Below, in pieces: positions 1 through 64,000 of a DNA stretch of 64,000 nt. Location: NCBI GenBank assembly GCA_021324435.1, contig JAJPIZ010000002.1, positions 1-64,000 on the forward strand, read 5' to 3'. The stretch comes from Anaerolineae bacterium. GTDB lineage: Bacteria > Chloroflexota > Anaerolineae > Anaerolineales > Villigracilaceae. Numbering within the stretch: the first letter of the stretch is position 1; every line of letters starts with the position of its first letter. Both the position numbers and the translations under genes were made by a program. The notes under the pieces are model-generated. The model saw only the letters and a list, made by a program, of their open reading frames with translations. It did no database searches and was not told the origin of the DNA.

Positions 1-79
1 CCAACGGGAGCGAAGAATCTCGTTTTTTTTTCGTTCAAAATTTGAGATTCTTCGTCGCTTCGCTCCTCAGAATGACACA
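1..79. repeat. Dispersed inverted repeat, family A (5' end cut by window)
   Basis: Two oppositely oriented copies of a GAGCGAAGAATCTC-type arm (near 8-21 and 47-66) flank an A/T-rich loop, and the right end reads CTCAGAATGACA. The same arms and end sequence recur at 15404-15526, 18158-18263 and, diverged, 53719-53797. It lies downstream of the lipoprotein gene. The left end is outside the window. Confidence 0.7.
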
Positions 80-120
80 TGAAATTGATTTTGCATACAC
101 ACTCTAGGCCGCTTTTCTCG

Positions 121-960
121 TTATTTGATTTTCACCACCAGCGTATAGTTGACCACCATCCCGCCTCGCGGCACGACCTCGATGATGTAGTCCTGTGACG
201 ATGGCAACGTCATGCCGAAACTGGTTTGACCGGTCACAGATCGAAGATAGGGCTGACCATCGCTGAAGCCATAGATGGTCAATGCGCCGTTGCCGCCCGT
301 GCCGTTCAAGTCCACGTTCATTTTTTGACCTTGATTGGCGAAGACCACGTAAGCGACGTTGTACCCTGCAACCGTCTGCCCGCTGACCGTCGCCGAATCT
401 TTGCCCACAGCAAATTTGATGCGCGCCGGAATTTCCACGGAGAGCGTGAAGTTTTCCGTGGTCGCTCCGCCGTAAACGCCGATGTAATAATCTTCCGTTT
501 GAGGCAAAGTGCTTTGCCATGTGGTTTGCTTCGCAGATGGATTGAGCAACCACGTGCCTCCCTGTGTTCGAATGGAGAGCGTCACATCACTGTTCATTGA
601 AAAGACCATCGCGATCATCGGCTGACCTTGAAGGGCTTTCAACACATAAAATTGACTTTGCCCCGGCTGAATCGGCGCGCTGACCTGGCCGGTCGTCGCG
701 CCCGTTAGAAAGTTGATGCGTGTCGCGGGGGGGAGACTCTGTGTCGGCGGAGAGGAGGGCAGAATCGGCGTGAGCGTTGGCGGGACACTGGTGGGAGGAG
801 CCGCTGTCGAGGAGGCAAGAGGCGTGATGGCGCGCATCGTTGCGGCGACGACCGTTGCCACTTCATTTTGTGAAGCAGTCGGTATGGCTGGCGTTGAGCC
901 AACGCACGCAATCGTCACGGTCAGGATCGCGATCAAAACGATAAAAAGGCGGGATTTCAT
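121..960 (-). CDS. Secreted lipoprotein with Ser/Thr/Pro-rich linker
   Basis: A 279-residue protein. Residues 1-20 form a signal peptide ending in a lipobox-like TIAC (Cys19), so the mature protein is probably lipid-anchored outside the cytoplasmic membrane. Residues about 20-80 are a low-complexity linker of Pro, Thr, Ser and Ala. From about 85 on there are two similar beta-rich modules, each ending in an aromatic 'YYIGV / YIIEV' strand followed by 'TLSVE / TLVVKI', which resembles the pre-peptidase C-terminal type of beta-sandwich. That assignment is only by pattern. No catalytic motif is visible. It is transcribed away from the VanZ-like gene. The role is unknown. Confidence 0.8.
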   Translation of the reverse strand: MKSRLFIVLIAILTVTIACVGSTPAIPTASQNEVATVVAATMRAITPLASSTAAPPTSVPPTLTPILPSSPPTQSLPPATRINFLTGATTGQVSAPIQPGQSQFYVLKALQGQPMIAMVFSMNSDVTLSIRTQGGTWLLNPSAKQTTWQSTLPQTEDYYIGVYGGATTENFTLSVEIPARIKFAVGKDSATVSGQTVAGYNVAYVVFANQGQKMNVDLNGTGGNGALTIYGFSDGQPYLRSVTGQTSFGMTLPSSQDYIIEVVPRGGMVVNYTLVVKIK

Positions 961-1029
961 TTCTAGTCTCCTTTAAATTTCAGTGAGTATACTTTGTATT
1001 CATGATGCCAGGATTAACGGCTTCGTTGG

Positions 1030-1035
1030 TAAAAT
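1030..1035 (+). promoter_or_regulatory. -10 box (TAAAAT) of a probable leaderless promoter
   Basis: TAAAAT ends 6 bases before the ATG at 1042. No Shine-Dalgarno sequence lies in between and no -35 box is evident at the usual distance. Same layout as at 2223, 6421, 13345 and 35569. Confidence 0.45.
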
Positions 1036-1041
1036 CTGTTG

Positions 1042-1410
1042 ATGACCGCGCAGGCCAAAATTCGCCGCTGGCTTCCCGCTATTCTCATGATGGGGATTAT
1101 TTTTGCGTTCTCCTCAACGCTGTCGAGCGAATTGCCGAACTTTGGACTTCTGGATTTTCTCATCAAGAAAACCAGCCATGCGCTCGGCTATGCCATTTTA
1201 GCTTTGTGCTTTTTACACGCTGTCCGCCGCGACGAGAAAGCGCGCTGGTATTGGCTCGCATTTCTTCTCTCGGTTCTCTACTCTGCCACTGACGAATTTC
1301 ATCAGGGCTTTGTTTCAGGACGACACCCGTCGCCGATTGATGCTGGGATCGACTCGTTCGGCGCGATGCTGGCATTGATCTTCTCACGCCTCCTTCGTTT
1401 AAGAACATAG
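1042..1410 (+). CDS. VanZ-like family membrane protein
   Basis: A 122-residue protein with about three to four membrane segments. The family signature is visible: 'SSTLSSELP' after the first segment, a 'KTSHALGYAIL' segment, and 'YSATDEFHQGFVSGRHPSPIDAGIDSFGA' pieces near the C-terminus (DEFHQ and the conserved Asp/Gly of the last helix). VanZ-like proteins are small integral membrane proteins named after the teicoplanin-resistance accessory gene; most members are of unknown function and the name should not be read as resistance. A TTG precedes the ATG directly, but ATG at 1042 is preferred. The stop codon lies in the stem of the hairpin at 1408-1434, shared with the convergent scpA. Confidence 0.85.
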   Translation: MTAQAKIRRWLPAILMMGIIFAFSSTLSSELPNFGLLDFLIKKTSHALGYAILALCFLHAVRRDEKARWYWLAFLLSVLYSATDEFHQGFVSGRHPSPIDAGIDSFGAMLALIFSRLLRLRT

Positions 1411-1434
1411 AAGCGGAGCGTCGCTCCGCTTCTA
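1408..1434. terminator. Hairpin between convergent VanZ-like gene and scpA
   Basis: Perfect 12-base arms (TAGAAGCGGAGC and its complement) with a three-base loop. The first arm contains the VanZ-like stop codon. There is no long T run, so this may be a bidirectional terminator or a repeat copy. Confidence 0.5.
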
Positions 1435-1439
1435 CGAAA

Positions 1440-2210
1440 TTATTCAAATTCCAACTCGATGTCTTCGTCGTCTTTCCATTCTTCGAGCCGATCAATTTCG
1501 ATGTCACTGAACAATTTCTCTTGACGTGCCTGGACGCGGTAGCGCTTGACCAGTTCCAGCAAAGCCAGAAAGGTGACGACGATTTCCAGGCGCGTCGGCT
1601 TTTCGCCGAGCAATTCGCGGAAGCGCGCATGTTCCTTTTCGCCGAGACGTTTCGCGATCAATTCGATTTTCTCGCGAATGGTGATCTTCGGCGCGGCGAT
1701 GACGCTGGCGAGCGGTTCTTTTTTCTGGCCTTTGGCAAAAGCCGATTCCGCGGCGGCCACCAAACGGTCGAGGGTGAGATTCGATAAATCGAGTTTGCCC
1801 TCCACTTTCGGCGGAGGCGCGACGCGCAGATAGGTCCGCAATCCGGCTTGTTGGCGCGCGTCCAGCCATGCGCCGATCTCTTTGAATCGCTTGTACAGTT
1901 TGAGTTGATCCACAAGCGATTGTCCCAGATCTTCTTCGCCGGGTTCGCGCGCAGGCGGGCGCGGCAAAAGCGCCTCGGACTTGATTTGCAACAACTTGGC
2001 CGCGATCACCAGAAAAGCCGAAATCTCATCCGCCTTGGCTTGTTCAAGGCCATGGATATACGCGAGATATTGGTCGGTGACCATTGCCAGCGACAGGGTT
2101 GTGATGTCCAGTTCGGCGCGCTCGATCAGGTCGAGCAATAAATCGAGAGGCCCTTCGTAAACCGGCGTGTGAACCGTGTAATTGACTTGTCGGCCCAGAA
2201 TGTTTTCCAT
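1440..2210 (-). CDS. scpA: Segregation and condensation protein A (kleisin)
   Basis: A 256-residue ScpA, the kleisin subunit that bridges the SMC head domains in the bacterial condensin with ScpB. The N-terminal family block '[12 protein letters not shown]' appears as '[19 protein letters not shown]' in shorter pieces around residues 18-36, followed by '[19 protein letters not shown]' near 67-85. The C-terminal winged-helix region contains '[16 protein letters not shown]' around 210-225. ScpB is not in the window; in many genomes it directly follows scpA, but here the next gene downstream is convergent. The start at 2210 lies 10 bases from a symmetrical -10 element shared with the divergent moaC. 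Confidence 0.95.
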
Positions 2211-2219
2211 GGCGGGTGC

Positions 2220-2229
2220 GATTATAATC
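2220..2229. promoter_or_regulatory. Palindromic -10 element shared by scpA and moaC
   Basis: The ten bases GATTATAATC are a perfect palindrome, so TATAAT is present on both strands (2223-2228 on plus, 2226-2221 on minus). On plus it ends 6 bases before the moaC ATG at 2235; on minus it ends 10 bases before the scpA ATG at 2210. No ribosome binding site fits between it and either start. Neither direction shows a good -35. Confidence 0.6.
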
Positions 2230-2234
2230 CAAGC

Positions 2235-2714
2235 ATGTCAAAGAAATTGACTCATCTCGATGAAGCCGGCCGCGCCCGCATGGTGGACGTTGGCAATAAA
2301 CCCGATACAGAGCGCATCGCAATTGCAAAAGGCGAAGTCCACATGAAGCGCGAGACGCTGGATTTGATTCGCGCCGGTCAGATCAAAAAAGGTGACGTGT
2401 TGACCGTGGCGCAGATCGCGGGCATCACCGCGTCCAAGCGGACCTCGGACCTGATTCCGTTATGTCATCCTTTGCCGCTCACCAAAGTGGACGTGGACCT
2501 GGCGCTCGATGATTCGCTCCCCGGCGTCGTCATCACGGCCACTGCCAAAACGATTGGCAAGACCGGCGTTGAGATGGAAGCGCTGACCGCGGTCTCGGTC
2601 GCGGCGCTGACGGTGTACGACATGGCTAAAGCCGCCGAGAAAACGATGCGGATTCAGAACATTCGACTGGTTGAAAAACATGGCGGACAATCAGGTGATG
2701 TGATCAATGAATAA
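2235..2714 (+). CDS. moaC: Cyclic pyranopterin monophosphate synthase MoaC
   Basis: A 159-residue MoaC, which converts the GTP-derived 3',8-cyclo intermediate made by MoaA into cyclic pyranopterin monophosphate, the first step of molybdenum cofactor synthesis. Conserved blocks seen: '[18 protein letters not shown]' near 17-34, the active-site 'LIPLCHPL' around 74-81, and '[20 protein letters not shown]' pieces near 112-132 with the catalytic Lys in 'KAAEKTM'. The start is set at MSKKLTHL, which matches the family N-terminus; an upstream in-frame start would add 22 unrelated residues encoded inside scpA. It overlaps moaD by 8 bases, so moaC-moaD-moaE are probably translated together. moaA is not in the window. 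Confidence 0.95.
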
Positions 2715-2955
2715 AGTAAAACTTCTTTTCTTCGCCACCATCCGTGACCGGGCCGGGATGAAGTCTCTTGAAATTGAAATTCCAGAGACCATGACCGTGC
2801 AGGAGTTGAAAGACAAAATCTCAACGGATTATCCGAACCTGAAACAATCCATGGAATCGGTCTTGATCTCTGTCAATAAAGAGTACGCCTTCGACGAGGC
2901 TGTTTTGCCTCCCAATGCCGAGGTCGCTTTATTCCCGCCGGTCAGTGGAGGGTGA
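2707..2955 (+). CDS. moaD: Molybdopterin synthase sulfur-carrier subunit MoaD
   Basis: An 82-residue ubiquitin-fold protein ending in the required Gly-Gly ('PPVSGG'), whose C-terminal carboxylate becomes a thiocarboxylate that donates sulfur to cyclic pyranopterin monophosphate. The 'FATIRDRAG' strand and the '[10 protein letters not shown]' tail are typical of MoaD. It overlaps the end of moaC and is followed after about 65 bases by moaE, its partner subunit. Confidence 0.95.
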
Positions 2956-2957
2956 AC

Positions 2958-3018
2958 GAGGCTTACGGATTACGTATCACGCCTCACAATGCAATCCGTA
3001 TTGCGTAATTCGTAATGA
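2958..3018. repeat. Imperfect inverted repeat between moaD and moaE
   Basis: The gap holds direct and inverted copies of words such as ACGGATTACG / CAATCCGTATTGCG / CGTAATTCGTAAT. They can fold back on each other. No promoter is evident; the segment probably is a small repeat left in the operon. Confidence 0.4.
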
Positions 3019-3021
3019 AGG

Positions 3022-3519
3022 ATGAATCGTTTTATGGCATCTCTTCCGACCATCTTCTCCATCACCGAATCTGAACTTGACCTCAACGACCTGCTCGCGC
3101 AAATCACATTGCCAAGCACGGGCGCGGCGGCGATTTTCACCGGCATGGTGCGCGGCGAGACTCTTCGACATGGCTCAGCGCAGGCTCCACGCGATGGCCC
3201 ACATGAAACAGCCTATCTGGAATACGAGGCGTATGTCCCGATGGCTGAAGCCAAGATGAAACAAGTGGCGGACGAGATTCGCGCCAAGTGGCCGAGCGTG
3301 GAGGGCATTGCCATCGTTCAGCGAATCGGAAAACTCTATCCGCGCACGCCGACGGTGTTGATCGCCTGTACCGCCGCGCATCGCGACACGGGCGTCTTTG
3401 AAGCTGCACGTTACGGCATTGACCGTCTGAAAGAAATCGTTCCCATCTGGAAAAAAGAATTCGGTCCGAACGGTGAGTTCTGGGTCGAGGGTGAATATAT
3501 TCCGAAGCCAGGCGAATGA
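3022..3519 (+). CDS. moaE: Molybdopterin synthase catalytic subunit MoaE
   Basis: A 165-residue MoaE, which with MoaD inserts the two dithiolene sulfurs to make molybdopterin. Family motifs: 'GAAAIFTGMVRGET' near 34-47, 'YLEYEAYVPMAEAKM' near 66-81, 'IVQRIGKLYP' near 102-111, 'RDTGVFEAARYGIDRLKEIVPIWKKE' in pieces near 125-151. Between 'RGET' and 'YLEYEAY' is an unusual Arg/His/Ala/Pro-rich stretch of about 15 residues, encoded by DNA that looks like a short genomic repeat (3161-3204) inserted in frame. An internal ATG at 3034 (MASLPT) is an alternative start. The stop overlaps the next gene's start by 4 bases. Confidence 0.92.
   Translation: MNRFMASLPTIFSITESELDLNDLLAQITLPSTGAAAIFTGMVRGETLRHGSAQAPRDGPHETAYLEYEAYVPMAEAKMKQVADEIRAKWPSVEGIAIVQRIGKLYPRTPTVLIACTAAHRDTGVFEAARYGIDRLKEIVPIWKKEFGPNGEFWVEGEYIPKPGE
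3161..3204 (+). repeat. Repeat-like insertion inside moaE
   Basis: The segment contains CTTCGACATGGCTCAGCGCAG followed by GGCTC, a word type that otherwise occurs in intergenic repeats of such genomes. It falls exactly where MoaE proteins have a variable loop and keeps the frame open. Confidence 0.4.
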
Positions 3520-4544
3520 TGAAGATTGCCTGTCTAAATTGCGGACGACCATATCCCGACTCGGGCGTTCCATACGTCTGCCCGAAGTGTGGCGGACTCT
3601 ATGATTACGCCGAACCTTTTCCTTTAACCATTGAACCTTCGACTATTACATTGGGCGAGGGCAATACTCCGCTTTTATCTGCAAAAGCCTTCGGACGCGA
3701 AATATATTTCAAATGTGAATATGCCAACCCGACTGGCTCGTTCAAAGACCGCGGCATGGCGACTCTGGTTTCGTTCCTCGTTTTGCGCGGCGTAACAGAA
3801 GCCATCGAGGATTCATCGGGCAACGCGGGCGCATCATTTGCGGCTTACGCGGCGCGGGCGGGCATCAAAGCGCGCGTCTATGTTCCCGAATCTGCTTCGG
3901 GGCCGAAGCGACAGCAAGTTGAAATGTACGGCGCGGAATTGGTGGCTGTGCCCGGCCCGCGCTCGAATGCATCGGAGGCCGTCCGCAAAGCCGCAACGAA
4001 TGGGATGGTTTATGCAAGCCACGCGTATTTGCCGTTTGTTCTTCCCGGTTACTCAACTTGTGCATTTGAAATCGTTGAACAGTTGGGGCGCGCGCCCGGC
4101 GCGGTCATCGTCCCTGCGGGGCAGGGAGGATTTCTGCTTGGCCTGGGTCGCGGCTTTCAAGCCATGTTGAACGCGGGCAAAATCGAGAAACTGCCCGCCA
4201 TCATCGGTGTGCAGGCTTCGGCTTGTGCGCCGCTCGCGGCTTTGTTTTCGATGGGGATCGTCGGGTTGAACTTCGTGACAGAAGGCCCGACGATTGCGGA
4301 AGGCGTGCGGACACGCACGCCGCTGCGCGCAGAAGCCGTCGTGACGATCACGCGCGAAAGCGGAGGCCGCTTTACGTCGGTGGATGAAGCGTTTATTTTG
4401 TCCGGGCGTGACGCATTGGCGAAGTTGGGGTTTTATGTAGAGCCAACGTCGGCGCTCATCTGGCGCGCGTTGGAAGAAACTTTGCCGGAACTGCCCGATC
4501 CGATTGTCGCAGTTTTGACGGGTTCAGGATATAAAGTTCGATGA
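3516..4544 (+). CDS. thrC: Threonine synthase-like PLP-dependent enzyme
   Basis: A 342-residue fold-type II PLP enzyme of the threonine synthase family, which makes threonine from O-phosphohomoserine. Residues 1-30 carry a zinc-ribbon-like pair of CxxC motifs ('CLNCG', 'CPKCG'), as in many threonine synthases of this type. The PLP lysine is in 'PTGSFKDRG' (around Lys74), and the glycine-rich phosphate loop reads 'AGQGGFLLGLG'. A substrate-binding 'SSGNAGAS' motif is present near 98-105. It starts within the moaE stop (ATGA overlap) although the pathways are unrelated, and is followed by fabF with 11 bases between. A related activity such as another beta-elimination/replacement cannot be excluded. 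Confidence 0.8.
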   Translation: MMKIACLNCGRPYPDSGVPYVCPKCGGLYDYAEPFPLTIEPSTITLGEGNTPLLSAKAFGREIYFKCEYANPTGSFKDRGMATLVSFLVLRGVTEAIEDSSGNAGASFAAYAARAGIKARVYVPESASGPKRQQVEMYGAELVAVPGPRSNASEAVRKAATNGMVYASHAYLPFVLPGYSTCAFEIVEQLGRAPGAVIVPAGQGGFLLGLGRGFQAMLNAGKIEKLPAIIGVQASACAPLAALFSMGIVGLNFVTEGPTIAEGVRTRTPLRAEAVVTITRESGGRFTSVDEAFILSGRDALAKLGFYVEPTSALIWRALEETLPELPDPIVAVLTGSGYKVR

Positions 4545-4555
4545 TAGGAGCAGAA

Positions 4556-5797
4556 ATGACGGAACGGATTGTGATCACTGGAATGGGAACGGTGAATCCG
4601 CTCGGCTTGAATGTGGCGGAAACGTGGAAGAATGTGACGAACGGCGTATCGGGCGTGGGGCCGATCACGTTGTTCGATCATTCCAATTTGCAGGTGCACA
4701 TCGCCTGCGAAGTGAAGAATTTCGATCCCGGAAAATACATGGACAGCAAAGAGGCGCGCCGCCGCGACCGCTTTGAACAGTTGGCGACTGCCGCGGCCAA
4801 TGAGGCCATTGCTTCTGCGAATCTCGAAGTGACCGAAGAGACTGCGCCGCGCATCGGCATTGTGATCTCGTCTGCGATTGGCGGTTTGCATTCGCTGGCC
4901 GAGGCGGTTCTGATCAATGATAAAGAAGGCCCGCGACGCGTCAGCCCATTTCTGATTCCGATGCTGATGGCGAACGGCGGCGCGGGTTTGGTGGCGATTG
5001 ATCACGGAATCAAAGGTCCGTGTTTTTCGGTGGCATCGGCTTGCGCTTCCGGCGCGGATGGAATCGGCATGGCCTTTATGATGCTCAAGTCCGGGATGAT
5101 TGATGTGGCGCTGGCGGGCGCGTCCGAATCCACCGTGACTTCGGTCGGCGTGGCAGCCTTCGACCGAGTCGGTGCGATGTCGCGTCAAAATGAGGATTAT
5201 TCGATGACGCCTGCGCCGTTCGATAAGAATCGCGATGGTCTGGTGATGGGCGAAGGCGCGGCGGTGCTGGTGTTGGAAAAAGAGTCTCATGCCAAAGCGC
5301 GCGGCGCGGCCATCTTCGCGGAACTCGCGGGCTATGGCTCCACCGCGGACGCGTATCACGTCACTGCGCCGCATGAAAAAGGCGAGGGCGGCGCGGCGGC
5401 GATCCGCATGGCTCTACATTCAGCGGGAGCGAACCCCGAAGACGTGGGTTATATCAACGCGCACGGAACAGCCACGCAGTTGAATGATTTATCTGAAACC
5501 AAAGCGGTCAAAGGAGCGTTCGGCGTTGACCTGGCGCGCAAAGTTCCGATCTCCTCTACCAAATCCATGACCGGACACATGATGGGTGCGACTGGCGCGC
5601 TGGAAGCAATCTTCTGCGCGCAGGCCGTGCGCGAGGGAATCCTGCCGCCGACGATTCATTATCGGACGCCTGATCCCGAATGTGATTTGGATGTGATTCC
5701 CAACACCGCGCGCGAGAAGAAGATCAATCTGGCCATCAGCAACGCGTTTGGTTTTGGCGGTCACAACGCGGTGCTGGCGGTGAGAAAATATCAGTAG
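4556..5797 (+). CDS. fabF: Beta-ketoacyl-ACP synthase II
   Basis: A 413-residue condensing enzyme of fatty acid elongation. The nucleophile is Cys163 in 'SVASACASGADG', and the two catalytic histidines are in 'NAHGTAT' and 'TGHMMGATGA'; the C-terminal 'NAFGFGGHNA' loop is typical of FabF. It adds a two-carbon unit from malonyl-ACP to acyl-ACP. The start at 4556 is chosen because AGGAG lies 6 bases upstream; an ATG at 4541 would put that site inside the gene. The carrier protein and other fab genes are not adjacent, so this copy may be one of several. Confidence 0.93.
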   Translation: MTERIVITGMGTVNPLGLNVAETWKNVTNGVSGVGPITLFDHSNLQVHIACEVKNFDPGKYMDSKEARRRDRFEQLATAAANEAIASANLEVTEETAPRIGIVISSAIGGLHSLAEAVLINDKEGPRRVSPFLIPMLMANGGAGLVAIDHGIKGPCFSVASACASGADGIGMAFMMLKSGMIDVALAGASESTVTSVGVAAFDRVGAMSRQNEDYSMTPAPFDKNRDGLVMGEGAAVLVLEKESHAKARGAAIFAELAGYGSTADAYHVTAPHEKGEGGAAAIRMALHSAGANPEDVGYINAHGTATQLNDLSETKAVKGAFGVDLARKVPISSTKSMTGHMMGATGALEAIFCAQAVREGILPPTIHYRTPDPECDLDVIPNTAREKKINLAISNAFGFGGHNAVLAVRKYQ

Positions 5798-5834
5798 AAG
5801 GTTTTCACCACAAAGGCACAGAGAACACAAAGCC

Positions 5835-5863
5835 TTGTGGATTGCCTGTTCACATGCTATAAT
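5835..5863 (+). promoter_or_regulatory. Promoter of rplS
   Basis: TTGTGG (5835-5840), 17-base spacer, TATAAT (5858-5863). The ATG of rplS is 43 bases further with AAGGAA upstream. Confidence 0.65.
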
Positions 5864-5906
5864 CCGCCCGCTCAAAACGAAACTATACCCAGTAAGGAAA
5901 GAACGA

Positions 5907-6257
5907 ATGGCAGACCTGATGAAGGCCGTTGAGGCCAAAGCAAACGAAAAAATTCCCACGCTCGCTCCAGGCGATACGGTGAATGTGCACTTCAAGATCA
6001 AAGAAGGCGACCGCGAACGCATTCAGGAATTCAAAGGCACGGTGATTCGACTCCGCAAGGGCGGCAACGACGCTTCGGTGACGGTGCGACGCGTGGCCTC
6101 CAACGGCGTCGGTGTCGAGCGCACCTTCCTGCTCCGCTCGCCGCGCGTGGACAAGGTCGTGGTCGAACGTCACAACAAAGTCCGCCGCGCGCAGTTGTAT
6201 TTCATGCGCGGGCGCACGGGCAAGTCCGCCCGCCTCAAGCAGAAGTTCGAGCAATAA
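5907..6257 (+). CDS. rplS: 50S ribosomal protein L19
   Basis: A 116-residue L19, a protein of the large subunit at the interface with the 30S subunit. The family blocks 'PGDTVNVHFKIKEGDRERIQEFKG' (in pieces, residues 24-46), 'VGVERTFLLRSPRVDKV' and 'VRRAQLYFMRGRTGKSARLK' are clear. The start at 5907 (MADLMKAV) has AAGGAAAG upstream; a longer frame reaching 5835 would overlap the promoter. It stands alone, whereas in many bacteria it follows trmD. A strong terminator follows. Confidence 0.96.
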   Translation: MADLMKAVEAKANEKIPTLAPGDTVNVHFKIKEGDRERIQEFKGTVIRLRKGGNDASVTVRRVASNGVGVERTFLLRSPRVDKVVVERHNKVRRAQLYFMRGRTGKSARLKQKFEQ

Positions 6258-6266
6258 TCTGGAATG

Positions 6267-6299
6267 AAAAAGAGCGCAGGAAACTGTGCTCTTTTTTTT
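6267..6299 (+). terminator. Rho-independent terminator of rplS
   Basis: AAAAGAGCGCAG, GAAA loop, CTGTGCTCTTTT, then a run of T. The stem includes one G-U pair. Confidence 0.85.
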
Positions 6300-6333
6300 A
6301 GGGGGGATTGCTTTTGCGCTTTGACTTCGGCCT

Positions 6334-6376
6334 TGGTCTCGATGCGAGCGAGAAGAACACTCGCTTTACTCGACCA
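6334..6376. repeat. Short repeat, 'TTGGTCTCGAT ... TCGACCA' type
   Basis: The ends TGGTC and GACCA are complementary, with inner CGAG/CTCG. A second copy of the same type is at 15873-15902 (TTGGTCTCGATAC ... CTACTCGACCA). Confidence 0.45.
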
Positions 6377-6420
6377 GCGGCCTCCGAGCTTTGCACCTTC
6401 GGTCAGCGCGATGATTGGCT

Positions 6421-6426
6421 TATAAT
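6421..6426 (+). promoter_or_regulatory. -10 box (TATAAT) of a probable leaderless promoter
   Basis: TATAAT ends 7 bases before the ATG at 6434; no ribosome binding site intervenes and no -35 is seen at 16-18 bases. Confidence 0.55.
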
Positions 6427-6433
6427 CAACTCC

Positions 6434-7147
6434 ATGCAACCGATCATTGGCATTACAACCAATCAGGGCAAGAACCTCAACGGCCATCCCACGTCGTATC
6501 TCATGCACTCGTACATCCATGCCATCATGCAAGCGGGCGGTGTGCCGGTGCTCATTCCATCGCTGATTGCAAATGACGGATGGTCTGCTCTCTATCCCCG
6601 CCTGGATGGAATCCTCTTCTCCGGCGGTGGTGATATTGCCCTCGACCGTTTCGCGGGCGATCCGCATCCCCGCATAGATGACGTGGACCTGGACCGGGAC
6701 GCCGTTGAATTGAACATGCTCCACGCCGCAATCTCAGATGGCAAACCCTTCCTCGGCATTTGCCGCGGATGCCAACTCGTCAACGTGGGCCTCGGCGGGA
6801 CTCTGTACACGCATTTGCCGGATCAATTTCCAAACGCCCTCGACCATTCTTATCCCGGCAACATGCGGACTGTGCTTGTGCATGAAGTCAAGATCGAAGA
6901 AGGCACGCACATCGCGGATATTTTAGGCGAGCCAATTGTGAAGGTCAACAGCCATCACCATCAGGGATTGAAAGACATCGCCTCATCCCTGCGCGTGGCG
7001 GGACATTCACCGGATGGACTCGTCGAAGCGATTGAATTGCCCGGCCATCCTTTTGGCATCGGCGTGCAATGGCACCCCGAATGGCTGACCGATCAACAGC
7101 CGACGAGGAATTTGTTTAGGAAGTTTGTCGAAGCGGCGGGACAGTAA
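6434..7147 (+). CDS. Peptidase C26 / gamma-glutamyl-gamma-aminobutyrate hydrolase family protein
   Basis: A 237-residue class I glutamine-amidotransferase-like hydrolase. The nucleophile elbow 'GICRGCQLVNVGLGG' places the catalytic Cys around residue 109; the His-Glu part of the triad is 'GVQWHPEW' near the C-terminus; 'VNSHHHQGLK' is the family's conserved loop. Members include PuuD, which removes glutamate from gamma-glutamyl-GABA in putrescine breakdown, and gamma-glutamyl hydrolases; the substrate here is not decided by the sequence. The N-terminus 'MQPIIGITTNQG' is typical, which fixes the start at 6434 just after a -10 box. A polyamine-type ABC transporter is encoded at 27.8-31.8 kb but is not linked. 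Confidence 0.88.
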   Translation: MQPIIGITTNQGKNLNGHPTSYLMHSYIHAIMQAGGVPVLIPSLIANDGWSALYPRLDGILFSGGGDIALDRFAGDPHPRIDDVDLDRDAVELNMLHAAISDGKPFLGICRGCQLVNVGLGGTLYTHLPDQFPNALDHSYPGNMRTVLVHEVKIEEGTHIADILGEPIVKVNSHHHQGLKDIASSLRVAGHSPDGLVEAIELPGHPFGIGVQWHPEWLTDQQPTRNLFRKFVEAAGQ

Positions 7148-7154
7148 GCCACAG

Positions 7155-10100
7155 TTAATCATCCCTATTTAACTGTAGAAATATTTTCACAACCTCCGGG
7201 TCGAAATGTCTGCCTGCCTGATCCTGGATATATTGACGCGCCTGCGCTTCCGTCCATGCTGGGCGATAAGGGCGGTCGCTGGTGACGGCGTCCCACACAT
7301 CAACCACCGCGAAGAGGCGCGCCGATAAGGGAATTTCCTCGCCCTTCAGCCCGCGCGGATAGCCGCTTCCATCCCACTTTTCATGGTGACAATAGGGAAT
7401 ATCCAACGATAGGCGCAGATACGGTATCGAGGAGAGCATGTCGTAGGCAAATTGCGGATGTTTGCGCATCATCTCCCATTCCTCATCGGTTAATTGATCG
7501 GGCTTGAGCAGGATGTGATCGGGCACGCCCATCTTGCCAATGTCGTGGAGCAGGGCGCCGCGGCGGATATGCGTCAGTTGGGATTCGCTGAAGTTCATGG
7601 CGCGCGCCAGTTTCAAGGTCAAGGTGGTGACGCGTTGGGTGTGTCCTTCCGTCTCCTTGTCGCGCAGGTCCATGGCGCGTGACCAGCCTTCGATGGTGGC
7701 GTCGTACGCCAAAGCAAGTTGCACGTTTGACTGTTGTAATTCAACGAAGAGTTGAGAGTTGTCCACTGCAATGGCGGCCTGGCCGGCGAGCGTTTCCAGA
7801 ACGTCCAGCCATTCCGGTTCTGGCTTGTGAGGCGAGCGATGGTATACCTCCAGGACGCCCTGAATGTGCCCTTTTGCAATCAACGGAACACCCACATACG
7901 AAACAAATCCTTCCCTTGCATACATTGTCGAAAACTCGCGGTTCACATGGGCAGACAGTTCACCGGCGATGACAATCGGCTTGCGTTCCAGTGCGATTTG
8001 CCCGGCGATGCTCGCGCCGAGGCGTATATTCGCATGTTCGACATCGCTGGTATGAAAACCGCGGCCTGCGTAAAATCTGAACTCTTGAAGATTGGGGTTG
8101 AACAGCAGGATATCTGCCGCGTCCACGTTGAGCAGGGACTCGACATGACCAAGTACGATATTTAGGATGGTGCGCAGGTCCATGCTGGCGCTGATGGCAA
8201 CGTCAATGGAACGCAACGCCTCGACCTGCTTCAAACGGCGTTGCGATTCCGTGTAAAGACGCATAACTTCATTCTCTGCCTGCTTGCGTTCGGTGATGTC
8301 CGAAAAAACCGCCATGGAGCCATTGAGGTTTCCATTTTCAAAGAGAGGATTGCCACTGACCAGCATGTTGACGCGGTGACCCTTTTTGTGCAGGAAGTCT
8401 ATTTCGTAGCGTGAAGATTTGCCCTCCGCGCGCAGAGCGTCTGCCTTTTCGATGATTTGATGTTGCTCAGGAGGAAAGAAGTTTTTCCAATGGACGCCGA
8501 CCAGTTCCTCAGGCGGATATCCGGTTATCGCGGCGGCGGCTGGGTTGACATAACTAAAGTAGCCCTCCGCGTTTTGAACGATGATCCCTTCTGTCATGCT
8601 GTTGATCAACGTTTCATGAAATTCTTTCAGATGCCGGATTTCCTCCTCGGCACGCTTGCGTTCGGTGATATTTTCAATCGTACCTTCGTAATATTGGACT
8701 TTCCCTTTCGCATCGCGCACGACCCTTGAACTTTCGCGTACGTAGATCGCCGCGCCGTCCCGGCGTATCCACATCGATTCGCGACCATTGATAAAGCCTT
8801 CGCGCTCGATCTCCTCTTTGAACGCACTGCGCAAACAAATTGGTTCGTATGGCCCTTCCTCCAGATTACGAGCCAAGACTTCCTCGACGCGATCATACCC
8901 CAGCATCTTTGCCAATGCCGGATTGCACATCAGAATACGACCGTCGGGCGTGGTGCGGTACATTCCAATCGCCATGCTCTCATAAATATTGCGGAAGCGC
9001 TCCTCACTCTCGCGCAGTTTCTGCTCGGCCAGCCTCTGCTCGGTGACATCGCGCGCAAAGCCGCGCACAATCGGCGAGGCGACGCCGTCCGTACGCAGGG
9101 TGTTGTGATAGTCCCACTCGCGAATCTCGCCGCTCCTGGTTTGGACTTTCATGAGGCCGCTGGCGGTGCCATTTCTTTGAATACGCGCGAGATACACGTT
9201 GAACAGATGCCGGACATCCGGCGCAAGGACTTCACGCAGGTTCCTGCCAATCAGGTCTGCCGAGTCGTATCCCAGCATTTCCGTCACGGCGCGGTTGACG
9301 GATAGGATTTGCCCATCGAGATCGTGCGTGCAGATCAGGTCGCGGATATTTTCCACCAGATCGCGGTAATGCGCCTCGCTCTCCATCCATTTTCGTTCCA
9401 CGATTTTCTGTTCCGTAATGTCCCGGCTGATCGCCAGTATGCCGATCGTCTTTCCGCCCGCGTTCTTTATAACCACGGTAGAGGTGGAGGTGTGAACCCT
9501 TGTCCCGTCTTTGCCTGTAATAATGACCTCGCCCTCCCACTTGCCTGTTTCCATCAATTGTTTGATTGCTTCCTCGCGCGTAATGCCGATGAATTCGGAT
9601 ATCAATACCTCCTGACTCGATCTTCCGATGACTTCGTCTGCTTGAAAACCGAAGATGCGCTCGGCGGCTTTATTCCAGTTGAGGATCTTGAAATTGGCGT
9701 CTGTGGATACAATCGCGCCGCGCATGTTATCCACGAGCATGGACTGGAATAGAACGTGCTCTTCCTCCCTTTTGCGATCGGTGATGTCGCGGATGGAAGC
9801 AATGAACCGTTTGCTTCCATTGATCTCGAATTGTGAGATGGAAATTTCACTGATAAACGTCTCTCCGTCTGCGCGCAGGCAATTCAATTCGAGGGTTGGC
9901 GTGTGCATGGTGCGCCGCGTCTTGCCGGAGTTGCCAAATTTGCGTACATACTCACGGTGCTTGGCGCGGGCCGGGCTGGGAATAAAGCGATCCAAAGTCG
10001 AGCCAACTGCTTCGGAAGCCTTGCATCTGAATACCTGTTCCGCCGCGGGATTGAACAGGAGAATACGATGCTCCTCGTCAATCATGATCAGCGCGTCGGT

Positions 10101-10562
10101 GGTGGAGTTTATGATTCCAGCCAGATGCGTATTGTGTTGATACAGTGCCTCTGGCGCGCTTTTTTGTTCGTCGGTCTGACCGGCTTTGGGGCGGGCCATC
10201 AACCTATCAATCGCGGAGACCAGCCTTTTGCCCATTTCGTTCTTTGGGACAAAATCGTCTGCGCCGGCTTGCAATGCCGCGGCGCGGTAACTGGTCTCAT
10301 CCATGATGGTGAGAACGATGATTCTGGTCTTGGGTAAATTTACTTTGAAGATGGGAATCAAGTCCAGGCCGGAATGATGTGCGAGATTCAAGTCCAGCAG
10401 GATAAGGTCCACTTCAAGTTTCTGCGTTTGTGCAATGGCATCGTCTGCGTTGATTGCAACCCCGGCTACAACGAGTCCTTCTTGAACCTGGAGAAAATCG
10501 CGCGCCGCATCCAGAAAATGCGGGCTGTCATCCACCAGTAAAATACGTACAGCTTGTTTCAT
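7155..10562 (-). CDS. Receiver-PAS(x5)-GAF-HD-GYP cyclic-di-GMP phosphodiesterase
   Basis: A 1135-residue soluble signalling protein. Order: receiver domain at about 1-125 with the phospho-acceptor Asp57 ('LLDLNL') and acidic DD at 11-12; five PAS domains between about 145 and 770, each ended by a PAC-type 'ITDRK / ITEQK / VTEQR / ITERK' segment; a GAF domain at about 795-945; an HD-GYP domain at about 965-1130 with 'HDIGK' and 'HHEKWDGSGYP'. HD-GYP domains hydrolyse cyclic di-GMP to GMP, so phosphorylation of the receiver and ligands of the PAS/GAF sensors probably tune the second messenger. It has no membrane segment. It is convergent with the hydrolase gene at 6434 and lies downstream of a NarL/NarX-type pair, but a separate transcript is likely. 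Confidence 0.93.
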   Translation of the reverse strand: MKQAVRILLVDDSPHFLDAARDFLQVQEGLVVAGVAINADDAIAQTQKLEVDLILLDLNLAHHSGLDLIPIFKVNLPKTRIIVLTIMDETSYRAAALQAGADDFVPKNEMGKRLVSAIDRLMARPKAGQTDEQKSAPEALYQHNTHLAGIINSTTDALIMIDEEHRILLFNPAAEQVFRCKASEAVGSTLDRFIPSPARAKHREYVRKFGNSGKTRRTMHTPTLELNCLRADGETFISEISISQFEINGSKRFIASIRDITDRKREEEHVLFQSMLVDNMRGAIVSTDANFKILNWNKAAERIFGFQADEVIGRSSQEVLISEFIGITREEAIKQLMETGKWEGEVIITGKDGTRVHTSTSTVVIKNAGGKTIGILAISRDITEQKIVERKWMESEAHYRDLVENIRDLICTHDLDGQILSVNRAVTEMLGYDSADLIGRNLREVLAPDVRHLFNVYLARIQRNGTASGLMKVQTRSGEIREWDYHNTLRTDGVASPIVRGFARDVTEQRLAEQKLRESEERFRNIYESMAIGMYRTTPDGRILMCNPALAKMLGYDRVEEVLARNLEEGPYEPICLRSAFKEEIEREGFINGRESMWIRRDGAAIYVRESSRVVRDAKGKVQYYEGTIENITERKRAEEEIRHLKEFHETLINSMTEGIIVQNAEGYFSYVNPAAAAITGYPPEELVGVHWKNFFPPEQHQIIEKADALRAEGKSSRYEIDFLHKKGHRVNMLVSGNPLFENGNLNGSMAVFSDITERKQAENEVMRLYTESQRRLKQVEALRSIDVAISASMDLRTILNIVLGHVESLLNVDAADILLFNPNLQEFRFYAGRGFHTSDVEHANIRLGASIAGQIALERKPIVIAGELSAHVNREFSTMYAREGFVSYVGVPLIAKGHIQGVLEVYHRSPHKPEPEWLDVLETLAGQAAIAVDNSQLFVELQQSNVQLALAYDATIEGWSRAMDLRDKETEGHTQRVTTLTLKLARAMNFSESQLTHIRRGALLHDIGKMGVPDHILLKPDQLTDEEWEMMRKHPQFAYDMLSSIPYLRLSLDIPYCHHEKWDGSGYPRGLKGEEIPLSARLFAVVDVWDAVTSDRPYRPAWTEAQARQYIQDQAGRHFDPEVVKIFLQLNRDD

Positions 10563-10675
10563 TTCTTGCCTCTAGCCTTTCTTGTGCTTTTTCACTGCTC
10601 TCAAGATACCAGAGGGCGCGTCAAGAGGCTATTCGAGACTGTACGGTAATTGGATGAACTTTGCCCTGTATTCGA

Positions 10676-10775
10676 CCCCCACCCGCCCTTTCGGCACCCT
10701 CCCCCAAATCCGCTAAAGATATGTGTTGTCAAGAAGAATAATTCATGCGGATTTGGGGGAGGGCTGGGGAGGGGG
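10676..10775. repeat. Inverted repeat of a CCCTCCCCCAAATCCGC type
   Basis: ACCCTCCCCCAAATCCGC near 10696-10713 is repeated in reverse complement near 10747-10764, about 35 bases apart, flanked by further C-rich and G-rich words. The structure sits between two leftward genes and may act as a terminator of the upstream response-regulator gene. Confidence 0.55.
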
Positions 10776-11417
10776 TCACACCACTCCTCGTTTCACCGCA
10801 TATTTCACCAATTCAGTCTGAGACTTCAGGCCGAGTTTCTTCATCAGATTCGCGCGGTGCATCTCCACGGTGCGCGGACTCAGCGACAGCTTTTCCGCAA
10901 TCTGCGGATTGCTCTGTCCCTCCGCCGCGAGTTGAAAGATTTCGCGCTCGCGGTCGGTGAGTGTGTCGAACGGATCTTCAAGGCGCGATTCCTGTGAGCG
11001 TTGCATATAGGCTTGAATGGCGCGTTCATTGAGCGAGGGACTGAGGTACACATTCCCGTCCAGCGCCTGGCGAATGGCAAAGATCAATTCCTGCGAGGAA
11101 CTCTTTTTCAAAACATACCCGGCAACGCCCGCCCCCAACGCCTCCACCACGTAACTCTCTTCATCGTGCATCGAAAGCACGATCACTTTCGTGGCTGGGG
11201 AAACGCGTTTCGTCCGCCGCGCCGCTTCCAGTCCCGAAAGAGACGGCATCATCAGGTCGGCGATCAGCACGTCGGGCTTGTGTCGCTCGATCAGTTGCAG
11301 TGCCTCCAGCCCGTCGCCCGTCTCGGCGATGACTTTGAAATCGGGCTGGGTTTCGAGTAGCAGGCGCAGAGCCTCGCGCAGAACCTGATGGTCGTCGGCA
11401 AGGAGGATGGTGGTCAT
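10776..11417 (-). CDS. NarL/FixJ-type response regulator
   Basis: A 213-residue transcription regulator. Receiver domain at 1-120 with Asp54 ('LIADLMMP'), acidic pair 'DD' at 8-9 and the 'VLSMHDEESYV' switch region. A LuxR-type helix-turn-helix lies at about 145-210 ('LTDREREIFQLAAEG', 'NPQIAEKLSLSPRTVEMHRANLMKKLG' in pieces). Its start overlaps the stop of the histidine kinase gene by 4 bases (ATGA), so kinase and regulator are translationally coupled and almost certainly form one two-component system. The regulon is not evident. Confidence 0.95.
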   Translation of the reverse strand: MTTILLADDHQVLREALRLLLETQPDFKVIAETGDGLEALQLIERHKPDVLIADLMMPSLSGLEAARRTKRVSPATKVIVLSMHDEESYVVEALGAGVAGYVLKKSSSQELIFAIRQALDGNVYLSPSLNERAIQAYMQRSQESRLEDPFDTLTDREREIFQLAAEGQSNPQIAEKLSLSPRTVEMHRANLMKKLGLKSQTELVKYAVKRGVV

Positions 11418-13276
11418 TTTGTTTCCTCCCTCAACGGCAATTGGATGAATTCTTTCGTGCCTTTTCCGATCTGCGATTCGATTTGAAATGATCCGCCCAA
11501 CAGACGGACGCGTTCGCGCATTCCGCCCAGGCCGCGATGTTGTTCGAGCGCAACCTGCGGATCGAAGCCTTGGCCATCATCTTCGATTTGGATTTCCAAA
11601 AGTTCGCCTCTCAGCCGGACCTCGAGCCGGGCGCGCGTTGCATGAGCATGACGCGCCACGTTGGTCAGCGATTCCTGCACGATGCGATACACAGTGGTCT
11701 CGATTTCAAAGTCAAAGCGTTTGCCATCCATGCCGCTGTGTTTGAACTCCACCGCGATATTGGTTTGTTCCTGATAACGGTTGATGTGCCACAACAGCGC
11801 GGGGATAAGGCCGAGGTCGTCCAGCATGGGCGGGCGCAGTTCGAGCGAGAGGCGGCTGACGCGGTCGAGCAAGTCTGCCACAATTTGCTGTCCCCTTTTG
11901 TTTTTCTCGCGCGCCTGTTCGGGCGGGAGCGAAATGGCGGTCTCCATCGTAATCTTCAAGGCGGTGAGCATCTGCCCGATCTGGTCATGCAGTTCGCGCC
12001 CGATGGCGCGGCTTTCGGTTTCGTGCGCGTTGACCAGTTGACGCGAGAGACCAGCCAACCGGTCGCGGCTGAGGCGGAGTTCTTCTTCGACGCGCTTGCG
12101 TTCGGTGATGTCAATCATGGTTGTAATGTGATGAGTTTCGCCGCCAATTTCCATGGGTTTCGAGGAGAACAGGATGTTCACAACCCGGCCCGATTTGGCG
12201 CGCGCCTGGAGTTCGAAATCGTGCAAGCCGCCCGAGCGGGTCTGTTCGTCAATCAACCCCTTTCGCTCTTCAGGCGTCCACATATTTAATTCGGTAGAGG
12301 TATGGCCGATGACTTCGTCGCGCGTGAATTCGAACATCCTGCAAAAAGATTCATTGGCATCCACAAACTTCCCGTCCGAGATGCGGGTGATGGTCATGCC
12401 TGCCGGGCTGGCATGGAAGGCGCTGGAGAATCGCTCTTCGGACAGGCGCAGGGCTTCCTCCGCCTGTTTACGGGCGGTGACATCTAACACACTTGTTATA
12501 AAACAGGCTTCGCCCTCCATCTCGATGGGCGCGGAGGAGAAAAGCAGATGAACAGGCTTGCCCGATTTCGACCGCGACGCCAATTCGGCATTTCGCAGGC
12601 CGCCTGTTGCAAGTTGCGTTTGGATCAGTTTTGTCCGATCCTCAGGATGGATGATGTTCAACTCTGTTGACGTGCGCCCCATAACTTCTTCGCGGCTGTA
12701 TCCGAATATATCGAGGAAAGCCTCGTTGACTTCGATGATCCTGCCGTCCGAAATTCGGGCGATCACCATTCCGGCGGGACTGGTATGGAAGGCGTTGGAG
12801 AATCGCTCATTAGACTGGCGCAACGCCTCCTCCGCCCGTTTGCGCTCGGTGATGTCTGTAAAAAAGATGAAGAGGCCGTCCTTGGAGGGGAAGATGCGGT
12901 TCTCGAACCAGCGGTCGAACGGCGCGTAATAATCTTCGATCACCGCGGGTTCTTGAGTTTCGAGGGCGCGCACATACGCATTCGCAAAGGACGAGTCTTT
13001 CGCTTCTGGAAACTCCCTCCAAAAATTCTTGCCGATCAGGTCTGCGGGTTTGCGCCTGAGCAGTTCGCCCGCGCGCGCGTTGACGTAGATGTATTTCATC
13101 TGCGCGTCGAGGGCGAAAAATCCATCGCTGATCTGCTCGAGGATACTCACCCCTTGAAACAGCGCGGATTTCTGATTGCGTTTTTTATGAGGGGACGTTT
13201 CTTTGTTCAGAGCGATTTTGTCCGAGTTTTGCTTTCCCCGCCGGTTCGCTCTCGTGGAGGTTTGTTTCTGTTTCAT
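11414..13276 (-). CDS. PAS-sensing NarX/DegS-type histidine kinase
   Basis: A 620-residue cytoplasmic kinase. Residues 1-45 are Lys/Arg-rich; then three PAS domains follow (about 50-170, 175-300, 300-425), then a HisKA_3 dimerisation domain with the phospho-acceptor His in 'GRELHDQIGQ', and a HATPase domain with 'ESLTNVARHA' (N box) and 'DDGQGFD' (G1 box). The second and third PAS domains are near copies of each other with a repeat unit of 372 bases (124 codons). No membrane segment is seen, so the signal is probably intracellular. The start at 13276 has AGGAG 7 bases upstream; an extended frame reaching 13378 would overlap the murI promoter. It feeds the regulator at 10776. Confidence 0.93.
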   Translation of the reverse strand: MKQKQTSTRANRRGKQNSDKIALNKETSPHKKRNQKSALFQGVSILEQISDGFFALDAQMKYIYVNARAGELLRRKPADLIGKNFWREFPEAKDSSFANAYVRALETQEPAVIEDYYAPFDRWFENRIFPSKDGLFIFFTDITERKRAEEALRQSNERFSNAFHTSPAGMVIARISDGRIIEVNEAFLDIFGYSREEVMGRTSTELNIIHPEDRTKLIQTQLATGGLRNAELASRSKSGKPVHLLFSSAPIEMEGEACFITSVLDVTARKQAEEALRLSEERFSSAFHASPAGMTITRISDGKFVDANESFCRMFEFTRDEVIGHTSTELNMWTPEERKGLIDEQTRSGGLHDFELQARAKSGRVVNILFSSKPMEIGGETHHITTMIDITERKRVEEELRLSRDRLAGLSRQLVNAHETESRAIGRELHDQIGQMLTALKITMETAISLPPEQAREKNKRGQQIVADLLDRVSRLSLELRPPMLDDLGLIPALLWHINRYQEQTNIAVEFKHSGMDGKRFDFEIETTVYRIVQESLTNVARHAHATRARLEVRLRGELLEIQIEDDGQGFDPQVALEQHRGLGGMRERVRLLGGSFQIESQIGKGTKEFIQLPLREETK

Positions 13277-13344
13277 ATCCACACTCCTGAAACCGCCGTC
13301 GAAACAAACGGCAAATTTCAAATTCAGTATAGCATAATCACCGA

Positions 13345-13350
13345 TATAAT
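13345..13350 (+). promoter_or_regulatory. -10 box (TATAAT) of the leaderless murI promoter
   Basis: TATAAT ends 6 bases before the murI ATG at 13357 with no ribosome binding site between. Confidence 0.6.
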
Positions 13351-13356
13351 TATCAC

Positions 13357-14199
13357 ATGCCTTTAAATTCAAATGCACCTATCGGCGTTTTTGACTCCGG
13401 CGTTGGCGGGCTTTCCGTTCTGCGCGCCATACGCGGGCAGATGCCCGAAGAGTCGGTCCTCTATTTTGGCGATCAGGGACATATCCCTTACGGGCCGCGG
13501 CCGATGGCCCAAATCCAGGATTTCTCCGAGACGATCACGCGCTTTCTGTTGGATCGCGGCGCGAAGATCATCGTCGTGGCATGCAACACAGCTTCTGCCG
13601 CGGCGCTGAAATATCTGCGGCAGACCTTTCCTGATGTTCAATTTGTCGGCATGGAGCCGGCGGTCAAGCCTGCCGCGGAGCGCACCGAGACCGGTGTGGT
13701 GGGAGTCCTTGCCACGCCCGCTACGTTTCAAGGCGCGCTGTACGCGTCCGTGGTGGAGCGTTTCGCCAACGGCGTACAATTGCTTCAGCATACTTGTCCT
13801 GGCCTCGTTCAGCAAATCGAAAAGGGTGATTTGGATGGGCCGGAGACACGTCGCATTTTAGACGAGGCGTTGAATCCCATGCTCGAAAAAAATATTGACA
13901 CGGTCGTGTTGGGATGCACGCACTATCCGTTTGTGATTCCGCTCATCGAGCGGATTGTGGGGGATAAAGTGCGGGTGATTGACCCCGCTCCGGCGGTGGC
14001 GCGACAGACCAAACGTCTGCTGGAGGCGGGCGGGTTGAAGAGTCTAAATGGGGCGCGCGGCGAGCATAGCGAAATCCAATTTTATACGTCCGGCAACGCG
14101 GAGTCGCTTCGATCCCTTCTGCCGAAATTGCTCGGCGAAGAAGGCGCGGTCACAACGATAAAATGGGAGGGCGACAAAACATTGAAAGTGGGTGATTGA
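13357..14199 (+). CDS. murI: Glutamate racemase
   Basis: A 280-residue MurI, a cofactor-independent racemase supplying D-glutamate for peptidoglycan. The two catalytic cysteines are Cys76 in 'VVACNTAS' and Cys187 in 'VLGCTHYPF'; the N-terminal 'IGVFDSGVGGLSVLRAI' block is diagnostic. Length is normal for the family. It is divergent from the histidine kinase gene and followed by the M4 protease gene about 70 bases away. Confidence 0.96.
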   Translation: MPLNSNAPIGVFDSGVGGLSVLRAIRGQMPEESVLYFGDQGHIPYGPRPMAQIQDFSETITRFLLDRGAKIIVVACNTASAAALKYLRQTFPDVQFVGMEPAVKPAAERTETGVVGVLATPATFQGALYASVVERFANGVQLLQHTCPGLVQQIEKGDLDGPETRRILDEALNPMLEKNIDTVVLGCTHYPFVIPLIERIVGDKVRVIDPAPAVARQTKRLLEAGGLKSLNGARGEHSEIQFYTSGNAESLRSLLPKLLGEEGAVTTIKWEGDKTLKVGD

Positions 14200-14269
14200 A
14201 TTTTCGTTGGAATGGGAGTAAAGTAAGTGCAGTCGGTTTTACAGGCATGGATTGCAAAAGGAGTTGCAG

Positions 14270-15403
14270 ATGGACCATCACATTGATCCTTTGCTTTGCA
14301 TTATTCCCCCTCACATGTTGAAAAATATCGCTGAAAAAGGCACGGACGCGCAGAAGCGCGCCGCGCTTGCCGCGCTCTCTGCCTCGGCGCGCATCCGTGA
14401 ACAACGCACCGCGTTCATCAAAGCGATGGTCGTGAAAGTTCCGGCGGCGATTTCCGGAAAGCATCGCGCGGTGTATTCGGCCAATAATCTAACTTCATTG
14501 CCTGGAGTTCTCATGCGCGATGAAGGCGCGCCTCCGAGCGCGGATGTAGCGGTCAATGAAGCCTATGATGGTTCGGGCGCGATGTATGATCTTTACATGG
14601 ACGTTTATCAGCGCAACTCTTTGGACGGAAATGGATTGCGTTTGAACTCGACCGTGCATTACGATAAAAATTATGACAACGCCTTTTGGAACGGCGAGCA
14701 AATGGTGTACGGCGACGGCGACGGACAGTTCTTCAATCGCTTCACGATTTCGATTGACGTGATCGGACATGAACTGACTCACGGTGTGACCCAGTACACA
14801 TCCAATCTCGATTACAGGAACCAGCCCGGCGCGCTGAACGAATCGTTCTCCGACATCTTCGGTTCGCTGGTCAAACAGCGCACGAAAGGCCAGACCGCGG
14901 ATCAGGCAGATTGGTTGATCGGCGCGGAACTGTTGACGATGAATGTGCGCGGCGTGGCGTTGCGTTCGATGAAAGCGCCGGGGACGGCGTACAACGATCC
15001 GGTTCTTGGCAAGGACCCTCAACCGGCCCACATGAAAGATTACGTCACCACGCTGGAAGATAACGGCGGTGTCCACATCAATTCAGGGATTCCGAATCAC
15101 GCCTTTTATGTGATGGCCGTTGAGATGGGCGGCTTCGCGTGGGAAAAGGCCGGGCGCATCTGGTACGTCGCGGCCCGCGATGATTTCAACAACACCACGA
15201 ATTTCCAAAGCGCGGCGAACTTGACGTATAAGGTCGCGGGTGAATTGTACGGCGTTGGAAGCATCGAGCAGATGGCCGTCGCGAAAGGCTGGAGCGAAGT
15301 GGGCATCACGGTTGGCGTTCAGCCACAACCCCAGCCTCAACCGGATGGATGTCTCGCCGCGCCGGTGGCCTTTATACGGTCACTGTTTTCAGGAAAATCT
15401 TGA
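14270..15403 (+). CDS. M4 family metalloprotease, protealysin type
   Basis: A 377-residue zinc protease of the thermolysin family. The zinc site is 'HELTH' at 167-171 with the third ligand Glu in 'GALNESFSDIFGSL' about 20 residues later; the catalytic 'GGVHINSGIPNHAFY' block is present near 267-281. There is no signal peptide. Instead the N-terminus has a short precursor region with 'CIIPPHML', the hallmark of protealysin-like M4 enzymes, which are made without a Sec signal and process themselves. A proline/glutamine linker and about 20 extra residues end the protein. AAGGAG lies 6 bases before the ATG at 14270. The gene pairs with the emfourin-like gene at 15541. Confidence 0.92.
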   Translation: MDHHIDPLLCIIPPHMLKNIAEKGTDAQKRAALAALSASARIREQRTAFIKAMVVKVPAAISGKHRAVYSANNLTSLPGVLMRDEGAPPSADVAVNEAYDGSGAMYDLYMDVYQRNSLDGNGLRLNSTVHYDKNYDNAFWNGEQMVYGDGDGQFFNRFTISIDVIGHELTHGVTQYTSNLDYRNQPGALNESFSDIFGSLVKQRTKGQTADQADWLIGAELLTMNVRGVALRSMKAPGTAYNDPVLGKDPQPAHMKDYVTTLEDNGGVHINSGIPNHAFYVMAVEMGGFAWEKAGRIWYVAARDDFNNTTNFQSAANLTYKVAGELYGVGSIEQMAVAKGWSEVGITVGVQPQPQPQPDGCLAAPVAFIRSLFSGKS

Positions 15404-15526
15404 TGTCATTCTGAGCGACCGCAGGGAGCGAAGAATCTCCTTGTGATGTTTATTGAGATTCTTCGCCGCTCGCTTCTACTTCGGGCTTCGCCATCCGCTC
15501 AGCGCGAGACGCGGCTCAGAATGACA
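15404..15526. repeat. Dispersed inverted repeat, family A (complete copy)
   Basis: Begins TGTCATTCTGAGC immediately after the protease stop codon and ends GCTCAGAATGACA, a perfect terminal inversion of 13 bases. Inside are GAGCGAAGAATCTC and GAGATTCTTCGC. It separates the protease gene from the inhibitor gene. Confidence 0.75.
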
Positions 15527-15540
15527 AGGAAAGAAGCGAA

Positions 15541-15840
15541 ATGAAAATTGACTTTGTGCGGAGCGGAGGCTTCGCGGGTTTGCGTTTAGCGGTCAATGTA
15601 GACACCCAGGACCTTCCTGATGCTGAAGCCGCGCTATTGGAGAAACTGATTCGGGATTCAGGCTTCTTCGATTTAGCGGAGCATATCAAATCGCCATCGG
15701 GCGGCGCGGACCGGTTTGAGTATCGTCTGACGGTTTCAGAGGGAGGCCGTTCGCACACCGTGACGGTCAGCGAGGCGGCTGTACCCGAGGGCCTCCGTCC
15801 GCTGATTGATCGGCTGACTGAGATGGCGAAGGGTCTCTAG
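15541..15840 (+). CDS. Emfourin-like inhibitor of the adjacent M4 protease
   Basis: A 99-residue cytoplasmic protein without signal peptide or membrane segment. The start 'MKIDFVRSGGFAGLRLAVNVDT' contains the 'RSGGFAG' segment that I recognise from the emfourin family, proteinaceous inhibitors encoded beside protealysin-type M4 proteases and thought to hold the protease inactive inside the producing cell. The predicted make-up is beta-strand, helix, then beta-hairpin ('YRLTVSEGGRSHTVTVSE'). Its position 138 bases downstream of an M4 protease gene, on the same strand, supports the assignment. A ribosome binding site (GGAAAG) precedes the ATG. Confidence 0.8.
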   Translation: MKIDFVRSGGFAGLRLAVNVDTQDLPDAEAALLEKLIRDSGFFDLAEHIKSPSGGADRFEYRLTVSEGGRSHTVTVSEAAVPEGLRPLIDRLTEMAKGL

Positions 15841-15872
15841 TTTTTCGGAAAGAGACGAGACTCTTCGGTCGC

Positions 15873-15902
15873 TTGGTCTCGATACACTTCGCTACTCGAC
15901 CA
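15873..15902. repeat. Short repeat, 'TTGGTCTCGAT ... TCGACCA' type
   Basis: Second copy of the repeat type seen at 6334-6376; TTGGTC and GACCA ends are complementary. It lies between the convergent inhibitor and phosphatase genes. Confidence 0.45.
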
Positions 15903-15929
15903 TCGCTCCCTCAGAGCGACATTCCTTTT

Positions 15930-17354
15930 TTAACCCTCCGTCCCAATGGACTGTGTCTGCCAAGTTTTATCTTTGTAATTGACCGTGTACGTCACGCGGG
16001 GCTTTCCATCTTTGTTGAATTGAACATCCACCATCCCGTAATTGATGTGACCAATCGAAAAGTGGACGCGCGAATTCCTCAACGCCTTGCTTGAAGACTT
16101 GACGATCAATAATTTCGCCATCCAATTGATGCCCTGCTTGAAGGGCGTGGCGCAAAACTCCCAAATCGGAATGACCTTGCCGTTCGGTCCCGGAAGTTCC
16201 GCCGAGATGGCGTGGGCTTCGTGCAAATCTCCAGCCAGGATATAAACGTTCTCAATTCCCTGCTCTGCTAAAAAGAAAAGCAGGCGGTCGCGCTCGGCTT
16301 TGAAACCGGACCAGCGGTCGTTGGCGATATCGCCGAACATCTCGAACAAAAACGCGGACGATGAGGCAATGAACTTGACTGGATAAACATCCTTCACGTC
16401 CATCAACCATTCGGTCAACATCTTCCATTGCGTCTCGCCGAGCATGATCTGCGTTTCCTTGTTGTGGACTCGCATCGTGCGTGTGTCCATGACGAAGAAG
16501 GCCGCCGCGCCGTAATAAAACGTATAAGCCAGTGAACCGGCGTCTTCCCCCATCAAATTGAAATCGCCCGTCCCTTTTTGACGCTCCATCGGCAAAAGCA
16601 TCTTCGGCGCGTGCATCCCCTGATGTTCCCAATAGGCCTGCAACGCGTCGCGGATGCGCTGACGCGGAATCCGCCGCTCAGCCAGCGGGCGACCGCCGAG
16701 CCAGCGGATGAGGCGCGTGTACCACGGGACGAATGCTTCATTGCGCGCCGTGTTTGCCCAGCGCCAGTCATTGTCCACTTCGTGATCGTCGAGCGTCATA
16801 AACACAGGAACTTTTGAGAGCAGTTCGCGCAAGTCCGGGTCGGACCACGTGTTTGCATACACCTGCCGATATTCATCGCGCGTCACGGCCACTTTGCCAA
16901 GCCCGTTGTATTTCCATTCATCGGCGTAGATTTGGTCGCCGAGCATCATCAGGAAGGCTGCATCTTTTTGATGATCCAGAATGTGACGGAAGGCCTCGCC
17001 CGGATTCTTTTTGTCCGGCCTGAAGCAGGAACCGAACGCGAATCGGAACGGAGTGACTTTCCCCGGCTTCGGAAACGTTTTGAACGGCCTGTATTCTTTC
17101 TTTGCGGGCTTATTACCGTCCACTCGCAACGCGTAATAATAGATTGTCTCAGGTTTCAACTTTTTGATCGCAACGATTCCTGCAAAGGCGTTTGCGCTCC
17201 ACAAAGTCGTTTTGCCTGCCAGGCGCGCATCGCTCAAATCCGGCTGGGTCGCGATCCACGCAGAAAGCACGGATCTGGAATCCGCGCGCGCCCAAAGATT
17301 GACGCTGTTGTGTGAGAGTCCTCCAATTAGCGGCCCCAAAATCATTTTTGCCAT
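15930..17354 (-). CDS. PhoD-like phosphatase (alkaline phosphatase D family)
   Basis: A 474-residue metallophosphoesterase. N-terminal beta-sandwich at about 1-95 ('LGPLIGGLSHNSVNLWARAD'-like start), then the PhoD catalytic core: 'FAFGSCF' near 105-111, 'MLGDQIYADEW', 'LDDHEVDNDW', and a C-terminal 'LAGDLHEAHA' with the metal-binding histidines. Such enzymes are phosphomono- or phosphodiesterases. Unlike classical PhoD it has no Tat signal, so it should act in the cytoplasm or be of a different substrate class. The substrate is unknown. Confidence 0.87.
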   Translation of the reverse strand: MAKMILGPLIGGLSHNSVNLWARADSRSVLSAWIATQPDLSDARLAGKTTLWSANAFAGIVAIKKLKPETIYYYALRVDGNKPAKKEYRPFKTFPKPGKVTPFRFAFGSCFRPDKKNPGEAFRHILDHQKDAAFLMMLGDQIYADEWKYNGLGKVAVTRDEYRQVYANTWSDPDLRELLSKVPVFMTLDDHEVDNDWRWANTARNEAFVPWYTRLIRWLGGRPLAERRIPRQRIRDALQAYWEHQGMHAPKMLLPMERQKGTGDFNLMGEDAGSLAYTFYYGAAAFFVMDTRTMRVHNKETQIMLGETQWKMLTEWLMDVKDVYPVKFIASSSAFLFEMFGDIANDRWSGFKAERDRLLFFLAEQGIENVYILAGDLHEAHAISAELPGPNGKVIPIWEFCATPFKQGINWMAKLLIVKSSSKALRNSRVHFSIGHINYGMVDVQFNKDGKPRVTYTVNYKDKTWQTQSIGTEG

Positions 17355-17526
17355 TTCATGCCTCGACGTTGGGATGACGTGACGATATTATATTCGCTTC
17401 GCCGCTGCGCGTCTGTAAATCGGCACGTGCCGGCGAAGTTGATCCATGCCTCTGAGTTCCATGGCGCCCTGCGAAGAAAAGAATCGTTGCGCCCTTGTAT
17501 CTTCGCGTTGAATCATTTCACTCGGA

Positions 17527-18135
17527 TCAGTCCGCGGGTTTTGCCCCCAAATCCGCTGGTGAGATTTTCATACCCTTGAAATTCTCGAAACTCAAATCGC
17601 GAAAGGTCAACCCGCGCGCTTTGCGTACGCGCTCGAACAGCGCGTGATAACTCGCTGGGACCGCCGCCTCCCAATCCAAGCCAAGTTTTTCGGCAATCGG
17701 TTTGAGCGAGTCCAACTCGCCCTCGATTTCAACGAATCCGCCGATGGGCGTCTCATCCAGCATGATGTGCGCGTCGTCCACTTCATAGGTTGTGCGATAT
17801 TTTTCATAAAGGAAGATAACCTGATAGCCAAGCGCTTCGACGAATTGCTTCGCCCTCTCAAAATCGCTGACTTCAAACTCGATCTCGCGGCGGGTCAGCG
17901 CGCCATCTTTCAACTGGCTTTCGTCTTTGTAGGTCAAATGAACGGCTTTGTCTTGGCGCAGTCGCAGAACTTTTCCGCCGCGTTGAAGGTCACTGGCGGG
18001 CGTGTCAAATCGCAAATTGACTTCGTGTGTGCGCGGCTCAATCAAATGCGCCTCCAGCGAATGAAGGCGCATTTCGATATTTTGTAAATTGTTGACATAG
18101 AACTTGACTTCGGTTTCTTTGTTTTTCAAATTCAT
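17527..18135 (-). CDS. CYTH domain protein (class IV adenylate cyclase / triphosphatase-like)
   Basis: A 202-residue CYTH-fold protein. The defining ExExK signature is Glu7, Glu9 and Lys11 ('ETEVK'). Further charged strands inside the tunnel are visible: 'VLRLRQD', 'LTYKDE', 'RREIEFEV', 'YEKYRTTYEV', 'HIMLDETPIGGFVEIEGE'. CYTH enzymes use divalent metals to act on triphosphates: some are class IV adenylate cyclases, others thiamine or inorganic triphosphatases. The C-terminal 45 residues ('YHALFERVRKARG') match the class IV cyclase-like arrangement, but activity cannot be decided. A family A repeat lies upstream. Confidence 0.85.
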   Translation of the reverse strand: MNLKNKETEVKFYVNNLQNIEMRLHSLEAHLIEPRTHEVNLRFDTPASDLQRGGKVLRLRQDKAVHLTYKDESQLKDGALTRREIEFEVSDFERAKQFVEALGYQVIFLYEKYRTTYEVDDAHIMLDETPIGGFVEIEGELDSLKPIAEKLGLDWEAAVPASYHALFERVRKARGLTFRDLSFENFKGMKISPADLGAKPAD

Positions 18136-18157
18136 AGATTGCTTCGATCAAAAGTAG

Positions 18158-18263
18158 TGTGTCGCCCTGAGCCGAAACCCTGAACGAAGTGAAGGGGCTG
18201 GCGAAGGGTCTCCGCCGCTACGCGGCAGGATTCTTCGCTCCATTCTGTCGCTCCGAATGACAC
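18158..18263. repeat. Dispersed inverted repeat, family A (variant)
   Basis: Ends GTGTCGCCCTGAGC and GAATGACAC are inverted; inside is GGATTCTTCGCTCC as in the other copies. It fills the gap between the carboxylase operon and the CYTH gene. Confidence 0.6.
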
Positions 18264-18269
18264 AAAGTT

Positions 18270-18767
18270 TCACACCACACTCAACAGCGTCTGTCTTTGC
18301 TCCACGCTTTCGCCAGGCTTGACCTTGATGCGTTGCACGGTCCCGGCGCGCGGCGCCTTGAGTTCGTTCTGCATCTTCATCGACTCAAGAATGACCAGCA
18401 CCTGTCCTTTTTCGACTTTTTGATTCTCTTCGACAGCGACTGCCACGACCAGTCCCGGCATGGGCGACTTCAAATGGAACTCGACTCCTTCCTGGACTTT
18501 TCCACCGCCTGCCGATTTGAGGCGTTTCTCCCGTTCATCCTCGACCTTGACCGGGTACTGCCGTCCGAGCAGAAGCACCTGCCATTCCTCTTCGCCCGCA
18601 TAGACGTACGCCTCGTATGACTTTCCATCAATCAACATGCTGTAAACAGGCTGACCGTTGATCGACTCGAAGTCCACTTCCATCACTTTGTCATTGATGC
18701 TGATGTGTCGTTCGTCAATTACCTCGACAGTGTATTCTGTATCGCCGATTGTGGTTATATATTTCAT
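18270..18767 (-). CDS. Biotin carboxyl-carrier protein of acyl-CoA carboxylase
   Basis: A 165-residue protein whose last 75 residues form a biotinyl domain with the biotinylation motif 'ESMKMQN' (Lys about 131). The N-terminal 90 residues are beta-rich and resemble the BT-type region of propionyl-CoA carboxylase carrier domains. It lies 12 bases after accC and is the last gene of the operon, so it supplies the swinging biotin arm to the carboxylase and carboxyltransferase encoded upstream. Confidence 0.9.
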   Translation of the reverse strand: MKYITTIGDTEYTVEVIDERHISINDKVMEVDFESINGQPVYSMLIDGKSYEAYVYAGEEEWQVLLLGRQYPVKVEDEREKRLKSAGGGKVQEGVEFHLKSPMPGLVVAVAVEENQKVEKGQVLVILESMKMQNELKAPRAGTVQRIKVKPGESVEQRQTLLSVV

Positions 18768-18779
18768 GGCTGTACCCGA

Positions 18780-20291
18780 TTAGCGGTGCATTCGTTCCCA
18801 GCGCCCGACCCACTTCCAGTTGCTGGTATCGCGCTCGTTGCGCATGACGAATTCCGCGGAATGCTGTGCCTCATAGTGAGCGACCAGTGTGGCGAACGCC
18901 GCGGCAATTTCCGGGCGGTGAGTCATGCTTCCTTCTTCGGGTTCGGGCATGGAGAAACGCTCCTCGATGAAGCGCGTGTCGTATTGTCCGCCCATGAAGC
19001 GATGGGAATCCATCATGCTTTGATGGAACGGGATGTTGGTCCGCACGCCGACGATGCGATACTCTTCGAGCGCGCGGCGCATTCGTAAAATGGCCTGGCC
19101 GCGCGTCTCGCCCCACACGATCAACTTGGCGATCATCGGGTCGTAGAACGGCGTAATCTCGAAACCCGGATATACGCCCGTGTCCACACGAATGCCCGGG
19201 CCGGTGGGCAAAAGGCTGTGGGTGATGCGGCCGGTCGAAGGCAGGAATCCGTTATAAGGGTCCTCAGCGTTGATGCGGCATTCAATCGCGTGTCCGCGCA
19301 GTTGAATATCTTCCTGCTTGTATGTCAATTGGCGTCCGCGCGCAATGCGCATCTGTTCCGCCACGATGTCAATGCCGGTAACCACTTCCGTGACAGGATG
19401 CTCCACTTGCAAGCGCGTGTTCATTTCGAGAAAATAAAAGTTCTTATCCTTGTCAACTAAGAACTCGATCGTCCCCGCGTTGACGTAATCCACCGATTGC
19501 GCGGCCTTCACCGCCACCTCGCCCATTTTGCGGCGCAGGTCTTCATCCATCGCGGGGGAGGGCGCTTCCTCGATCAATTTTTGATGACGGCGCTGGATGG
19601 AACAATCGCGCTCGCCGAGAGAAATTACATTGCCGTGTTGATCGGCCAGGATTTGGATTTCGATATGACGCGCGCCTTCGACCAATTTTTCCAAATAAAC
19701 ATTTCCATCGCCGAACGCGGATTCCGCCTCGCGTCGCGCGGACCCGAGGAGGGCCGGCATTTCTTCGAGCGACGTTACCTCCCGCATCCCTTTTCCGCCG
19801 CCGCCTGCAGAAGCTTTGATCAACAGCGGAAAACCAATCTTCGGCGCGAGGGCAAGCAGTTCCTCGTCTCGTAATGAGCCGGTGCCCTCCGTGCCAGGCA
19901 CGACCGGCACTCCCGCCGCGATGACGGTGTTTCGCGCGGTCATCTTATCGCCCATGGCCGCGATGGCGCTCGGCTTCGGACCGATAAATGTGATGCCTGC
20001 ATCTATGCAGGCCGCGGCGAAGGCTTCGCGTTCCGCTAAAAAGCCATACCCGGGATGGATCGCATCCGCGCTGCATTTGCGCGCGATGTCAATGATTTTG
20101 TCTGCGCGCAGATAGGATTCGCGCGAAGGGGCGGGGCCAAGTAAATACGCCTCGTCCGCGTAACGCACGTGCAGGGCGTTACGGTCTGCTTCCGAAAACA
20201 CAGCCACTGATTCGATACCGAGTTCACGGCAGGCGCGCAGAATGCGTACGGCGATCTCCCCGCGGTTTGCAACAAGGACTTTTTTGAACAT
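18780..20291 (-). CDS. accC: Biotin carboxylase subunit of acyl-CoA carboxylase
   Basis: A 503-residue ATP-grasp enzyme that carboxylates biotin with bicarbonate and ATP. Visible: N-terminal 'KVLVANRGEIAVRILRACRELG' (in pieces), glycine-rich ATP loop 'ASAGGGGKGMR', and catalytic 'EMNTRLQVEHPVTE'. It is about 50 residues longer than stand-alone AccC; the extra C-terminal stretch ('EIAAAFATLVAHYEAQ') suggests the acyl-CoA (propionyl-CoA-type) carboxylase subfamily. Gaps of 15 and 12 bases to its neighbours indicate one transcript. Confidence 0.93.
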   Translation of the reverse strand: MFKKVLVANRGEIAVRILRACRELGIESVAVFSEADRNALHVRYADEAYLLGPAPSRESYLRADKIIDIARKCSADAIHPGYGFLAEREAFAAACIDAGITFIGPKPSAIAAMGDKMTARNTVIAAGVPVVPGTEGTGSLRDEELLALAPKIGFPLLIKASAGGGGKGMREVTSLEEMPALLGSARREAESAFGDGNVYLEKLVEGARHIEIQILADQHGNVISLGERDCSIQRRHQKLIEEAPSPAMDEDLRRKMGEVAVKAAQSVDYVNAGTIEFLVDKDKNFYFLEMNTRLQVEHPVTEVVTGIDIVAEQMRIARGRQLTYKQEDIQLRGHAIECRINAEDPYNGFLPSTGRITHSLLPTGPGIRVDTGVYPGFEITPFYDPMIAKLIVWGETRGQAILRMRRALEEYRIVGVRTNIPFHQSMMDSHRFMGGQYDTRFIEERFSMPEPEEGSMTHRPEIAAAFATLVAHYEAQHSAEFVMRNERDTSNWKWVGRWERMHR

Positions 20292-20306
20292 GTTGATCCT
20301 CCTTGC

Positions 20307-21857
20307 CTACAGCGGGATATTTCCGTGCTTCTTGGCGGGGTTCGTGTCGCGTTTGTTTTGCAACATTTCCAACGCGTTGATCAAGCGCGGACGCGTTTCT
20401 TTCGGCTCGATCACATCGTCAATGAAGCCGCGCTGGGCCGCTACGTACGGGTTTGCAAATTTCTCGCGATATTCTGCAACCAGCTCCGCTTTCCTCTTCA
20501 CAGGGTCTGTGGCTTTTTCCAATTCCTTGCGAAAGATGATGTTGACCGCGCCGTCCGGTCCCATCACCGCGATCTCCGCAGTCGGCCATGCCAGGTTCAC
20601 GTCACCGCGGATGTGTTTGGAAGACATAACGCAGTACGCGCCGCCATAGGCCTTGCGCGTGATGACGGTCAGTTTGGGAACGGTCGCTTCGCAGTAGGCA
20701 TACAACAATTTCGCGCCGGCGCGGATGATCCCGTGATGTTCCTGGTTTGTCCCGGGCAGGAAGCCGGGCACATCTTCGAATGTAATGATGGGCAAATTGA
20801 ACGAATCGCAAAGCCGCACAAAGCGCGCGCCCTTTTCGCTGGCGTCAATATCCAACACGCCTGCCAGCACCGCGGGCTGATTGGCTACGATGCCGACCGA
20901 ATGTCCGCCGAGGCGCGCAAAACCGACGACGATATTCATTGCAAAGTTTTCGTGGATTTCAAAGAATTGTCCGTTGTCAACGATCAGGCGAATTACTTCT
21001 TTAATGTCGTACGGTTTATCTGGTGATTCAGGAATCAGGCTATTGAGAGTCTCTTCGGTGCGAAGTGGATCATCTCCGGCCTGGACGAACGGCGGATCTT
21101 CCATATTGTTCTGCGGGAGGTATCCCAGAACTTTACGAATGAGATACAGTGTGTCTGCTTCACTTTCTCCTGCCACATGACATACACCCGACTTTTCCGA
21201 GTGCACGCTCGCACCGCCTAAATCTTCAAACGAAACATCCTCATGAGTCACAGCCTTTACCACATCCGGCCCTGTGACGAACATGTACGATGAATTTCTC
21301 ACCATAAAAATAAGGTCGGTAAGAGCAGGTGAATAAACGGCGCCCCCTGCACACGGTCCCATGATGACGCTGATCTGCGGGATTACGCCGGATGCCAGTG
21401 TGTTCCGCAGGAAAATATCTGCGTAACCGCCGAGAGAAACAACGCCTTCCTGAATGCGCGCTCCGCCCGAATCGTTGATGCCAACCACCGGCGCGCCGGT
21501 CTTCATGGCCATATCCATAATCTTGCAAATCTTTGCGGCATGCACTTCGCCAAGCGACCCGCCAAAAACAGTAAAGTCTTGCGAGAACATATATACCAGC
21601 CGGCCTTCGATTGTGCCCCAGCCAGTGATTACAGAGTCGCTCAAGAATTTTTGTTCATCGAGATCAAAATCATGTGTGCGGTGTTCGACAAAGGCGTCCA
21701 CTTCGCGGAAAGAACCTTTGTCGAGTAATAAGTCAATGCGCTCGCGGGCGGTCAGGCGACCTTTTTTGTGTTGTGCCTCAATACGTGCTTCACAGCCGCC
21801 GAGCCGCGATTTGGCTCTCATCTCTTGCAGATGGCGGATTTTGTGATTCTCGTTCAT
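20307..21857 (-). CDS. Acyl-CoA carboxylase carboxyltransferase (propionyl-CoA/methylmalonyl type)
   Basis: A 516-residue carboxyltransferase of the PccB/MmdA family, which moves CO2 from biotin to an acyl-CoA. Crotonase-fold motifs: '[22 protein letters not shown]' (in pieces, near 118-139) and '[13 protein letters not shown]' near 156-168; C-terminal '[27 protein letters not shown]' in pieces. The start at 21857 (MNENHKIR) has GAGAGG upstream; a longer frame is possible but adds unmatched residues. Substrate is likely propionyl-CoA, giving methylmalonyl-CoA, but acetyl-CoA cannot be excluded. Its first 68 bases overlap the end of the upstream membrane-protein gene. Confidence 0.92.
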
Positions 21858-22263
21858 ATGCCTCTCTTTCAAAGTAGATTCGATTGTGTGGGTGGAGGAC
21901 AACTACCGTTGTGTAGGCCAGCAGGAGGATGGTAACAACCAGCGCGAAGGGCCAATTAGCCCGCATCTGTGCCTGGACCCACAGCCGGTCTGCCCAGACC
22001 CAAGCCGCGTACGCGCCTGAGACGATCAGCAGAGCGGGGCGCGTCCAGCGTTCACCGCGCAGAATACTCCACAACAAAAAGATTCCGGTCAAGGCCCAGA
22101 CCGCGCCGCTCAAACCGATGTAAAACGGTCCTGGATAAGGTACATACTTCTCTAGTGTATCACGCCAGAGTATGCTGGTTGTTGCTCTCGCGATATGCCA
22201 TATCGTGAGAGATAACACCAACCATATCAACAGAGTTACATGCCAGGGTAGTTTGCGGCGCAT
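21790..22263 (-). CDS. Small integral membrane protein, unknown
   Basis: A 157-residue protein with about four hydrophobic segments (near 7-24, 48-66, 72-90 and 100-120) and a charged C-terminal tail of about 35 residues. The start is set at MRRKLPWH; longer frames would run into the upstream gene. It overlaps the carboxyltransferase gene by 68 bases, a long overlap that suggests coupled translation. I do not recognise a family. Confidence 0.6.
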
Positions 22264-22339
22264 TTCTGTTATTCTCAGATTGGGATGATTCTCAAAGAAG
22301 GGGCAAACCAAGCACAGGGCGGTTGGAGGTGGATGCCGT

Positions 22340-24415
22340 CTACGGTGAGGGCTTGGGCAGGAGACGAAATAGATATTTCCCACCCCAGTCAATGATAGGT
22401 TGTAAGCGGCCATCATACTGTCCGCGATACGGCGCGGAATTGATGATATCTGGATTGGCGAATACATAACGCATACCGGTATTGTATAAATAGTCTCCAC
22501 TTGTGCCGTTTTTCAAGGCCTGAAAGTATTCAAAGCTGTTGATCAATCCATCCATGTTTACGATGGTCCGATCGTGAATAAAGTATCCTACGTTGCCGCC
22601 GCCGGTCATGCCGATCACATCGCCGGAGTGAGTTAAGGTTTCAAGAAAGGGAAGGACGTCTATGTACGGGCGATTGGGATCGCTGTACCCATATGGCATT
22701 CGCGCGTAGACATCTTGGCTATAAAGAAGAACTGAATTGACTCCGTAGAGCACAACGACTGCCCAGAGTACGGCACTGCTGAATTTCCATTTTTTCGATA
22801 AAAATTTATAAGGAAGTTCAATCAGTAAAAGCGTCATGAATAGTAAGACCAGTTGCTCGGTCAACCAGTACCACTCCTTTGGCGATGAGTATCCAGTAAT
22901 ACTAAAAGAAAGTATTTGTACCCAGCTTCCAACAACCAGCGGGATGAATGAGAGTTTTGTGGTGCTGTTGATTGTTCTCTGCCGCCAAGCTAAGAAGATG
23001 AGGCAGACTGCAATTAGGACGGCGATAAGAAGCGTTGGATAGATAGCGTGTCTAACGTCAATTGGATGCGCCCATTTGTATTTGTGATAAATGTAGTTGT
23101 ACCATTGATCCAGATAGGTTGTTAGAGGTTGCCAGGCATCGGATTCTGCTTGGGGATCAAGACCAATGAAGATCGTCGGATACGTTGCCTGTCCGCCATA
23201 AATGTTAATCGCCGACGATGCCCACCAGCGCTTGATCTGCCCGCTGACAGGCGTAAAGGTTCCAAAGACTGCCTTGTTCCAGATCATGTAGATTGATAGG
23301 GCGCCACCCAGGACCCCATAATACGCCGATCCCTCTTTCAACCATATCAACCATTTGTTTTTTAGATACTGAATAGGGCTGATGAAATCTGTTTGTTGAG
23401 ATTTATTGCCAAGACCGTAAGCCGCGAAACGGATCAGGAGAATGGCCAGAAGATTTATAATAGTATTAGCTACAAGGATTACAGGAGATATTTGAAGAAC
23501 ATGAAGAATGTCTATGATCAACAACAGTGCTGAAGTCAAACCATTGCTCACGAGACTTGCTAGCACTGTGCGTTGCAGAATCTTAGCGCTGTTCCAGCTG
23601 GAAGCTCGTTGATATAATCCGAAGAAATAGAATACCGGAACACTCACAACCATAGATGCGATGATTGTTGTGATGGCCGCCGGTACAGCATTATAGTAAC
23701 CCGGAAAACCGAGCCGCCAGATAAAGGCCCCCAAAGTGGAAACGAGAATGGCGAGGATGTCCAGCGGCAACAAATAATGGATTGGCGAATCGCGAAACAC
23801 AATCCAAACCCCGATGATTGCAAAGAAAAAAGCTAAGTCGAGACGGCTGAAGGTTGCCAGCGCCGCGACGATGCCCAGCGCGGCAATCTGCCTTGATCCC
23901 AGATTGGCTCTCCGCCAGTTTTTCTCCAGCCTAGATAACTTATAGAGCATGAGAACGATGAAGAACAGTGCGATGCCTGATTCGAGTCCCTGCCTGTAAA
24001 AAACAATCTGCACATAAAAATCAAAAACCCAATAAATTGCTGCCAGCATAGCGACTTGAATAGAAAGCGTCTCTTTTATCAGGCGATAAAGCAGAATGGC
24101 GGTGATGAGAGCAAACCCGCTCATCACAACCAACATGACGCGCAAGGGCAGAATTAAATCAAAGCGCGCCAGTGCAAAAATCGGAACACAGATCAACATC
24201 CACAGTGGATGGTAGCCGTTGGTAGGGTGGATGCCATCAAATGTACTGCCGCGGCCTTCGCTTATGTTTTGAGCGACTTTGAAATAATAATACGCATCAT
24301 CTCGACTGAACCATGTATTCGGAAAGTTATAACCATCTGAAAACGCCGCGTAGAATTGAATACTCATAAATACAACGATCAGGATGACTTCAAACCAGGG
24401 AAATTGTTTTTTCAT
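22340..24415 (-). CDS. Polytopic membrane protein, glycosyltransferase-C-like
   Basis: A 691-residue protein with an N-terminal signal-anchor and at least ten further membrane helices. After the first helix is a loop with 'TWFSRDDAYYYFKVAQN', and 'DGIHPTNGYHPLW'; the acidic pair in the first loop is the arrangement seen in GT-C lipid-phosphate-sugar transferases. The last 120 residues form an extracellular domain ('GDVIGMTGGGNVGYFIHDRTIVNMDG' in pieces). Base composition is visibly more A/T-rich than in neighbouring genes. It is packed between the alcohol dehydrogenase (3 bases) and the small membrane protein gene, within a metabolic operon where such a protein is not expected. The substrate is unknown. 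Confidence 0.7.
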   Translation of the reverse strand: MKKQFPWFEVILIVVFMSIQFYAAFSDGYNFPNTWFSRDDAYYYFKVAQNISEGRGSTFDGIHPTNGYHPLWMLICVPIFALARFDLILPLRVMLVVMSGFALITAILLYRLIKETLSIQVAMLAAIYWVFDFYVQIVFYRQGLESGIALFFIVLMLYKLSRLEKNWRRANLGSRQIAALGIVAALATFSRLDLAFFFAIIGVWIVFRDSPIHYLLPLDILAILVSTLGAFIWRLGFPGYYNAVPAAITTIIASMVVSVPVFYFFGLYQRASSWNSAKILQRTVLASLVSNGLTSALLLIIDILHVLQISPVILVANTIINLLAILLIRFAAYGLGNKSQQTDFISPIQYLKNKWLIWLKEGSAYYGVLGGALSIYMIWNKAVFGTFTPVSGQIKRWWASSAINIYGGQATYPTIFIGLDPQAESDAWQPLTTYLDQWYNYIYHKYKWAHPIDVRHAIYPTLLIAVLIAVCLIFLAWRQRTINSTTKLSFIPLVVGSWVQILSFSITGYSSPKEWYWLTEQLVLLFMTLLLIELPYKFLSKKWKFSSAVLWAVVVLYGVNSVLLYSQDVYARMPYGYSDPNRPYIDVLPFLETLTHSGDVIGMTGGGNVGYFIHDRTIVNMDGLINSFEYFQALKNGTSGDYLYNTGMRYVFANPDIINSAPYRGQYDGRLQPIIDWGGKYLFRLLPKPSP

Positions 24416-24418
24416 TTC

Positions 24419-25450
24419 CTATCCAATATCAAGAGTAATTTTGCCAAATTGTTCATTGTGCTCCAGCCGCTCTTGTGCGGCCGCCGCGTCTTTGAGCGGA
24501 AAAGATTTATCCAGCGCGGGCGTGAGTTTGCCGGCTACCACCAAATCCATGACGGTCTTGAAATCTTTTAAATGGCTCATGGTTGAGCCAATGATCGAAA
24601 GGTGTTTTGCAAAAATGTAGCGATTGTCAATTTCAAACTTTGGTCCGCCGGTGTTACCAACCGTCAAAAGCCGTCCGCCTTTGCGCAAAGTGCGGAGACT
24701 TGACATAAATGTTGTGCCGATGTTGTCCACCACGACATCAACACCGCGCTTTTTCGTGGCAAGGAAAACAGACTTTGACCAATCTTCTTCCTTTGACCTG
24801 TCAATCAGGATGTCTGCGCCGAGGGATTCAGCCAGTTGTAATTTCTTTGCATCTGAACCTACGACGATAACACTGGCGCCGTTATATTTAGCAACCTGCA
24901 CGCTGGCAGTGTTGACTCCGCCTCCCGCGCCGACGATCAAAACGGTTTCACCTGCTTTTACATTTCCGCGTGTTACCAGCGAATGCCAGGCGGTTTGATA
25001 AACCAACGCGGCCGCCGCGGCCGATCTCAAGTCAAAGGCTGGCGGAAGTTTGTAAAGTTGCCGAGCGGGCAGGCTCACATATTCTGCATATGTTCCGCGC
25101 ACTGTCTCGCCCAATAAGTGCCAATCGGCACACATATTGTCCCAGCCGGAAAGACAGGCTTCGCACTTTCCGCATCCAAGATTGGCATTGATAACAACAT
25201 GGTCGCCAACATTGAACCCCGTAACGCCTTCGCCCAGCGCGGCGACTTCTCCGGCGCCGTCCGCGCCGTTGATGTGAGGCAATTCCAGCTTTATCCCGGG
25301 CCAACCTTTGCGGACAGTGATGTCCATCCGATTCAGCGCCGCGACACTCAAATGAACGAGCACCTCACCAGGGGCGGGTTGAGGCGTTGGAAAATCCGTA
25401 TATTCAAGAACTTCGGGACCGCCGTGCCGGCGGAATAGAACAACTTTCAT
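24419..25450 (-). CDS. Zinc-type alcohol dehydrogenase / quinone oxidoreductase family
   Basis: A 343-residue medium-chain dehydrogenase. GroES-like domain with 'HINGADGAGEVAALGEGV', and a structural zinc lobe with four cysteines ('GCGKCEACLSGWDNMC', near 93-108). The Rossmann nucleotide loop is 'VGAGGGVNTASVQVAK' near 175-190. Members reduce or oxidise alcohols, aldehydes or enoyl-type substrates with NAD(P)H. It follows the acyl-CoA dehydrogenase by 44 bases, so a role in the same acyl or alcohol oxidation route is likely. Confidence 0.88.
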   Translation of the reverse strand: MKVVLFRRHGGPEVLEYTDFPTPQPAPGEVLVHLSVAALNRMDITVRKGWPGIKLELPHINGADGAGEVAALGEGVTGFNVGDHVVINANLGCGKCEACLSGWDNMCADWHLLGETVRGTYAEYVSLPARQLYKLPPAFDLRSAAAAALVYQTAWHSLVTRGNVKAGETVLIVGAGGGVNTASVQVAKYNGASVIVVGSDAKKLQLAESLGADILIDRSKEEDWSKSVFLATKKRGVDVVVDNIGTTFMSSLRTLRKGGRLLTVGNTGGPKFEIDNRYIFAKHLSIIGSTMSHLKDFKTVMDLVVAGKLTPALDKSFPLKDAAAAQERLEHNEQFGKITLDIG

Positions 25451-25494
25451 TGTGAAAGCAAATTTATCGTTGCTAGGTTGTTGAGTCTGTGAGG

Positions 25495-26664
25495 CTATTT
25501 CAATCCCAATTCAGAGCGACTGATCACATGACGTTGAATCTCGCTCGTCCCCTCGTAAATTTCCGTGATCTTCGCGTCGCGGAAATAACGCTCAACGGGA
25601 AGTTCCTTGCTATACCCCATGCCGCCATGAATTTGGACCGCGGCGTGGGCGCAGAACATGGCTGTTTCGGATGCAAATAGTTTTGCCATCGAAGATTGAA
25701 GAGTGAAACGCTCTCCGGTCGTTTTAGAACGTTCCTTTGCCATTGCCGCGTTGTAAATCAACAAGCGGGCGGCTTCGATGCGCGTCTTCATGTCCGCGAT
25801 CTTGAAACCTGTTCCTTGAAACTCTCCAATCTTTTGGCCAAAAGCCTCGCGCTCTCGCGCATAGGCAACACTGGCTTCGTACGCGGCTTCGGCAATTCCC
25901 AATGCTTGCGATGCGATTCCAATGCGCCCCACATCAAGAACCGTCATTGCAATTTTGAACCCTTCGCCTTCTTCACCCAAACGGTTCCCAACAGGAATTT
26001 TACAATTCTCAAAAATGAGTTCACTGGTGGCTGAGGCGCGAATGCCAAGTTTTGGCTCTTTTTTGCCGCGGTTGAAGCCCGGCGAATTCTTCGTATCAAT
26101 CAAAAAAGCGCTTATACCCTTTTGTTTTTTTGCAGGATCGGTAACCATAAAGACGACCATATAATCTGCGACAGGTCCGCTCGTGACCCAGGATTTGCGT
26201 CCGTTGAGCAGATAAAAGTCCCCGTCTCGCGTGGCGCGGCTTTTCATCGTGCCCGCGTCAGAGCCGGACATTGGTTCGGTCAGCGAATACGCGCCGATTG
26301 CCGCGCCTGATGCCACCGGTTTCAGGAATTTCTGTTTTTGTTCTTCTGTCCCGAATTTCATAATGCCATGGCAATACAAAGAGTTATTGACAGACATGAT
26401 GACGCCATGCGATGCGTCCACTTTGCAAATCTCTTCCAGCGCAAGCACATACGACAAAGTGTCCATGCCCGCCCCGCCATATTGTTCAGGGACCTCAATG
26501 CCCATGAATCCCATCGCCCCCATTTTCTTGATTGTCTCGTGTGGAAACTCTCCACTTTCATCGAATTGAGCCGCAATCGGCGCGATTTCTTTTTGGGCAA
26601 AATCACGGGCCGCGTCACGGATCATTTTATGTTCATCGCTGAGGGGGAAAAGTGCGTCGCTCAT
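25495..26664 (-). CDS. Acyl-CoA dehydrogenase
   Basis: A 389-residue flavoprotein that introduces the alpha-beta double bond into an acyl-CoA thioester. Motifs: 'YSLTEPMSGSDAG' (FAD/substrate loop, near 130-142), 'ESWVTSG'-type segment 'RKSWVTSG', and near the C-terminus 'IHGGMGYSKELPVERYFRDAKITEIYEGTSEIQR' in pieces, with the catalytic-base Glu in 'YEGTSE'. It is most like short-chain (butyryl-CoA) enzymes. First gene of the seven-gene leftward group ending at 18270. Confidence 0.93.
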   Translation of the reverse strand: MSDALFPLSDEHKMIRDAARDFAQKEIAPIAAQFDESGEFPHETIKKMGAMGFMGIEVPEQYGGAGMDTLSYVLALEEICKVDASHGVIMSVNNSLYCHGIMKFGTEEQKQKFLKPVASGAAIGAYSLTEPMSGSDAGTMKSRATRDGDFYLLNGRKSWVTSGPVADYMVVFMVTDPAKKQKGISAFLIDTKNSPGFNRGKKEPKLGIRASATSELIFENCKIPVGNRLGEEGEGFKIAMTVLDVGRIGIASQALGIAEAAYEASVAYAREREAFGQKIGEFQGTGFKIADMKTRIEAARLLIYNAAMAKERSKTTGERFTLQSSMAKLFASETAMFCAHAAVQIHGGMGYSKELPVERYFRDAKITEIYEGTSEIQRHVISRSELGLK

Positions 26665-26694
26665 CTTGAGCCTCCGAGGAATAATCTGTGCTGA

Positions 26695-26700
26695 TTATAC
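26695..26700 (-). promoter_or_regulatory. -10 box (TATAAT) upstream of the acyl-CoA dehydrogenase operon
   Basis: TATAAT on minus, about 30 bases before the ATG; GGAGG precedes the start. A -35 is not clear. Confidence 0.4.
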
Positions 26701-26785
26701 CTTGCAAAAGTGAGATGATGAACTTGCCGTCGTTCCTATGGATCAGCACTGATACAATACGGAGAATAAAAAATAAGGAGGCCTC

Positions 26786-27610
26786 GTGAAGATTCTGATC
26801 TCAGCGGATATGGAAGGTATCACGGGCGTGACGACTTGGGACCAGGTCACGCCGGGACATGCAGAATATGCGCGTTTCCGCACGTTAATGACAGGCGATG
26901 TCAATGCGGCGGTACGCGGCGCGCTCGATGCCGGTGCAGATGAAGTTGTTGTCACTGACGGGCATTGGAATGGCTCGAACATCCTGATCGAGGAACTTGA
27001 TCCGCGCGCGAAACTCAATAGCGGCTCACCTTCACCGCTTTCGATGATGCAGGGAATTGATCGGGGCGTGGATGGTGCGTTCTTTGTCGGCTATCACGCG
27101 CGGCAAGGCTCACAGAATGCAGTGCTGGATCACACATGGTCAGACACTTGTGTTGCCAATGTGTGGCTGAACGATATGATCGCAGGAGAATATACATTGA
27201 ACGCCGCACTGGCAGGCCACTACGGTGTTCCTGTTGTGATGGCTAGCGGAGATCAAACCGCTTGCGCGCAGATGAGGGAGCAACTCGGCTCGCTCGAAAC
27301 CGTAATCGTAAAACAAGCCACAGGCCGCTTCTCGGCTGAGTGCTTATCCCCGGATACCACGCGGGAGATGATCGCGCAGGCCGCGCAACGCGCGGTTTCG
27401 CGGTTGGCGAGAAAGGACACGCCAAAACCATTCGTCGCGAAGACACCTGTTAAAATCACCGTGCAGGTCGTTTCTTCTGATATGGCTGACCGTGCCATGC
27501 ACATGACGGGAGTCCAGCGCGAGGGGCTGAAACTTACGTTTTCTTCACCAGATATGCCCGCCGCGTATTCGGCTTTTCGCGCGCTGGTGCTGATGTCGTA
27601 CCCGCGTTAG
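26786..27610 (+). CDS. M55 family D-aminopeptidase (DppA-like)
   Basis: A 274-residue zinc peptidase. The family start 'KILISADMEGITGV' contains the metal ligands Asp8 and Glu10; 'VVTDGHWNGSNI' and 'GYHARQGS' supply further histidine ligands. DppA from Bacillus subtilis cleaves D-amino-acid peptides such as D-Ala-D-Ala. A GTG start is used, preceded by AAGGAGG. It stands upstream of a polyamine-type ABC transporter but 220 bases with a separate promoter lie between. Confidence 0.9.
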   Translation: MKILISADMEGITGVTTWDQVTPGHAEYARFRTLMTGDVNAAVRGALDAGADEVVVTDGHWNGSNILIEELDPRAKLNSGSPSPLSMMQGIDRGVDGAFFVGYHARQGSQNAVLDHTWSDTCVANVWLNDMIAGEYTLNAALAGHYGVPVVMASGDQTACAQMREQLGSLETVIVKQATGRFSAECLSPDTTREMIAQAAQRAVSRLARKDTPKPFVAKTPVKITVQVVSSDMADRAMHMTGVQREGLKLTFSSPDMPAAYSAFRALVLMSYPR

Positions 27611-27672
27611 TTGTCTAAACGGTGACCGGTTCAAGGTCCGGTGAGACGCGGCGCTGAATCGGAAATCATCAA

Positions 27673-27700
27673 TTGACGGGTCGCGTGAAGTCGCTATAAT
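27673..27700 (+). promoter_or_regulatory. Promoter of the potD-potA-potB-potC operon
   Basis: TTGACG (27673-27678), 16-base spacer, TATAAT (27695-27700). The leader to the start codon is about 125 bases. Confidence 0.65.
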
Positions 27701-27833
27701 CTAACCAATCCGTATCCAAATCGGAAATCAATGTGACAAATCGTACGCGTTGACTGGAAGGAGGTGATTGTTTTTCTGTTGTTCCACATGTTACAAACTT
27801 GAAGTGTCGTTCAAATTTCACCAAGGAGAGAGA

Positions 27834-28982
27834 ATGAATTCCAAGTTTGCATTTAAACTGATGGGCGTTGTGGTGCTGTTGAGTTTAACGCTCACGGCCT
27901 GTGGCGGCGCTCCTGCCAAAGGCGAAGGGGAGGTGGATATTGTCGCCTGGCCTGGTTACATTGAGCGCGGCGCGAACGACCCGAACTACGACTGGGTCAC
28001 GGCTTTTGAAAAGGAAACGGGTTGCAAGGTCAACGTGAAAGATGCGGCCACTTCCGATGAAATGGTGCAATTGATCAATGGCGGCGGCTTTGACCTGGTA
28101 ACGGCCTCCGGTGACGCCAGCCTGCGCCTCGTGTACGGCGGCTCTGTTCAGGAAATTGACATCAATAAAATCCCCTCCTATAAAAATGTAGATCCGCGCT
28201 TGCAAAATGCGCCATGGCACACGGTCAATGGCAAGCATTACGGCGTGTCATATCAATGGGGCCCGAATGTGTTGATGTACAACACGAAAGTTTTCCCGAC
28301 CGCTCCGACCTCATGGGATGTGGTGTTCAAAGAGCAGACCCTGCCTGACGGCAAATCCAACAAGGATCGCGTTCAGGGCTATGTGGGCCCGATCTACATC
28401 GCGGATGCCGCGCTATATTTGAAATATCACAACCCTGAACTGGGTATCACCGATCCCTACGAACTGACTCAGCCTCAATTCGATGCGGCCATCAATCTTC
28501 TCAAAGAACAGCGCAAGATCGCTCCCAAGTATTGGGGCGATTACAACATTCAGATCGAAGACTTCAAGAGCGAGGGTTTTGTCGCCGCTCCGTCATGGCC
28601 CTATCAGGTGAACCTGTTGGTGGCCGACGGCCAACCGATTGCCAGTACCATCCCAGTAGAAGGTGCAACCGGCTGGGCGGACACCACCATGATGGCGAAG
28701 AATGCGCCGCATCCAAACTGCGCGTACAAATGGCTTGAGCATTCACTCGATCCAAAAGTACAGGGTGATGTGGCGGCCTGGTTTGGTTCCAACCCGGCGG
28801 TGCCCGCGGGCTGTACTTCCAGTGATTTGCTTGGCCCGGACGGGTGCAAGACCAACGGTTATGACAACTTCGATAAGATTTACTTCTGGAAAACGCCAAT
28901 TGCAGATTGCGGCAATGGGCAGAATAATTGCGTAACCTACGACAAGTGGACTGAAGCGTTCACTGCGATCGTTGGTCAATAG
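27834..28982 (+). CDS. potD: Spermidine/putrescine-type ABC transporter substrate-binding lipoprotein
   Basis: A 382-residue binding protein. Signal peptide with lipobox 'LTAC' (Cys about 23), so it is lipid-anchored outside the membrane. 'VDIVAWPGYIERG' and 'FEKETGCKVNVKDA' near the mature N-terminus, and 'GGFDLVTASGDASLRLV', are typical of the PotD/PotF family. AAGGAGAGAG precedes the ATG. It heads a complete four-gene import system. The polyamine assignment is by family; other small cations or opine-like substrates are possible. Confidence 0.88.
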   Translation: MNSKFAFKLMGVVVLLSLTLTACGGAPAKGEGEVDIVAWPGYIERGANDPNYDWVTAFEKETGCKVNVKDAATSDEMVQLINGGGFDLVTASGDASLRLVYGGSVQEIDINKIPSYKNVDPRLQNAPWHTVNGKHYGVSYQWGPNVLMYNTKVFPTAPTSWDVVFKEQTLPDGKSNKDRVQGYVGPIYIADAALYLKYHNPELGITDPYELTQPQFDAAINLLKEQRKIAPKYWGDYNIQIEDFKSEGFVAAPSWPYQVNLLVADGQPIASTIPVEGATGWADTTMMAKNAPHPNCAYKWLEHSLDPKVQGDVAAWFGSNPAVPAGCTSSDLLGPDGCKTNGYDNFDKIYFWKTPIADCGNGQNNCVTYDKWTEAFTAIVGQ

Positions 28983-28995
28983 TATTTTGCTTGCG

Positions 28996-29024
28996 GTAGG
29001 GGCGTAGAGACGCTACGCCCCTAC
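28996..29024 (+). repeat. Hairpin between potD and potA
   Basis: GTAGGGGCGTAG and CTACGCCCCTAC, perfect 12-base arms with a 5-base loop. No T run follows, so it is better read as a transcript-stabilising or attenuating hairpin, or a small repeat, than as a terminator. Confidence 0.65.
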
Positions 29025-29045
29025 AATTTTCATTTGAGGGCACGA

Positions 29046-30101
29046 ATGAGCGATCAAGTTGCAATTGAGTTCAGGAACGTAAGCCGGATATTTTCTGTTA
29101 GACACCAGGATCAGGTGGGGACGGTCAGAGCCGTTGATGATGTTTCGTTGAAGATCCGCGATGGCGAATTCTTTTCGCTCCTTGGGCCATCCGGCTCCGG
29201 CAAGACAACCAGTCTGCGGATGATTGCGGGCTTTGATCGCCCGACCTCGGGTCAAATCCTTTTGTATGGGCAGGATGTCTCCAACTTGCCTCCGTATGAG
29301 CGCGATGTGAACACGGTGTTTCAGGATTATGCTTTGTTTCCACACATGACGGTGGCGGAGAATATTGCTTATGGACTTATGATCAAGAAGGTCGCTAAAG
29401 AAGAACGCGAGAAGCGCGTGGATGAAATCCTGGATTTGGTTCGCCTCACCGGATTTTCTGGACGCAAACCATCGCAACTTTCCGGGGGACAGCGGCAACG
29501 CGTGGCTCTCGCCCGTGCTTTGGTCAATCATCCCAAAGTGCTTCTGCTTGATGAGCCGCTCGGCGCATTGGACTTAAAACTTCGCCAGCAAATGCAGGTG
29601 GAACTCAAAGCGATCCAACAACGCGTCGGCATTACTTTTATTTTTGTGACGCACGATCAGGAAGAAGCCCTCACGATGAGCGACCGCATCGCGGTCTTCA
29701 ACCAGGGCAAGATCGAACAAGTCGGAACACCCGCGGAAGTGTACGAGCATCCGTCCACGCCGTTCGTGGCTGGCTTTGTGGGCACGTCCAATCTTGTGGA
29801 TGGCGAGACAGCCAAACACATCACGGGTTCCGCTTCAAAATTTTCCATCCGACCGGAGAAAATTCATTTGGCCTCGTCGGGCGCAAATGTTGAAGCAGAT
29901 ATGTTTTTTGTGGATGGCAAAGTTCGGGACGTGGTCTATCTTGGGCTGTATACCCGCTACCTCGTCGAGTTGAGCGGCGGGGGCGATTTGGTCGTCGTGG
30001 AGCAGAATCTGAAGACCACATCCATGGATGTGATGAAGGCGCGCGGTCAGGCCGTGCGTTTGTTGTGGAAGAAAGAACACGTCCGCTACGTGGAAGGCTA
30101 G
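29046..30101 (+). CDS. potA: ABC transporter ATPase, PotA type
   Basis: A 351-residue ATPase. Walker A 'GPSGSGKTT', Q-loop in '[12 protein letters not shown]', signature '[15 protein letters not shown]', Walker B '[12 protein letters not shown]', and the switch His in 'FVTHDQEEA'. The C-terminal 100 residues form a TOBE-like regulatory domain. It energises the permeases encoded next (gap 1 base). Start at 29046 (MSDQVAIE) follows a GAGGG site. Confidence 0.93.
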
Positions 30102-30102
30102 A

Positions 30103-31008
30103 ATGCTGACTCGTCTTTCGACCTATCTATATCGCCGTCCTCGTTTGGTGCTGTTGCTTTTGCTCCTCCCGCCTTTGATTTGGTTTGTGGTCGTATATCT
30201 TGGCGCGCTGGCGACCATGTTGGTCAACAGTTTTTTCTACCTTGACGGATTTACCGGCCAGGTCGTGCATCAATTTACGCTTGAAACGTACTCGAAACTG
30301 CTGGACCCAACCAACCTCGATATCTTTTCTCGGACAACCGTGATGGCGGCGCTGGTCACTGCGGCATGTATTCTGATCGCGTTCCCGCTTGCTTATTACA
30401 TGGCGCGCTTTGCGTCGCCGCGCATGAAAACATTTTTATACCTTGCCGTTACTCTGCCGCTATGGTCGAGTTATGTTGTGCGCGTCTATTCGTGGAAACT
30501 GATTCTTGCACAGGAAGGCATTATCTCCTGGTTTGCCGGAATCCTGCATCTGACCGGCTTCCTCAATTGGTATTTGAGTCTGCCCGTCGTTGGCGGCCCG
30601 TCTCTCTCGGTATCGTCCACAGGAATTTTTCTAGTCTTTGTTTACATCTGGCTTCCCTACATGATCATTCCGATTCAAACTGCTCTCGAGCGCGTGCCTA
30701 AATCGTTGGTTGAGGCATCTGCTGATCTGGGCGCTCATCCCTCGCAGACGTTTCGGAACGTGATTCTGCCTCTTGCGTTGCCCGGTGTAGTGGCCGGTTC
30801 GATCTTTACTTTCTCGCTCACGCTTGGCGATTTCATTGTTCCATCTCTGTTTGGCAACTCGAGTTATTTTATTGGCAAAGCGGTGCTGACCTACATGGGC
30901 ACCTCAGGGAACATTCCACTGGCTGCGGCATTCACGATGGGGCCGATTGTCATCATGATCATCTATCTTCTGATCGCCCGCAAATTAGGAGCTTTCGATG
31001 CGCTCTAA
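30103..31008 (+). CDS. potB: ABC transporter permease, PotB type
   Basis: A 301-residue permease with about six membrane helices and the EAA-type coupling loop 'EASADLGAHPSQTFRNVILPLALPG' (in pieces, near 205-230). Overlaps potC by 11 bases. Confidence 0.92.
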   Translation: MLTRLSTYLYRRPRLVLLLLLLPPLIWFVVVYLGALATMLVNSFFYLDGFTGQVVHQFTLETYSKLLDPTNLDIFSRTTVMAALVTAACILIAFPLAYYMARFASPRMKTFLYLAVTLPLWSSYVVRVYSWKLILAQEGIISWFAGILHLTGFLNWYLSLPVVGGPSLSVSSTGIFLVFVYIWLPYMIIPIQTALERVPKSLVEASADLGAHPSQTFRNVILPLALPGVVAGSIFTFSLTLGDFIVPSLFGNSSYFIGKAVLTYMGTSGNIPLAAAFTMGPIVIMIIYLLIARKLGAFDAL

Positions 31009-31828
31009 TAAACGACAGAATCCTTCCGGCGAAGGGGCCTCGCTCTGGCTAAAATTGGGCGCGGCGGCGGCATTATTGTTTCTGCATATTCCGCTTTTGC
31101 TGATCTTTCTTTATTCTTTTACAACAGATCAATCTGCTTATACCTTTCCGCCTCCGGGCCTGACCTTGAAATGGATTCCGCAAGCGATAGCCAACCCAGC
31201 CATGCAGGATGCCCTGGGCCTGACTCTGCGCGTCGCCTTTCTCGCGACGTTCGCCGCGTTGATTTTGGGCACGTTAGCCGCCGCCGCCGTCTATCGTTAT
31301 GATTTCTTTGGAAAAGAAGCAATTTCATTTATCCTCGTTCTGCCGCTGGCTTTGCCGGGTATCGTAACCGGAATTGCGATGCGCTCCGCCATCAGTTTGA
31401 TGCAAATCCCATTCTCTTTCTGGACAATCGTGATCGGTCATGCAACATTTTGTGTTGTGACGGTCTACAACAATGTATTGGCGCGGTTTCGCCGCACCAG
31501 CGGCTCGATGATCGAAGCGTCAATGGACTTGGGTGCGAACTCCTTTCAGACTTTCTGGCATGTAGTCTTTCCAAACATCGCCACCGCGCTTCTCGCGGGA
31601 GCCATTCTGGCTTTCTCGCTTTCGTTCGACGAAGTCATCGTCACGACGTTCACTGCCGGGAATCAGCAGACGCTCCCAATCTGGATTTACAGTCAAATGC
31701 TCAAGCCGCGCAATCGTCCCATTACCAACGTGACCGCCATGCTGGTGGTGTTGATCACCGCTCTGCCGATATTGTTTGCCCAGCGATTGACCGCAAAATC
31801 CGCTGGCGCGGAAGAGGAAAAATCCTAG
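30998..31828 (+). CDS. potC: ABC transporter permease, PotC type
   Basis: A 276-residue permease with about six membrane helices and coupling loop 'EASMDLGANSFQTFWHVVFPNI' in pieces near 174-195. Pairs with PotB to form the membrane channel. Last gene of the transporter operon; no strong terminator is seen after it. Confidence 0.92.
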   Translation: MRSNKRQNPSGEGASLWLKLGAAAALLFLHIPLLLIFLYSFTTDQSAYTFPPPGLTLKWIPQAIANPAMQDALGLTLRVAFLATFAALILGTLAAAAVYRYDFFGKEAISFILVLPLALPGIVTGIAMRSAISLMQIPFSFWTIVIGHATFCVVTVYNNVLARFRRTSGSMIEASMDLGANSFQTFWHVVFPNIATALLAGAILAFSLSFDEVIVTTFTAGNQQTLPIWIYSQMLKPRNRPITNVTAMLVVLITALPILFAQRLTAKSAGAEEEKS

Positions 31829-31872
31829 TGCGTTTGGTTAATCCGCAGTACAATGTGACGTTATAGAGGAGA

Positions 31873-32055
31873 ATGAGTAGAGAACATTCCCGCTTACGTC
31901 GTCTTCACGACATTCTGTGCAGTGGTGATTGCACTCCGCCGCCTGTTGAGGAAAAAGCCCTCAGCGAGGCGGCGGCTGTAGTTAACGGAATCGGGGTCCA
32001 GGTCGAGAACCGAAGCGATTTTCGATTCAACGGAGGAGTTTATGTTTATGGTTAG
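31873..32055 (+). CDS. Possible small protein upstream of the SET genes
   Basis: An open frame of 60 residues, hydrophilic, with two cysteines in 'ILCSGDCTPPP'. AGAGGAG ends only one base before the ATG, which is too close for a normal ribosome binding site. It overlaps the first SET gene by 14 bases. It may be a real small gene or untranslated leader; I do not recognise it. Confidence 0.25.
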   Translation: MSREHSRLRRLHDILCSGDCTPPPVEEKALSEAAAVVNGIGVQVENRSDFRFNGGVYVYG

Positions 32056-32458
32056 CACGCGTTTAAATCAAAGTCCAATCCATGGGACAGGCGTCTTTGC
32101 CGCGGAGCCTATCAAAAAGGGACAGGTCGTTTGGCGATTTGACCCTCGCATTGATCTTCAAATTTCGGAAAATGAATTCAGGAGCTTTCCTTCGGTTTTT
32201 CAAGACTACCTGAAAACGTATGCGTACACTGTAATGATGGATGGCGAGCGCAAATTGATCTTGTGCGCGGATCACGCCAAGCACGTTAATCATTCTGATA
32301 ACCCAAACCTCCTGGACACTCTTGACAGCACGCAGGATGTTGCCGCTCGCGATATCGAGGCGGGCGAGGAGTTAACCTGCAATTACTTCGATTTCGATCT
32401 TGAAGCCGCGGCCAAACTGGGCCGCGAGAAGACTTATAAGGAGAAGAATGCCCGGTAA
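32042..32458 (+). CDS. SET-domain protein (putative lysine methyltransferase), short
   Basis: A 138-residue protein that is almost entirely a SET domain. Motifs: 'GTGVFAAEPIKKGQVV' near 15-30, 'HVNHSDNPNL' near 81-90 (the NHSxxPN substrate/cofactor loop) and 'DIEAGEELTCNYFDF' near 104-118 (the catalytic-Tyr strand). SET enzymes transfer methyl groups from S-adenosylmethionine to protein lysines. No cysteine-rich post-SET segment is present. GGAGGAG precedes the ATG. It overlaps the second SET gene by 11 bases, so the two are co-translated. Confidence 0.87.
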   Translation: MFMVSTRLNQSPIHGTGVFAAEPIKKGQVVWRFDPRIDLQISENEFRSFPSVFQDYLKTYAYTVMMDGERKLILCADHAKHVNHSDNPNLLDTLDSTQDVAARDIEAGEELTCNYFDFDLEAAAKLGREKTYKEKNAR

Positions 32459-32990
32459 ATTTTATTCCTATCTGTCGCCGAAACTGAAGAATGATTCCCA
32501 TGAGAGAAAGGGCGGTTGTGGTGTGTTCGCCGTCCGGCCCGTCAAAAAGGGCGAACTGCTCGCCTTATGGGGAGGCAAGATCATTACCGAAGACGAACTC
32601 GACCCGTCCATGCCGGATTTTACGCAGCGAGTCTTGCAGATCGAGGAAGGGCTGTTTCTGTTCTCGTTAAATCTGGAGCCTGCCGATTGTTTCAATCACT
32701 CCTGCGATCCGAACGCAGGCTTCACAGGGCAGATCGGCCTGGTTGCCATGCGCGACATCAAAACAGGCGAGGAAATTTGTTTTGATTACGCCATGTGCGA
32801 TGGAACGAATTACGATGAATTCGATTGCACATGCGGCGCTCGCAATTGCCGCAAATACATTCGCGGCGACGACTGGAAACGTCCCGAACTTTGGGAGCGT
32901 TACGCCGGTTACTTTATGCCGTATCTACAACGCCGGATTGACGCCTTGAAGAAAGAGGCAAGTCAAAAACTCAAAGTGGCTGTGGCTTAA
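32448..32990 (+). CDS. SET-domain protein with post-SET cysteine motif
   Basis: A 180-residue SET protein. 'GCGVFAVRPVKKGELLALWGG' (in pieces, near 23-43), 'FNHSCDPNAGF' near 82-92, 'DIKTGEEICFDYAM' near 103-116, then a post-SET zinc motif: Cys127, Cys129 and Cys134 ('CTCGARNC'), with a fourth ligand probably from 'SCDPN'. This post-SET arrangement is characteristic of active eukaryotic-type histone lysine methyltransferases and some bacterial ones. AAGGAG precedes the ATG at 32448. A substrate is not evident; a Lys-rich histone-H1-like protein is encoded at 55240. Confidence 0.88.
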   Translation: MPGKFYSYLSPKLKNDSHERKGGCGVFAVRPVKKGELLALWGGKIITEDELDPSMPDFTQRVLQIEEGLFLFSLNLEPADCFNHSCDPNAGFTGQIGLVAMRDIKTGEEICFDYAMCDGTNYDEFDCTCGARNCRKYIRGDDWKRPELWERYAGYFMPYLQRRIDALKKEASQKLKVAVA

Positions 32991-33048
32991 TTCTTTTCCG
33001 GCGCGCATTTTCTTCGCGGCGCTCATCCTGCGGCTGATCCCCGTCATT

Positions 33049-34452
33049 TTGACGCGTCATCTGAGCATCGGCCTTGATGACATGTTTCAATACGACATGC
33101 TGGCGCGCAGTCTCGCTTCTGGAAATGGGTTCCGCTGGTATGCGCCTGCGGATTTAGCGCGCATCGCGCCGTATCTTCATCTGGACCTCGCGGCGGCCGC
33201 GCTCGACCCGCGCGGTATGCTCACAACCTTCCGCGCGCCGCTGTACCCGGCTTTTCTTGCAATCATTTATTTTTTCAATGGAGTAAACGACGGACGCTTC
33301 TTGGCCGCCCGTTTGGCCCAGGCGATTTTACTGGGTGCGCCGCTCGCGCCATTGACTTATTTCGTTGCGAAGCATCTTTCTTTCTTTCCTCTTTCTGATC
33401 AAATGGAAGAAGAAAGAAGAAAGAAGATCGCGCGTATCGCCGCGTGGGTAGTCGCCGCCTACCCGATGCTATTGATCTTTCCGATTGCCCTTGCCACCGA
33501 GAACTTATTCTTTCTTCTCGTCCTTGCCAGCGTTTCCTCCCTCTTGAAACTTTCCTCGATCTCTTCTTCTCCTGACTCCCGACTTGCTGCTCACTACTCT
33601 CTTCTCTCCGGTCTCCTCCTCGGCCTCGCCGCACTGACCCGCTCGATCATCTTGCCATTTGCCGGGCTTGCCATTCTTTGGATTTGGTTTATTCTCAAAC
33701 AACCGCGCAGCGCAATCCTGGCCGGGCTGGCCCTGGCATTGACGATCACGCCGTGGATCATTCGCAATTCACTACTGAGCGGAAAAGTCACTGGTATTGA
33801 AACTTCACTGGGATACAACTTGTACGTCGGCTACCACCCGCAATCCACCGGCACCTTTACTTTCGGCCCATCGCTGGATTTGCTTTCCATCCTCGACGAC
33901 AAAGCCCGCGATGAGATTGGCACACAGAAGGCGATTGAGTTCATAATACAAGACCCTGCGCGTTTTGTGTATTTGGCTGTGCGTCGTCTTGGCTATTTTT
34001 TTAATTTGGAACTACGCGCCTTTACATACTTTTACGTCAACGATTTTCTTGGATACATTCCGCCATGGATGATGGCAGTCATTCTTGCTGTCTTGTCTTT
34101 GCCATTTGTAATCATTAGTCTATCTTCTGTTTTTGGCGCGGCGTTGCTGGAGCGGCGGCCGCAAACCATCTTGTTGGTTCTGCTGTTCCTGGGCTACCTG
34201 CTCCCGCATGTTTTCATCCTCTCGGAAGAACGTTTTCACCTGACCTTGATTCCTTTCTTTGCCATTCTCGCCGCGAACTTCTGGGTAAATGGCTGGTCCG
34301 CCTTTTGGGCTCAGAACCGCGTCGTTCGCTGGTCTTCTTTGCTCGTCGTCTTTTTTCTTCTTGCCAATTGGGGGTTTGAACTGTTTCGCGATTGGCATAC
34401 AATAAGCGGGATGTTTGGACCAAACGGCAATCACCTTTACCTTCCTTATTGA
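33049..34452 (+). CDS. Polytopic membrane glycosyltransferase-like protein (GT39/ArnT-like)
   Basis: A protein of at least 467 residues with about ten membrane helices. 'GIGLDDMFQYDMLARSLASGNGFRWYAP' (in pieces) resembles the first extracytoplasmic loop of GT-C transferases, with the Asp pair (DD) expected to be catalytic. The given start is a TTG without ribosome binding site and would cut off the first helix: the frame is open upstream to 32950 and encodes 'ARIFFAALILRLIPVILT', a good first helix, overlapping the end of the SET gene, but contains no ATG, GTG or TTG. A CTG at 32980 is the best alternative start. The acceptor and donor are unknown. Confidence 0.75.
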   Translation: MTRHLSIGLDDMFQYDMLARSLASGNGFRWYAPADLARIAPYLHLDLAAAALDPRGMLTTFRAPLYPAFLAIIYFFNGVNDGRFLAARLAQAILLGAPLAPLTYFVAKHLSFFPLSDQMEEERRKKIARIAAWVVAAYPMLLIFPIALATENLFFLLVLASVSSLLKLSSISSSPDSRLAAHYSLLSGLLLGLAALTRSIILPFAGLAILWIWFILKQPRSAILAGLALALTITPWIIRNSLLSGKVTGIETSLGYNLYVGYHPQSTGTFTFGPSLDLLSILDDKARDEIGTQKAIEFIIQDPARFVYLAVRRLGYFFNLELRAFTYFYVNDFLGYIPPWMMAVILAVLSLPFVIISLSSVFGAALLERRPQTILLVLLFLGYLLPHVFILSEERFHLTLIPFFAILAANFWVNGWSAFWAQNRVVRWSSLLVVFFLLANWGFELFRDWHTISGMFGPNGNHLYLPY

Positions 34453-34463
34453 TTACTGCACAC

Positions 34464-35078
34464 ATGAAATCCCTCCTTGGCCAACGCCTGCAATTTGATT
34501 GGAAGATTGTCGCAGTGACCATCGTCAGCACCCTGTTGCTGATGGTGGATGCTTATCATCGCCTGACGCCAAACAAAGGTTATGACCGGATAATTTTATA
34601 TCTGCTAATTCCACTGATCATTGTGTTGGTGATCTTTCGCGAGAATCCACGTGAATATGGATTTACTCTCGGCGATTGGAAAGCAGGCCTGATCATCACG
34701 GGCATCGCTATTCTTTTGATCGCTCCTGTGCTTTGGCTGGTTGCACACGGCGGAGCGATGACCGACTATTACGAATCTCAACTTGCCGGATTGCCGTGGA
34801 ATACATTCATTGACTTGTTCGGCTGGGAGTTTTTCTTTCGCGGTTTCATCTTGTTTGCTTATGCGCGGAAGTTTGGTGCGGAGGCTCTGTGGCTGCAGGC
34901 TGTTCCATTTGCGCTGGCGCATATAGGCAAACCCGAGGTTGAGACTCTATCCACGATTTTCGGCGGCTTTGCATTCGGCTGGATCGCGTATCGCACGCGC
35001 TCTTTTCTTTATCCCTTCATTGTGCATTGGTTCGTGGCATCCTTTACGATTGTTGTGGCGGCAGGCATGTTGGGATGA
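34464..35078 (+). CDS. CPBP-family intramembrane metalloprotease
   Basis: A 204-residue protein with about six membrane helices. Family motifs: 'WEFFFRGFIL' (ExxxR; many relatives have EExxxR, here the second Glu is Phe), 'PFALAHIGKPEVETLSTIFGGFAFGWIA' (in pieces, motif with His) and 'FIVHWFVA' (third motif His). CPBP proteins are related to the eukaryotic CAAX prenyl protease Rce1; bacterial members act in membrane proteolysis or bacteriocin self-protection. The start at 34464 avoids overlap with the upstream gene. Confidence 0.85.
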   Translation: MKSLLGQRLQFDWKIVAVTIVSTLLLMVDAYHRLTPNKGYDRIILYLLIPLIIVLVIFRENPREYGFTLGDWKAGLIITGIAILLIAPVLWLVAHGGAMTDYYESQLAGLPWNTFIDLFGWEFFFRGFILFAYARKFGAEALWLQAVPFALAHIGKPEVETLSTIFGGFAFGWIAYRTRSFLYPFIVHWFVASFTIVVAAGMLG

Positions 35079-35124
35079 ACGTATCGCGCAATTCAACCTT
35101 CTCAAGTTTTTTTGAAATGCAATC

Positions 35125-35571
35125 ATGACAGATCGGTTCACTATTCGCCCCGCCACAGCGGAAGATTTTCCCGCCATTCGCGCTCTTATCCATCAGGTGC
35201 GAATCAATCCAGCAGATTTGGACTGGCGTCGTTTTGTTGTGGCCGTTGACGGGTCCGGGCGGATGCGGGGATGCGGCCAGTTGAAGCCTCATGGGGCCGA
35301 TATCCTTGAGCTGGCTTCGATTGCGGTTGAGCCATCCTTCCAAAATCAAGGCATAGCGCGCACCATTATAGAGCATTTGATCGCGCAGGCTTCGCGTCCG
35401 TTGTATCTCACCTGTCGTTCCGGCTTAAAATCGTTCTACGAAAAATGGGGATTTCGCGTGTTGGGTGAAAATGAAATGCCGCCTTATTATCTGCGCCTGG
35501 TCAGGCTGGTCTCTGCGATTTCGTGGCTGATTGCGCGCGGCGAGACCATGCTGGTTATGAAATTGTCGTAA
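35125..35571 (+). CDS. GNAT-family N-acetyltransferase
   Basis: A 148-residue acetyltransferase. N-terminal 'FTIRPATAEDFPAIRALI' and acetyl-CoA binding motif 'IAVEPSFQNQGIARTII' (Q-x-x-G-x-A), then 'FYEKWGFRVLGENEMPPYY'. The last strand resembles the ArgA/YhbS-like group. The acceptor is unknown. No clear ribosome binding site. Confidence 0.87.
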   Translation: MTDRFTIRPATAEDFPAIRALIHQVRINPADLDWRRFVVAVDGSGRMRGCGQLKPHGADILELASIAVEPSFQNQGIARTIIEHLIAQASRPLYLTCRSGLKSFYEKWGFRVLGENEMPPYYLRLVRLVSAISWLIARGETMLVMKLS

Positions 35572-35574
35572 AAT
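35569..35574 (+). promoter_or_regulatory. -10 box (TAAAAT) of a probable leaderless comEA promoter
   Basis: TAAAAT overlaps the stop codon of the acetyltransferase gene and ends 6 bases before the comEA ATG at 35581. No -35 and no good ribosome binding site are visible. Confidence 0.45.
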
Positions 35575-35580
35575 CAGGGT

Positions 35581-36174
35581 ATGAAACAGATTAGTTTTGT
35601 GTTGATTGGCGTACTGGCGGGTTTCATTCTGGCGGGCGGTCTTTTGCTCGTGTCGCGACTGCCGGGCGGCAAGCCTGTGACGCTTGAACCCGCGCCAACA
35701 AAGCCGCCCATCGAAGTGCATGTCATCGGCGCGGTCGTGCGACCCGGTGTTTATAGTTTTGCTGAAGGAAGCCGCGTACAGGATGCTGTGACTGCCGCGG
35801 GCGGACTGCTCACGGAGGCTGATCCGAATGCAATCAATCTCGCCGCGAAATTGGAAGACGGTCAGCAGTTAAGCATTCCATATCAAAATGGGGCAGGGCC
35901 AAGCGTGAACTCATCCGCGCCGTTCGATGTGATTCCCACGCCAGACTACAGTTCTTCGGATGGGTCTTCTCCAGATGTGGCACAGATCAACATCAACATC
36001 GCTTCGTTGGAGGAACTTGAGACTTTGCCCGGGATCGGTCCAGCCACCGCGCAGAAGATCATTGATTATCGCGATCAAAACGGCCCATTCATGCAAATCG
36101 AAGATATCATGAATGTCCCCGGGATCGGACCTGCGACGTTCGACCAGATCAAAGATTTGATCACGGTGTATTAG
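35581..36174 (+). CDS. comEA: ComEA-type DNA-binding protein (SLBB + helix-hairpin-helix)
   Basis: A 197-residue protein. Residues 3-25 are a membrane anchor, so the rest is outside the membrane. An SLBB domain covers about 44-100 ('VHVIGAVVRPGVYSF', 'AVTAAGGLLTEADPNAINLA' in pieces), followed by two helix-hairpin-helix motifs ('LETLPGIGPATAQKII', 'IMNVPGIGPATFDQI'). ComEA captures incoming double-stranded DNA for natural transformation. comEC, the channel gene, is not in the window. Confidence 0.9.
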   Translation: MKQISFVLIGVLAGFILAGGLLLVSRLPGGKPVTLEPAPTKPPIEVHVIGAVVRPGVYSFAEGSRVQDAVTAAGGLLTEADPNAINLAAKLEDGQQLSIPYQNGAGPSVNSSAPFDVIPTPDYSSSDGSSPDVAQININIASLEELETLPGIGPATAQKIIDYRDQNGPFMQIEDIMNVPGIGPATFDQIKDLITVY

Positions 36175-36198
36175 ATCTGCGTTGACGGTTATAGATGA

Positions 36199-36230
36199 CA
36201 GAGGCGGCGTTTTGCGCCGCCTCTGTTTTT
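36199..36230. terminator. Terminator between comEA and the convergent acyl-CoA dehydrogenase
   Basis: CAGAGGCGGCG, 5-base loop, CGCCGCCTCTG, then five T on the plus strand. Confidence 0.9.
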
Positions 36231-36262
36231 ATTGATTGAAATTATGCACTCCACAAGGCGGG

Positions 36263-37408
36263 TTATTGATTCAAAATATTCCTCGCAATGACCAGTCTCT
36301 GCACTTCGCTTGTCCCTTCGCCGATGGTCATCAGGCGCGCGTCGCGGTAGATGCGTTCGACGGGATATTCGCTTGAATATCCATATCCGCCATGGATTTG
36401 GATGGCATTGCGGCAGACGCGTTCCACCATTTCGGTCGCGAACATTTTGCCCATGGCAGCCTCTTTGACGAAAGCGCGCCCCTGTTGTTTGAGCCACGCG
36501 GCGCGATAGACCATGAAGCGCGCGGCTTCGATCTCGGTGGCCGCGTCGGCCAGCATCCATTGAACGGCTTCAAAATTTGCAATCGGCTGACCAAACGCAT
36601 GGCGTTCTTTCGCGTACGACAACGCGTACTCGTGCGCGGCCTGCGCCAACCCGACGGAAATCGCGCCAATGCCGATGCGACCGCCATCCAGCGTGGACAG
36701 AGTCTGTTGCAGGCCGTGCCCCTCGACGCCGATTAGATTTTCGAGCGGGACGCGCACATCTTCATACGTTACAGCATGAGTCGGCGAACCGTGCAGTCCC
36801 ATTTTCTTTTCGGCGGGTCCGATCTTCAGTCCCGGTGTGTTGGTTGGGACGAGGATCATGCTCAATGAACGGGAGCCGCTTCCGGGGGCGGTTTGAACGA
36901 GGGTGATGATGTATTCGGCGATGGAGGCGTTCGTGCACCACATCTTCGCGCCGTTGATGATCCACTCGTTTCCTGATCTAACAGCCCTGGTCTTGATGCC
37001 CTGCAAGTCCGATCCCGCGCCGGGTTCGGTCAGTGCGAGAGCGGCAATTTTATTTTTTCCATTGGCAACCATTGGGAGCCATTTCCTCTTGAGTTCTTCG
37101 CTTCCGTACAGCACAAGCGGCGTTGTTCCCAGGCCATTATGTGCGGCGAGCGAAAGCGCAGTGGAGCCACATGCCCAGCCGAGTTCCTCGATGGCAATCG
37201 TCGCGCTGACTGCATCCATGCCTGCCCCGCCGTATTCTTCAGGAATGTTGAGTCCCAGCAAGCCGAGCGCCGCGCCTTTACGGACGGCATCCCAGTTGAA
37301 CTCGCCGGTCACGTCCACTTCGTGAGCTTTTGGTCGGATTTCTTTTTCGACGAAATCGTGAACGGCTTTCCTCCATAAACCCTGCTCTTCGGTCAGATCG
37401 AAATTCAT
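36263..37408 (-). CDS. Acyl-CoA dehydrogenase
   Basis: A 381-residue flavoprotein of the same family as the one at 25495 but clearly different in sequence. Motifs: 'LALTEPGAGSDLQG' near 124-137, 'WCTNASIAEY', and 'IHGGYGYSSEYPVERIYRDARLMTIGEGTSEVQR' in pieces near the end, with Glu in 'GEGTSE'. The first 'EEYGGAGMDAVS' block is also typical. It follows the acidic 'FDLTEEQGLWRKAVHDFVEKEI' N-terminus. Substrate chain length is not evident. Confidence 0.93.
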   Translation of the reverse strand: MNFDLTEEQGLWRKAVHDFVEKEIRPKAHEVDVTGEFNWDAVRKGAALGLLGLNIPEEYGGAGMDAVSATIAIEELGWACGSTALSLAAHNGLGTTPLVLYGSEELKRKWLPMVANGKNKIAALALTEPGAGSDLQGIKTRAVRSGNEWIINGAKMWCTNASIAEYIITLVQTAPGSGSRSLSMILVPTNTPGLKIGPAEKKMGLHGSPTHAVTYEDVRVPLENLIGVEGHGLQQTLSTLDGGRIGIGAISVGLAQAAHEYALSYAKERHAFGQPIANFEAVQWMLADAATEIEAARFMVYRAAWLKQQGRAFVKEAAMGKMFATEMVERVCRNAIQIHGGYGYSSEYPVERIYRDARLMTIGEGTSEVQRLVIARNILNQ

Positions 37409-37432
37409 TGTCGCTCCTCCTCAACTCATTCT

Positions 37433-37675
37433 TTATTTGACATTTTTTGCTTTGTTATATTCTTCAAGTATCTCTTTCGCTTCATCGGCTTGCCCCTTTG
37501 GAATGAAGATTTGCACCCTCCCCAATCCATTAACGGTGACGGGATAGATGTGATGTCCAACTGCCTCCTGAAACAATTCCACTTCGATGCCCTCTGCTTC
37601 GAGATAACTTTTGAGCAAATCTGCTTCGAGGCGGCCATTGGTTTCGGTCAACAATTCCCATGTGAGTTTGTCCAT
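37433..37675 (-). CDS. DUF2007-like small protein
   Basis: An 80-residue protein: 'WELLTETNGRLEADLLKSYLEAEGIEVELFQEAVG' (in pieces), then a short beta-hairpin and 'IFIPKGQADEAKEILEEY'. This helix-strand pattern matches the DUF2007 family of putative signal-transducing small proteins with a ferredoxin-like fold. It starts on the last base of the upstream membrane protein gene's stop codon (TAATG). Confidence 0.75.
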   Translation of the reverse strand: MDKLTWELLTETNGRLEADLLKSYLEAEGIEVELFQEAVGHHIYPVTVNGLGRVQIFIPKGQADEAKEILEEYNKAKNVK

Positions 37676-38493
37676 TAGAATCTCCACGTGAGGATGAACA
37701 GCGCTGTCCACAAAATGCTAATGACGAGTTGTCGCACGCCAATTGCAACCGGCTTCGCGTTCACTGCCGGGTTGAAAACACCCCAGACTGTTTCGAGCCA
37801 CTGAACAAGATACGGGACGAAGATTAATCGCGGTAAAACAGATGACAGGCCCAAGGTCAACGTAAGGACGAGATTGAAGGACGTATACACCAGCGCGCGG
37901 CGTCCCATCTTCAATTGTACGCTTCTTTCCGGGACTTCGGCCTGCTCCCGTTGCTCGAGCCTCAGATAGGCATGGACGATGGATGCCGCTGACTGAAGCC
38001 ACGTCAGCAACCACAACCACCATCCGAGTGGATCATAATGTCCGATTCCAATCCAATACGCGGCCGGCGCGGAGAGCGATAACACGCCTGTGGCGATGAT
38101 CTCGACTCCGGCTTGCCTGCGCTCGGCGCGTTTGCTGACCAGCCATAAGTGCCAGGCAAAGACTGGAATTCCGGGTACAGCCAAATAAGAAATGTAGCCA
38201 TCTCCCAACAAGAACAATTCACCGAGCGCCAGCAACGCTATGACTCCGTAGATGAAAATCCAAAAACGCGCTGAGGGGAGATCGGTGCGCGGCCGTCGGC
38301 CAGAATAAACTTTAACCGCGATGGTCACAGGCTGTCGCAAAAGGAACGCCGCCATCGCCGCGATGCAAAGACCAAGACTCGCGGGGTTGAAGTTCTTACC
38401 GGCAAATATGCCAATGATCAAAGGGCTTAGAATGAACACCCACGAGCCGTGATCCTGAGGCAGGGCGATACGCCGTTTGAAGAAAGACTGCAT
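37675..38493 (-). CDS. YwiC-like membrane protein
   Basis: A 272-residue protein with about eight membrane helices. The N-terminal 'LPQDHGSWVFILSPLIIG' with the conserved His-Gly-Ser-Trp is the hallmark of the YwiC-like family, whose function is unknown. It overlaps the small DUF2007-like gene by one base. Confidence 0.8.
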   Translation of the reverse strand: MQSFFKRRIALPQDHGSWVFILSPLIIGIFAGKNFNPASLGLCIAAMAAFLLRQPVTIAVKVYSGRRPRTDLPSARFWIFIYGVIALLALGELFLLGDGYISYLAVPGIPVFAWHLWLVSKRAERRQAGVEIIATGVLSLSAPAAYWIGIGHYDPLGWWLWLLTWLQSAASIVHAYLRLEQREQAEVPERSVQLKMGRRALVYTSFNLVLTLTLGLSSVLPRLIFVPYLVQWLETVWGVFNPAVNAKPVAIGVRQLVISILWTALFILTWRF

Positions 38494-38527
38494 TCGCGGT
38501 TGTCCGGGAATTGATGCGCGAGATAGA

Positions 38528-39490
38528 TCAAGACGGCTTGATGGTGATCAGGGTTGTGCCGTTGTAGGCAATTGCACACCAGCCGACCATTGGCTCTCTC
38601 AATTCAAGCCAGGCTTCATTGGGTGAAATGACTTTGATGCTCTTCCCGTGTACCGATGTGCCCTTAACTAACGCGCCCACTATTTTGGCGCCGACGTTTG
38701 GTTGTGTTCGAACATTGACGCCGCTGGGCGCGATCACTGTGCCGTGGTAGGCTTGCGGCGTTGGCGAAGGCTCCGGAGAGGGGGTCGGCGGCGGGGGGGT
38801 CCCGCCAGGCGGAGGCACCGGTTGTTGATCGAGTTGGGAGGCAAACCAATCGGCGATGATGTCTAAATCAACGATTGTATCAAGGCCGTCAATCCGGCCT
38901 TCTTTGGAATACTGCCACATCGCCCATTTTTTCCAGCCCACGGGCATGGCTGTGGGCGCAGGTTCGCTGAACTTATCCGGTTCGTACGGATACCATGCCA
39001 CCCACAACGGATAGTTGGAGGCCCATTCAGGATGACCGCCTCTGTTGTCAAGCACGAATGACCATTGATATTGACTGGTATAAATGATTGGAGTCCGGCC
39101 AGAGAAAGCCTGCGCTTTGTCCAGCCAGGTTTTAATGCCAATCGACGCGGCGTGTCTGACCTTGATAGTGGCTCCCTCCAACCCCTCAACATCCAAAACG
39201 GGAGGCAGGTCGCCGGCTTGAAATCCACCGGCTTGCGCGACAGCCTTTTCGTAATTGGCAAATTGTTTGGCGGCATCCTGATCGGCGTGAAAATAATGAT
39301 ACGCGCCTCGGCGGATGTTCAGCGCTTTCAAGCCGGTCCAGTTTTGGGCAAGCGTGGGGTCTATGTAATTCACGCCTTCACTGGCTTTGCAAATGACAAG
39401 TATGGGGCGCGGGGAGATTTGATCCCACTTGACGTTTCCCTGCCAGCGAGAGACATCCAACACGACGGGGGTTTTCAGTTTGTATTTCAT
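38528..39490 (-). CDS. GH25 lysozyme-like muramidase with SH3 domain
   Basis: A 320-residue protein. The GH25 barrel spans about 7-205: 'VLDVSRWQGNVKW', 'GAYHYFHADQDA' and the catalytic acidic pair in 'PPVLDVEGLE'. A proline-rich linker of about 30 residues follows, then a bacterial SH3 domain ('SGVNVRTQPNVGAKIVGALVKG' in pieces) that probably binds cell-wall material. It hydrolyses the beta-1,4 bond between N-acetylmuramate and N-acetylglucosamine. No signal peptide is visible, which is common for phage-type lysins; no other phage gene is nearby. Confidence 0.87.
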   Translation of the reverse strand: MKYKLKTPVVLDVSRWQGNVKWDQISPRPILVICKASEGVNYIDPTLAQNWTGLKALNIRRGAYHYFHADQDAAKQFANYEKAVAQAGGFQAGDLPPVLDVEGLEGATIKVRHAASIGIKTWLDKAQAFSGRTPIIYTSQYQWSFVLDNRGGHPEWASNYPLWVAWYPYEPDKFSEPAPTAMPVGWKKWAMWQYSKEGRIDGLDTIVDLDIIADWFASQLDQQPVPPPGGTPPPPTPSPEPSPTPQAYHGTVIAPSGVNVRTQPNVGAKIVGALVKGTSVHGKSIKVISPNEAWLELREPMVGWCAIAYNGTTLITIKPS

Positions 39491-39560
39491 GCGATTGCTT
39501 CCTGTTTTGGATTATAGCAAATTCTCCGCTTTAAGTCTGAATTGGAGTGGGGTAGTCCTT

Positions 39561-39586
39561 ATTACAATTCTGTAATTCTAGAATTA
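39561..39586 (+). promoter_or_regulatory. Two overlapping palindromes upstream of the diguanylate cyclase gene
   Basis: ATTACA-ATTC-TGTAAT (39561-39576) overlaps TAATTCTAGAATTA (39573-39586), a perfect 14-base palindrome. They sit just upstream of a TATAAT box, where an operator would control RNA polymerase. Confidence 0.5.
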
Positions 39587-39598
39587 AGGCTTGCAGTC

Positions 39599-39604
39599 TA
39601 TAAT
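39599..39604 (+). promoter_or_regulatory. -10 box (TATAAT) of the diguanylate cyclase gene
   Basis: TATAAT 12 bases before the ATG at 39617; the transcript would have a leader of about six bases and no ribosome binding site. Confidence 0.5.
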
Positions 39605-39616
39605 ACAAATATATCT

Positions 39617-40948
39617 ATGTGGGTTGTGACTGTTCGTTCTCCGGTCAGTGGGCCTGCCGAATATGTTTTGAAAGACGGCAGGAATACTTTGGGCCGAAAT
39701 CCCGCCAATGATATCGTCATTTCTGATGAGTTGGCTTCGCGACTACATGCCGAGATCGAGTGCGAATCGGATCGGGCGGTGATTAAGGATTTGAATAGCA
39801 CCAATGGGACCTTCGTAAATCGGGAACGGATTCTCGAGCCTTGCACCTTGCACTCGGAGGATGAAATCCGCATTGGACAGCATGTCGCCACGGTCACATT
39901 TTCGGAAAACGGCAGCGCTTCGCCTCGCAAACCCGATCTTTCCGATACTCAGCCTGTCACGCGCAATCTTATCCTTCAATCTGTGGAACAGAATCCGGTG
40001 TTGTTGTATGAGATTTCGAGCAGGCTCTCCACCATAGTTGACTTAAATCTGGCGTTGCAGGAAGTCTCAACCGTTATGCAAACGGCGATGGGGGCTGACA
40101 GGTTTGAAGTGATTCTGCGCGAACGCTTCTCTCGCATCGGCGAAATGGGGTTTCCTGTTTCCGTTGCCAGGAAGGCTATTGACAAGCGGTCGGTGGTGGC
40201 AATATCCGATTTGATGTCCAAGGGGGTTCGCGAGTTGAGCGAGAGCGCGAAGCTGTTGAAAATCCATTCCATTTTGTGCGTTCCGGTGATCGTGGGTGAT
40301 GATGTAGAAGCCGTAATGTATGCCTATAAAACGGATCAAAAGTCTCGCCCTTTCGACCAGCACGATGTCCAATTGGCTGTGGGCGTCAGCCATCAGATTT
40401 CGTTGACCATTGAACGCGCGCGCTTGCTTGAGCAAGTGCGCGTCTATGAGCACTGGGCGATTACGGACTCTCTGACGGGCCTGCCCAATCGTCGGCAGAT
40501 TCTGCGGCACGCCGAACTCGAATTCCAGCGCGCTCTGCGCTTCCATCATCCTTTGAGTGTGATGATGATTGACATCGACTCATTCAAACACGTCAATGAT
40601 ACCTATGGCCATCCGGTTGGCGATCAGGTATTGGCGGAAGTGGTGGCGCGTTGTAAGCAAGGCTTCCGAAAAATTGATCTGCTGGGACGTTACGGCGGCG
40701 ATGAATTCATTTGTTTGCTGGTGGAAACTGAAATTGAGAGCGCTCGTGAAGTGGCGGAACGAACAAGACATAGTGTCATGGAGACGCCGATCACAACAGA
40801 TCGCGGTCCACTTAATATCACCATAAGCATTGGCGTGGCCTCGCTGTCAGTCAAACATTCCACCCTCTCGGCCACGCTCAGTTCCGCGGATGATGCTTTG
40901 TATGTTGCAAAAAAGACGGGGAAAAATAAAGTGGAAATATCGGGTTGA
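39617..40948 (+). CDS. FHA-GAF-GGDEF diguanylate cyclase
   Basis: A 443-residue soluble protein. FHA domain at about 1-95 ('NTLGRNPANDIVISD', 'ASRLHAEIE', 'DLNSTNGTFVN'), which binds phosphothreonine peptides; GAF domain at about 125-280; GGDEF domain at about 290-440 with intact 'RYGGDEF' and, five residues upstream, the inhibitory-site motif 'RKID'. It should make cyclic di-GMP and be subject to product inhibition. The FHA domain links cyclic di-GMP synthesis to Ser/Thr kinase signalling. The HD-GYP protein at 7155 would do the opposite reaction. Start at 39617 follows the -10 box closely. Confidence 0.92.
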   Translation: MWVVTVRSPVSGPAEYVLKDGRNTLGRNPANDIVISDELASRLHAEIECESDRAVIKDLNSTNGTFVNRERILEPCTLHSEDEIRIGQHVATVTFSENGSASPRKPDLSDTQPVTRNLILQSVEQNPVLLYEISSRLSTIVDLNLALQEVSTVMQTAMGADRFEVILRERFSRIGEMGFPVSVARKAIDKRSVVAISDLMSKGVRELSESAKLLKIHSILCVPVIVGDDVEAVMYAYKTDQKSRPFDQHDVQLAVGVSHQISLTIERARLLEQVRVYEHWAITDSLTGLPNRRQILRHAELEFQRALRFHHPLSVMMIDIDSFKHVNDTYGHPVGDQVLAEVVARCKQGFRKIDLLGRYGGDEFICLLVETEIESAREVAERTRHSVMETPITTDRGPLNITISIGVASLSVKHSTLSATLSSADDALYVAKKTGKNKVEISG

Positions 40949-40982
40949 TCCTTCGCTGTTGATCTGAAAACTTGTAGAAGAC

Positions 40983-41022
40983 AAAGAGCCTCGCAGTGAA
41001 TAGACTGTGAGGCCCTTTCTTT
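40983..41022. terminator. Bidirectional terminator ending the sulfur/cytochrome operon
   Basis: GCCTCGCAGT, 6-base loop, ACTGTGAGGC (one G-U pair), with AAAGA before and CCTTTCTTT after. It serves the convergent diguanylate cyclase and YeeE genes. Confidence 0.8.
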
Positions 41023-41036
41023 GAAAATTCTTTATG

Positions 41037-42281
41037 TTAACCGCATCCGCCGCCGCTTTTATCACGTTTCAACTGCAACTTGATCTTTGGCGTGTATTGC
41101 AGATTTTCAAACTCGATGGGATTCGGGTCGGAACACAGATAACGGTCACCGAGCGCGGAGGGGAAGTAGTACGCGGGCCGGTCGCCGGTCGGATAGACTT
41201 TCAGCGTCTGGATGTTTGGATCGTCGGCGTTGAAGAACTTGATCCAGTTGTTGACGCCGCCTTCAAGGATGTAAACGTTCGGAATGCCTTCGGCGACCAG
41301 AATCTTCCACGCTGAAGTCGCATCGTCTTCATTGTTGCTCATCACCACATAGACTGTGTTGGTCGCGGCTTTTGCCAATAAATCAGGCAGGATGCTCTTG
41401 ATTTGGGTCAAGGGGACATTCTGCGCGCCGCGAATGTGGAACAGGTTGTAGTCCGCTTCAGAACGGACGTCGAGCATGATCAAGTTGATCTTTTGGTCAT
41501 AGATCGTCTTGAATAATTCAGCAGGGACGATCTGCACTTCGCGGTTGGCAAGCGCCGCTTCCTTGTCCGCGGCGATGCGCGCGTATTTTTGTTCAGTGGT
41601 GGGTTGGCCGATGAAAACGGTAGCCACTGCCAGGGCGAGAAGAACCGCCGCGCCGGCAATCCGCAGTTTGGGTTCTTTGCTCAGGTCACGTTTGCCAACG
41701 ATGCGTTCGAGTTGTTCTGCTCCCCAGAACATAAAGAGCGCCATCAAAACAACCAGCAGAACGACCACACCGGTGGGTAAATGGAGAACGTCAGGCAGCA
41801 ACACGCGGCCATAATAACCAGCGTTGTTGTACCAGCCATCGAAATATTTTTCGGTCTCGCTAAAGAGCCATGCGCCGACAAACCCGCCGCCGAGGAAGAA
41901 CATGCCGTCAATCTTGCCGGTGGAAGCGGAGGCAATCGAAGTGGTTGGGCAGAAGCCGCCGATGATAAAACCGACGCCCATGATGAGGCCGCCGAGGATG
42001 CCTGACGCCAGATACGTTGGATTGACCCAAACCTGACTAAAGTCCAGAATGCCGAGGCCGGCTGTGGCGAAAAGCAAGACCATCGCGACCGCGATCGCGG
42101 TGAACATGACTTTGAGCACGGTCATTTCTTTGAAGTAGAACTGAGCCGCCAATTTTTGAGAGTTACCAAAGCCGGACATCTCAAGCGTGAAACCGAAAGC
42201 GAAGCCGATTAAACCGAAGACGACATAGGTCCACGGGTTGGATGCGCTTGTTGCAGTAAATGATTGGAGTGGGAAGTTCAT
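41037..42281 (-). CDS. YeeE/YedE-type transporter fused to a rhodanese-like domain
   Basis: A 414-residue protein. Residues 17-225 contain about six membrane helices with 'GVGFIIGGFCPTTSIAS', the pore-cysteine motif (Cys111) of the YeeE/YedE (TsuA) family that imports thiosulfate or related sulfur species. Residues about 250-350 are a rhodanese fold ('LIMLDVRSEADYNLFHIRGAQNVPL' in pieces, 'YILEGGVNNW'), but where the catalytic Cys loop should be the sequence is 'VVMSNNEDD', so persulfide transfer by the usual route is not possible. The extreme C-terminus is 'SGGGCG', which may carry a replacement thiol. AGGAG precedes the ATG at 42281; upstream in-frame residues are encoded by a repeat. Last gene of the operon. 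Confidence 0.85.
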   Translation of the reverse strand: MNFPLQSFTATSASNPWTYVVFGLIGFAFGFTLEMSGFGNSQKLAAQFYFKEMTVLKVMFTAIAVAMVLLFATAGLGILDFSQVWVNPTYLASGILGGLIMGVGFIIGGFCPTTSIASASTGKIDGMFFLGGGFVGAWLFSETEKYFDGWYNNAGYYGRVLLPDVLHLPTGVVVLLVVLMALFMFWGAEQLERIVGKRDLSKEPKLRIAGAAVLLALAVATVFIGQPTTEQKYARIAADKEAALANREVQIVPAELFKTIYDQKINLIMLDVRSEADYNLFHIRGAQNVPLTQIKSILPDLLAKAATNTVYVVMSNNEDDATSAWKILVAEGIPNVYILEGGVNNWIKFFNADDPNIQTLKVYPTGDRPAYYFPSALGDRYLCSDPNPIEFENLQYTPKIKLQLKRDKSGGGCG

Positions 42282-42296
42282 GTTGTTCTCCTTGGT

Positions 42297-42380
42297 ATGT
42301 CGTTGCGAGGGCGTTCTTCCCGAAGCAATCTCCTCGTAAATGAGGGGCTTGCTCCGCGCCTGCGACGCTTGCAACGACAT
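42297..42380. repeat. Dispersed inverted repeat, family B
   Basis: Ends ATGTCGTTGC and GCAACGACAT are perfect inversions; inside is CGAAGCAATCTCC, also found in the copy at 57159-57234. It fills the gap between the two YeeE/YedE genes. Confidence 0.7.
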
Positions 42381-42386
42381 GCTGAC

Positions 42387-42941
42387 TCAGTTCCACATTT
42401 TCCTTACGAAATAGGCCAGCCCGTACGCGCCGCCGAAGATGGCGAACATCACGGCCCATGAGCCAGCCGAGAGCGTCGCGCCACCCGATAGCGCCTGGCC
42501 AGATGTGCATCCACGCGCCATACGTGCGCCGTATAGGAAGAGCACGCCGCCGAGGAAAGCGAACAACCAACGGGCGCGATTGGAAATATGAGGACCTTTG
42601 GTGGTTTCAAGTTTGACGCGATTCCCGATCTTGCCCGAGACGAATCCGCCGACAAGTGCGCCAAAGAACACAGGCACAATCCAATCGTCGAGCGGATTCT
42701 TGTCGCCGCCCGCCATCTTCAACAGGTAGGGTGTGCGATCAACATGTGAGGGCGCAATCTGATCTTCGATGAAGGCGTCAAGTCGGGCCGTGGCCCCAGA
42801 GGAGCCGAGTCCGTTTCCCGTGAGGAAGAACGCCAGGAACAATACAATGCCAAGCACCATTCCGCCAAAATATGGATGGACGTATGGCTTGGGTGAACTC
42901 ATCTTTTTTGCAGGAGCAGTTGTGGTCATATCATTCTCCAT
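42387..42941 (-). CDS. YeeE/YedE family membrane protein
   Basis: A 184-residue protein with about four to five helices and the second half-type motif of the family, 'ARGCTSGQALSGGATLSAGSW' split around Cys152. Together with the adjacent gene's 'GGFCPTT' half it could form a complete two-component sulfur-compound channel, as in paired YeeE/YedE systems. A second start at 42929 (MTTTAPAKK) with GGAG 6 bases upstream is possible. Confidence 0.85.
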   Translation of the reverse strand: MENDMTTTAPAKKMSSPKPYVHPYFGGMVLGIVLFLAFFLTGNGLGSSGATARLDAFIEDQIAPSHVDRTPYLLKMAGGDKNPLDDWIVPVFFGALVGGFVSGKIGNRVKLETTKGPHISNRARWLFAFLGGVLFLYGARMARGCTSGQALSGGATLSAGSWAVMFAIFGGAYGLAYFVRKMWN

Positions 42942-42946
42942 GATTC

Positions 42947-42969
42947 CCCTCTCCCTTAGGGAGAGGGGA
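42947..42969. repeat. Perfect hairpin CCCCTCTCCC / GGGAGAGGGG
   Basis: Ten-base perfect arms and a 3-base loop between the cytochrome b561 fusion gene and the YeeE/YedE gene, partly overlapping the latter's ribosome binding region. Similar words are common small repeats. Confidence 0.6.
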
Positions 42970-42999
42970 AAGGGGCGAGGGCTATTCTCTAATCGCTAC

Positions 43000-45759
43000 T
43001 CACTTCTTGCTTTTCCTTACTTCTTTCTTATCATGCACTTCCACTTCTTCATAACCGGTGACCATACCGCGTATCGCTTCGAGCGGAGTCGCGCCGGTGG
43101 TGGTCAGATACACATGGCCGATGATGAAGGCCGCGAAGACCCAGGCAATTAATGTGTGGAACGGTGCAAGAAGAGGCAAGCCGCCAAGAGCGTTTGCAAC
43201 CTGCGGCCACTTTTGCACACCCCACATCAAAAGTCCGGTCAGCATTTGAAGCGGCAGAAGCACGTTCAAGATTCCGAAATAGGTCATTTGCTGAAGCGGG
43301 TTCATTCGGTTATTGGGCGCTTTCGCGAACGGATGCTCTTCGCCTTTGAAGATTCCTTGAATGTAGTATTTGCTTTGCTCAATCGCGTCGTCGAAGAAAC
43401 CGTACGGACGAGGGATGAACTCGCGGATTTTTCCCGTGGTCAAGTGATAGAACAGCGACAGCGCGGCGTTGAGCACAAGCAATGCCGCCATCACGTTGTG
43501 GATTGTGACCATGTAGCGGAATGAAAAGATGCCGAACATATCTGGCCGATGGATGATCAGGCCTGTGAGTAGCAGGATGACGATCGCGATGGTCTGAAGC
43601 CAATGCCAGAAGCGACGATATGCCTCATACATATACACGCGCTCGGTTCTTTTCTGGACGCTTCGGCCTTGCTCGGCGCGGGCTTTAGCCTGCTTGCGCG
43701 CTGACAAATATCTGAGCGTCCCATGGCCGCCGACTCCCAGCACCACGGCAACGAAGAACAGCGCGCCGAACCAGTCAATCCATGGCACGCGGCTGTTGCC
43801 GAAGACATAGAGTTTGTCATTGGCAGGCGCGGCCTTGTAATACAGCGCGCCATCGGCGCCTTTGTAAATTTCGCCGCTCGAAACCACGTTATTGTCTTTC
43901 GCAAACTCAGGCATGACGCCATTCGGCGCGTAGTCTGCGAGTTTGACGGGCTGATTCAAACGCGAGTCGTTGCTATGGCAGGTCGCGCAATTGCTAATGG
44001 CATGATCGCCATCGGCGACATCGTGATTCAAACTATAAGGTTGAACCATTCCCTCGATGCGTGGATTCTTAAGTCCCAACGCGGCGAGTTGATCGGCAAC
44101 GACTTGTTGTTTTGCGTCGCTGTCAATCTTGAGTTCGTTGGCTTCGAGAGCGCCGTTGTTGTTCGAGTCGAAAGCGGAGAGGATGTCGGCTTTGTATTTG
44201 CCGTTTTGGAGGTAAGCCGCTTCCAGGTCCACGAGACGAACCGGACGTGTTCCGTTTACATCGTCATAAACCCAGTAATAGGTCGTGATCAGGTTGTACG
44301 GCGCGAGCAAATGACTGCCGTCTGTATTGGTGCGATCAAGTACGGCGGGTTCAAAGCCCGTTACGAGTGAATTGATCGAATTAGAATCGCCGTTCACACC
44401 TTTACAGACTTTAACTGGCTCGCCGTTCGTTGTAATGACCGTCCAATCATAGGATTGAATCGCGGGCGCGTAGGTCTGTGGGATGTGGCAGGTCTCGCAG
44501 GCCACATTCTTCATGTGTGTGTCAATGTACGGAAGCCAATCTGCATGCGCCTTTTGCGCGTCATGGCAGGAGTCACAGCGGCGCATCGTGCCCTTGAGTT
44601 GCGGCGCGACGTTGTATTGCGCGCTCTGTCCGCGTGCAAAATTGTGATCAGGATTTTTGAGATAATCGCCGATGTCGAGCCGCCGCGGATCGAAGACGAT
44701 ATTCGATGGGCGATTGGTTGCGTTTTCTTGGTAATAAGCCGGGTTGTTGATGGAGTAATGGCAATCGGTGCATTTGAGTCCGCGCTCGGCATGAATATCC
44801 CAGGCGCGATTGAGCGTGGATTTATTCGCAAGATTCATGCCCGAGTCGCTGATCTTCTGTGATGAAATTACCTGTCCAGTTGTAGCAGTTTGCGGATTAT
44901 CGAGTGAGCATCCTGTCAGTGTCAGTGGCGACTTGTCGGTATGAACTGCGCCATGACACTGCGCGCAGTTGGAATTGGTTGGGTCTTGAATGGCAACGAA
45001 ATCACTTTTCAGTTCGCCGTCTGTATCAAACGCTTCGGGTCTGTAATAATATCCGTTCATGCCAAGCGTCGAACGTTCGACGATGCCGGTGTTGATCAGC
45101 GTGGCGGTGCTGGCCCAATTAAACTCGCCGCGTTGAATCGCCGCGATGCGCGCCTCGTTGTTCGGTTGTGTGAGATGGCAGATGAAGCAGTCCATTTCCA
45201 TCGTGCCCGATTGAGACCAATCCCACGGAGTGGCTTGTCCGTTTTTGAGAATGGACGATTCGGGATTGCTGGCGTTCGGCGCGATGGAGACCAGCGGCGT
45301 TCCTTCGCGGGATGTTGTGGCGGGTCCGCCTCCGACGAGGCGACTGCCATTGAGCATGATCCACTCCGCAGTCGAGAGATCGAGGCGGCTGTCGCCTTTT
45401 TCTGAAAGATAACGATAGGTGAGCGGATCCCACTGACCGAAGAGACCGTTGCTCGAATTCATTGAGTCGGCAACGGGCTGATAAGCGGAAAGCCCGAGAT
45501 CAGAATGGAACGCGTGGCTGGCAATGAAATCTGTGTCGTGACATTGACCGCAAGTCTTCATCGTGGAGACGGCGTTGCCGCTGGCAAGGACGTTCTCGCC
45601 ATTCGCGTCCAGCAACGCAAAGGTGGGATGAATCGGAGAAACCTGCGAGGCCGGCTCGGCTTTACTCTGCGCAAGTACGCTTTGAATCCCAACCAGCGCG
45701 ATCAACAAAACGCCTGCCAGCACGAGAATGAGTTTTGTGTTGGGTTTGATGTTTTGCAT
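43000..45759 (-). CDS. Seven-heme cytochrome c fused to a cytochrome b561 membrane domain
   Basis: A 919-residue protein. N-terminal signal/anchor (about 10-30), then a large extracytoplasmic part with seven CxxCH heme c sites (Cys70, 191, 265, 330, 395, 421, 591). Between the sixth and seventh is a canonical EF-hand calcium loop at 531-542 (D-x-N-x-N-G-x-L-x-x-x-E). A helix at 663-680 is followed by a basic loop and a four-helix cytochrome b561-like domain (about 715-900) with heme b histidines around 719, 754, 868 and 882. Such a fusion can oxidise quinol in the membrane and pass electrons through the heme chain to a partner, here most likely the octaheme cytochrome encoded 9 bases upstream. 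The Lys-rich C-terminus is cytoplasmic. Confidence 0.88.
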   Translation of the reverse strand: MQNIKPNTKLILVLAGVLLIALVGIQSVLAQSKAEPASQVSPIHPTFALLDANGENVLASGNAVSTMKTCGQCHDTDFIASHAFHSDLGLSAYQPVADSMNSSNGLFGQWDPLTYRYLSEKGDSRLDLSTAEWIMLNGSRLVGGGPATTSREGTPLVSIAPNASNPESSILKNGQATPWDWSQSGTMEMDCFICHLTQPNNEARIAAIQRGEFNWASTATLINTGIVERSTLGMNGYYYRPEAFDTDGELKSDFVAIQDPTNSNCAQCHGAVHTDKSPLTLTGCSLDNPQTATTGQVISSQKISDSGMNLANKSTLNRAWDIHAERGLKCTDCHYSINNPAYYQENATNRPSNIVFDPRRLDIGDYLKNPDHNFARGQSAQYNVAPQLKGTMRRCDSCHDAQKAHADWLPYIDTHMKNVACETCHIPQTYAPAIQSYDWTVITTNGEPVKVCKGVNGDSNSINSLVTGFEPAVLDRTNTDGSHLLAPYNLITTYYWVYDDVNGTRPVRLVDLEAAYLQNGKYKADILSAFDSNNNGALEANELKIDSDAKQQVVADQLAALGLKNPRIEGMVQPYSLNHDVADGDHAISNCATCHSNDSRLNQPVKLADYAPNGVMPEFAKDNNVVSSGEIYKGADGALYYKAAPANDKLYVFGNSRVPWIDWFGALFFVAVVLGVGGHGTLRYLSARKQAKARAEQGRSVQKRTERVYMYEAYRRFWHWLQTIAIVILLLTGLIIHRPDMFGIFSFRYMVTIHNVMAALLVLNAALSLFYHLTTGKIREFIPRPYGFFDDAIEQSKYYIQGIFKGEEHPFAKAPNNRMNPLQQMTYFGILNVLLPLQMLTGLLMWGVQKWPQVANALGGLPLLAPFHTLIAWVFAAFIIGHVYLTTTGATPLEAIRGMVTGYEEVEVHDKKEVRKSKK

Positions 45760-45768
45760 GGCATCATC

Positions 45769-47211
45769 CTATTTCTGCTGGAAGCGTCCGCCCCAGATCA
45801 TTGGGTCGCCGGGATAACCGAGAGCTTTCCAGTCGAGTCGTCCGCTTTCGCTGTGGCAGTCATTACATTGCAAAGCATTGGCCGAAGGCTGAACCATATG
45901 TGTGGTCGGCCAATACATCCATGTTTCGGTGAAACCATATTGGCCGCTGTAATTCAGGCCCGCGTCCTGCGCGCCAAGTTGAAGGGCAGAGGCCCAATCG
46001 AAGGTTGTCCAAAAACCGCCTTTGCCAGCGGTGCGCGGCTGAAGCAGAATGTTGTTGACTGTGTCATATGGCTGTTTAGCCATGTGCAGTTTGAACGGCA
46101 TAATCTTTGCGGTTGGGTCGTTGATGTCGCCCGCGGGCTGGTCAATGACTACCGGCTTGCTTGGGTCAATCTTATCGCCCAATAGATAGCGATAGGAAAG
46201 ATTTCCGTTCGACCACATATAAGTCGGGATGTAATTCTTTTCGTAGATGAAGGAACCTTTGATCTTTAAGTATGTGAAGTGATCGTCTGTGCGGCCAGGT
46301 TGTCCCGCGGTTGACCAATCCCACACGACCTTGGTTGGGTCTTGTAAGGCCATGGCCGGAATATGGCAGGTCTGACAGGCAACCGACTTTGTATGGAAGT
46401 TCAGGCGGTCGTCTGTGTGTGGCGTTTGTGAATGGCAATTCGTGCATTGCACCTGTTCTGCGGGATCAATCTGATAGTTGTCTGCAACCATCTTGCCGAG
46501 GATTTGATGATCTTTGGTCTGATGGCAATCCGTGCATTGAAAATTCAACTTGCCCATGTGAATATCAATATCTTCGGAGGGGAAGTAGAGACTTTCATCC
46601 AGATCGCCGTGCTTGACGCCGTTACCGCCGCCGCCGTCAAAATGACAACGTCCACAATTTTGGCGCGTCGGCGCGCCGACCGATTTGGCGGCCGCGACCA
46701 AATCAACTCCGTCAGCAGGCAAGCCGTTCGCGCCTTTGCTGTACGAGGCTGTGTTCGCGTGGCAAACGAGGCAATCTACATTCAATGGATTATTGAAATC
46801 ATAGTTTGCATCCGACCAGCCGTAGCCTGCATGGCAGGTGGTGCATTTGACCCAGTTGCCTTGAATGCCGATGCAGAAGTTGTTAATTTGATTCTTTTTG
46901 CCAATCGTGACTGGCTGATCACGCCCTGGGGCGATCTCAGGTTTGGACTCCCAGGTGAAGTGCGTGGTGTGCATCACCTGATTGGCTGCATCGGGGTGAC
47001 AGGTGATACATTCCTTCGTCACATCCTGCGGTGTAGCGAACGGACCTTTGACAATATCTGTGTGATCCACGTGGACGGTTTTGTCGGGCACGTGCGCCCA
47101 CGGGTCGTCAACAGCCTTTGTGATCTTGGGCCAGAAGTAGGCCGTCGGTGCCGCGATCACTAGAATGATGCCGAGCAGTCCGAGGGTCCAAAAGGGTTTC
47201 GGTTTGTTCAT
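45769..47211 (-). CDS. Octaheme c-type cytochrome, tetrathionate reductase (OTR) family
   Basis: A 480-residue protein with an N-terminal membrane anchor (about 8-28) and eight CxxCH sites (near residues 68, 123, 147, 186, 226, 256, 279, 449). The first segment 'GPFATPQDVTKECITCHPDAANQVMHTTH' (in pieces), 'INNFCIGIQGNW', 'CTTCHAGYGW' and 'DCLVCHANTASYSKG' closely follow the Shewanella octaheme tetrathionate reductase, whose active-site heme has a lysine ligand; a lysine just after the third heme site here is a candidate. That family reduces tetrathionate, and also nitrite and hydroxylamine in vitro. GGAG lies 7 bases before the ATG at 47211. It follows the arsR-type gene by 22 bases. Confidence 0.9.
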   Translation of the reverse strand: MNKPKPFWTLGLLGIILVIAAPTAYFWPKITKAVDDPWAHVPDKTVHVDHTDIVKGPFATPQDVTKECITCHPDAANQVMHTTHFTWESKPEIAPGRDQPVTIGKKNQINNFCIGIQGNWVKCTTCHAGYGWSDANYDFNNPLNVDCLVCHANTASYSKGANGLPADGVDLVAAAKSVGAPTRQNCGRCHFDGGGGNGVKHGDLDESLYFPSEDIDIHMGKLNFQCTDCHQTKDHQILGKMVADNYQIDPAEQVQCTNCHSQTPHTDDRLNFHTKSVACQTCHIPAMALQDPTKVVWDWSTAGQPGRTDDHFTYLKIKGSFIYEKNYIPTYMWSNGNLSYRYLLGDKIDPSKPVVIDQPAGDINDPTAKIMPFKLHMAKQPYDTVNNILLQPRTAGKGGFWTTFDWASALQLGAQDAGLNYSGQYGFTETWMYWPTTHMVQPSANALQCNDCHSESGRLDWKALGYPGDPMIWGGRFQQK

Positions 47212-47233
47212 CCACATTCTCCTTATCGAAGCT

Positions 47234-47566
47234 TCATTTTTCTTCCATCAAGCCGGCTCGGTGTGCCAGCCGGTCGCGCATCACAGACCGGAGTATGTCG
47301 AGGGCTTGTATGAGGCGAGGGTCAGCGAGGTGGTAGGTGACAGTTGTGCCCTGACGGACGGTGTAGACCAAGTCGCGCTCACGCAAAACTTTGAGATGCC
47401 GTGAGGTAGTGGGCTGGATCACTTGCAATTCGTTGGCCAGTTCCGTTACATTGCGCGGACCTTCAGCAAGCGCGTAAAGGATAAGAAGCCGCGTGGGGTC
47501 TGAGAGCGCAAAACAGAAGTCCGCTTCCAGTTGTGAGATTTCCTGTGCCAAGGCTTGAGTGACCAT
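47234..47566 (-). CDS. ArsR-family transcription regulator
   Basis: A 110-residue winged-helix repressor: 'DFCFALSDPTRLLILYALAEG', 'NVTELANELQVIQPTTSRHLKVLRERDLV' in pieces and the wing 'YTVRQGTTVTYHLAD'. Only one cysteine is present, so neither the classical CxC metal site nor the two-cysteine persulfide switch of SqrR/BigR is complete. The start at 47566 (MVTQALAQ) fits the family; an upstream frame extends into the promoter. It is the first gene of the cytochrome/YeeE operon and probably represses it. Confidence 0.9.
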   Translation of the reverse strand: MVTQALAQEISQLEADFCFALSDPTRLLILYALAEGPRNVTELANELQVIQPTTSRHLKVLRERDLVYTVRQGTTVTYHLADPRLIQALDILRSVMRDRLAHRAGLMEEK

Positions 47567-47579
47567 CTTTAGACCTGCC

Positions 47580-47606
47580 TTTATACGCATAAACGCATAT
47601 ATGCAA
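47580..47606 (-). promoter_or_regulatory. Promoter and palindromic operator of the arsR-cytochrome operon
   Basis: On minus, TATAAA (47585-47580) is preceded by TTGCAT (47606-47601). The perfect palindrome GCATATATGC (47595-47604) overlaps the likely -35, with another GCAT half 8 bases away. Confidence 0.5.
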
Positions 47607-47647
47607 TTGAATAATAATCGTGTGAAGAAAGCCACAATAGTGGCGGC

Positions 47648-47676
47648 TGTCACAATTCGTATGCTATAATGTCACA
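47648..47676 (+). promoter_or_regulatory. Promoter region of the XRE-cupin regulator with direct repeats
   Basis: TATAAT at 47665-47670. TGTCACA occurs at 47648-47654 and again at 47670-47676, exactly 22 bases apart (two helical turns), so a protein could bind both on one DNA face around the -10 box. Confidence 0.5.
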
Positions 47677-47732
47677 TGAATAATGACGCCCGTTGTAATT
47701 GGAGTGAGCGTATCTGAATTACTGGAGGGACT

Positions 47733-48341
47733 ATGGAACTAAAACATGACGCCATGTCGGTGGATGTGGGGGTGCGGTTGAGGGAACTGCGTGAGGCGCG
47801 TAACATTTCCATGCGCGGGCTGGCGACCAAAAGTGGATTGTCCGCGAATGCTCTCAGCATGATCGAGCGCGGCAAAACATCCCCTTCGGTGAGTACACTA
47901 TATAAATTGGCCGATGCTCTTGGTGTGCCGATCACAGAATTCTTCGGGCCGCCTGTCGAAAAAGTCAATGCGATTTTGGTGAAGGCCGACGAACGGACGC
48001 GCGTCCCTTTTGCGCGCGGTGTGTGGGAAGGCCTGGGAGGGGAGAAGTTCGAGGGGCGGGTCGAACCGTTTGTTCTCACGCTGGAGAGCGGAGCGGCCAG
48101 CGGTCCGCATATGATGATTCATAGCGGACATGAATTTGTCTTTTGCCTGCGCGGACAGTTGGAATATCTGGTTGAGAAAAACGTCTACCAGTTGGAGGCA
48201 GGCGATAGTCTGTTGTTCGCTGCTCAACTGAATCATCGTTGGCGGAATCCGGGCAACACTGTCACAAATGCGCTTATTGTTCTTTCCGGCTATTCGGAAG
48301 GCGAACAACCGCACGCCATGCACTGGAAAAAAGGGGAATAA
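47733..48341 (+). CDS. XRE-family regulator with cupin sensor domain
   Basis: A 202-residue protein. Helix-turn-helix at about 10-65 ('VRLRELREARNISMRGLATKSGLSANALSMIERGKTSPS' in pieces), then a cupin domain at about 120-195 ('HSGHEFVFCLRGQLEYLVEKN', 'AGDSLLFAAQLNHRW'). This architecture, as in PuuR, senses a small ligand in the cupin. GGAGGG precedes the ATG. It is divergent from the arsR operon; a strong terminator follows. The target is unknown. Confidence 0.92.
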   Translation: MELKHDAMSVDVGVRLRELREARNISMRGLATKSGLSANALSMIERGKTSPSVSTLYKLADALGVPITEFFGPPVEKVNAILVKADERTRVPFARGVWEGLGGEKFEGRVEPFVLTLESGAASGPHMMIHSGHEFVFCLRGQLEYLVEKNVYQLEAGDSLLFAAQLNHRWRNPGNTVTNALIVLSGYSEGEQPHAMHWKKGE

Positions 48342-48361
48342 AATCACTGGTCTTGGTAAAT

Positions 48362-48395
48362 GAAAAGTCGCCCGTCACATTGACGAGCGACTTTA
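48362..48395. terminator. Terminator between convergent XRE and SufT-like genes
   Basis: AAAGTCGC(C)CGTCA, 4-base loop, TGACG(A)GCGACTTT: a long stem with one mismatch and A/T ends on both sides. Confidence 0.8.
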
Positions 48396-48416
48396 ATTCT
48401 TTTACCGACACAGCCG

Positions 48417-48767
48417 CTAAGTGTACATCCCCCAATCCAGCGCGGATGGATCTTCCATCATGGAGAAATCCCAGACGTCCATGCCCATCTCAATGGTTAC
48501 CGGCATGTTCAATGCCTCGACCGCTTTTTGCTTGGTCATCTCGATCATTGCCGGACCATATGGACAAAATGGCGTGGTCAGGATCATTTTCATGCGCGCC
48601 ATATTGTTTTCGATGGCGAGATCGCGCACCAGCCCAAGCTGAATGATGTTCATCCCGATTTCAGGGTCAACAACCTCGGCGAGTTTGGCGCGCGCAGTTT
48701 CGACCAATTCAGGATGCGTGTCGTGGAGCGTCCAGTGAATTTGATTGACGGTTGGTTCCTCGGCCAT
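48417..48767 (-). CDS. MIP18/SufT-like iron-sulfur assembly factor
   Basis: A 116-residue protein of the MIP18 (DUF59, PaaD/SufT-like) family: 'EVVDPEIGMNIIQLGLVRDL' in pieces near 31-50 and 'TTPFCPYGPAMIEMTK' near 81-96 with the functional Cys. Such factors help mature Fe-S proteins. It lies 20 bases after sufR on the same strand and faces the suf operon across about 2.7 kb, supporting a role in the same pathway. Confidence 0.87.
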   Translation of the reverse strand: MAEEPTVNQIHWTLHDTHPELVETARAKLAEVVDPEIGMNIIQLGLVRDLAIENNMARMKMILTTPFCPYGPAMIEMTKQKAVEALNMPVTIEMGMDVWDFSMMEDPSALDWGMYT

Positions 48768-48787
48768 TTCTAATCCTTTGACTTTTC

Positions 48788-49411
48788 TTAACTGGCGCTA
48801 TGCGCGGGTTGCACAACATAGGTACAATGCGCGCCGCCGTTTAAAACACACTGCACCTTTTCGGCGGGAACGGCCAGCATCTTTGAAATCAGAGTCTGAT
48901 CTACAGTGCAAACTTCAGGATGGTTCACGCCAATTTGATAATACGGGCAGGTGATCTCATGGATTTGGTATTGTTCGCCTTTCTTTTCCCACTCGACCGT
49001 GAAGCCCTCTTCTGCGAGTAGAGATTGGACAAAATCGAGACGCTCTTCCATGCTCAAGCCCTGCATCTGATCTGCGTAATCGCTGGCCAGGTCTTCTGCA
49101 ATCTGGTTGAATAATTTGCTGACGACCGGTGCGGGCATGGTCTCTTTCATTTGAGTTAGCAGGCGAGTGGTCAGGCGCAGATAGCGCGTCGGGAATTTTT
49201 CCATCCCATCCTCGGTCAAGATATAGACGAGGCGCGGGCGCCCAACGCCATGCCGTTCCTCCTCGGCCGCAACCAATCCTTCGACTTGTAAGTTTGTCAA
49301 ATGATGGCGAACCGAGATGGGGTTAATCCCAACCGCCTCCGCCAATTCGTTGATAGTGCGGCGAGGCTGACGGTGCAGTGTCTGTAAAATTCGATCACGC
49401 GTGCTTTTCAT
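48788..49411 (-). CDS. sufR: SufR-type iron-sulfur-dependent repressor
   Basis: A 207-residue regulator. Winged helix at about 1-70 ('TINELAEAVGINPISVRHHLTNLQVEGLV' in pieces, 'RPRLVYILTEDG'). The C-terminal part has four cysteines in 'CPYYQIG', 'EVCTVDQ', 'VQCVLNGGAHCTY', the ligand pattern of SufR, which binds an Fe-S cluster and represses suf genes while clusters are plentiful. Its promoter shares a sequence with the suf promoter at 51335. The start at 49411 fits the family; a longer frame would overlap the promoter. Confidence 0.9.
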   Translation of the reverse strand: MKSTRDRILQTLHRQPRRTINELAEAVGINPISVRHHLTNLQVEGLVAAEEERHGVGRPRLVYILTEDGMEKFPTRYLRLTTRLLTQMKETMPAPVVSKLFNQIAEDLASDYADQMQGLSMEERLDFVQSLLAEEGFTVEWEKKGEQYQIHEITCPYYQIGVNHPEVCTVDQTLISKMLAVPAEKVQCVLNGGAHCTYVVQPAHSAS

Positions 49412-49454
49412 GCAAAACCTTCTTCCCGAGACGGGACAACCTGTAACGTGCGTG

Positions 49455-49500
49455 AGTATACTCGCCCACGTATGACCTGTCAATATTATAGATAATTATC
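49455..49500 (-). promoter_or_regulatory. sufR promoter with putative SufR operator
   Basis: On minus: TTGACA (49483-49478), 17-base spacer, TATACT (49460-49455). Directly upstream of and overlapping the -35 is AATTATCTATAATATTGACA (49497-49478). Fifteen of these 20 bases match the equivalent place in the sufC promoter. Confidence 0.7.
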
Positions 49501-49658
49501 ATAAATATCCTCTCTGCCGAAGCATTTCCTGCTGGATAGCGGGAAGCGCGAGATATTCAAAGGGGCTTCCGGATCAAAGTAACGCTTCCGGCGCGGACCT
49601 TTGAGCGGGCGCGGCAAAGTTGGAAGAAGAATCTCCGAGAATTGTCTCCCGATTCGGC

Positions 49659-49686
49659 TTGAAAAATTTTCCGCCTGTTATACAAT
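49659..49686 (+). promoter_or_regulatory. Promoter of the Asp-box protein gene
   Basis: TTGAAA (49659-49664), 16-base spacer, TACAAT (49681-49686). Confidence 0.6.
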
Positions 49687-49741
49687 AATTTCAATGGGTA
49701 AAGCCAATTATCCATAATTCCAAAGGAAAGATGGAGGAGCT

Positions 49742-51181
49742 ATGCAGTCAGTTCTTCGCACGAATCGTTCGTGGTTCATCTTGCTTGCATCTGTTATCGT
49801 TGCCGCACTGATATTCTTTGGTTTGAATGAGTGGCGGCTTGAGCAGATCGAGCAGGGGTTCGAAGGCAAAGCCAAAGTGCGTGATAGCGGGCAAGTGTCT
49901 CAGGAGGTAATCAACTCCTCGGCGCTGGCGCCCGCTTTTTTGTCCGGTCCCGCCGCGCCCGGAGGCTTCACTCCACAATTGCGTTTAGGTTTTCACGTGG
50001 ACAATGAATGGGAGCCTGCCATCGCGTCCGATCGTTTTGGCCACGTTTATGTTTTGTATCCACAATATGGCGGCGTCCCCGGTTGCCCGACTTGTTACAG
50101 CCCGACCATGATTTTACAAATCAGCAGCGATCATGGTCAGACGTGGGCCTCGCCGACGGTGATCTATCCTGCTGGCTCGACCAGTTATCAGGTCGACGCG
50201 CAGATCGCTGTTGATCCGGTGGATGGTCGCACAGTGTATGCCGCGTGGTTGCAGAACAACAAATCCGACATCCTGGTTGCGAAGTCTACCGATTTCGGCG
50301 CGACGTGGTCGTTTGTTCTCGCGGATCATACGAACGCTGGCACCGACAAACCCATCCTTGCCGTGCGCGGACAGGACGTGTATGTGTCTTACAACCACAG
50401 CCAAACCGCATACGTGACGTATTCGCATGATGGCGGCGCGACCTTTACCGAAGTCAAGATGAATCAAAACGCCAAACTTGGCTGGTCGCTGGGCGGCGGC
50501 GGGACAGTCACGCCGAACGGAAATGTTTATTTCTCATGGGATGGTTATGAAGGCAGTGGCGGCGCAAAAGGAAAGGTGAATCTATACGTCAGCAAATCCA
50601 CAGATGGCGGCTTGACGTGGACAACGACTTTACTGGATGTTTCTTCGTCTCCGCCCGATTGCTCGGCCTTCAATTGCGGATGGGCCTTTCTCGGCGCCGC
50701 GATTGCAATGACCTCTGATTCATCTGGGAATCTCTATGCATTGTGGAACGCAGGCTCAACCGCTAAAGGCCCGGAGCGAATCTACTTTGCCAAGTCCACT
50801 GATGGCGGCGCGACTTGGTCTATGAAACAAGATATGTCCACCGCGCCCGCGGGGACGCACCATGCCTTCCCGGCCATCGCGGCAACTGGCAACGGTGACG
50901 TCCGCATCGCGTGGATGGACGCGCGCGCGGCCAACGGCGGGATGGATCGCTGGAATGTCTATTATCGGCGATCCACCAATGGCGGTGCGACCTGGTCGTC
51001 CGAGGTGGATGTCTCAACGTATGTGAGCGGGTACGGTTACATTTTCACAGATGGTTATCGCTTCCCGTTCGGTGATTACTTCGAGATGGATATTGACGAA
51101 AACGGGACCGCGCATCTTGTGTGGGGCGAGGGAGATAACTACGATTCGCCCGGCTCGATTTGGTATTCGCAAGGGAAGTAA
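49742..51181 (+). CDS. Secreted Asp-box (BNR/sialidase-like) beta-propeller protein
   Basis: A 479-residue protein with an N-terminal membrane anchor or signal (about 10-28). Six Asp-box repeats of the form S-x-D-x-G-x-T-W/F can be read ('SSDHGQTW', 'STDFGATW', 'SHDGGATF', 'STDGGLTW', 'STDGGATW', 'STNGGATW'), giving a six-bladed sialidase-type propeller outside the cell. The arginine triad and nucleophile of true sialidases are not recognisable, so binding or another glycosidase-like role is possible. GGAGG precedes the ATG. Confidence 0.85.
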   Translation: MQSVLRTNRSWFILLASVIVAALIFFGLNEWRLEQIEQGFEGKAKVRDSGQVSQEVINSSALAPAFLSGPAAPGGFTPQLRLGFHVDNEWEPAIASDRFGHVYVLYPQYGGVPGCPTCYSPTMILQISSDHGQTWASPTVIYPAGSTSYQVDAQIAVDPVDGRTVYAAWLQNNKSDILVAKSTDFGATWSFVLADHTNAGTDKPILAVRGQDVYVSYNHSQTAYVTYSHDGGATFTEVKMNQNAKLGWSLGGGGTVTPNGNVYFSWDGYEGSGGAKGKVNLYVSKSTDGGLTWTTTLLDVSSSPPDCSAFNCGWAFLGAAIAMTSDSSGNLYALWNAGSTAKGPERIYFAKSTDGGATWSMKQDMSTAPAGTHHAFPAIAATGNGDVRIAWMDARAANGGMDRWNVYYRRSTNGGATWSSEVDVSTYVSGYGYIFTDGYRFPFGDYFEMDIDENGTAHLVWGEGDNYDSPGSIWYSQGK

Positions 51182-51199
51182 TGTTAGAAAGCTAGAAAG

Positions 51200-51245
51200 A
51201 AAGAGCAACTTGGACTCTTGATGTATAGAGTCCGGGTTGCTCTTT
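51200..51245 (+). terminator. Rho-independent terminator after the Asp-box gene
   Basis: AAAGAGCAAC-TT-GGACTCT, loop, AGAGTCC-GG-GTTGCTCTTT, a long two-part stem ending in T residues. Confidence 0.9.
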
Positions 51246-51320
51246 ATATTCGAAAAACCATCATCGCCAAAACAAGAGGCCGCGGACTTAGTTTTGTGGG
51301 ATCAAGCGAATTTACTAGAA

Positions 51321-51363
51321 AAATATCATAAATATTGACTTTTCCCGCTGACCCTGCTATAAT
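51321..51363 (+). promoter_or_regulatory. suf operon promoter with putative SufR operator
   Basis: TTGACT (51335-51340), 17-base spacer, TATAAT (51358-51363). AAATATCATAAATATTGACT (51321-51340) overlaps the -35 and matches the sufR promoter at 15 of 20 positions. Leader to the sufC start is about 90 bases. Confidence 0.75.
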
Positions 51364-51457
51364 GCCGCCGATTGGCAGGCAAAATAATTGCCCCTGCCTA
51401 TCGTGTAACCAATTCAGGTCTGCCATTATTTCAGTATTTTTCAAGGAGCAAACCCGC

Positions 51458-52234
51458 ATGTCGCAACTCGAAATCAAGGACCTTCACGTCAGCATTGACG
51501 GCAAGGAAATATTGCAGGGCGTCAATCTCGTCGTTAAACAGGGTGAAATCCACGCCATCATGGGCCCGAACGGCACAGGCAAGTCTACGCTGGCCTACAC
51601 CTTGATGGGACATCCCAACTACACTGTGACCAAAGGCGAGGTAATTTTTAAAGATCAGAACATTCTCGAGCTCGAAGCCGATGAACGCTCTCGGCTTGGC
51701 ATGTTCCTTGCTTTTCAATATCCGGTTGCAATTCCGGGTGTGACCGTGGCGAACTTCCTGCGCAGTGCCATCAATGCCCGCCGCCGCGCGGTCAACAAAG
51801 AAGACAAGGGCATGCCCATCCCGGAGTTCCGCAAACTGCTCAAAGAGAAAATGGATTTGCTCAAGATGGACAATGCCTTCGCGGGACGTTATCTCAATGA
51901 TGGCTTTTCGGGCGGAGAAAAGAAACGGGCTGAGATTTTGCAGATGGCAACCCTCCGACCGGAGATCGCTATTTTGGATGAGACCGATTCAGGTCTGGAC
52001 ATTGACGCGTTGCGCGTCGTCGCCGATGGAGTCAACGCTCTTACCGGACCTGAACTCGGCGTGCTCGTCATCACGCATTATCAACGTCTGTTGAATTACA
52101 TCAAGCCGCACTTCGTCCATGTGATGATGGGCGGGCGCATCGTCGAATCGGGCGGACCCGATCTGGCTCTCTCGCTCGAAGAGCATGGCTACGATTGGAT
52201 CCGTGAAAAAGAAAAAACTGAAGAGGCCGCCTGA
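51458..52234 (+). CDS. sufC: Fe-S assembly ATPase SufC
   Basis: A 258-residue ABC-type ATPase of the SufBCD scaffold. Walker A 'GPNGTGKST', signature '[15 protein letters not shown]', Walker B '[16 protein letters not shown]', switch His in 'ITHYQRL'. ATP hydrolysis drives shape changes in SufBC2D during cluster assembly. Start at 51458 has AAGGAG upstream. First gene of the operon. Confidence 0.96.
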
Positions 52235-52284
52235 CGGCGGCGATATTCGATTATTCGATTATTCGAATTTCGAGTATCGAATAA
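52226..52284 (+). repeat. Two hairpins between sufC and sufB
   Basis: GCCGCC-TGAC-GGCGGC (52226-52241) covers the sufC stop codon; TTATTCGAT (52251-52259) pairs perfectly with ATCGAATAA (52276-52284), with ATTCGATT words repeated between. The second ends just before the sufB ribosome binding site (ACGGAGA). Confidence 0.6.
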
Positions 52285-52295
52285 CGGAGACCCTT

Positions 52296-53714
<1,419 letters not shown>

Positions 53715-53718
53715 TTTC

Positions 53719-53797
53719 GTGTCACTCTGAGCCGCGGAGTGGCGAAGAGTCTCGAAAGTCTCGAGGTCGAGATGCTTCGCTCCGCTCAGGATGACAC
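53719..53797. repeat. Dispersed inverted repeat, family A (diverged), between sufB and sufD
   Basis: Ends GTGTCACTCTGAGC and GCTCAGGATGACAC are near-perfect inversions. It begins 5 bases after the sufB stop codon and ends just before the sufD start. Confidence 0.7.
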
Positions 53798-53804
53798 TTC
53801 ATGG

Positions 53805-55151
53805 ATGAGAATAATGCAGGAAAAACCAAAGGTAGTTGTTTCAAAGACTCGACGGGCTGAAACCGCCGCAAAGGATTTCGCCTTCACCCAGGCGGACATC
53901 CCCGCCGCGAGCGGAGCCATCGCATCATATCGGACGAAAGCCTGGGACGCGTTTAAAAAACAGACTCTCCCCGATGTGACTCTCGAGGCCTGGCGTCGTA
54001 CTGACATCCACGCGATGCCCCTCGACTCGTTCAAACTTCCCGCGGAAGGCGCATACAAAGATTTGCCGTCCGTGCCTGCCGATCTTCTCAAACCGCTCGT
54101 CGCCAATCAGCACGGCGGACAAATTGTTTTGCTTCCCGGCGGATCGAAGATTGACTTGGACGAGTCGCTCGCGAAACAAGGCGTCATCTTCACGGACTTG
54201 AAGACCGCGCAGAAAAACTATCCTGAAATCGTTGCCAGGATTCTCGGTCAAACAGTCAATGTAGAAGAAGGCAAATTCTCCGCGCTGGCTGGGGCGCTGG
54301 CGCAAAATGGAATCTTGTTGTACGTACCGAAGAATGTGAAAGTTGAACAGCCGCTCCACAGCATTTTGTGGGGACCGGGTGCGGGTTTGGCTCACATTTC
54401 GCACTTGCTCGTGCTCGTTGACGAAGGCGCGAGCGTGACCTACGTTCACGAGTCGGGTTCGCCGAACGAATCCAACGATGCTTTGCACGCCGGCATTGTC
54501 GAGATCAAGGTCATGCAGGGCGCGAGCTTCAAGTTTGTCGAATTGCAATCGTGGGGCAGGCATGTTTGGAATTTTACTCACGAGCGCATCCGCGTCGAAC
54601 GCGACGGCAACCTCGATTGGATCTTCGGCGCGATCGGCTCGAAGTTGACAAAGAATTTCTCCGAACTCGACCTGGTCGGCGAAGGCGCGACGGGGCGCAT
54701 GTCCGGTTTTTATTTCACGGACGGCACACAGCATCTCGATCACGATACGCAACAGAACCACCTCGCCCCGCACACCACCAGCGACCTGCTCTTCAAGGGC
54801 GCGCTCAAGGGGAAGAGTCGCTCGGTTTGGCAGGGCATGATCTACGTCGCGAAAGGCGCGGAAAAAACTGACGGCTATCAAGCCAACCGCAACCTGGTCC
54901 TGGAAGAGGGCGCTCGCGCTGATTCAATTCCGGGGCTGGAAATCCTTGCCGATGATGTCCGTTGCACGCATGGAGCGACCGTCGGCAGGATGGAGCAGGA
55001 GCCGCTTTTTTATCTCAAGTCGCGCGGCATTCCGCAGAAGGAAGCCGAGAAATTGGTGGTCGAAGGTTTCTTCGATCCCATCTTCCAGCGGATTCCGTTT
55101 GAAGGTGTACGTGAACGGTTCCAGGAATACATTGCCAGCAAAATGGAATAG
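53805..55151 (+). CDS. sufD: Fe-S assembly protein SufD
   Basis: A 448-residue SufD. Core strands such as 'LHSILWGPGAGLAHISHLLVLVDEGASVTYVHE' (in pieces) and the C-terminal 'CTHGATVGRMEQEPLFYLKSRGIPQKEAEKLVVEGFFDPIFQRIPF' (in pieces, with the conserved His in THGAT) are diagnostic. The start is uncertain: 53805 (MRIMQEKP) or 53814 (MQEKPKVV). Longer frames would translate the repeat at 53719-53797 and are rejected. No good ribosome binding site is visible, so coupling across the repeat may matter. Confidence 0.93.
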   Translation: MRIMQEKPKVVVSKTRRAETAAKDFAFTQADIPAASGAIASYRTKAWDAFKKQTLPDVTLEAWRRTDIHAMPLDSFKLPAEGAYKDLPSVPADLLKPLVANQHGGQIVLLPGGSKIDLDESLAKQGVIFTDLKTAQKNYPEIVARILGQTVNVEEGKFSALAGALAQNGILLYVPKNVKVEQPLHSILWGPGAGLAHISHLLVLVDEGASVTYVHESGSPNESNDALHAGIVEIKVMQGASFKFVELQSWGRHVWNFTHERIRVERDGNLDWIFGAIGSKLTKNFSELDLVGEGATGRMSGFYFTDGTQHLDHDTQQNHLAPHTTSDLLFKGALKGKSRSVWQGMIYVAKGAEKTDGYQANRNLVLEEGARADSIPGLEILADDVRCTHGATVGRMEQEPLFYLKSRGIPQKEAEKLVVEGFFDPIFQRIPFEGVRERFQEYIASKME

Positions 55152-55154
55152 TTC

Positions 55155-55183
55155 TTGAAGTGAATAATGAAATTCACTATAGT
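55155..55183 (+). promoter_or_regulatory. Internal promoter with palindrome upstream of the H1-like gene
   Basis: TTGAAG (55155-55160), 17-base spacer, TATAGT (55178-55183). The spacer is occupied by AGTGAAT-AATGAA-ATTCACT (55159-55178), a perfect 7-base-arm palindrome, a typical operator position. Confidence 0.55.
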
Positions 55184-55239
55184 ATTAGTGGCGGTGCGGA
55201 AATTCTGCAAGTAATTTTGTAATGAAAGTAGGCATTCAA

Positions 55240-55884
55240 ATGACGATCAAGAAAAGAGTAGCACGCAAAGCGGCCAAACAAAAAACGACGCGGAGAGTTG
55301 TCTCCAAGACTCGTTCGAAAGCCGTTGTCAAAAAAGCGCCTGCTAAACGAGCGCTGAAGTCTCGCAAAACAGCCGCAAAAGTGGTTGCAAAGGCTCCAGT
55401 GACCAAAACTCCGGTCAGGCCGGCCCCGACCCCGAGACCCGCGCCGAAATTGATGGCGACTCTGCCTGCAGCTGCATTGCGCATGGAAACTCCACGGCCG
55501 CGACTCAAAACCAAAGTTCACGCGGTAAGGCCGGCGCGTACCTCTTCTGCCGTAGCGGGAGAACGCCGCGCCTTTCGCGTGGGGCGTGTTGCGCAATTCG
55601 CTTACATGAAGGCGCCCGGCATTGAGGACGCTTTTGAGGTCGGCGACACAGTTGAGGTATTTTGTGATCACGAAAAAAATAACGACCGCGTGCGCGGCTG
55701 GATCAAAGGCATTGTCGTTCAAGTGGACAACAAGCTGGTCGCGGTGCAGTTCCGCTCCAATGTTTTCCTCACCGATGGCTGGATGGTGCCCGACCGCATT
55801 CTGTGGTATCCGCTGACGTCGGATCAAATCCGCTCGGTCTCCACCGGTAAAAAATCCGCCAAGAAGGAAATCCCCGACTATTAG
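55240..55884 (+). CDS. Histone-H1-like basic protein with compact C-terminal domain
   Basis: A 214-residue protein of two parts. Residues about 1-110 are rich in Lys, Arg, Ala, Pro and Thr with 'KKAPAKRALKSRKTAAKVV'-like runs (compare H1-type bacterial nucleoid proteins), then a Pro-rich hinge. Residues about 118-205 are a folded domain with hydrophobic beta-strands: 'DAFEVGDTVEVFCDHE', 'RVRGWIKGIVVQVDNKLVAVQF' in pieces, 'TDGWMVPDRILWYPL', suggestive of a small SH3/Tudor-like barrel. No Suf family is recognised. It sits between sufD and sufS, 10 bases before the latter. An ATG at 55222 is an alternative start. It may bind DNA or RNA through its tail. Confidence 0.85.
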   Translation: MTIKKRVARKAAKQKTTRRVVSKTRSKAVVKKAPAKRALKSRKTAAKVVAKAPVTKTPVRPAPTPRPAPKLMATLPAAALRMETPRPRLKTKVHAVRPARTSSAVAGERRAFRVGRVAQFAYMKAPGIEDAFEVGDTVEVFCDHEKNNDRVRGWIKGIVVQVDNKLVAVQFRSNVFLTDGWMVPDRILWYPLTSDQIRSVSTGKKSAKKEIPDY

Positions 55885-55926
55885 AAAGTAAACGTGAATC
55901 AACCAACCGGTTCCCGCCTCCTGAAT

Positions 55927-57153
55927 ATGACATTAGATATCGCTCGTATCCGCCAGGATTTTCCAATCCTAAATCGCGAAGTCCGGCCTGGGGTCAAGGT
56001 CGTTTATCTTGACTCCACAGCCACTTCGCAAAAGCCGCTTGCTGTCATCGAGGCGATGAATGATTTCTATCATCGCTTCAATGCGAATATTCATCGCGGA
56101 GTTCACACCCTCGCGGAGGAAGCCACGGCGATGTACGAGCAGGCGCGCGTCAAGATTGCCAAGTTCATCAACGCGCGCAATCCGCATGAGATCATTTATA
56201 CGCGCAACACGACCGAGTCGATCAATCTCGTTGCATACACATGGGCGCGCGCCAATCTCAAATCGGGCGACCTCGTCATCTTGACCGAGATGGAGCATCA
56301 CAGCAATCTCGTTCCGTGGCACATGCTGGCGGCGGAACGCGGCGTCCAACTCGAATTCATCCCGGTGACGGAAAATGGTTTGCTGGATCTCGAGACGTAC
56401 AAATCGCTTCTTGCCCGGACCCCGAAACTGGTCTCGTTTACGCACATGTCCAACGTCCTCGGCACGATCAACCCTGCCGCGGAGATCATCAAGCTGGCGC
56501 ACGACGCGGGCGCGATCACTGTTGTGGATGGCGCTCAATCCGTCCCGCATTTGAAAGTGGATGTCCACGCCCTCGACGCGGACTTTTATGCGTTCTCCGC
56601 GCACAAGATGTGCGGCCCCACCGGCATCGGCGCGTTGTATGGTAAGTCTGCACTGCTGGATGCCATGCCTCCATTCCTCGGCGGCGGCGATATGATCAAG
56701 GAAGTTAAACTGCGTTCATTTCGCCCGAACACGGTTCCGGCCAAGTTTGAAGCGGGCACACCCGCCATCGCGGAGTCGGTCGGTTTCGGCGCGGCAGTGG
56801 ATTATCTAACTGGCATCGGTATGGACAAAGTAGCCGCGCATGAGCATGAGATCACTGAGTACGCGTTGGAGCGCCTTGAGGAAATTCCCGGCGTGAAAGT
56901 CTTCGGTCCATCCGCAGATAAAAAAGGCGGAGTGGCCTCCTTCACTTTTGACGGTGTTCACCCACACGACGTGGCGCAGATTTTAGATCGAGACGGAATC
57001 GCTGTCCGCGCCGGGCATCACTGCGCACAGCCTTTGCATGAGAAATTTGGAATTCCGGCAACGACCCGCGCCAGTTTCTACCTGTATTCGACGAAAGACG
57101 AAGTGGACAAATTGGTGGAAGGAATTTACAAGGTCAAGAAGGTGTTTGGTTAA
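55927..57153 (+). CDS. sufS: Cysteine desulfurase SufS
   Basis: A 408-residue type II cysteine desulfurase. PLP lysine at about 227 in 'FSAHKMCGPTG', catalytic Cys at about 366 in 'RAGHHCAQP', and 'EMEHHSNLVPW' near 122-132. It takes sulfur from cysteine and passes it to SufU. The start at 55927 (MTLDIARIR) matches family N-termini; a GTG at 55894 is possible and would put the gene 10 bases after the preceding one. Confidence 0.95.
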   Translation: MTLDIARIRQDFPILNREVRPGVKVVYLDSTATSQKPLAVIEAMNDFYHRFNANIHRGVHTLAEEATAMYEQARVKIAKFINARNPHEIIYTRNTTESINLVAYTWARANLKSGDLVILTEMEHHSNLVPWHMLAAERGVQLEFIPVTENGLLDLETYKSLLARTPKLVSFTHMSNVLGTINPAAEIIKLAHDAGAITVVDGAQSVPHLKVDVHALDADFYAFSAHKMCGPTGIGALYGKSALLDAMPPFLGGGDMIKEVKLRSFRPNTVPAKFEAGTPAIAESVGFGAAVDYLTGIGMDKVAAHEHEITEYALERLEEIPGVKVFGPSADKKGGVASFTFDGVHPHDVAQILDRDGIAVRAGHHCAQPLHEKFGIPATTRASFYLYSTKDEVDKLVEGIYKVKKVFG

Positions 57154-57158
57154 CATTC

Positions 57159-57234
57159 CGTCGTTGCGAGGAGCCGCGAAGCGGCGACGAAGCAATCTCC
57201 ACGTTTGAAGTAGATTGTTTCGCTCGCAATGACG
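57159..57234. repeat. Dispersed inverted repeat, family B, between sufS and sufU
   Basis: Ends CGTCGTTGCGAG and CTCGCAATGACG are inverted with one mismatch; it contains CGAAGCAATCTCC as in the copy at 42297-42380. It fills nearly the entire gap before sufU. Confidence 0.7.
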
Positions 57235-57245
57235 TACGGAGTTTT

Positions 57246-57641
57246 ATGGACGATCTCTATCGTGAAGTCATTATTGAGCACTATAAAAATCCATCTTACC
57301 GCGGACATCTCGACCCGCACGATATTTCATTTGCTGATAATAATCCGCTCTGTGGCGATCATATTCAAATTGATCTGCGCGTGGATGAGAGCGGCAAGGT
57401 CACCGACGCGCGCTTCGATGGTCATGGGTGCGCCATCTCGCAGGCATCCGCTGATTTGTTGGTCGAGTCGGTGATCGGGAAATCTGTGGAGGATGTCAAG
57501 AAGCTGAATAAGCAGGATATTCTTGACATGCTTGGCATCGAACTTGGCCCAGTTCGATTGAAATGCGCCCTGCTTTCGCTGAAAGTCTTGAAAGCCGGTG
57601 TTTATGGTTTGTGCGAAGCCAGCGATGAACTGGTGGAATAA
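57246..57641 (+). CDS. sufU: Zinc-dependent sulfurtransferase SufU
   Basis: A 131-residue IscU-fold protein with ligands Cys36, Asp38, Cys62 and Cys107 ('NPLCGD', 'GHGCAIS', 'RLKCALL'). SufU-type proteins bind zinc and accept the persulfide from SufS. 'LYREVIIEHYKNP' at the start is typical. It follows sufS, its partner. Confidence 0.94.
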   Translation: MDDLYREVIIEHYKNPSYRGHLDPHDISFADNNPLCGDHIQIDLRVDESGKVTDARFDGHGCAISQASADLLVESVIGKSVEDVKKLNKQDILDMLGIELGPVRLKCALLSLKVLKAGVYGLCEASDELVE

Positions 57642-57656
57642 ATTGACTGTGGACGT

Positions 57657-57691
57657 TGGACGGTGACCGTAAAAACACGGTCAACGATCCA
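57657..57691 (+). repeat. Hairpin between sufU and the Rieske gene
   Basis: Core GACCGT-AAAAAC-ACGGTC (57665-57682) with an imperfect extension (TGGACGGT with AACGATCCA). No T run follows. Confidence 0.5.
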
Positions 57692-57707
57692 CTGTCCATC
57701 GTCGGGG

Positions 57708-58061
57708 ATGGCTATGTACAACTACACAAAGATAGACGAATCAAAAGTCGAATATGTTGAGATCGCGCCTGCCAGCGAACTGCCAAATGGGGAGCGGCTT
57801 TTCGTTGAGATCGGCGGGAAGATGATTGTGATCTTCAACATCGCGGGGCAATTTTTTTCGATTGCTGATGTCTGTTCGCACGATGATGGGCCGGTGGGCG
57901 AGGGGACGCTCGAAGGCTACAACATCACCTGTCCGCGCCACGGCGCGCAGTTCGATGTGCGTACGGGTAAAGTGATGCAAATGCCCGCGGTGGTGGATAT
58001 CCCCGCCTATCCTGTCCAGGTTCGCGATGGAAATATTTTTTTAGGAATCCCCAGGGAATAA
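57708..58061 (+). CDS. Rieske [2Fe-2S] ferredoxin-type protein
   Basis: A 117-residue soluble Rieske protein. Cluster ligands Cys56, His58, Cys75 and His78 ('CSHDDGPV', 'CPRHGAQFD'). No anchor is present. Such ferredoxins serve oxygenases or other redox enzymes, and they often end suf operons, as here. Alternative start 57714. Confidence 0.9.
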   Translation: MAMYNYTKIDESKVEYVEIAPASELPNGERLFVEIGGKMIVIFNIAGQFFSIADVCSHDDGPVGEGTLEGYNITCPRHGAQFDVRTGKVMQMPAVVDIPAYPVQVRDGNIFLGIPRE

Positions 58062-58072
58062 ATTCTACAAGG

Positions 58073-58107
58073 AAAAACTGTTGCGAGGAATTCTCGCCGC
58101 AGTTTTT
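58073..58107. terminator. Bidirectional terminator ending the suf operon
   Basis: AAAAACTG-TT-GCGAG, loop, CTCGC-CG-CAGTTTTT; A run on one side and T run on the other serve both directions. Confidence 0.88.
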
Positions 58108-58109
58108 GA

Positions 58110-58619
58110 TTACCAGTCTCCCGCATAAACAATTGCATAAGGCTTTGTGATGTTTTCGATTCTCAGCCGCCTCAGTTCCACAAGTTGACGGATATGCAGG
58201 TTGTCGTGCGCGATCCAGGATGCGAACATTTCCCCAGCGGGCATTGAGCCATAATCCGATGTGTACGTTTTGTCCCAATCTGCCTTTGACAATTCTTTGA
58301 GCCACCCCAGCGACTTCTTCCGCTCGGCGAAAAACTTTTCCTTTGATTCGTTGAAATCCTGCTCGTTATATTTTCTTTCTGTTACCCAGCGTTGCGGGTC
58401 AATTTGATGCCATTTTTCATTTTGGCGGTGCAGGATGAAATCCAAATGTTCGCGGAAATCCTCGCGCTCCTCGTCGTAGAGGTGACAGACCACTTCGAGA
58501 ATGGACCAGGATTCAGGTCTCGGCTTGAGGCGGGCTTCGTCTTGCGTTACATTTGCCAGGAGGATCCGAATCATCTCTGTGCTGTCTGTCAGTTCGTGAA
58601 GAAGGATTTCAAACTTCAT
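58110..58619 (-). CDS. DinB-like / YfiT family metal-dependent protein
   Basis: A 169-residue four-helix protein. 'SILEVVCHLYDEEREDF' (His of the triad) and 'SWIAHDNLHIRQLVELR' (two histidines) form the metal site of the DinB fold. Relatives act as thiol- or bacillithiol-dependent transferases or hydrolases. It lies 8 bases after the PIG-L gene. Confidence 0.85.
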   Translation of the reverse strand: MKFEILLHELTDSTEMIRILLANVTQDEARLKPRPESWSILEVVCHLYDEEREDFREHLDFILHRQNEKWHQIDPQRWVTERKYNEQDFNESKEKFFAERKKSLGWLKELSKADWDKTYTSDYGSMPAGEMFASWIAHDNLHIRQLVELRRLRIENITKPYAIVYAGDW

Positions 58620-58627
58620 GCTGGCCT

Positions 58628-59266
58628 CTACTCACAAGTCTCGAAATTTCCGACGATTCGCAAAATATCAAATCCCTCTGCAAAAGGCTTTTCCGCCAGC
58701 GCGCCGTGCCGCACCATGATCGAACGCGTCAGTTCGCTGTTGAAATAATACTTGTCGCGGTATGTTTCGTATTGTGAAAGCGCCTCGATCTTTTTGTTCA
58801 CATCCTCTTCGCTGACCTCCACCAGAAAGTGCGGGAAGAAGCCATAGGACGACCGCACCACGTCAAAGCCCAGGAGGGTTATGCCGCGAAAGGCGCGCAG
58901 GGACTCGTCCGTCATCACGTTGTGATCCTGATGGACGTCCTGTCGGCTGTGCGTAAAGATCAGGTCAGGGTTAAAGTCCGCGCGCAGTTTGAGAAAATAC
59001 TCAAGAATTTCCTGGCGGGAGTCTGGAAAGACGCGTGTGGTGAAAGGGCCAAGCACAATCTTTTCTTGTGGGACTCCCAGCACGGCCATGGACTTGAAAT
59101 GTTCGTCCTTTACGTTTTTCAACTCAGGATTTTTCTGATTATCTGAAAGCGTCACGCAGAGTACGTCGGTCAAGCCGACGATGTGGTGCAATAAAGCGCC
59201 GCACCCCAATTCGATGTCGTCGGGGTGAGCGCCGAGGAAGAGAACGCGCTTGCCGGAGAAGTTCAT
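58628..59266 (-). CDS. PIG-L family (LmbE-like) deacetylase
   Basis: A 212-residue zinc hydrolase. 'LFLGAHPDDIELGCG' (AHPDD zinc motif) and 'THSRQDVHQDHNV' (third ligand). The family removes acetyl groups from N-acetylglucosaminyl conjugates, as in thiol cofactor or glycolipid synthesis. It follows the methyltransferase gene with one base between and precedes a DinB gene, a pairing reminiscent of bacillithiol/mycothiol-type gene sets, but no glycosyltransferase or ligase is present, so this is only a hint. Confidence 0.88.
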   Translation of the reverse strand: MNFSGKRVLFLGAHPDDIELGCGALLHHIVGLTDVLCVTLSDNQKNPELKNVKDEHFKSMAVLGVPQEKIVLGPFTTRVFPDSRQEILEYFLKLRADFNPDLIFTHSRQDVHQDHNVMTDESLRAFRGITLLGFDVVRSSYGFFPHFLVEVSEEDVNKKIEALSQYETYRDKYYFNSELTRSIMVRHGALAEKPFAEGFDILRIVGNFETCE

Positions 59267-59267
59267 T

Positions 59268-60068
59268 TTATTTGGTCGCCAAAATTCCGCCGACGACCTT
59301 GGTCATCACCAATTTGCCGTCGCGCTTAAACCGGCGAGTCGCTACTTCCTCGATCTTTTTGATCAGCGCCTCATATTCCTGATGGCTGTTGAACATCGAA
59401 GTCCATAATTTGCGATCTTCGGAGAGAGAGGCCCGCACGTAATCCATGAACGGCGCGACTTCCGGGAAGGTGAGTGAGTTCTCGAAAACATGTAGTTCTG
59501 TCTTGGCAAATATTTTGCTGATCGTGTTGAAGATATCGCCTTTGAAACGGCTCGATCCCGGCATTGGCGGAATAGGCTTGTTGGTCGCTTCTTTGATAAT
59601 GTCGTAGAACATCTTTTTATTTTCTGGCAATGGCCCGGAAACAAAAAGCCGTCCGCCGGGTTTCAGTACCCGGTGAGCCTCGCCAAACGTAAAGTCCAGG
59701 TTGGAGGCGTAATAAATCGCGAAGGCGCTCGTGCAGAGATCAAATGTGTTATCTGCAAATTTGAACGGCTTGTTGAAGTCCAAAAATCGAAAGTCAATAG
59801 CTGTACCAAGTTGCTTGTTTTTCTCGCGCGCTTTATCCAGTAATTCTTCAGAGAAATCGCCGCCCGTGATTTTCGCGCCACCTTTAGTATAATCGTTGAA
59901 CAAGAAACAAAGTTTACCCGCGCCGCATCCAACATCCAGAATGCTCATGCCTGCTTGAGGCTTGAGCAAATCGTTGGTCCACTGGTCAATATTTGCAGAG
60001 CCGTATTTCTCATGGATGTCAATGCGGGTAAGCAAGTCTCGGCTGGTTTCTTGATAGTTGATTTTCAT
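59268..60068 (-). CDS. Class I SAM-dependent methyltransferase
   Basis: A 266-residue Rossmann methyltransferase with motif I 'ILDVGCGAGKLC' near 39-50, 'ITGGDFSEELLDKA' and the acidic 'NTFDLCTSAFAIYY' segment. A late 'HRVLKPGGRLFVSGP' block resembles UbiE/MenG-type or small-molecule enzymes. Substrate unknown. Divergent from hisS with overlapping promoters. Confidence 0.87.
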   Translation of the reverse strand: MKINYQETSRDLLTRIDIHEKYGSANIDQWTNDLLKPQAGMSILDVGCGAGKLCFLFNDYTKGGAKITGGDFSEELLDKAREKNKQLGTAIDFRFLDFNKPFKFADNTFDLCTSAFAIYYASNLDFTFGEAHRVLKPGGRLFVSGPLPENKKMFYDIIKEATNKPIPPMPGSSRFKGDIFNTISKIFAKTELHVFENSLTFPEVAPFMDYVRASLSEDRKLWTSMFNSHQEYEALIKKIEEVATRRFKRDGKLVMTKVVGGILATK

Positions 60069-60090
60069 GTTCTCTCCTTGAAGTGGTCGT

Positions 60091-60119
60091 TGAAATTATA
60101 CCAAACCATCACTAAAATT
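60091..60119 (+). promoter_or_regulatory. hisS promoter, overlapping the divergent methyltransferase promoter
   Basis: Plus: TTGAAA (60091-60096), 17-base spacer, TAAAAT (60114-60119). Minus: TATAAT (60101-60096) lies inside it, so the two start sites compete for the same DNA. Confidence 0.65.
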
Positions 60120-60147
60120 CAGTCAATGAATTTTGAACGGAGTTTTG

Positions 60148-61431
60148 ATGAGCAGAATCCAGGCAGTAAAGGGGACGCGCGAGTTTTATCCTGAAGAGAT
60201 GGCCTTGCGCAACTATATTTATGAAAAAGTGCGCGCCGCCTCGCAATCCTTTGGCTATCAGGAATGGGATGGACCATTTATTGAGTCCATTGATCTTTAC
60301 GCGGCGAAATCGGGCGAAGAACTTGTCAGGAAACAATCTTTTGTTTTTGAAGATCGCGGCGGCGACCTCGTGACGCTGCGTCCCGAACTAACTCCAAGCT
60401 TGGCGCGCATGATTGCGGCCAAGCAAAACGAGTTAACTTTTCCGTTGCGCTGGTGGTCATTCGGTCCGTTCTGGCGATATGAGCAACCGCAAAAAGGGCG
60501 GACGCGCGAATTCTTTCAATGGAATATTGATATGCTGGGCGTCGACTCGCCGGAGGCAGATGCGGAACTGATTGCGGTTGCGGTAACGTTTCTCCGTTCG
60601 GTCGGGCTGGACCCTCGGCAGGCTACCGTTTTCGTGAACAATCGCGCCTTCATGAATTCCCAGTTCGATGTCCTCGGCATCCCGCGAGAGAAATGGCCTG
60701 ATGTATCAAGTCTCATTGACCGTCGCTCGAAGATGGAGGCCGCTAAATGGGATGCGTACGCGCTCGAAATTGGTCTGTCCCAAAAACAGCTTGACGGCTT
60801 GAAGACGTTATTAGGCGATTTTGATTTGTGGAAAAAGAGCGAAGAACTCGTGCGTCTATTTACCGCGCTGGATGCACTGGGCGTAAGGGACTATGTGAAA
60901 TTCGATCCAAACATCATGCGCGGACTCTTGTATTACACGGGCACAGTCTTTGAGGCTTTTGAAACCAGCGGATCGTTGAGGCGCGCCATCCTTGGAGGTG
61001 GTCGGTACGACAATCTGCTTGCTGATGTCGGCGGCAAGCCACTGCCTGCCACTGGTTTTGCGATGGGTGATGTTGTGATTGGGATTGTTTTGCAGGAAAA
61101 CGGGTTGCTTCCTGAATTTGTTCCGACTCCCGCGCCAGTGTTGGTTACGGTGTTCGATAAGACTCTTTCGATGAAATCATATGCACTTGCCAATGAACTG
61201 CGCAGAGCGGGAATAAACACAGCGGTTTATCCAGAGCCTGCCAAACTGCCGAAACAATTCAAATTTGCAGACAAGATGAAGATGCGAGTCGCCTTAGTCC
61301 TTGGCCCGGACGAGGTGGAAAAGGGGCGGGTGGTTGTAAAAGATTTATCAAACGGTAGCCAGCAAACGGTCGAGAAAGAGGCGACGGTTCAAACAGTCCG
61401 CGAAATCCTTGAAAGCAAATCTGCCCGATGA
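60148..61431 (+). CDS. hisS: Histidyl-tRNA synthetase
   Basis: A 427-residue class II synthetase. 'GTREFYPEEMALRNYIYEKVR' pieces near the start, motif 2 'FWRYEQPQKGRTREFFQWNID' in pieces, histidine-specific 'RGLLYYTGTVFEAF' and motif 3 region 'LGGGRYDNLL' are clear; C-terminal anticodon-binding domain ends the protein. ATG at 60148 has ACGGAG upstream. The gene for its substrate tRNA follows after 20 bases. Confidence 0.96.
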   Translation: MSRIQAVKGTREFYPEEMALRNYIYEKVRAASQSFGYQEWDGPFIESIDLYAAKSGEELVRKQSFVFEDRGGDLVTLRPELTPSLARMIAAKQNELTFPLRWWSFGPFWRYEQPQKGRTREFFQWNIDMLGVDSPEADAELIAVAVTFLRSVGLDPRQATVFVNNRAFMNSQFDVLGIPREKWPDVSSLIDRRSKMEAAKWDAYALEIGLSQKQLDGLKTLLGDFDLWKKSEELVRLFTALDALGVRDYVKFDPNIMRGLLYYTGTVFEAFETSGSLRRAILGGGRYDNLLADVGGKPLPATGFAMGDVVIGIVLQENGLLPEFVPTPAPVLVTVFDKTLSMKSYALANELRRAGINTAVYPEPAKLPKQFKFADKMKMRVALVLGPDEVEKGRVVVKDLSNGSQQTVEKEATVQTVREILESKSAR

Positions 61432-61437
61432 TATAAT
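61409..61437 (+). promoter_or_regulatory. tRNA-His promoter at the end of hisS
   Basis: TTGAAA (61409-61414), 17-base spacer, TATAAT (61432-61437); start about 8 bases before the tRNA. The -35 lies in the last codons of hisS. Confidence 0.75.
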
Positions 61438-61451
61438 GGCACTCGCTAAAT

Positions 61452-61524
61452 GGTGCCTGTAGCTCAACGGCAGAGCGCCACACTGTGGATGTGGATGTTG
61501 TGGGTTCGAAACCCATCAGGCACC
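61452..61524 (+). tRNA. tRNA-His (anticodon GTG)
   Basis: Cloverleaf: 7-base acceptor stem GTGCCTG / CAGGCAC, D arm AGCTC..GAGC, anticodon stem CCACA / TGTGG with loop CTGTGGA (anticodon GTG), T arm with GGTTCGAAACC. The extra G at -1 (61452) faces C73 (61524), the identity element of tRNA-His. CCA is not encoded in full after C73. Confidence 0.95.
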
Positions 61525-61526
61525 CA

Positions 61527-61552
61527 AAATGCCCTCATCGAGGGCATTTCGT
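61527..61552 (+). terminator. Terminator after tRNA-His
   Basis: AATGCCCTC-ATC-GAGGGCATT followed by TCG; a short, stable stem directly after the tRNA. Confidence 0.7.
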
Positions 61553-61565
61553 TCGATTACAGAAA

Positions 61566-61625
61566 TGTTAGACTAACATAAGTGTTAGGAAATTGACTTG
61601 TCAATTTTTGTCCGCTGTATATAAT
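61566..61625 (+). promoter_or_regulatory. Pilin promoter with TGTTAG half-sites
   Basis: TTGTCA (61598-61603), 16-base spacer, TATAAT (61620-61625). Upstream is TGTTAG-A-CTAACA (61566-61578), a palindrome, and a third TGTTAG at 61583-61588, a likely regulator site. Confidence 0.6.
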
Positions 61626-61679
61626 AAAAATATCTCTGGACGGCCTTCAGAGAAATACTAGCGAAAGGAGAAATATAAA

Positions 61680-61835
61680 ATGTTATTCGCCCCCAAAGAA
61701 AAAGGCCAGGGTTTGGTTGAGTACGCGCTGATCCTTGTTTTGGTTGCCATTGTTGTTATCGCGGCTTTGATGGTACTCGGCCCGATCATCGGCAATGCGT
61801 TCAGCACGATCAACTCAAGCCTCTCGAGCGTCTAG
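61680..61835 (+). CDS. Flp/Fap-type pilin
   Basis: A 51-residue protein. A short positively charged leader ('MLFAPKEKGQ') is followed by 'GLVEYALILVLVAIVVIAALMV', in pieces: the type IV pilin Gly/Glu/Tyr motif and hydrophobic helix (Glu at +5 after the Gly cleavage site). This is the Flp pilin subunit polymerised by the Tad system. GAAAGGAG precedes the ATG. The strong terminator that follows indicates that it is mostly transcribed alone, with some readthrough to the assembly genes. Confidence 0.92.
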   Translation: MLFAPKEKGQGLVEYALILVLVAIVVIAALMVLGPIIGNAFSTINSSLSSV

Positions 61836-61859
61836 GCTGGAATTGCTCCCCTGCGAGCG

Positions 61860-61899
61860 AAGTGGGACTCTGTCGAAATAGACAGAGTCCCACTTTTTT
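61860..61899 (+). terminator. Strong terminator after the pilin gene
   Basis: AAGTGGGACTCTGTC, 6-base loop, GACAGAGTCCCACTT: perfect 15-base arms, then T residues. Confidence 0.93.
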
Positions 61900-61976
61900 G
61901 CCAATGTTTTTGTCATTTTTTCTTGTATAATCATGCTATAAAATACCTTTGAAGTTTTGCAAGAGAGGAGAACATC

Positions 61977-63038
61977 ATGCGCCGCGGGCGAATTATAATA
62001 TTCCTGATCCTGATTGTGATGGTAGGGCTGGTGGTGGTTTTTGTGGCCTTTCGCGCCCTGCTCCCAGCTTTGGCGCCTTCGCAACAAGCGCCTACCGAAG
62101 TGTTGATCTATAAAGCGGCTCAGAACATTCCGCAGGGAGGCAAAATTACGGCAGATGTAATCACTACACTGAAAATTCCCGGTGATCAGGTAACTGCCGA
62201 GGAATATACGGAGGCGGAAAGAGGCGACCTGCTGAACAATAAGGTCGCCAAGTTTCCGCTAGATCAGGGTGTTGTTATCACCAGCTCCATGGTCACAGAC
62301 GCCTCCCAGGCCGTGACGATTGCCGGGCCACAATGGGCCGCGCTGATTCCGCCCGGAATGACGGCCATTTCTATACCTACAACCCGCCTCTCTTTGGACG
62401 CTTATGCTATTAACGACGGTGCCCACGTCAATGTGAATTCTTGTTTTCTTTTTGTGGATGTTGACCCGAGTTTTCAAAGCATTACTCCAAACTTTACTGC
62501 CGCGCTAAGCGGGACCGGATTCCCCCAAAATGCTTTGCCGGTTTTGGCACTTGGTGTGAATTCGGGTGGCGCCTCTTCTGCCCAGGGCCGCCTCGAACTT
62601 GACCCTTCACTCCAACAGCCTTTTTATGTTGTGGCGTCTGAGGCCCAACGCCCCCGCGTGGTTTGCCAAACTGTTCTACAGGACGTTGTTGTGATGAAGC
62701 TGGGTAATTTCCCGCTGACGCCAACGGATACCCAGGCGGCTCAACAGCAAGCACAACAACAGGGCGCCGCACCGGCCCCAGACATTATCACATTGATTGT
62801 CTCTCCGCAGGACGCCATTACGTTAACTTACATGGTTTATACTAATGCGCAAATAACGATGACGTTGCGTAATCCCAGCGATCAATCACGCCAGGCAACC
62901 GAGGCGGCTACTTTGCAATTCCTTCTCAGTCAATATAATATTCCTGTGCCTGCCAAGTTGCCCTATGCGATGCAGCCGAGGCTTGACGCTCTGACGGCTC
63001 CATCCTTGCCTAACGATACGGTAACTGTTTCGCCCTAG
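61977..63038 (+). CDS. cpaB: Flp pilus assembly protein CpaB/RcpC
   Basis: A 353-residue protein. N-terminal membrane helix at about 6-30, SAF domain at about 42-110 ('VLIYKAAQNIPQGGKITADVITTLKIP' in pieces, 'GVVITSSMV') and the RcpC-like domain behind it ('GMTAISIPTTRLSLDAYAINDGAHVNV' in pieces). CpaB/RcpC helps pass the pilus through the envelope. GAGAGGAG precedes the ATG. Next gene is cpaE after 51 bases. Confidence 0.9.
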   Translation: MRRGRIIIFLILIVMVGLVVVFVAFRALLPALAPSQQAPTEVLIYKAAQNIPQGGKITADVITTLKIPGDQVTAEEYTEAERGDLLNNKVAKFPLDQGVVITSSMVTDASQAVTIAGPQWAALIPPGMTAISIPTTRLSLDAYAINDGAHVNVNSCFLFVDVDPSFQSITPNFTAALSGTGFPQNALPVLALGVNSGGASSAQGRLELDPSLQQPFYVVASEAQRPRVVCQTVLQDVVVMKLGNFPLTPTDTQAAQQQAQQQGAAPAPDIITLIVSPQDAITLTYMVYTNAQITMTLRNPSDQSRQATEAATLQFLLSQYNIPVPAKLPYAMQPRLDALTAPSLPNDTVTVSP

Positions 63039-63089
63039 TGAAAAAGCAAAAGGATAGCGAAAAAACTTTCTGAGTTTAATAGGATATGT

Positions 63090-64000
63090 ATGGCACCTGG
63101 TGAGAAAATTCGAGTCTTAATCGTAGACGATGTTGCAGAAACGCGCGAAAATGTGCGTAAGTTATTGCAATTTGAATCTGATGTCGAAGTAGTTGGGGCA
63201 GCCCGTTCAGGGAAAGAAGGTATCCAGCTTGCTCAAGAGCTGGACCCTGACGTTATTCTGATGGATATTAACATGCCGGATATTGACGGTATTTCCGCTA
63301 CCGAATCAATCCGCCAGAAATCCCCCTATATTCAAATTGTAATTTTGTCCGTTCAGGGCGATCAGAACTATATGCGCCGCGCAATGTTAGCCGGTGCGCG
63401 GGATTTCCTTACGAAACCCCCAAGCGGTGACGAGCTGACCTCCGCTGTTCGGCGTGCAGGTGAAATGGCCCGTGTCGAGCGAAATAAGACGGCCCAGGCG
63501 CGAGTCGCTCCAGTTGTGACAGGTGGTTTGCCGATTTCTGCATCAGCTATGATAGGGCTGTCACAAGGGAAGATTATTACCGTGTACAGCCCCAAAGGCG
63601 GTACTGGTTGTACGACTCTTGCTGTAAACCTTGCTATCGCACTACACAATGAGGACACGCGTGTTGTGTTGGTGGATGGAAATCTGCAATTTGGCGATGT
63701 TGCAGTTTTTGTAAACGAGCAGGGCAAGAACACAATCCTTGATATCGCCCCGCGCGTCGATGAACTTGATCCGGACGTGGTCGAAGAGATCATGATTAAA
63801 CATGAACCTTCCGGTATTCGGATTCTCGCTTCTCCTCAGCGGCCAGAGCAGGCAGAGAAGGTCTCGGCAGATCAGTTCTCGAAAGTGTTGAATTACTTGC
63901 GTCGTTTGTACGCTTATGTCGTGGTGGATACCGCGCCGATTCTCACTGATGTTACGCTTTCAGCTATTGATTCCAGTGATGCAATAGTTTTGGTGACAAC
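63090..64000 (+). CDS. cpaE: CpaE/TadZ-type pilus assembly ATPase with receiver domain (cut by window end)
   Basis: The first 303 residues of a gene running past the window. Residues 1-125 are a receiver domain with Asp13/Asp14, phospho-acceptor Asp59 ('ILMDINMP'), Ser87 and Lys109 all intact. From about 160 is a MinD/ParA-type ATPase with the deviant Walker A 'SPKGGTGCTT' (Lys169 to Thr176), and 'VVLVDGNLQFGDV', 'YVVVDTAP'. CpaE/TadZ positions the Tad machinery at the pole. In many relatives the receiver is degenerate; here it looks phosphorylatable. Confidence 0.92.
   Translation, partial: MAPGEKIRVLIVDDVAETRENVRKLLQFESDVEVVGAARSGKEGIQLAQELDPDVILMDINMPDIDGISATESIRQKSPYIQIVILSVQGDQNYMRRAMLAGARDFLTKPPSGDELTSAVRRAGEMARVERNKTAQARVAPVVTGGLPISASAMIGLSQGKIITVYSPKGGTGCTTLAVNLAIALHNEDTRVVLVDGNLQFGDVAVFVNEQGKNTILDIAPRVDELDPDVVEEIMIKHEPSGIRILASPQRPEQAEKVSADQFSKVLNYLRRLYAYVVVDTAPILTDVTLSAIDSSDAIVLVT

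What the first reader, a model, noticed from the sequence alone, without database searches (positions are those of the whole stretch)
14270..15840. Protealysin-type protease next to its probable inhibitor, separated by a mobile-looking repeat
An M4 enzyme without signal peptide and with the protealysin-type 'IIPPHML' precursor is followed by a 99-residue emfourin-like protein. The pair resembles a toxin-antidote couple at the protein level. The repeat at 15404-15526 starts on the base after the protease stop codon, where it could fold and uncouple expression of the two genes.
Basis: partly seen in the sequence, partly recalled or inferred. Interest (0 to 1): 0.5.

Follow-up and report, generated by a model that had tools for sequence, protein, structure and literature searches.

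The report
Protease-inhibitor gene pair split by palindrome
A bacterial gene for an intracellular protein-cutting enzyme sits, as it does in many related genomes, right before the gene for its probable inhibitor, but here a hairpin-forming repeat of a widespread kind lies between the two, starting exactly after the enzyme's stop codon.

Summary
14270-15403 encodes a protealysin-like M4 protease (best solved chain 2vqx over residues 10-346); 15541-15840 encodes an emfourin (PF20242, 90.8 bits, cut-off 27). The pair is conserved: 16 of 20 emfourin matches outside this genome, in 60 relatives, have the M4 gene directly upstream, gaps -4 to 28 nt. Here the gap is 137 nt: a 123-nt repeat plus 14 nt. 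A protealysin-emfourin operon is already in print (PMC9505478, passages). The repeat is a head-to-head dimer of a TGTC-tagged hairpin and resembles the CGTC/TGTC REP superfamily of Di Nocera et al. 2013 (PMC3733652), but differs from their text in stem, loop and tail; their consensus figure could not be read. Its units show compensatory change (57 of 61 distinct units in other phyla complementary; shuffles mean 19.5, maximum 30), and an exact 27-mer form occurs in records of many phyla. 'Toxin-antidote' and 'uncoupling' are plausible but untested; a hairpin starting 0 nt after a stop codon is in the range reported to lower translation of the upstream gene in E. coli (PMC12306157, passages). 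No Y1-type transposase was found beside the repeats.

The parts
14270..15403 (+). protealysin-like M4 protease gene, 377 aa, propeptide-like N-terminus with IIPPHML
   Evidence: PF01447 108.1 bits, PF02868 193.7 bits, PF16485 23.1 bits (below cut-off 28.1); 2vqx E 3.2e-106 over residues 10-346
15308..15400 (+). C-terminal tail of the protease (residues 347-377): P/Q-rich linker and a Gly-Cys motif, outside the part aligned with solved structures
   Evidence: end of the 2vqx alignment at residue 346; Gly-Cys in 19 of 19 aligned tails
15404..15526 (.). TGTC-tagged head-to-head REP-like dimer, 123 nt, starting 0 nt after the protease stop codon
   Evidence: inverted repeats, folds, 40 places in the genome
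15404..15442 (+). left half-unit: TGTC, ATTCT/AGAAT stem, GA opposite GA, upper stem, CTC
   Evidence: matches the unit rule (one search lists C43:15405-15439); fold
15452..15526 (-). right half-unit in the opposite orientation, with a longer upper part
   Evidence: arms; fold
15527..15533 (+). AGGAAAG, ribosome-binding-site-like, for the inhibitor
   Evidence: read; predicted 0.83 unpaired; role inferred
15541..15840 (+). emfourin-family inhibitor gene, 99 aa
   Evidence: PF20242 90.8 bits, cut-off 27

Best explanation
A protealysin-emfourin operon. The protease is made in the cytosol with a short propeptide; emfourin binds the active enzyme and protects the cell's own proteins (inferred from the Serratia pair, not tested here). 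In this genome a TGTC-tagged REP-like dimer sits in the short gap between the protease stop codon and the inhibitor start; comparison with relatives makes an insertion in this lineage the simplest reading. Most likely effect, inferred only: the hairpin at the protease stop codon lowers protease translation, as E. coli REPs within 15 nt of a stop codon are reported to do, while the inhibitor is translated from its own site instead of by coupling. That would tilt the ratio towards the inhibitor.
For: Family matches. Pair and short gap conserved: 16 of 20 non-own matches, -4 to 28 nt; in the three same-genus relatives in which the pair has a short gap and was compared directly (G002, G003, G004) no repeat lies there. 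123 + 14 = 137 nt, and 14 is within the relatives' range. Published operon and its loss-of-inhibitor phenotype (PMC9505478, passages). REP effect within 15 nt of a stop codon (Liang et al. 2015 as cited in PMC12306157, passages). Inhibitor site predicted open.
Against: Propeptide profile below its cut-off. No measurement of expression or inhibition. Closeness of such dimers to stop codons in this genome is not clearly beyond what short gaps give: 11 of 18 against 8.35 expected, sd 1.49. The opened gap could as well cut inhibitor output and so raise free protease. The E. coli effect may not hold in this organism.
Confidence: 0.7

Rival explanations
1. The operon is as described, but the repeat is a neutral passenger with no effect on either gene.
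For: About 93 units in this genome by the unbiased rule; dimers sit in many unrelated gene gaps; placement near stops 11 of 18 against 8.35 expected.
Against: Very stable predicted hairpin starting 0 nt after a stop codon, in the range reported to matter in E. coli.
Confidence: 0.45
2. The repeat ends transcription, so that protease and inhibitor have become separate transcription units.
For: A terminator-like site at 15420-15445 on the + strand and a promoter-like site at 15521-15548.
Against: Both are weak: the tail ATGTTTATTG is not a clean T run; promoter-like sites 1 found against 0.8 in shuffles; terminator-like sites 5 against 2.0 (sd 1.5) over the whole stretch.
Confidence: 0.15
3. The pair is an antibacterial effector with its immunity protein, or a toxin-antitoxin pair, rather than a housekeeping protease with a safety catch.
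For: The authors of PMC9505478 propose interbacterial competition (passages).
Against: No export signal by eye; no convincing PADLOC match (only AbiEi at E 0.022 for the inhibitor); no secretion genes were looked for beyond the direct neighbours.
Confidence: 0.15
4. The compensatory changes in the repeat units come from template switching at imperfect palindromes during replication, not from recognition of the hairpin.
For: G-T pairs are rare among variants (0 of 33, 2 of 32 and 1 of 61 distinct units in this genome, relatives and other phyla; 4 of 82), as expected if DNA copying makes perfect palindromes (mechanism recalled).
Against: The GA opposite GA step persists uncorrected in the units; but these letters were required by the search rule, so their constancy was not measured.
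Confidence: 0.3

Closest known systems
protealysin-emfourin operon of Serratia proteamaculans (PMC9505478, passages; Chukhontseva et al. 2021 seen only as cited)
   Same: M4 protease gene and emfourin gene in one operon, protease first
   Different: Here a 123-nt repeat separates the genes; the protease carries a C-terminal Gly-Cys tail beyond the part aligned with 2vqx; inhibition untested
CGTC/TGTC-tagged REPs, Di Nocera et al. 2013 (PMC3733652: abstract, section 3 parts 1-2, passages)
   Same: TGTC tag on one side, hairpin, short unpaired tail on the other side, head-to-head dimers, located after genes, no transposase beside it
   Different: Text gives stems of 8-9 bp, loops of 4-5 and mostly CCA tails in five phyla; here five pairs, GA opposite GA, variable upper stem and loop, tail CTC, and records of further phyla. 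Their Figure 2 was not readable, so identity with one of the four families is not excluded
E. coli GTAG REP with its transposase TnpA-REP (PMC8266576, passages)
   Same: Hairpin with mismatches in the stem, a tetranucleotide tag 5' of it, CT next to the hairpin
   Different: Tag is TGTC, not GTAG; no Y1-type gene found beside the repeats
MITE of the same genome (window 1-107 and 23 other stretches)
   Same: Carries a nested copy of the same kind of palindrome
   Different: 15404-15526 has none of its flanks

Membership tests
protealysin-like M4 peptidase | M4 catalytic and alpha-helical domains with HExxH, downstream Glu and His | tested here: met
   PF01447 and PF02868 above cut-off; motifs read, roles recalled
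protealysin-like M4 peptidase | short protealysin-type propeptide | tested here: inconclusive
   PF16485 23.1 bits, cut-off 28.1; alignment with 2vqx starts at residue 10 of the protein and 8 of the chain
protealysin-like M4 peptidase | no signal peptide | tested here: inconclusive
   judged by eye from the N-terminus; no predictor run
emfourin | PF20242 domain | tested here: met
   90.8 bits, cut-off 27
emfourin | gene next to an M4 protease gene | tested here: met
   window, and 16 of 20 non-own matches
emfourin | inhibits its M4 protease | not testable with these tools
   needs an enzyme assay
toxin-antitoxin or effector-immunity pair | enzyme harms cells that lack the inhibitor | not testable with these tools
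   only the Serratia data of PMC9505478
CGTC/TGTC REP superfamily | CGTC or TGTC next to the hairpin, head-to-head dimers | tested here: met
   TGTC at both outer ends; further dimers in this genome
CGTC/TGTC REP superfamily | stem of 8-9 bp, loop of 4-5, tail mostly CCA (the four published families, by their text) | tested here: not met
   five pairs, GA opposite GA, upper stem and loop of variable length, tail CTC; the published figure could not be compared
GTAG REP with RAYT | GTAG tag and a Y1 transposase nearby | tested here: not met
   tag TGTC; two Y1 genes in this genome unflanked; 0 of 118 cross-phylum loci with 12 Y1 queries at E 1e-3
MITE of this genome | conserved flanks CTAGGGTCTGTATGCAAA / TTTGCATACACACTCTAG | tested here: not met
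   absent around 15404-15526

The most novel reading that the evidence does not exclude
The repeat belongs to a so far undescribed REP family found across many bacterial phyla, whose units are single-strand hairpins with a freely covarying triplet between fixed blocks and stacked GA-opposite-GA steps, spread by an unknown enzyme acting in trans; its landing at the protease stop codon has rewired the protease/inhibitor ratio in this lineage.
Probability: 0.2. Interest if true: 0.65.

Novelty: new variant of a known kind. Interest (0 to 1): 0.38.

Why it matters
The gene pair itself is a further member of a known operon type. Two things are useful. It is a natural case in which a conserved tight enzyme-inhibitor gap has been opened by a hairpin at the stop codon, so the effect of such repeats on two proteins that must balance can be measured directly. 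And the repeat unit occurs in the same form in many phyla with no Y1-type transposase beside it, which makes the open question of what moves CGTC-type REPs suitable for a targeted search.

Tried and rejected
Rejected: that the repeat is a copy of the MITE at window 1-107 (flanks absent). That a Y1-type transposase sits beside it; other enzyme classes were not screened. That held plasmids or phages carry something similar (no match at E 1e-5). That it is a described Rfam RNA: in 14000-16500 only two matches far below their gathering scores, neither on the repeat. That closeness to stop codons is a strong preference of the dimers (11 of 18 against 8.35, sd 1.49). That call examined only copies in held loci; left out were copies within 300 nt of a locus end, copies of the MITE, single units, copies inside genes, and one dimer (L101) without a gene on one side; gene calls were my own simple ones. 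DNA hairpins of single units are no more stable than shuffles (z about 0.2); only the dimer is. One search found nothing because I wrote the pattern one base too long; it says nothing about the genome. One search did not turn all loci to the gene's strand and was replaced; one search picked wrong frames for several Y1 genes and was replaced. One search did not settle the organism, so no name is claimed; I suspect Chloroflexota (Anaerolineae) from impression only. A PADLOC match of the inhibitor to AbiEi (E 0.022, 12.5 bits) was judged chance.

Papers: PMC9505478 passages; PMC3733652 abstract, section 3 parts 1-2 and passages (figures not held); PMC12306157 passages; PMC8266576 passages; PMC12320835 passages (no use). 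Chukhontseva et al. 2021 and Liang et al. 2015 were seen only as cited. All others: search listings. That this repeat's sequence is not in print rests on exact strings in the held library and in one paper; a weak negative.

Full report
WHAT IS THERE. The window holds an intact protealysin-like protease gene at 14270-15403 and an emfourin gene at 15541-15840 on the same strand. The protease aligns with chain 2vqx_A over residues 10-346 (E 3.2e-106); the next chains are bacillolysin and thermolysin types. That 2vqx is Serratia protealysin is recalled; the output says only 'metalloproteinase'. The last 31 residues lie outside the aligned part. The emfourin domain scores 90.8 bits against a cut-off of 27; no solved structure matches the inhibitor convincingly (best E 0.5). 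Neighbours are an Asp/Glu-racemase-family gene (13357-14199, +) and a PhoD-like phosphatase gene (15930-17354, -).

IS THE PAIR CONSERVED. Of 61 genomes (own plus 60 relatives) 18 have an emfourin match, 21 matches in all. Of the 20 matches outside this genome, 16 have the M4 gene directly upstream on the same strand: 15 by the HExxH frame, and L042, cut by its contig end, by its M4-like C-terminus only. Four (L049, L057, L060, L061) do not. Distances from the protease stop to the start of the aligned emfourin are -4 to 28 nt. In a sample of 301 genomes of the phylum 30 match PF20242. Of the 30 loci returned, one per genome and this genome included, 18 have a protealysin-like frame upstream, 4 have an M4 frame downstream, and 8 show no M4 motif in the stretch held. 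Some of these genomes were already. So the pair is common but far from universal.

THE REPEAT. The window's gap is 137 nt, of which 123 are the repeat 15404-15526; the remaining 14 fit the relatives' range. Three same-genus relatives with the pair (G002, G003, G004) have 15-25 nt and no repeat there, so insertion in this lineage is the simplest reading, though these relatives are distant (emfourin 54-56% identical). The repeat has perfect outer and inner arms and folds far better than shuffles as RNA and as DNA. It is a head-to-head dimer of a unit that occurs 93 times in this genome by a rule that leaves the stem triplet free (GTCANNNTGAGN{2,26}GAANNNTCTC: 45 + 48, control 0). In 24 distinct stretches, window 1-107 among them, such a palindrome is followed by the flank of a longer element whose complete copies run from CTAGGGTCTGTATGCAAA to TTTGCATACACACTCTAG (26 rows, two places seen twice). 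The copy at 15404 has none of this flank.

UNIT STRUCTURE. Each unit is TGTC, a five-pair stem (ATTCT/AGAAT in the commonest form), GA opposite GA, a variable upper stem and loop, and CTC. The triplet after GTCA and the triplet before TCTC vary together: TTC/GAA, CTC/GAG, CCC/GGG, TCC/GGA, TGC/GCA, CGC/GCG, TGT/ACA. Counting distinct units in held loci, 31 of 33 are complementary in this genome (shuffle mean 12.2, maximum 21), 30 of 32 in relatives (21.6, 26) and 57 of 61 in the cross-phylum loci after 128 copies identical to the search string were set aside (19.5, 30). Strings copied from the capped listing of the phylum sample, without this genome's rows, give 62 of 82 (13.7, 27); several of the misses look like chance matches to the rule. 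Units are related by copying, so these numbers overstate independence, and the fixed blocks were required by the rule. The GA-opposite-GA step appears again in longer loops such as TGAG-GGAGCGAAGCGACC-GAA. That tandem G.A pairs in 5'-Py-GA-Pu-3' context and d(GCGAAGC) hairpins are unusually stable in DNA is recalled; the tool's energies give single units no advantage over shuffles.

SPREAD. Many are metagenome-assembled, so single cases may be misbinned. In 35 genomes (this one plus 34 reached through 35 of those loci, chosen because they hold the 27-mer) the rule matches 1 to 373 times per genome; the reversed control matches once in two genomes and never in the other 33. In the phylum sample, not chosen for the repeat, 77 of 301 genomes match at least once, 32 of them five times or more by my hand count, while the control matches once in each of 6 genomes, so single matches may be chance. 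A stricter rule matches in 19 of 61 relatives, 172 times in one.

WHAT MOVES IT. No Y1-type transposase was found beside the repeats. The two Y1 genes of this genome are unflanked; of 30 relatives' Y1 loci one has a tag-like site, far from the gene; in 118 cross-phylum loci 12 Y1 queries found nothing at E 1e-3, though distant Y1 types could be missed. Di Nocera et al. state that CGTC repeats are not associated with transposase genes (PMC3733652). Other enzyme classes were not screened.

PLACEMENT AND LIKELY EFFECT. Among 18 dimers of this genome outside the longer element and outside genes, 11 lie within 15 nt of a stop codon by my own simple gene calls, against 8.35 (sd 1.49) expected if placed evenly in the same gaps. 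Many sit in tight same-strand gene pairs, but closeness to the stop is not clearly beyond that. E. coli REPs fewer than 16 nt from a stop codon are reported to downregulate translation (Liang et al. 2015, as cited in PMC12306157). By analogy the hairpin at 0 nt may lower protease output and end translational coupling to the inhibitor, whose AGGAAAG is predicted open (0.83 unpaired with the repeat, 0.62 without). The ratio would then shift to the inhibitor. This is inference; nothing here measures expression, and the opposite shift is not excluded.

VERDICT. Observation confirmed. The pair is a new member of a known operon type. The repeat is best filed beside the CGTC/TGTC REP superfamily as a variant; since the published consensus figure could not be read, identity with one of its four families is not excluded.

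Noticed in passing
window 15308-15400; loci L043, L044, L047, L048, L050-L056, L058, L059, L283, L284, L290, L291: The proteases end in a P/Q/G-rich linker and a short tail with Gly-Cys followed by a helix-like stretch (such as GCLTALLRALG). Gly and Cys are invariant in 19 of 19 tails that I chose and aligned; L045, L046 and L293 also show it by eye. It is missing in L281, L294, L295, L298 and L300, all of other classes of the phylum. Function unknown; anchoring, targeting or a cysteine switch are guesses.
   Followed up: partly
L310:2017-2505 (G000:C16); L297, L299, L308: A second, lipoprotein-like protein of this genome carries a weak emfourin domain (30.7 bits, cut-off 27). In three other genomes of the phylum such a protein (51.3 bits in L299, 26.4 in L308; L297 not scanned on its own) is directly followed by a larger M4 protease gene, two of the three with an FTP propeptide motif above cut-off; L306 looks alike by motif only. 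This may be an exported version of the pair in inverted order.
   Followed up: partly
window 1-107: One end of a MITE-like element (24 distinct stretches in the genome, many at contig ends) that carries a nested copy of the palindrome.
   Followed up: partly
window 53720-53796 and 18229-18262: A further dimer of the same kind with CTC-type triplets, 5 nt after a 509-codon frame, and a 34-nt fragment.
   Followed up: partly
G054 (172 matches) and G066, genome of L109, Helicobacter marmotae (373 matches): Genomes with very high copy numbers of the unit; G054 has only one Y1-type gene. Good places to look for the enzyme that spreads the repeat.
   Followed up: no

Follow-up and report, generated by a model that had tools for sequence, protein, structure and literature searches.

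A conserved operon that appears to connect respiratory electron transport with sulfur chemistry by means of an octaheme enzyme and a channel with a reactive-cysteine tail

The OTR of Shewanella, an octaheme c cytochrome, reduces tetrathionate (PMC11024163) and also nitrite and hydroxylamine (PMC11024163, PMC11237559). MmcA, a seven-heme conduit related to OTR, lacks the catalytic heme and its lysine (PMC11024163). According to the accessible part of its description, an Ignavibacteria MAG pairs an OTR with a b561 protein, predicted as a terminal reductase (PMC7509429), and in lucinid symbionts a divergent SoxY gene adjoins otr (PMC11237559, which also cites the swinging-arm work). YeeE imports thiosulfate (PMC11582611). 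These two settings of OTR, with b561 in one MAG and beside a divergent SoxY, were what we found in the open-licence literature, and no description of the operon analyzed here was found there. It is made of known parts in a conserved arrangement that we did not find described in open-licence papers, in agreement with an earlier note on this DNA, whose author knew of no such system.

The window (the whole 64-kb stretch of an Anaerolineae contig that was analyzed) carries the operon as five genes on the minus strand, running from 47566 to 41037: arsR, an OTR gene, a heptaheme-cytochrome b fusion and two YeeE-type channel halves. All members of the head-to-tail set listed in the earlier note are present on that strand, with the starts of arsR and of the last gene trimmed:

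47582..47599, minus strand: putative ArsR operator (motif scan of the window and of relatives' loci)
47234..47566, minus strand: ArsR/SmtB-type repressor, 110 aa (HTH_5, HTH_metalloreg over its cut-off, homologue alignment)
45769..47217, minus strand: OTR-family octaheme c cytochrome, membrane-anchored (TIGR04315, 1SP3, alignments, tree)
46873-46875, minus strand: codon of the active-site C115 of OTR (alignment)
46612-46614, minus strand: codon of the catalytic K202 of OTR (alignment)
43000..45759, minus strand: heptaheme c/cytochrome b fusion (Ni_hydr_CYTB, weak PhsC and MmcA matches, hhalign, alignment)
42387..42941, minus strand: PmpA-like channel half, the C-terminal half of YeeE/YedE (Sulf_transp profile positions 176-309, alignment)
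41037..42281, minus strand: PmpB-like half (N-terminal half) with a TM helix, a rhodanese-fold domain and a GGGCG end (Sulf_transp, Rhodanese, alignment)
41040..41054, minus strand: GGGCG C-terminal arm, with its Cys codon at 41043-41045 (homologue alignment)
40988-41013, no strand assigned: terminator-like hairpin in the gap between the operon and a convergent GGDEF gene (hairpin scan, number not above chance)

The arsR gene probably starts at 47566, with an open frame that reaches upstream to 47653, and the last gene probably starts at 42281 instead of 42380. The apparent start of this last ORF lies too far upstream because of an 84-bp inverted-repeat element between the two channel genes (42297-42380), which has 13-nt inverted ends and whose end sequence is found again at 57160. 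A perfect 13-nt hairpin without a T run lies in the gap that separates the fusion gene from the PmpA-like one (42944-42970). Promoter and terminator scans of the window returned no more sites than scans of shuffled sequence. The promoter previously placed near 47600 was not seen by the sigma-70 scan, and the conserved ArsR operator occupies 47582-47599 instead; the terminator placed near 41000 has a counterpart in a terminator-like hairpin at 40988-41013, of a kind that shuffles yield at least as often. Positions 47733-57153 hold a divergent XRE-cupin regulator followed by SufT-like and SufR-like genes and a SUF operon, and in several relatives of the same family similar-sized, co-clustering genes likewise adjoin the operon.

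A search for the gene order elsewhere, which the earlier note had recommended, found the set conserved as a unit, with the four structural genes ordered alike in Chloroflexota and several other phyla. The fusion is matched at more than 700 bits in 69 of 396 genomes of the class. In all 29 loci from relatives besides the window, OTR adjoins the fusion in the same order and both channel genes follow within the reach of the contig, so the clustering is not due to chance, an explanation that we reject since the order is kept in many phyla. Among longer regions, the order of the four structural genes is kept in 20 of 20, with arsR upstream in 16. Three genomes of the same genus do not have the fusion; the operon is therefore patchy, as expected of an accessory trait. 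When OTR was scanned for in about 85,000 species genomes, the best 80 loci included the operon, whole or contig-cut, in Planctomycetota, KSB1, Calditrichota, Neomarinimicrobiota, Gemmatimonadota and Lysobacterales, as well as in a deltaproteobacterium, an Acidimicrobiia bin and others. Among the same 80 loci, a single Latescibacterota and a second deltaproteobacterium carry OTR and the cytochromes with no recognized channel in the DNA covered, and these neighbors were not found beside the OTRs of Shewanella, Ferrimonas, Desulfuromonas and Nitrospirota. The operon OTRs form a single block of 40 rows in a 74-row tree (100/100), apart from stand-alone OTRs; the OTR of locus L111, which is accompanied by a split fusion, falls outside it.

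Some loci differ in composition. A second, divergent OTR-like gene stands beside the main operon at L126 6467-8759, L129 9740-12055 and L131 4972-7185, with a small cytochrome b in L126, and a shorter variant (L212 5053-9019) consists of OTR, a separate cytochrome b, PmpA and a PmpB-arm protein ending GGCS, without the heptaheme part.

The first cytochrome has 482 aa and eight CXXCH motifs and scores 566 bits against TIGR04315, some 190 bits above the cut-off of 375, which bears out the eight heme c sites and the OTR type ascribed to it; it is the single protein of its genome over that cut-off. It matches the Shewanella oneidensis OTR structure 1SP3 with E=1e-139 and 51% identity, and counting along this alignment pairs K202 with Shewanella K153, C115 with C64 and N112 with N61. 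K202 and all eight CXXCH motifs are invariant in an alignment of 15 homologues, and C115 and N112 are invariant as well. We take K153 to be the ligand of the active-site heme, and C64 and N61 are presumably close to the active site. The "highly conserved Lys" of the OTR family (PMC11024163) agrees with K153 as the ligand. At the sequence level, then, the operon OTR keeps the lysine ligand of the active-site heme, the absence of which the earlier note would have counted against its proposal. Both OTR and the fusion carry a hydrophobic anchor at the N-terminus and two homologous OTRs resemble lipoproteins (LAAC), so both proteins should sit outside the cytoplasmic membrane.

The second cytochrome, of 919 aa, has the predicted seven heme c sites and heme b membrane domain, in the form of seven CXXCH motifs and a Ni_hydr_CYTB domain of the cytochrome b561 type. 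Its best cytochrome b model, with a weak match, is the thiosulfate reductase PhsC. Against the MmcA family TIGR04314 it reaches 44 bits (E 1.5e-11), below the equivalog cut-off of 250, and is a relative of that family and not a member. The soluble half was aligned to OTR by hhalign (97.8%), with fusion hemes 3-6 falling on OTR hemes 4-7 and a Val at the position of the Lys ligand; by this alignment, the soluble portion is distantly related to OTR/MmcA and lacks that ligand. That the absent heme is exactly OTR heme 2 is only partly supported, the N-terminal hemes not having aligned. We infer that the catalytic OTR may receive its electrons from the fusion as a non-catalytic, OTR-like conduit. 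The AlphaFold model of the fusion (pLDDT 60) was too poor for a structure search. A possible calcium site is the stretch of residues 531-542, which reads FDxNxxGxLxxxEL in the manner of an EF-hand loop and keeps its F, D, G, E and L unchanged across 15 homologues.

With 70.6 and 58.6 bits, the channel halves clear the Pfam gathering score of 27 for Sulf_transp (PF04143). Membership of TsuA (NF052577, NF041049) was rejected because scores are far below the equivalog cut-off (for NF052577, 31 and 22.5 bits where 400 are required), and weak matches to the YedE/FdhT selenium families are also far below cut-offs. In the homologue alignment each half has one invariant Cys, C145 in the invariant RGCTSG motif of the PmpA-like half and that of the invariant FCP motif in the PmpB-like half, and these lie near TsuA Cys91 and Cys293 by profile coordinates only. 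The AlphaFold model of the rhodanese-bearing channel half is weak (pLDDT 70). The rhodanese domain of the last protein scores 54 bits against PF00581 (cut-off 22), and its model matches rhodanese structures with a best E of 1.6e-3. The column of the catalytic Cys is M, V, I, A or L in 47 of 47 homologues, and an active rhodanese is thereby rejected; the two sulfur-channel halves and the rhodanese fold given in the earlier note hold. The helix before this domain has a positive cytoplasmic flank (KRDLSKEPK), which by the positive-inside rule would place the domain outside the cytoplasm.

The last protein and its homologues end in GG(x)CG, in which the Cys is present in 42 of 47 aligned rows and replaced by TGA in 5. 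This tail, the most telling trait of the system, is absent from the earlier note, as are the ArsR operator and the Neomarinimicrobiota loci described below. The TGA rows come from four genomes of two phyla, with the frame GGG-TGA-GGC-stop exactly at the Cys codon. About 18-19 nt 3' of each TGA there is a hairpin with a 3-nt loop beginning with G (GGC, GGT, GTT), namely AGCCGCA-GGC-TGCGGCT, ACCGCC-GGT-GGCGGT, ACCGCC-GTT-GGCGGT and GCTGTC-GTT-GACAGC. The stems of these SECIS-like hairpins vary among relatives by compensating pairs; taken alone, the stability of the hairpins is not above that of shuffles (z -1.35 and -1.02). tRNA-Sec was above the gathering score in all four TGA-arm genomes, and SelB above the cut-off in both of those searched. 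Because a TGA at a conserved Cys coincides with a SECIS-like hairpin and a tRNA-Sec, the TGA of these four relatives probably encodes selenocysteine. Sec in the window's own arm was rejected, its codon being TGC. Redox-active residues commonly show such a Cys/Sec exchange, and here it marks the arm residue as the one that probably does the chemistry. The swinging arm of SoxY is GGCGG, and by analogy we consider it likely that the arm here is a covalent sulfur carrier. No SoxY domain or SoxZ was found among the operon proteins, for which Pfam gives Sulf_transp, Rhodanese and DUF6691 only. The accessible part of a review of prokaryotic selenoproteins lists a TIGR04315 protein that contains Sec and a YeeE family whose Sec lies in GUxSG, and no Sec in a GGGUG tail among its entries.

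The ArsR protein has a single Cys, C18, invariant in 17 homologues. Sulfur-responsive SoxR bridges two Cys (PMC11582611); with one Cys, this ArsR has no means of forming such a bridge inside a single chain. Its scores against BigR (49.6 bits, cut-off 155) and TsoR (58.7 bits, cut-off 115) are below the equivalog cut-offs, and membership of BigR was rejected on this ground. The putative operator, TATGCGTTTATGCGTATA on the minus strand, is separated from the downstream arsR start by 15 bp and belongs to a family with the consensus TATTCG-N6-CGAATA. The pattern TATNCG-N6-CGNATA occurs once in the 64 kb and in none of 100 shuffles, and, with at most one mismatch allowed, 30 of 33 ArsR loci, some from Neomarinimicrobiota among them, have the motif no more than 160 bp from ArsR. 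ArsR weakly resembles TsoR, and a rhodanese arm (L205 9720-10355) weakly resembles TsoB, both of the Tso three-selenoprotein operon, to which a distant link is possible.

In Neomarinimicrobiota, the module occurs split into PmpA, PmpB and a separate rhodanese-arm gene ending GGC-COOH, directly behind genes for a Tat-signal molybdoenzyme, an iron-sulfur protein and an NrfD-type subunit, within contig reach. The order PhsA-PhsB-NrfD-PmpA-PmpB-rhodanese arm was seen in loci L203-L211 and L213-L215. The molybdoenzymes score 484, 480 and 453 bits against PhsA NF012032, below the cut-off of 694, with PhsA still the best family each time. The channel-arm module is thus found alongside two quinone-linked enzymes of unrelated kinds, for one of which the nearest family is a sulfur family. 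This is the strongest reason to think that the OTR here acts on sulfur. Because the arm module also accompanies non-OTR enzymes, its presence does not oblige OTR to use arm-bound sulfur. The window's own genome encodes COX1 (a heme-copper oxidase), NuoG, formate dehydrogenase, a QrcB/ActB-like protein and TusA. In this assembly, which is 97% complete, none of the three molybdopterin proteins is Nar, Nap, Ttr or Phs/Psr, and no NIR_SIR protein was found. The genome is therefore unlikely to supply nitrite of its own making, and from its content we regard a nitrite-to-ammonium role as improbable; the heme-copper oxidase makes an oxidative direction possible.

We suggest, at somewhat better than even chances, that the operon encodes a sulfur redox system linked to quinones, its arm ferrying sulfur between the channel and OTR. 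The cytochrome b part of the fusion would oxidize menaquinol, and electrons would pass through the fusion's seven hemes, an OTR-derived conduit apparently without a catalytic heme, to the octaheme OTR. The PmpA/PmpB channel would lie beside OTR, with the outside rhodanese-fold domain as a non-catalytic platform for the flexible GG(x)CG arm. The Cys or Sec of the arm would bind sulfur covalently, as in SoxY, and shuttle it among an outside sulfur compound, the Lys-heme/Cys active site of OTR and the two channel cysteines, which would hand sulfane sulfur to cytoplasmic TusA. ArsR would repress the operon via TATTCG-N6-CGAATA until released by a sulfur or redox signal. The quinone-linked sulfur system proposed in the earlier note gains support from the conserved gene unit and, judged from sequence, the Lys ligand; import of the reduced product and sensing of the sulfur compound by the regulator, also proposed there, may belong to it, and we infer its partner contacts, quinone type, substrate and direction. 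A sulfur compound is very likely the substrate of OTR instead of a nitrogen compound, and a net reductive direction is fairly probable. More tentatively, and a little short of an even chance, this could be a distinct sulfur redox system in which a channel with its own Cys/Sec arm docks onto unrelated quinone-linked enzymes (octaheme OTR or a Phs/Psr-type molybdoenzyme) that act on arm-bound and not on free sulfur.

OTR might instead, much as the earlier note has it, reduce free tetrathionate or another sulfur oxyanion by quinol, with YeeE importing the freed thiosulfate and the arm being only an accessory or redox-sensing tail. The family membership of OTR, tetrathionate reduction by the Shewanella enzyme (PMC11024163), thiosulfate import by YeeE (PMC11582611) and the conserved gene order all fit; yet the invariant Cys tail, its exchange for Sec and the loss of the rhodanese Cys would be left unexplained, the channel halves fall far short of TsuA, and we consider this unlikely. 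It is also somewhat unlikely that the system runs oxidatively, the arm loading sulfane sulfur or sulfide and OTR oxidizing it, with electrons entering the quinone pool via cytochrome b in a Sox- or Sqr-like manner. Cytochrome b proteins of the fusion's kind run in both directions, the arm is SoxY-like, and COX1, NuoG and the QrcB/ActB-like subunit of the same genome could take electrons to oxygen. The redox range of OTR, too, resembles the -100 to -450 mV of MmcA (PMC11024163). Against this, the characterized activities of OTRs are reductive, the nearest cytochrome b model is PhsC, and the alternative core in Neomarinimicrobiota is nearest to PhsA, although enzymes of the Psr type may be able to work in reverse.

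A nitrite or hydroxylamine reductase, beside which the sulfur channel would be encoded for some other reason, is very improbable: the Shewanella OTR does reduce both compounds (PMC11024163, PMC11237559), but channel genes accompany the operon OTR clade across many phyla, the genome has no Nar, Nap or NIR_SIR, and the module also occurs with a PhsA-like enzyme. Handling of selenium, tellurium or metalloids, by Se-oxyanion reduction or detoxification, would suit an ArsR-type regulator, Sec and the weak matches to the YedE/FdhT selenium families and to TsoR of a multi-selenoprotein operon; those matches are far below cut-offs, however, most arms have Cys and not Sec, and the partner can be PhsA-like, so that this is hardly probable at all. 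If sulfur does travel on the arm between channel and OTR, a covalent-carrier route, until now known mainly from Sox oxidation, would be added to the quinone-linked sulfur metabolism of uncultured Chloroflexota and Neomarinimicrobiota. By tying one OTR clade to a Cys/Sec-armed sulfur channel, the operon also makes the natural substrate of OTR directly testable.

Among known systems, the Shewanella oneidensis OTR (SO4144, PDB 1SP3, TIGR04315) shares with the operon OTR the eight CXXCH motifs and the equivalents of K153, C64 and N61, but it has no fusion or channel neighbors, whereas the operon OTRs form a separate clade tied to the cytochrome b fusion and the sulfur channel. MmcA of Methanosarcina is, like the fusion, related to OTR and without the catalytic Lys; its partners are Rnf and methanophenazine, whereas the fusion domain is part of one protein with a membrane cytochrome b and has a catalytic OTR as its partner. 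The Ignavibacteria cluster has the same OTR/b561 pairing, but in the accessible part of its description the channel, arm and regulator are not mentioned (PMC7509429). SoxY shares with the arm a Gly-flanked Cys at the extreme C-terminus, outside the cytoplasm; unlike SoxY, the arm here extends from a rhodanese domain that is itself part of a channel protein in the membrane, and Sec variants exist. PmpA/PmpB, SoxT and TsuA of the YeeE/YedE family are two-half channels with one conserved Cys per half, as here (PMC11582611), whereas the PmpB half of the operon adds an extra helix, a dead rhodanese domain on the outside and the GG(x)CG arm. The Phs/Psr-type operon of Neomarinimicrobiota has the same channel-plus-arm module, with its GGC-COOH tail, but there a molybdenum enzyme replaces OTR and the rhodanese arm is a separate gene.
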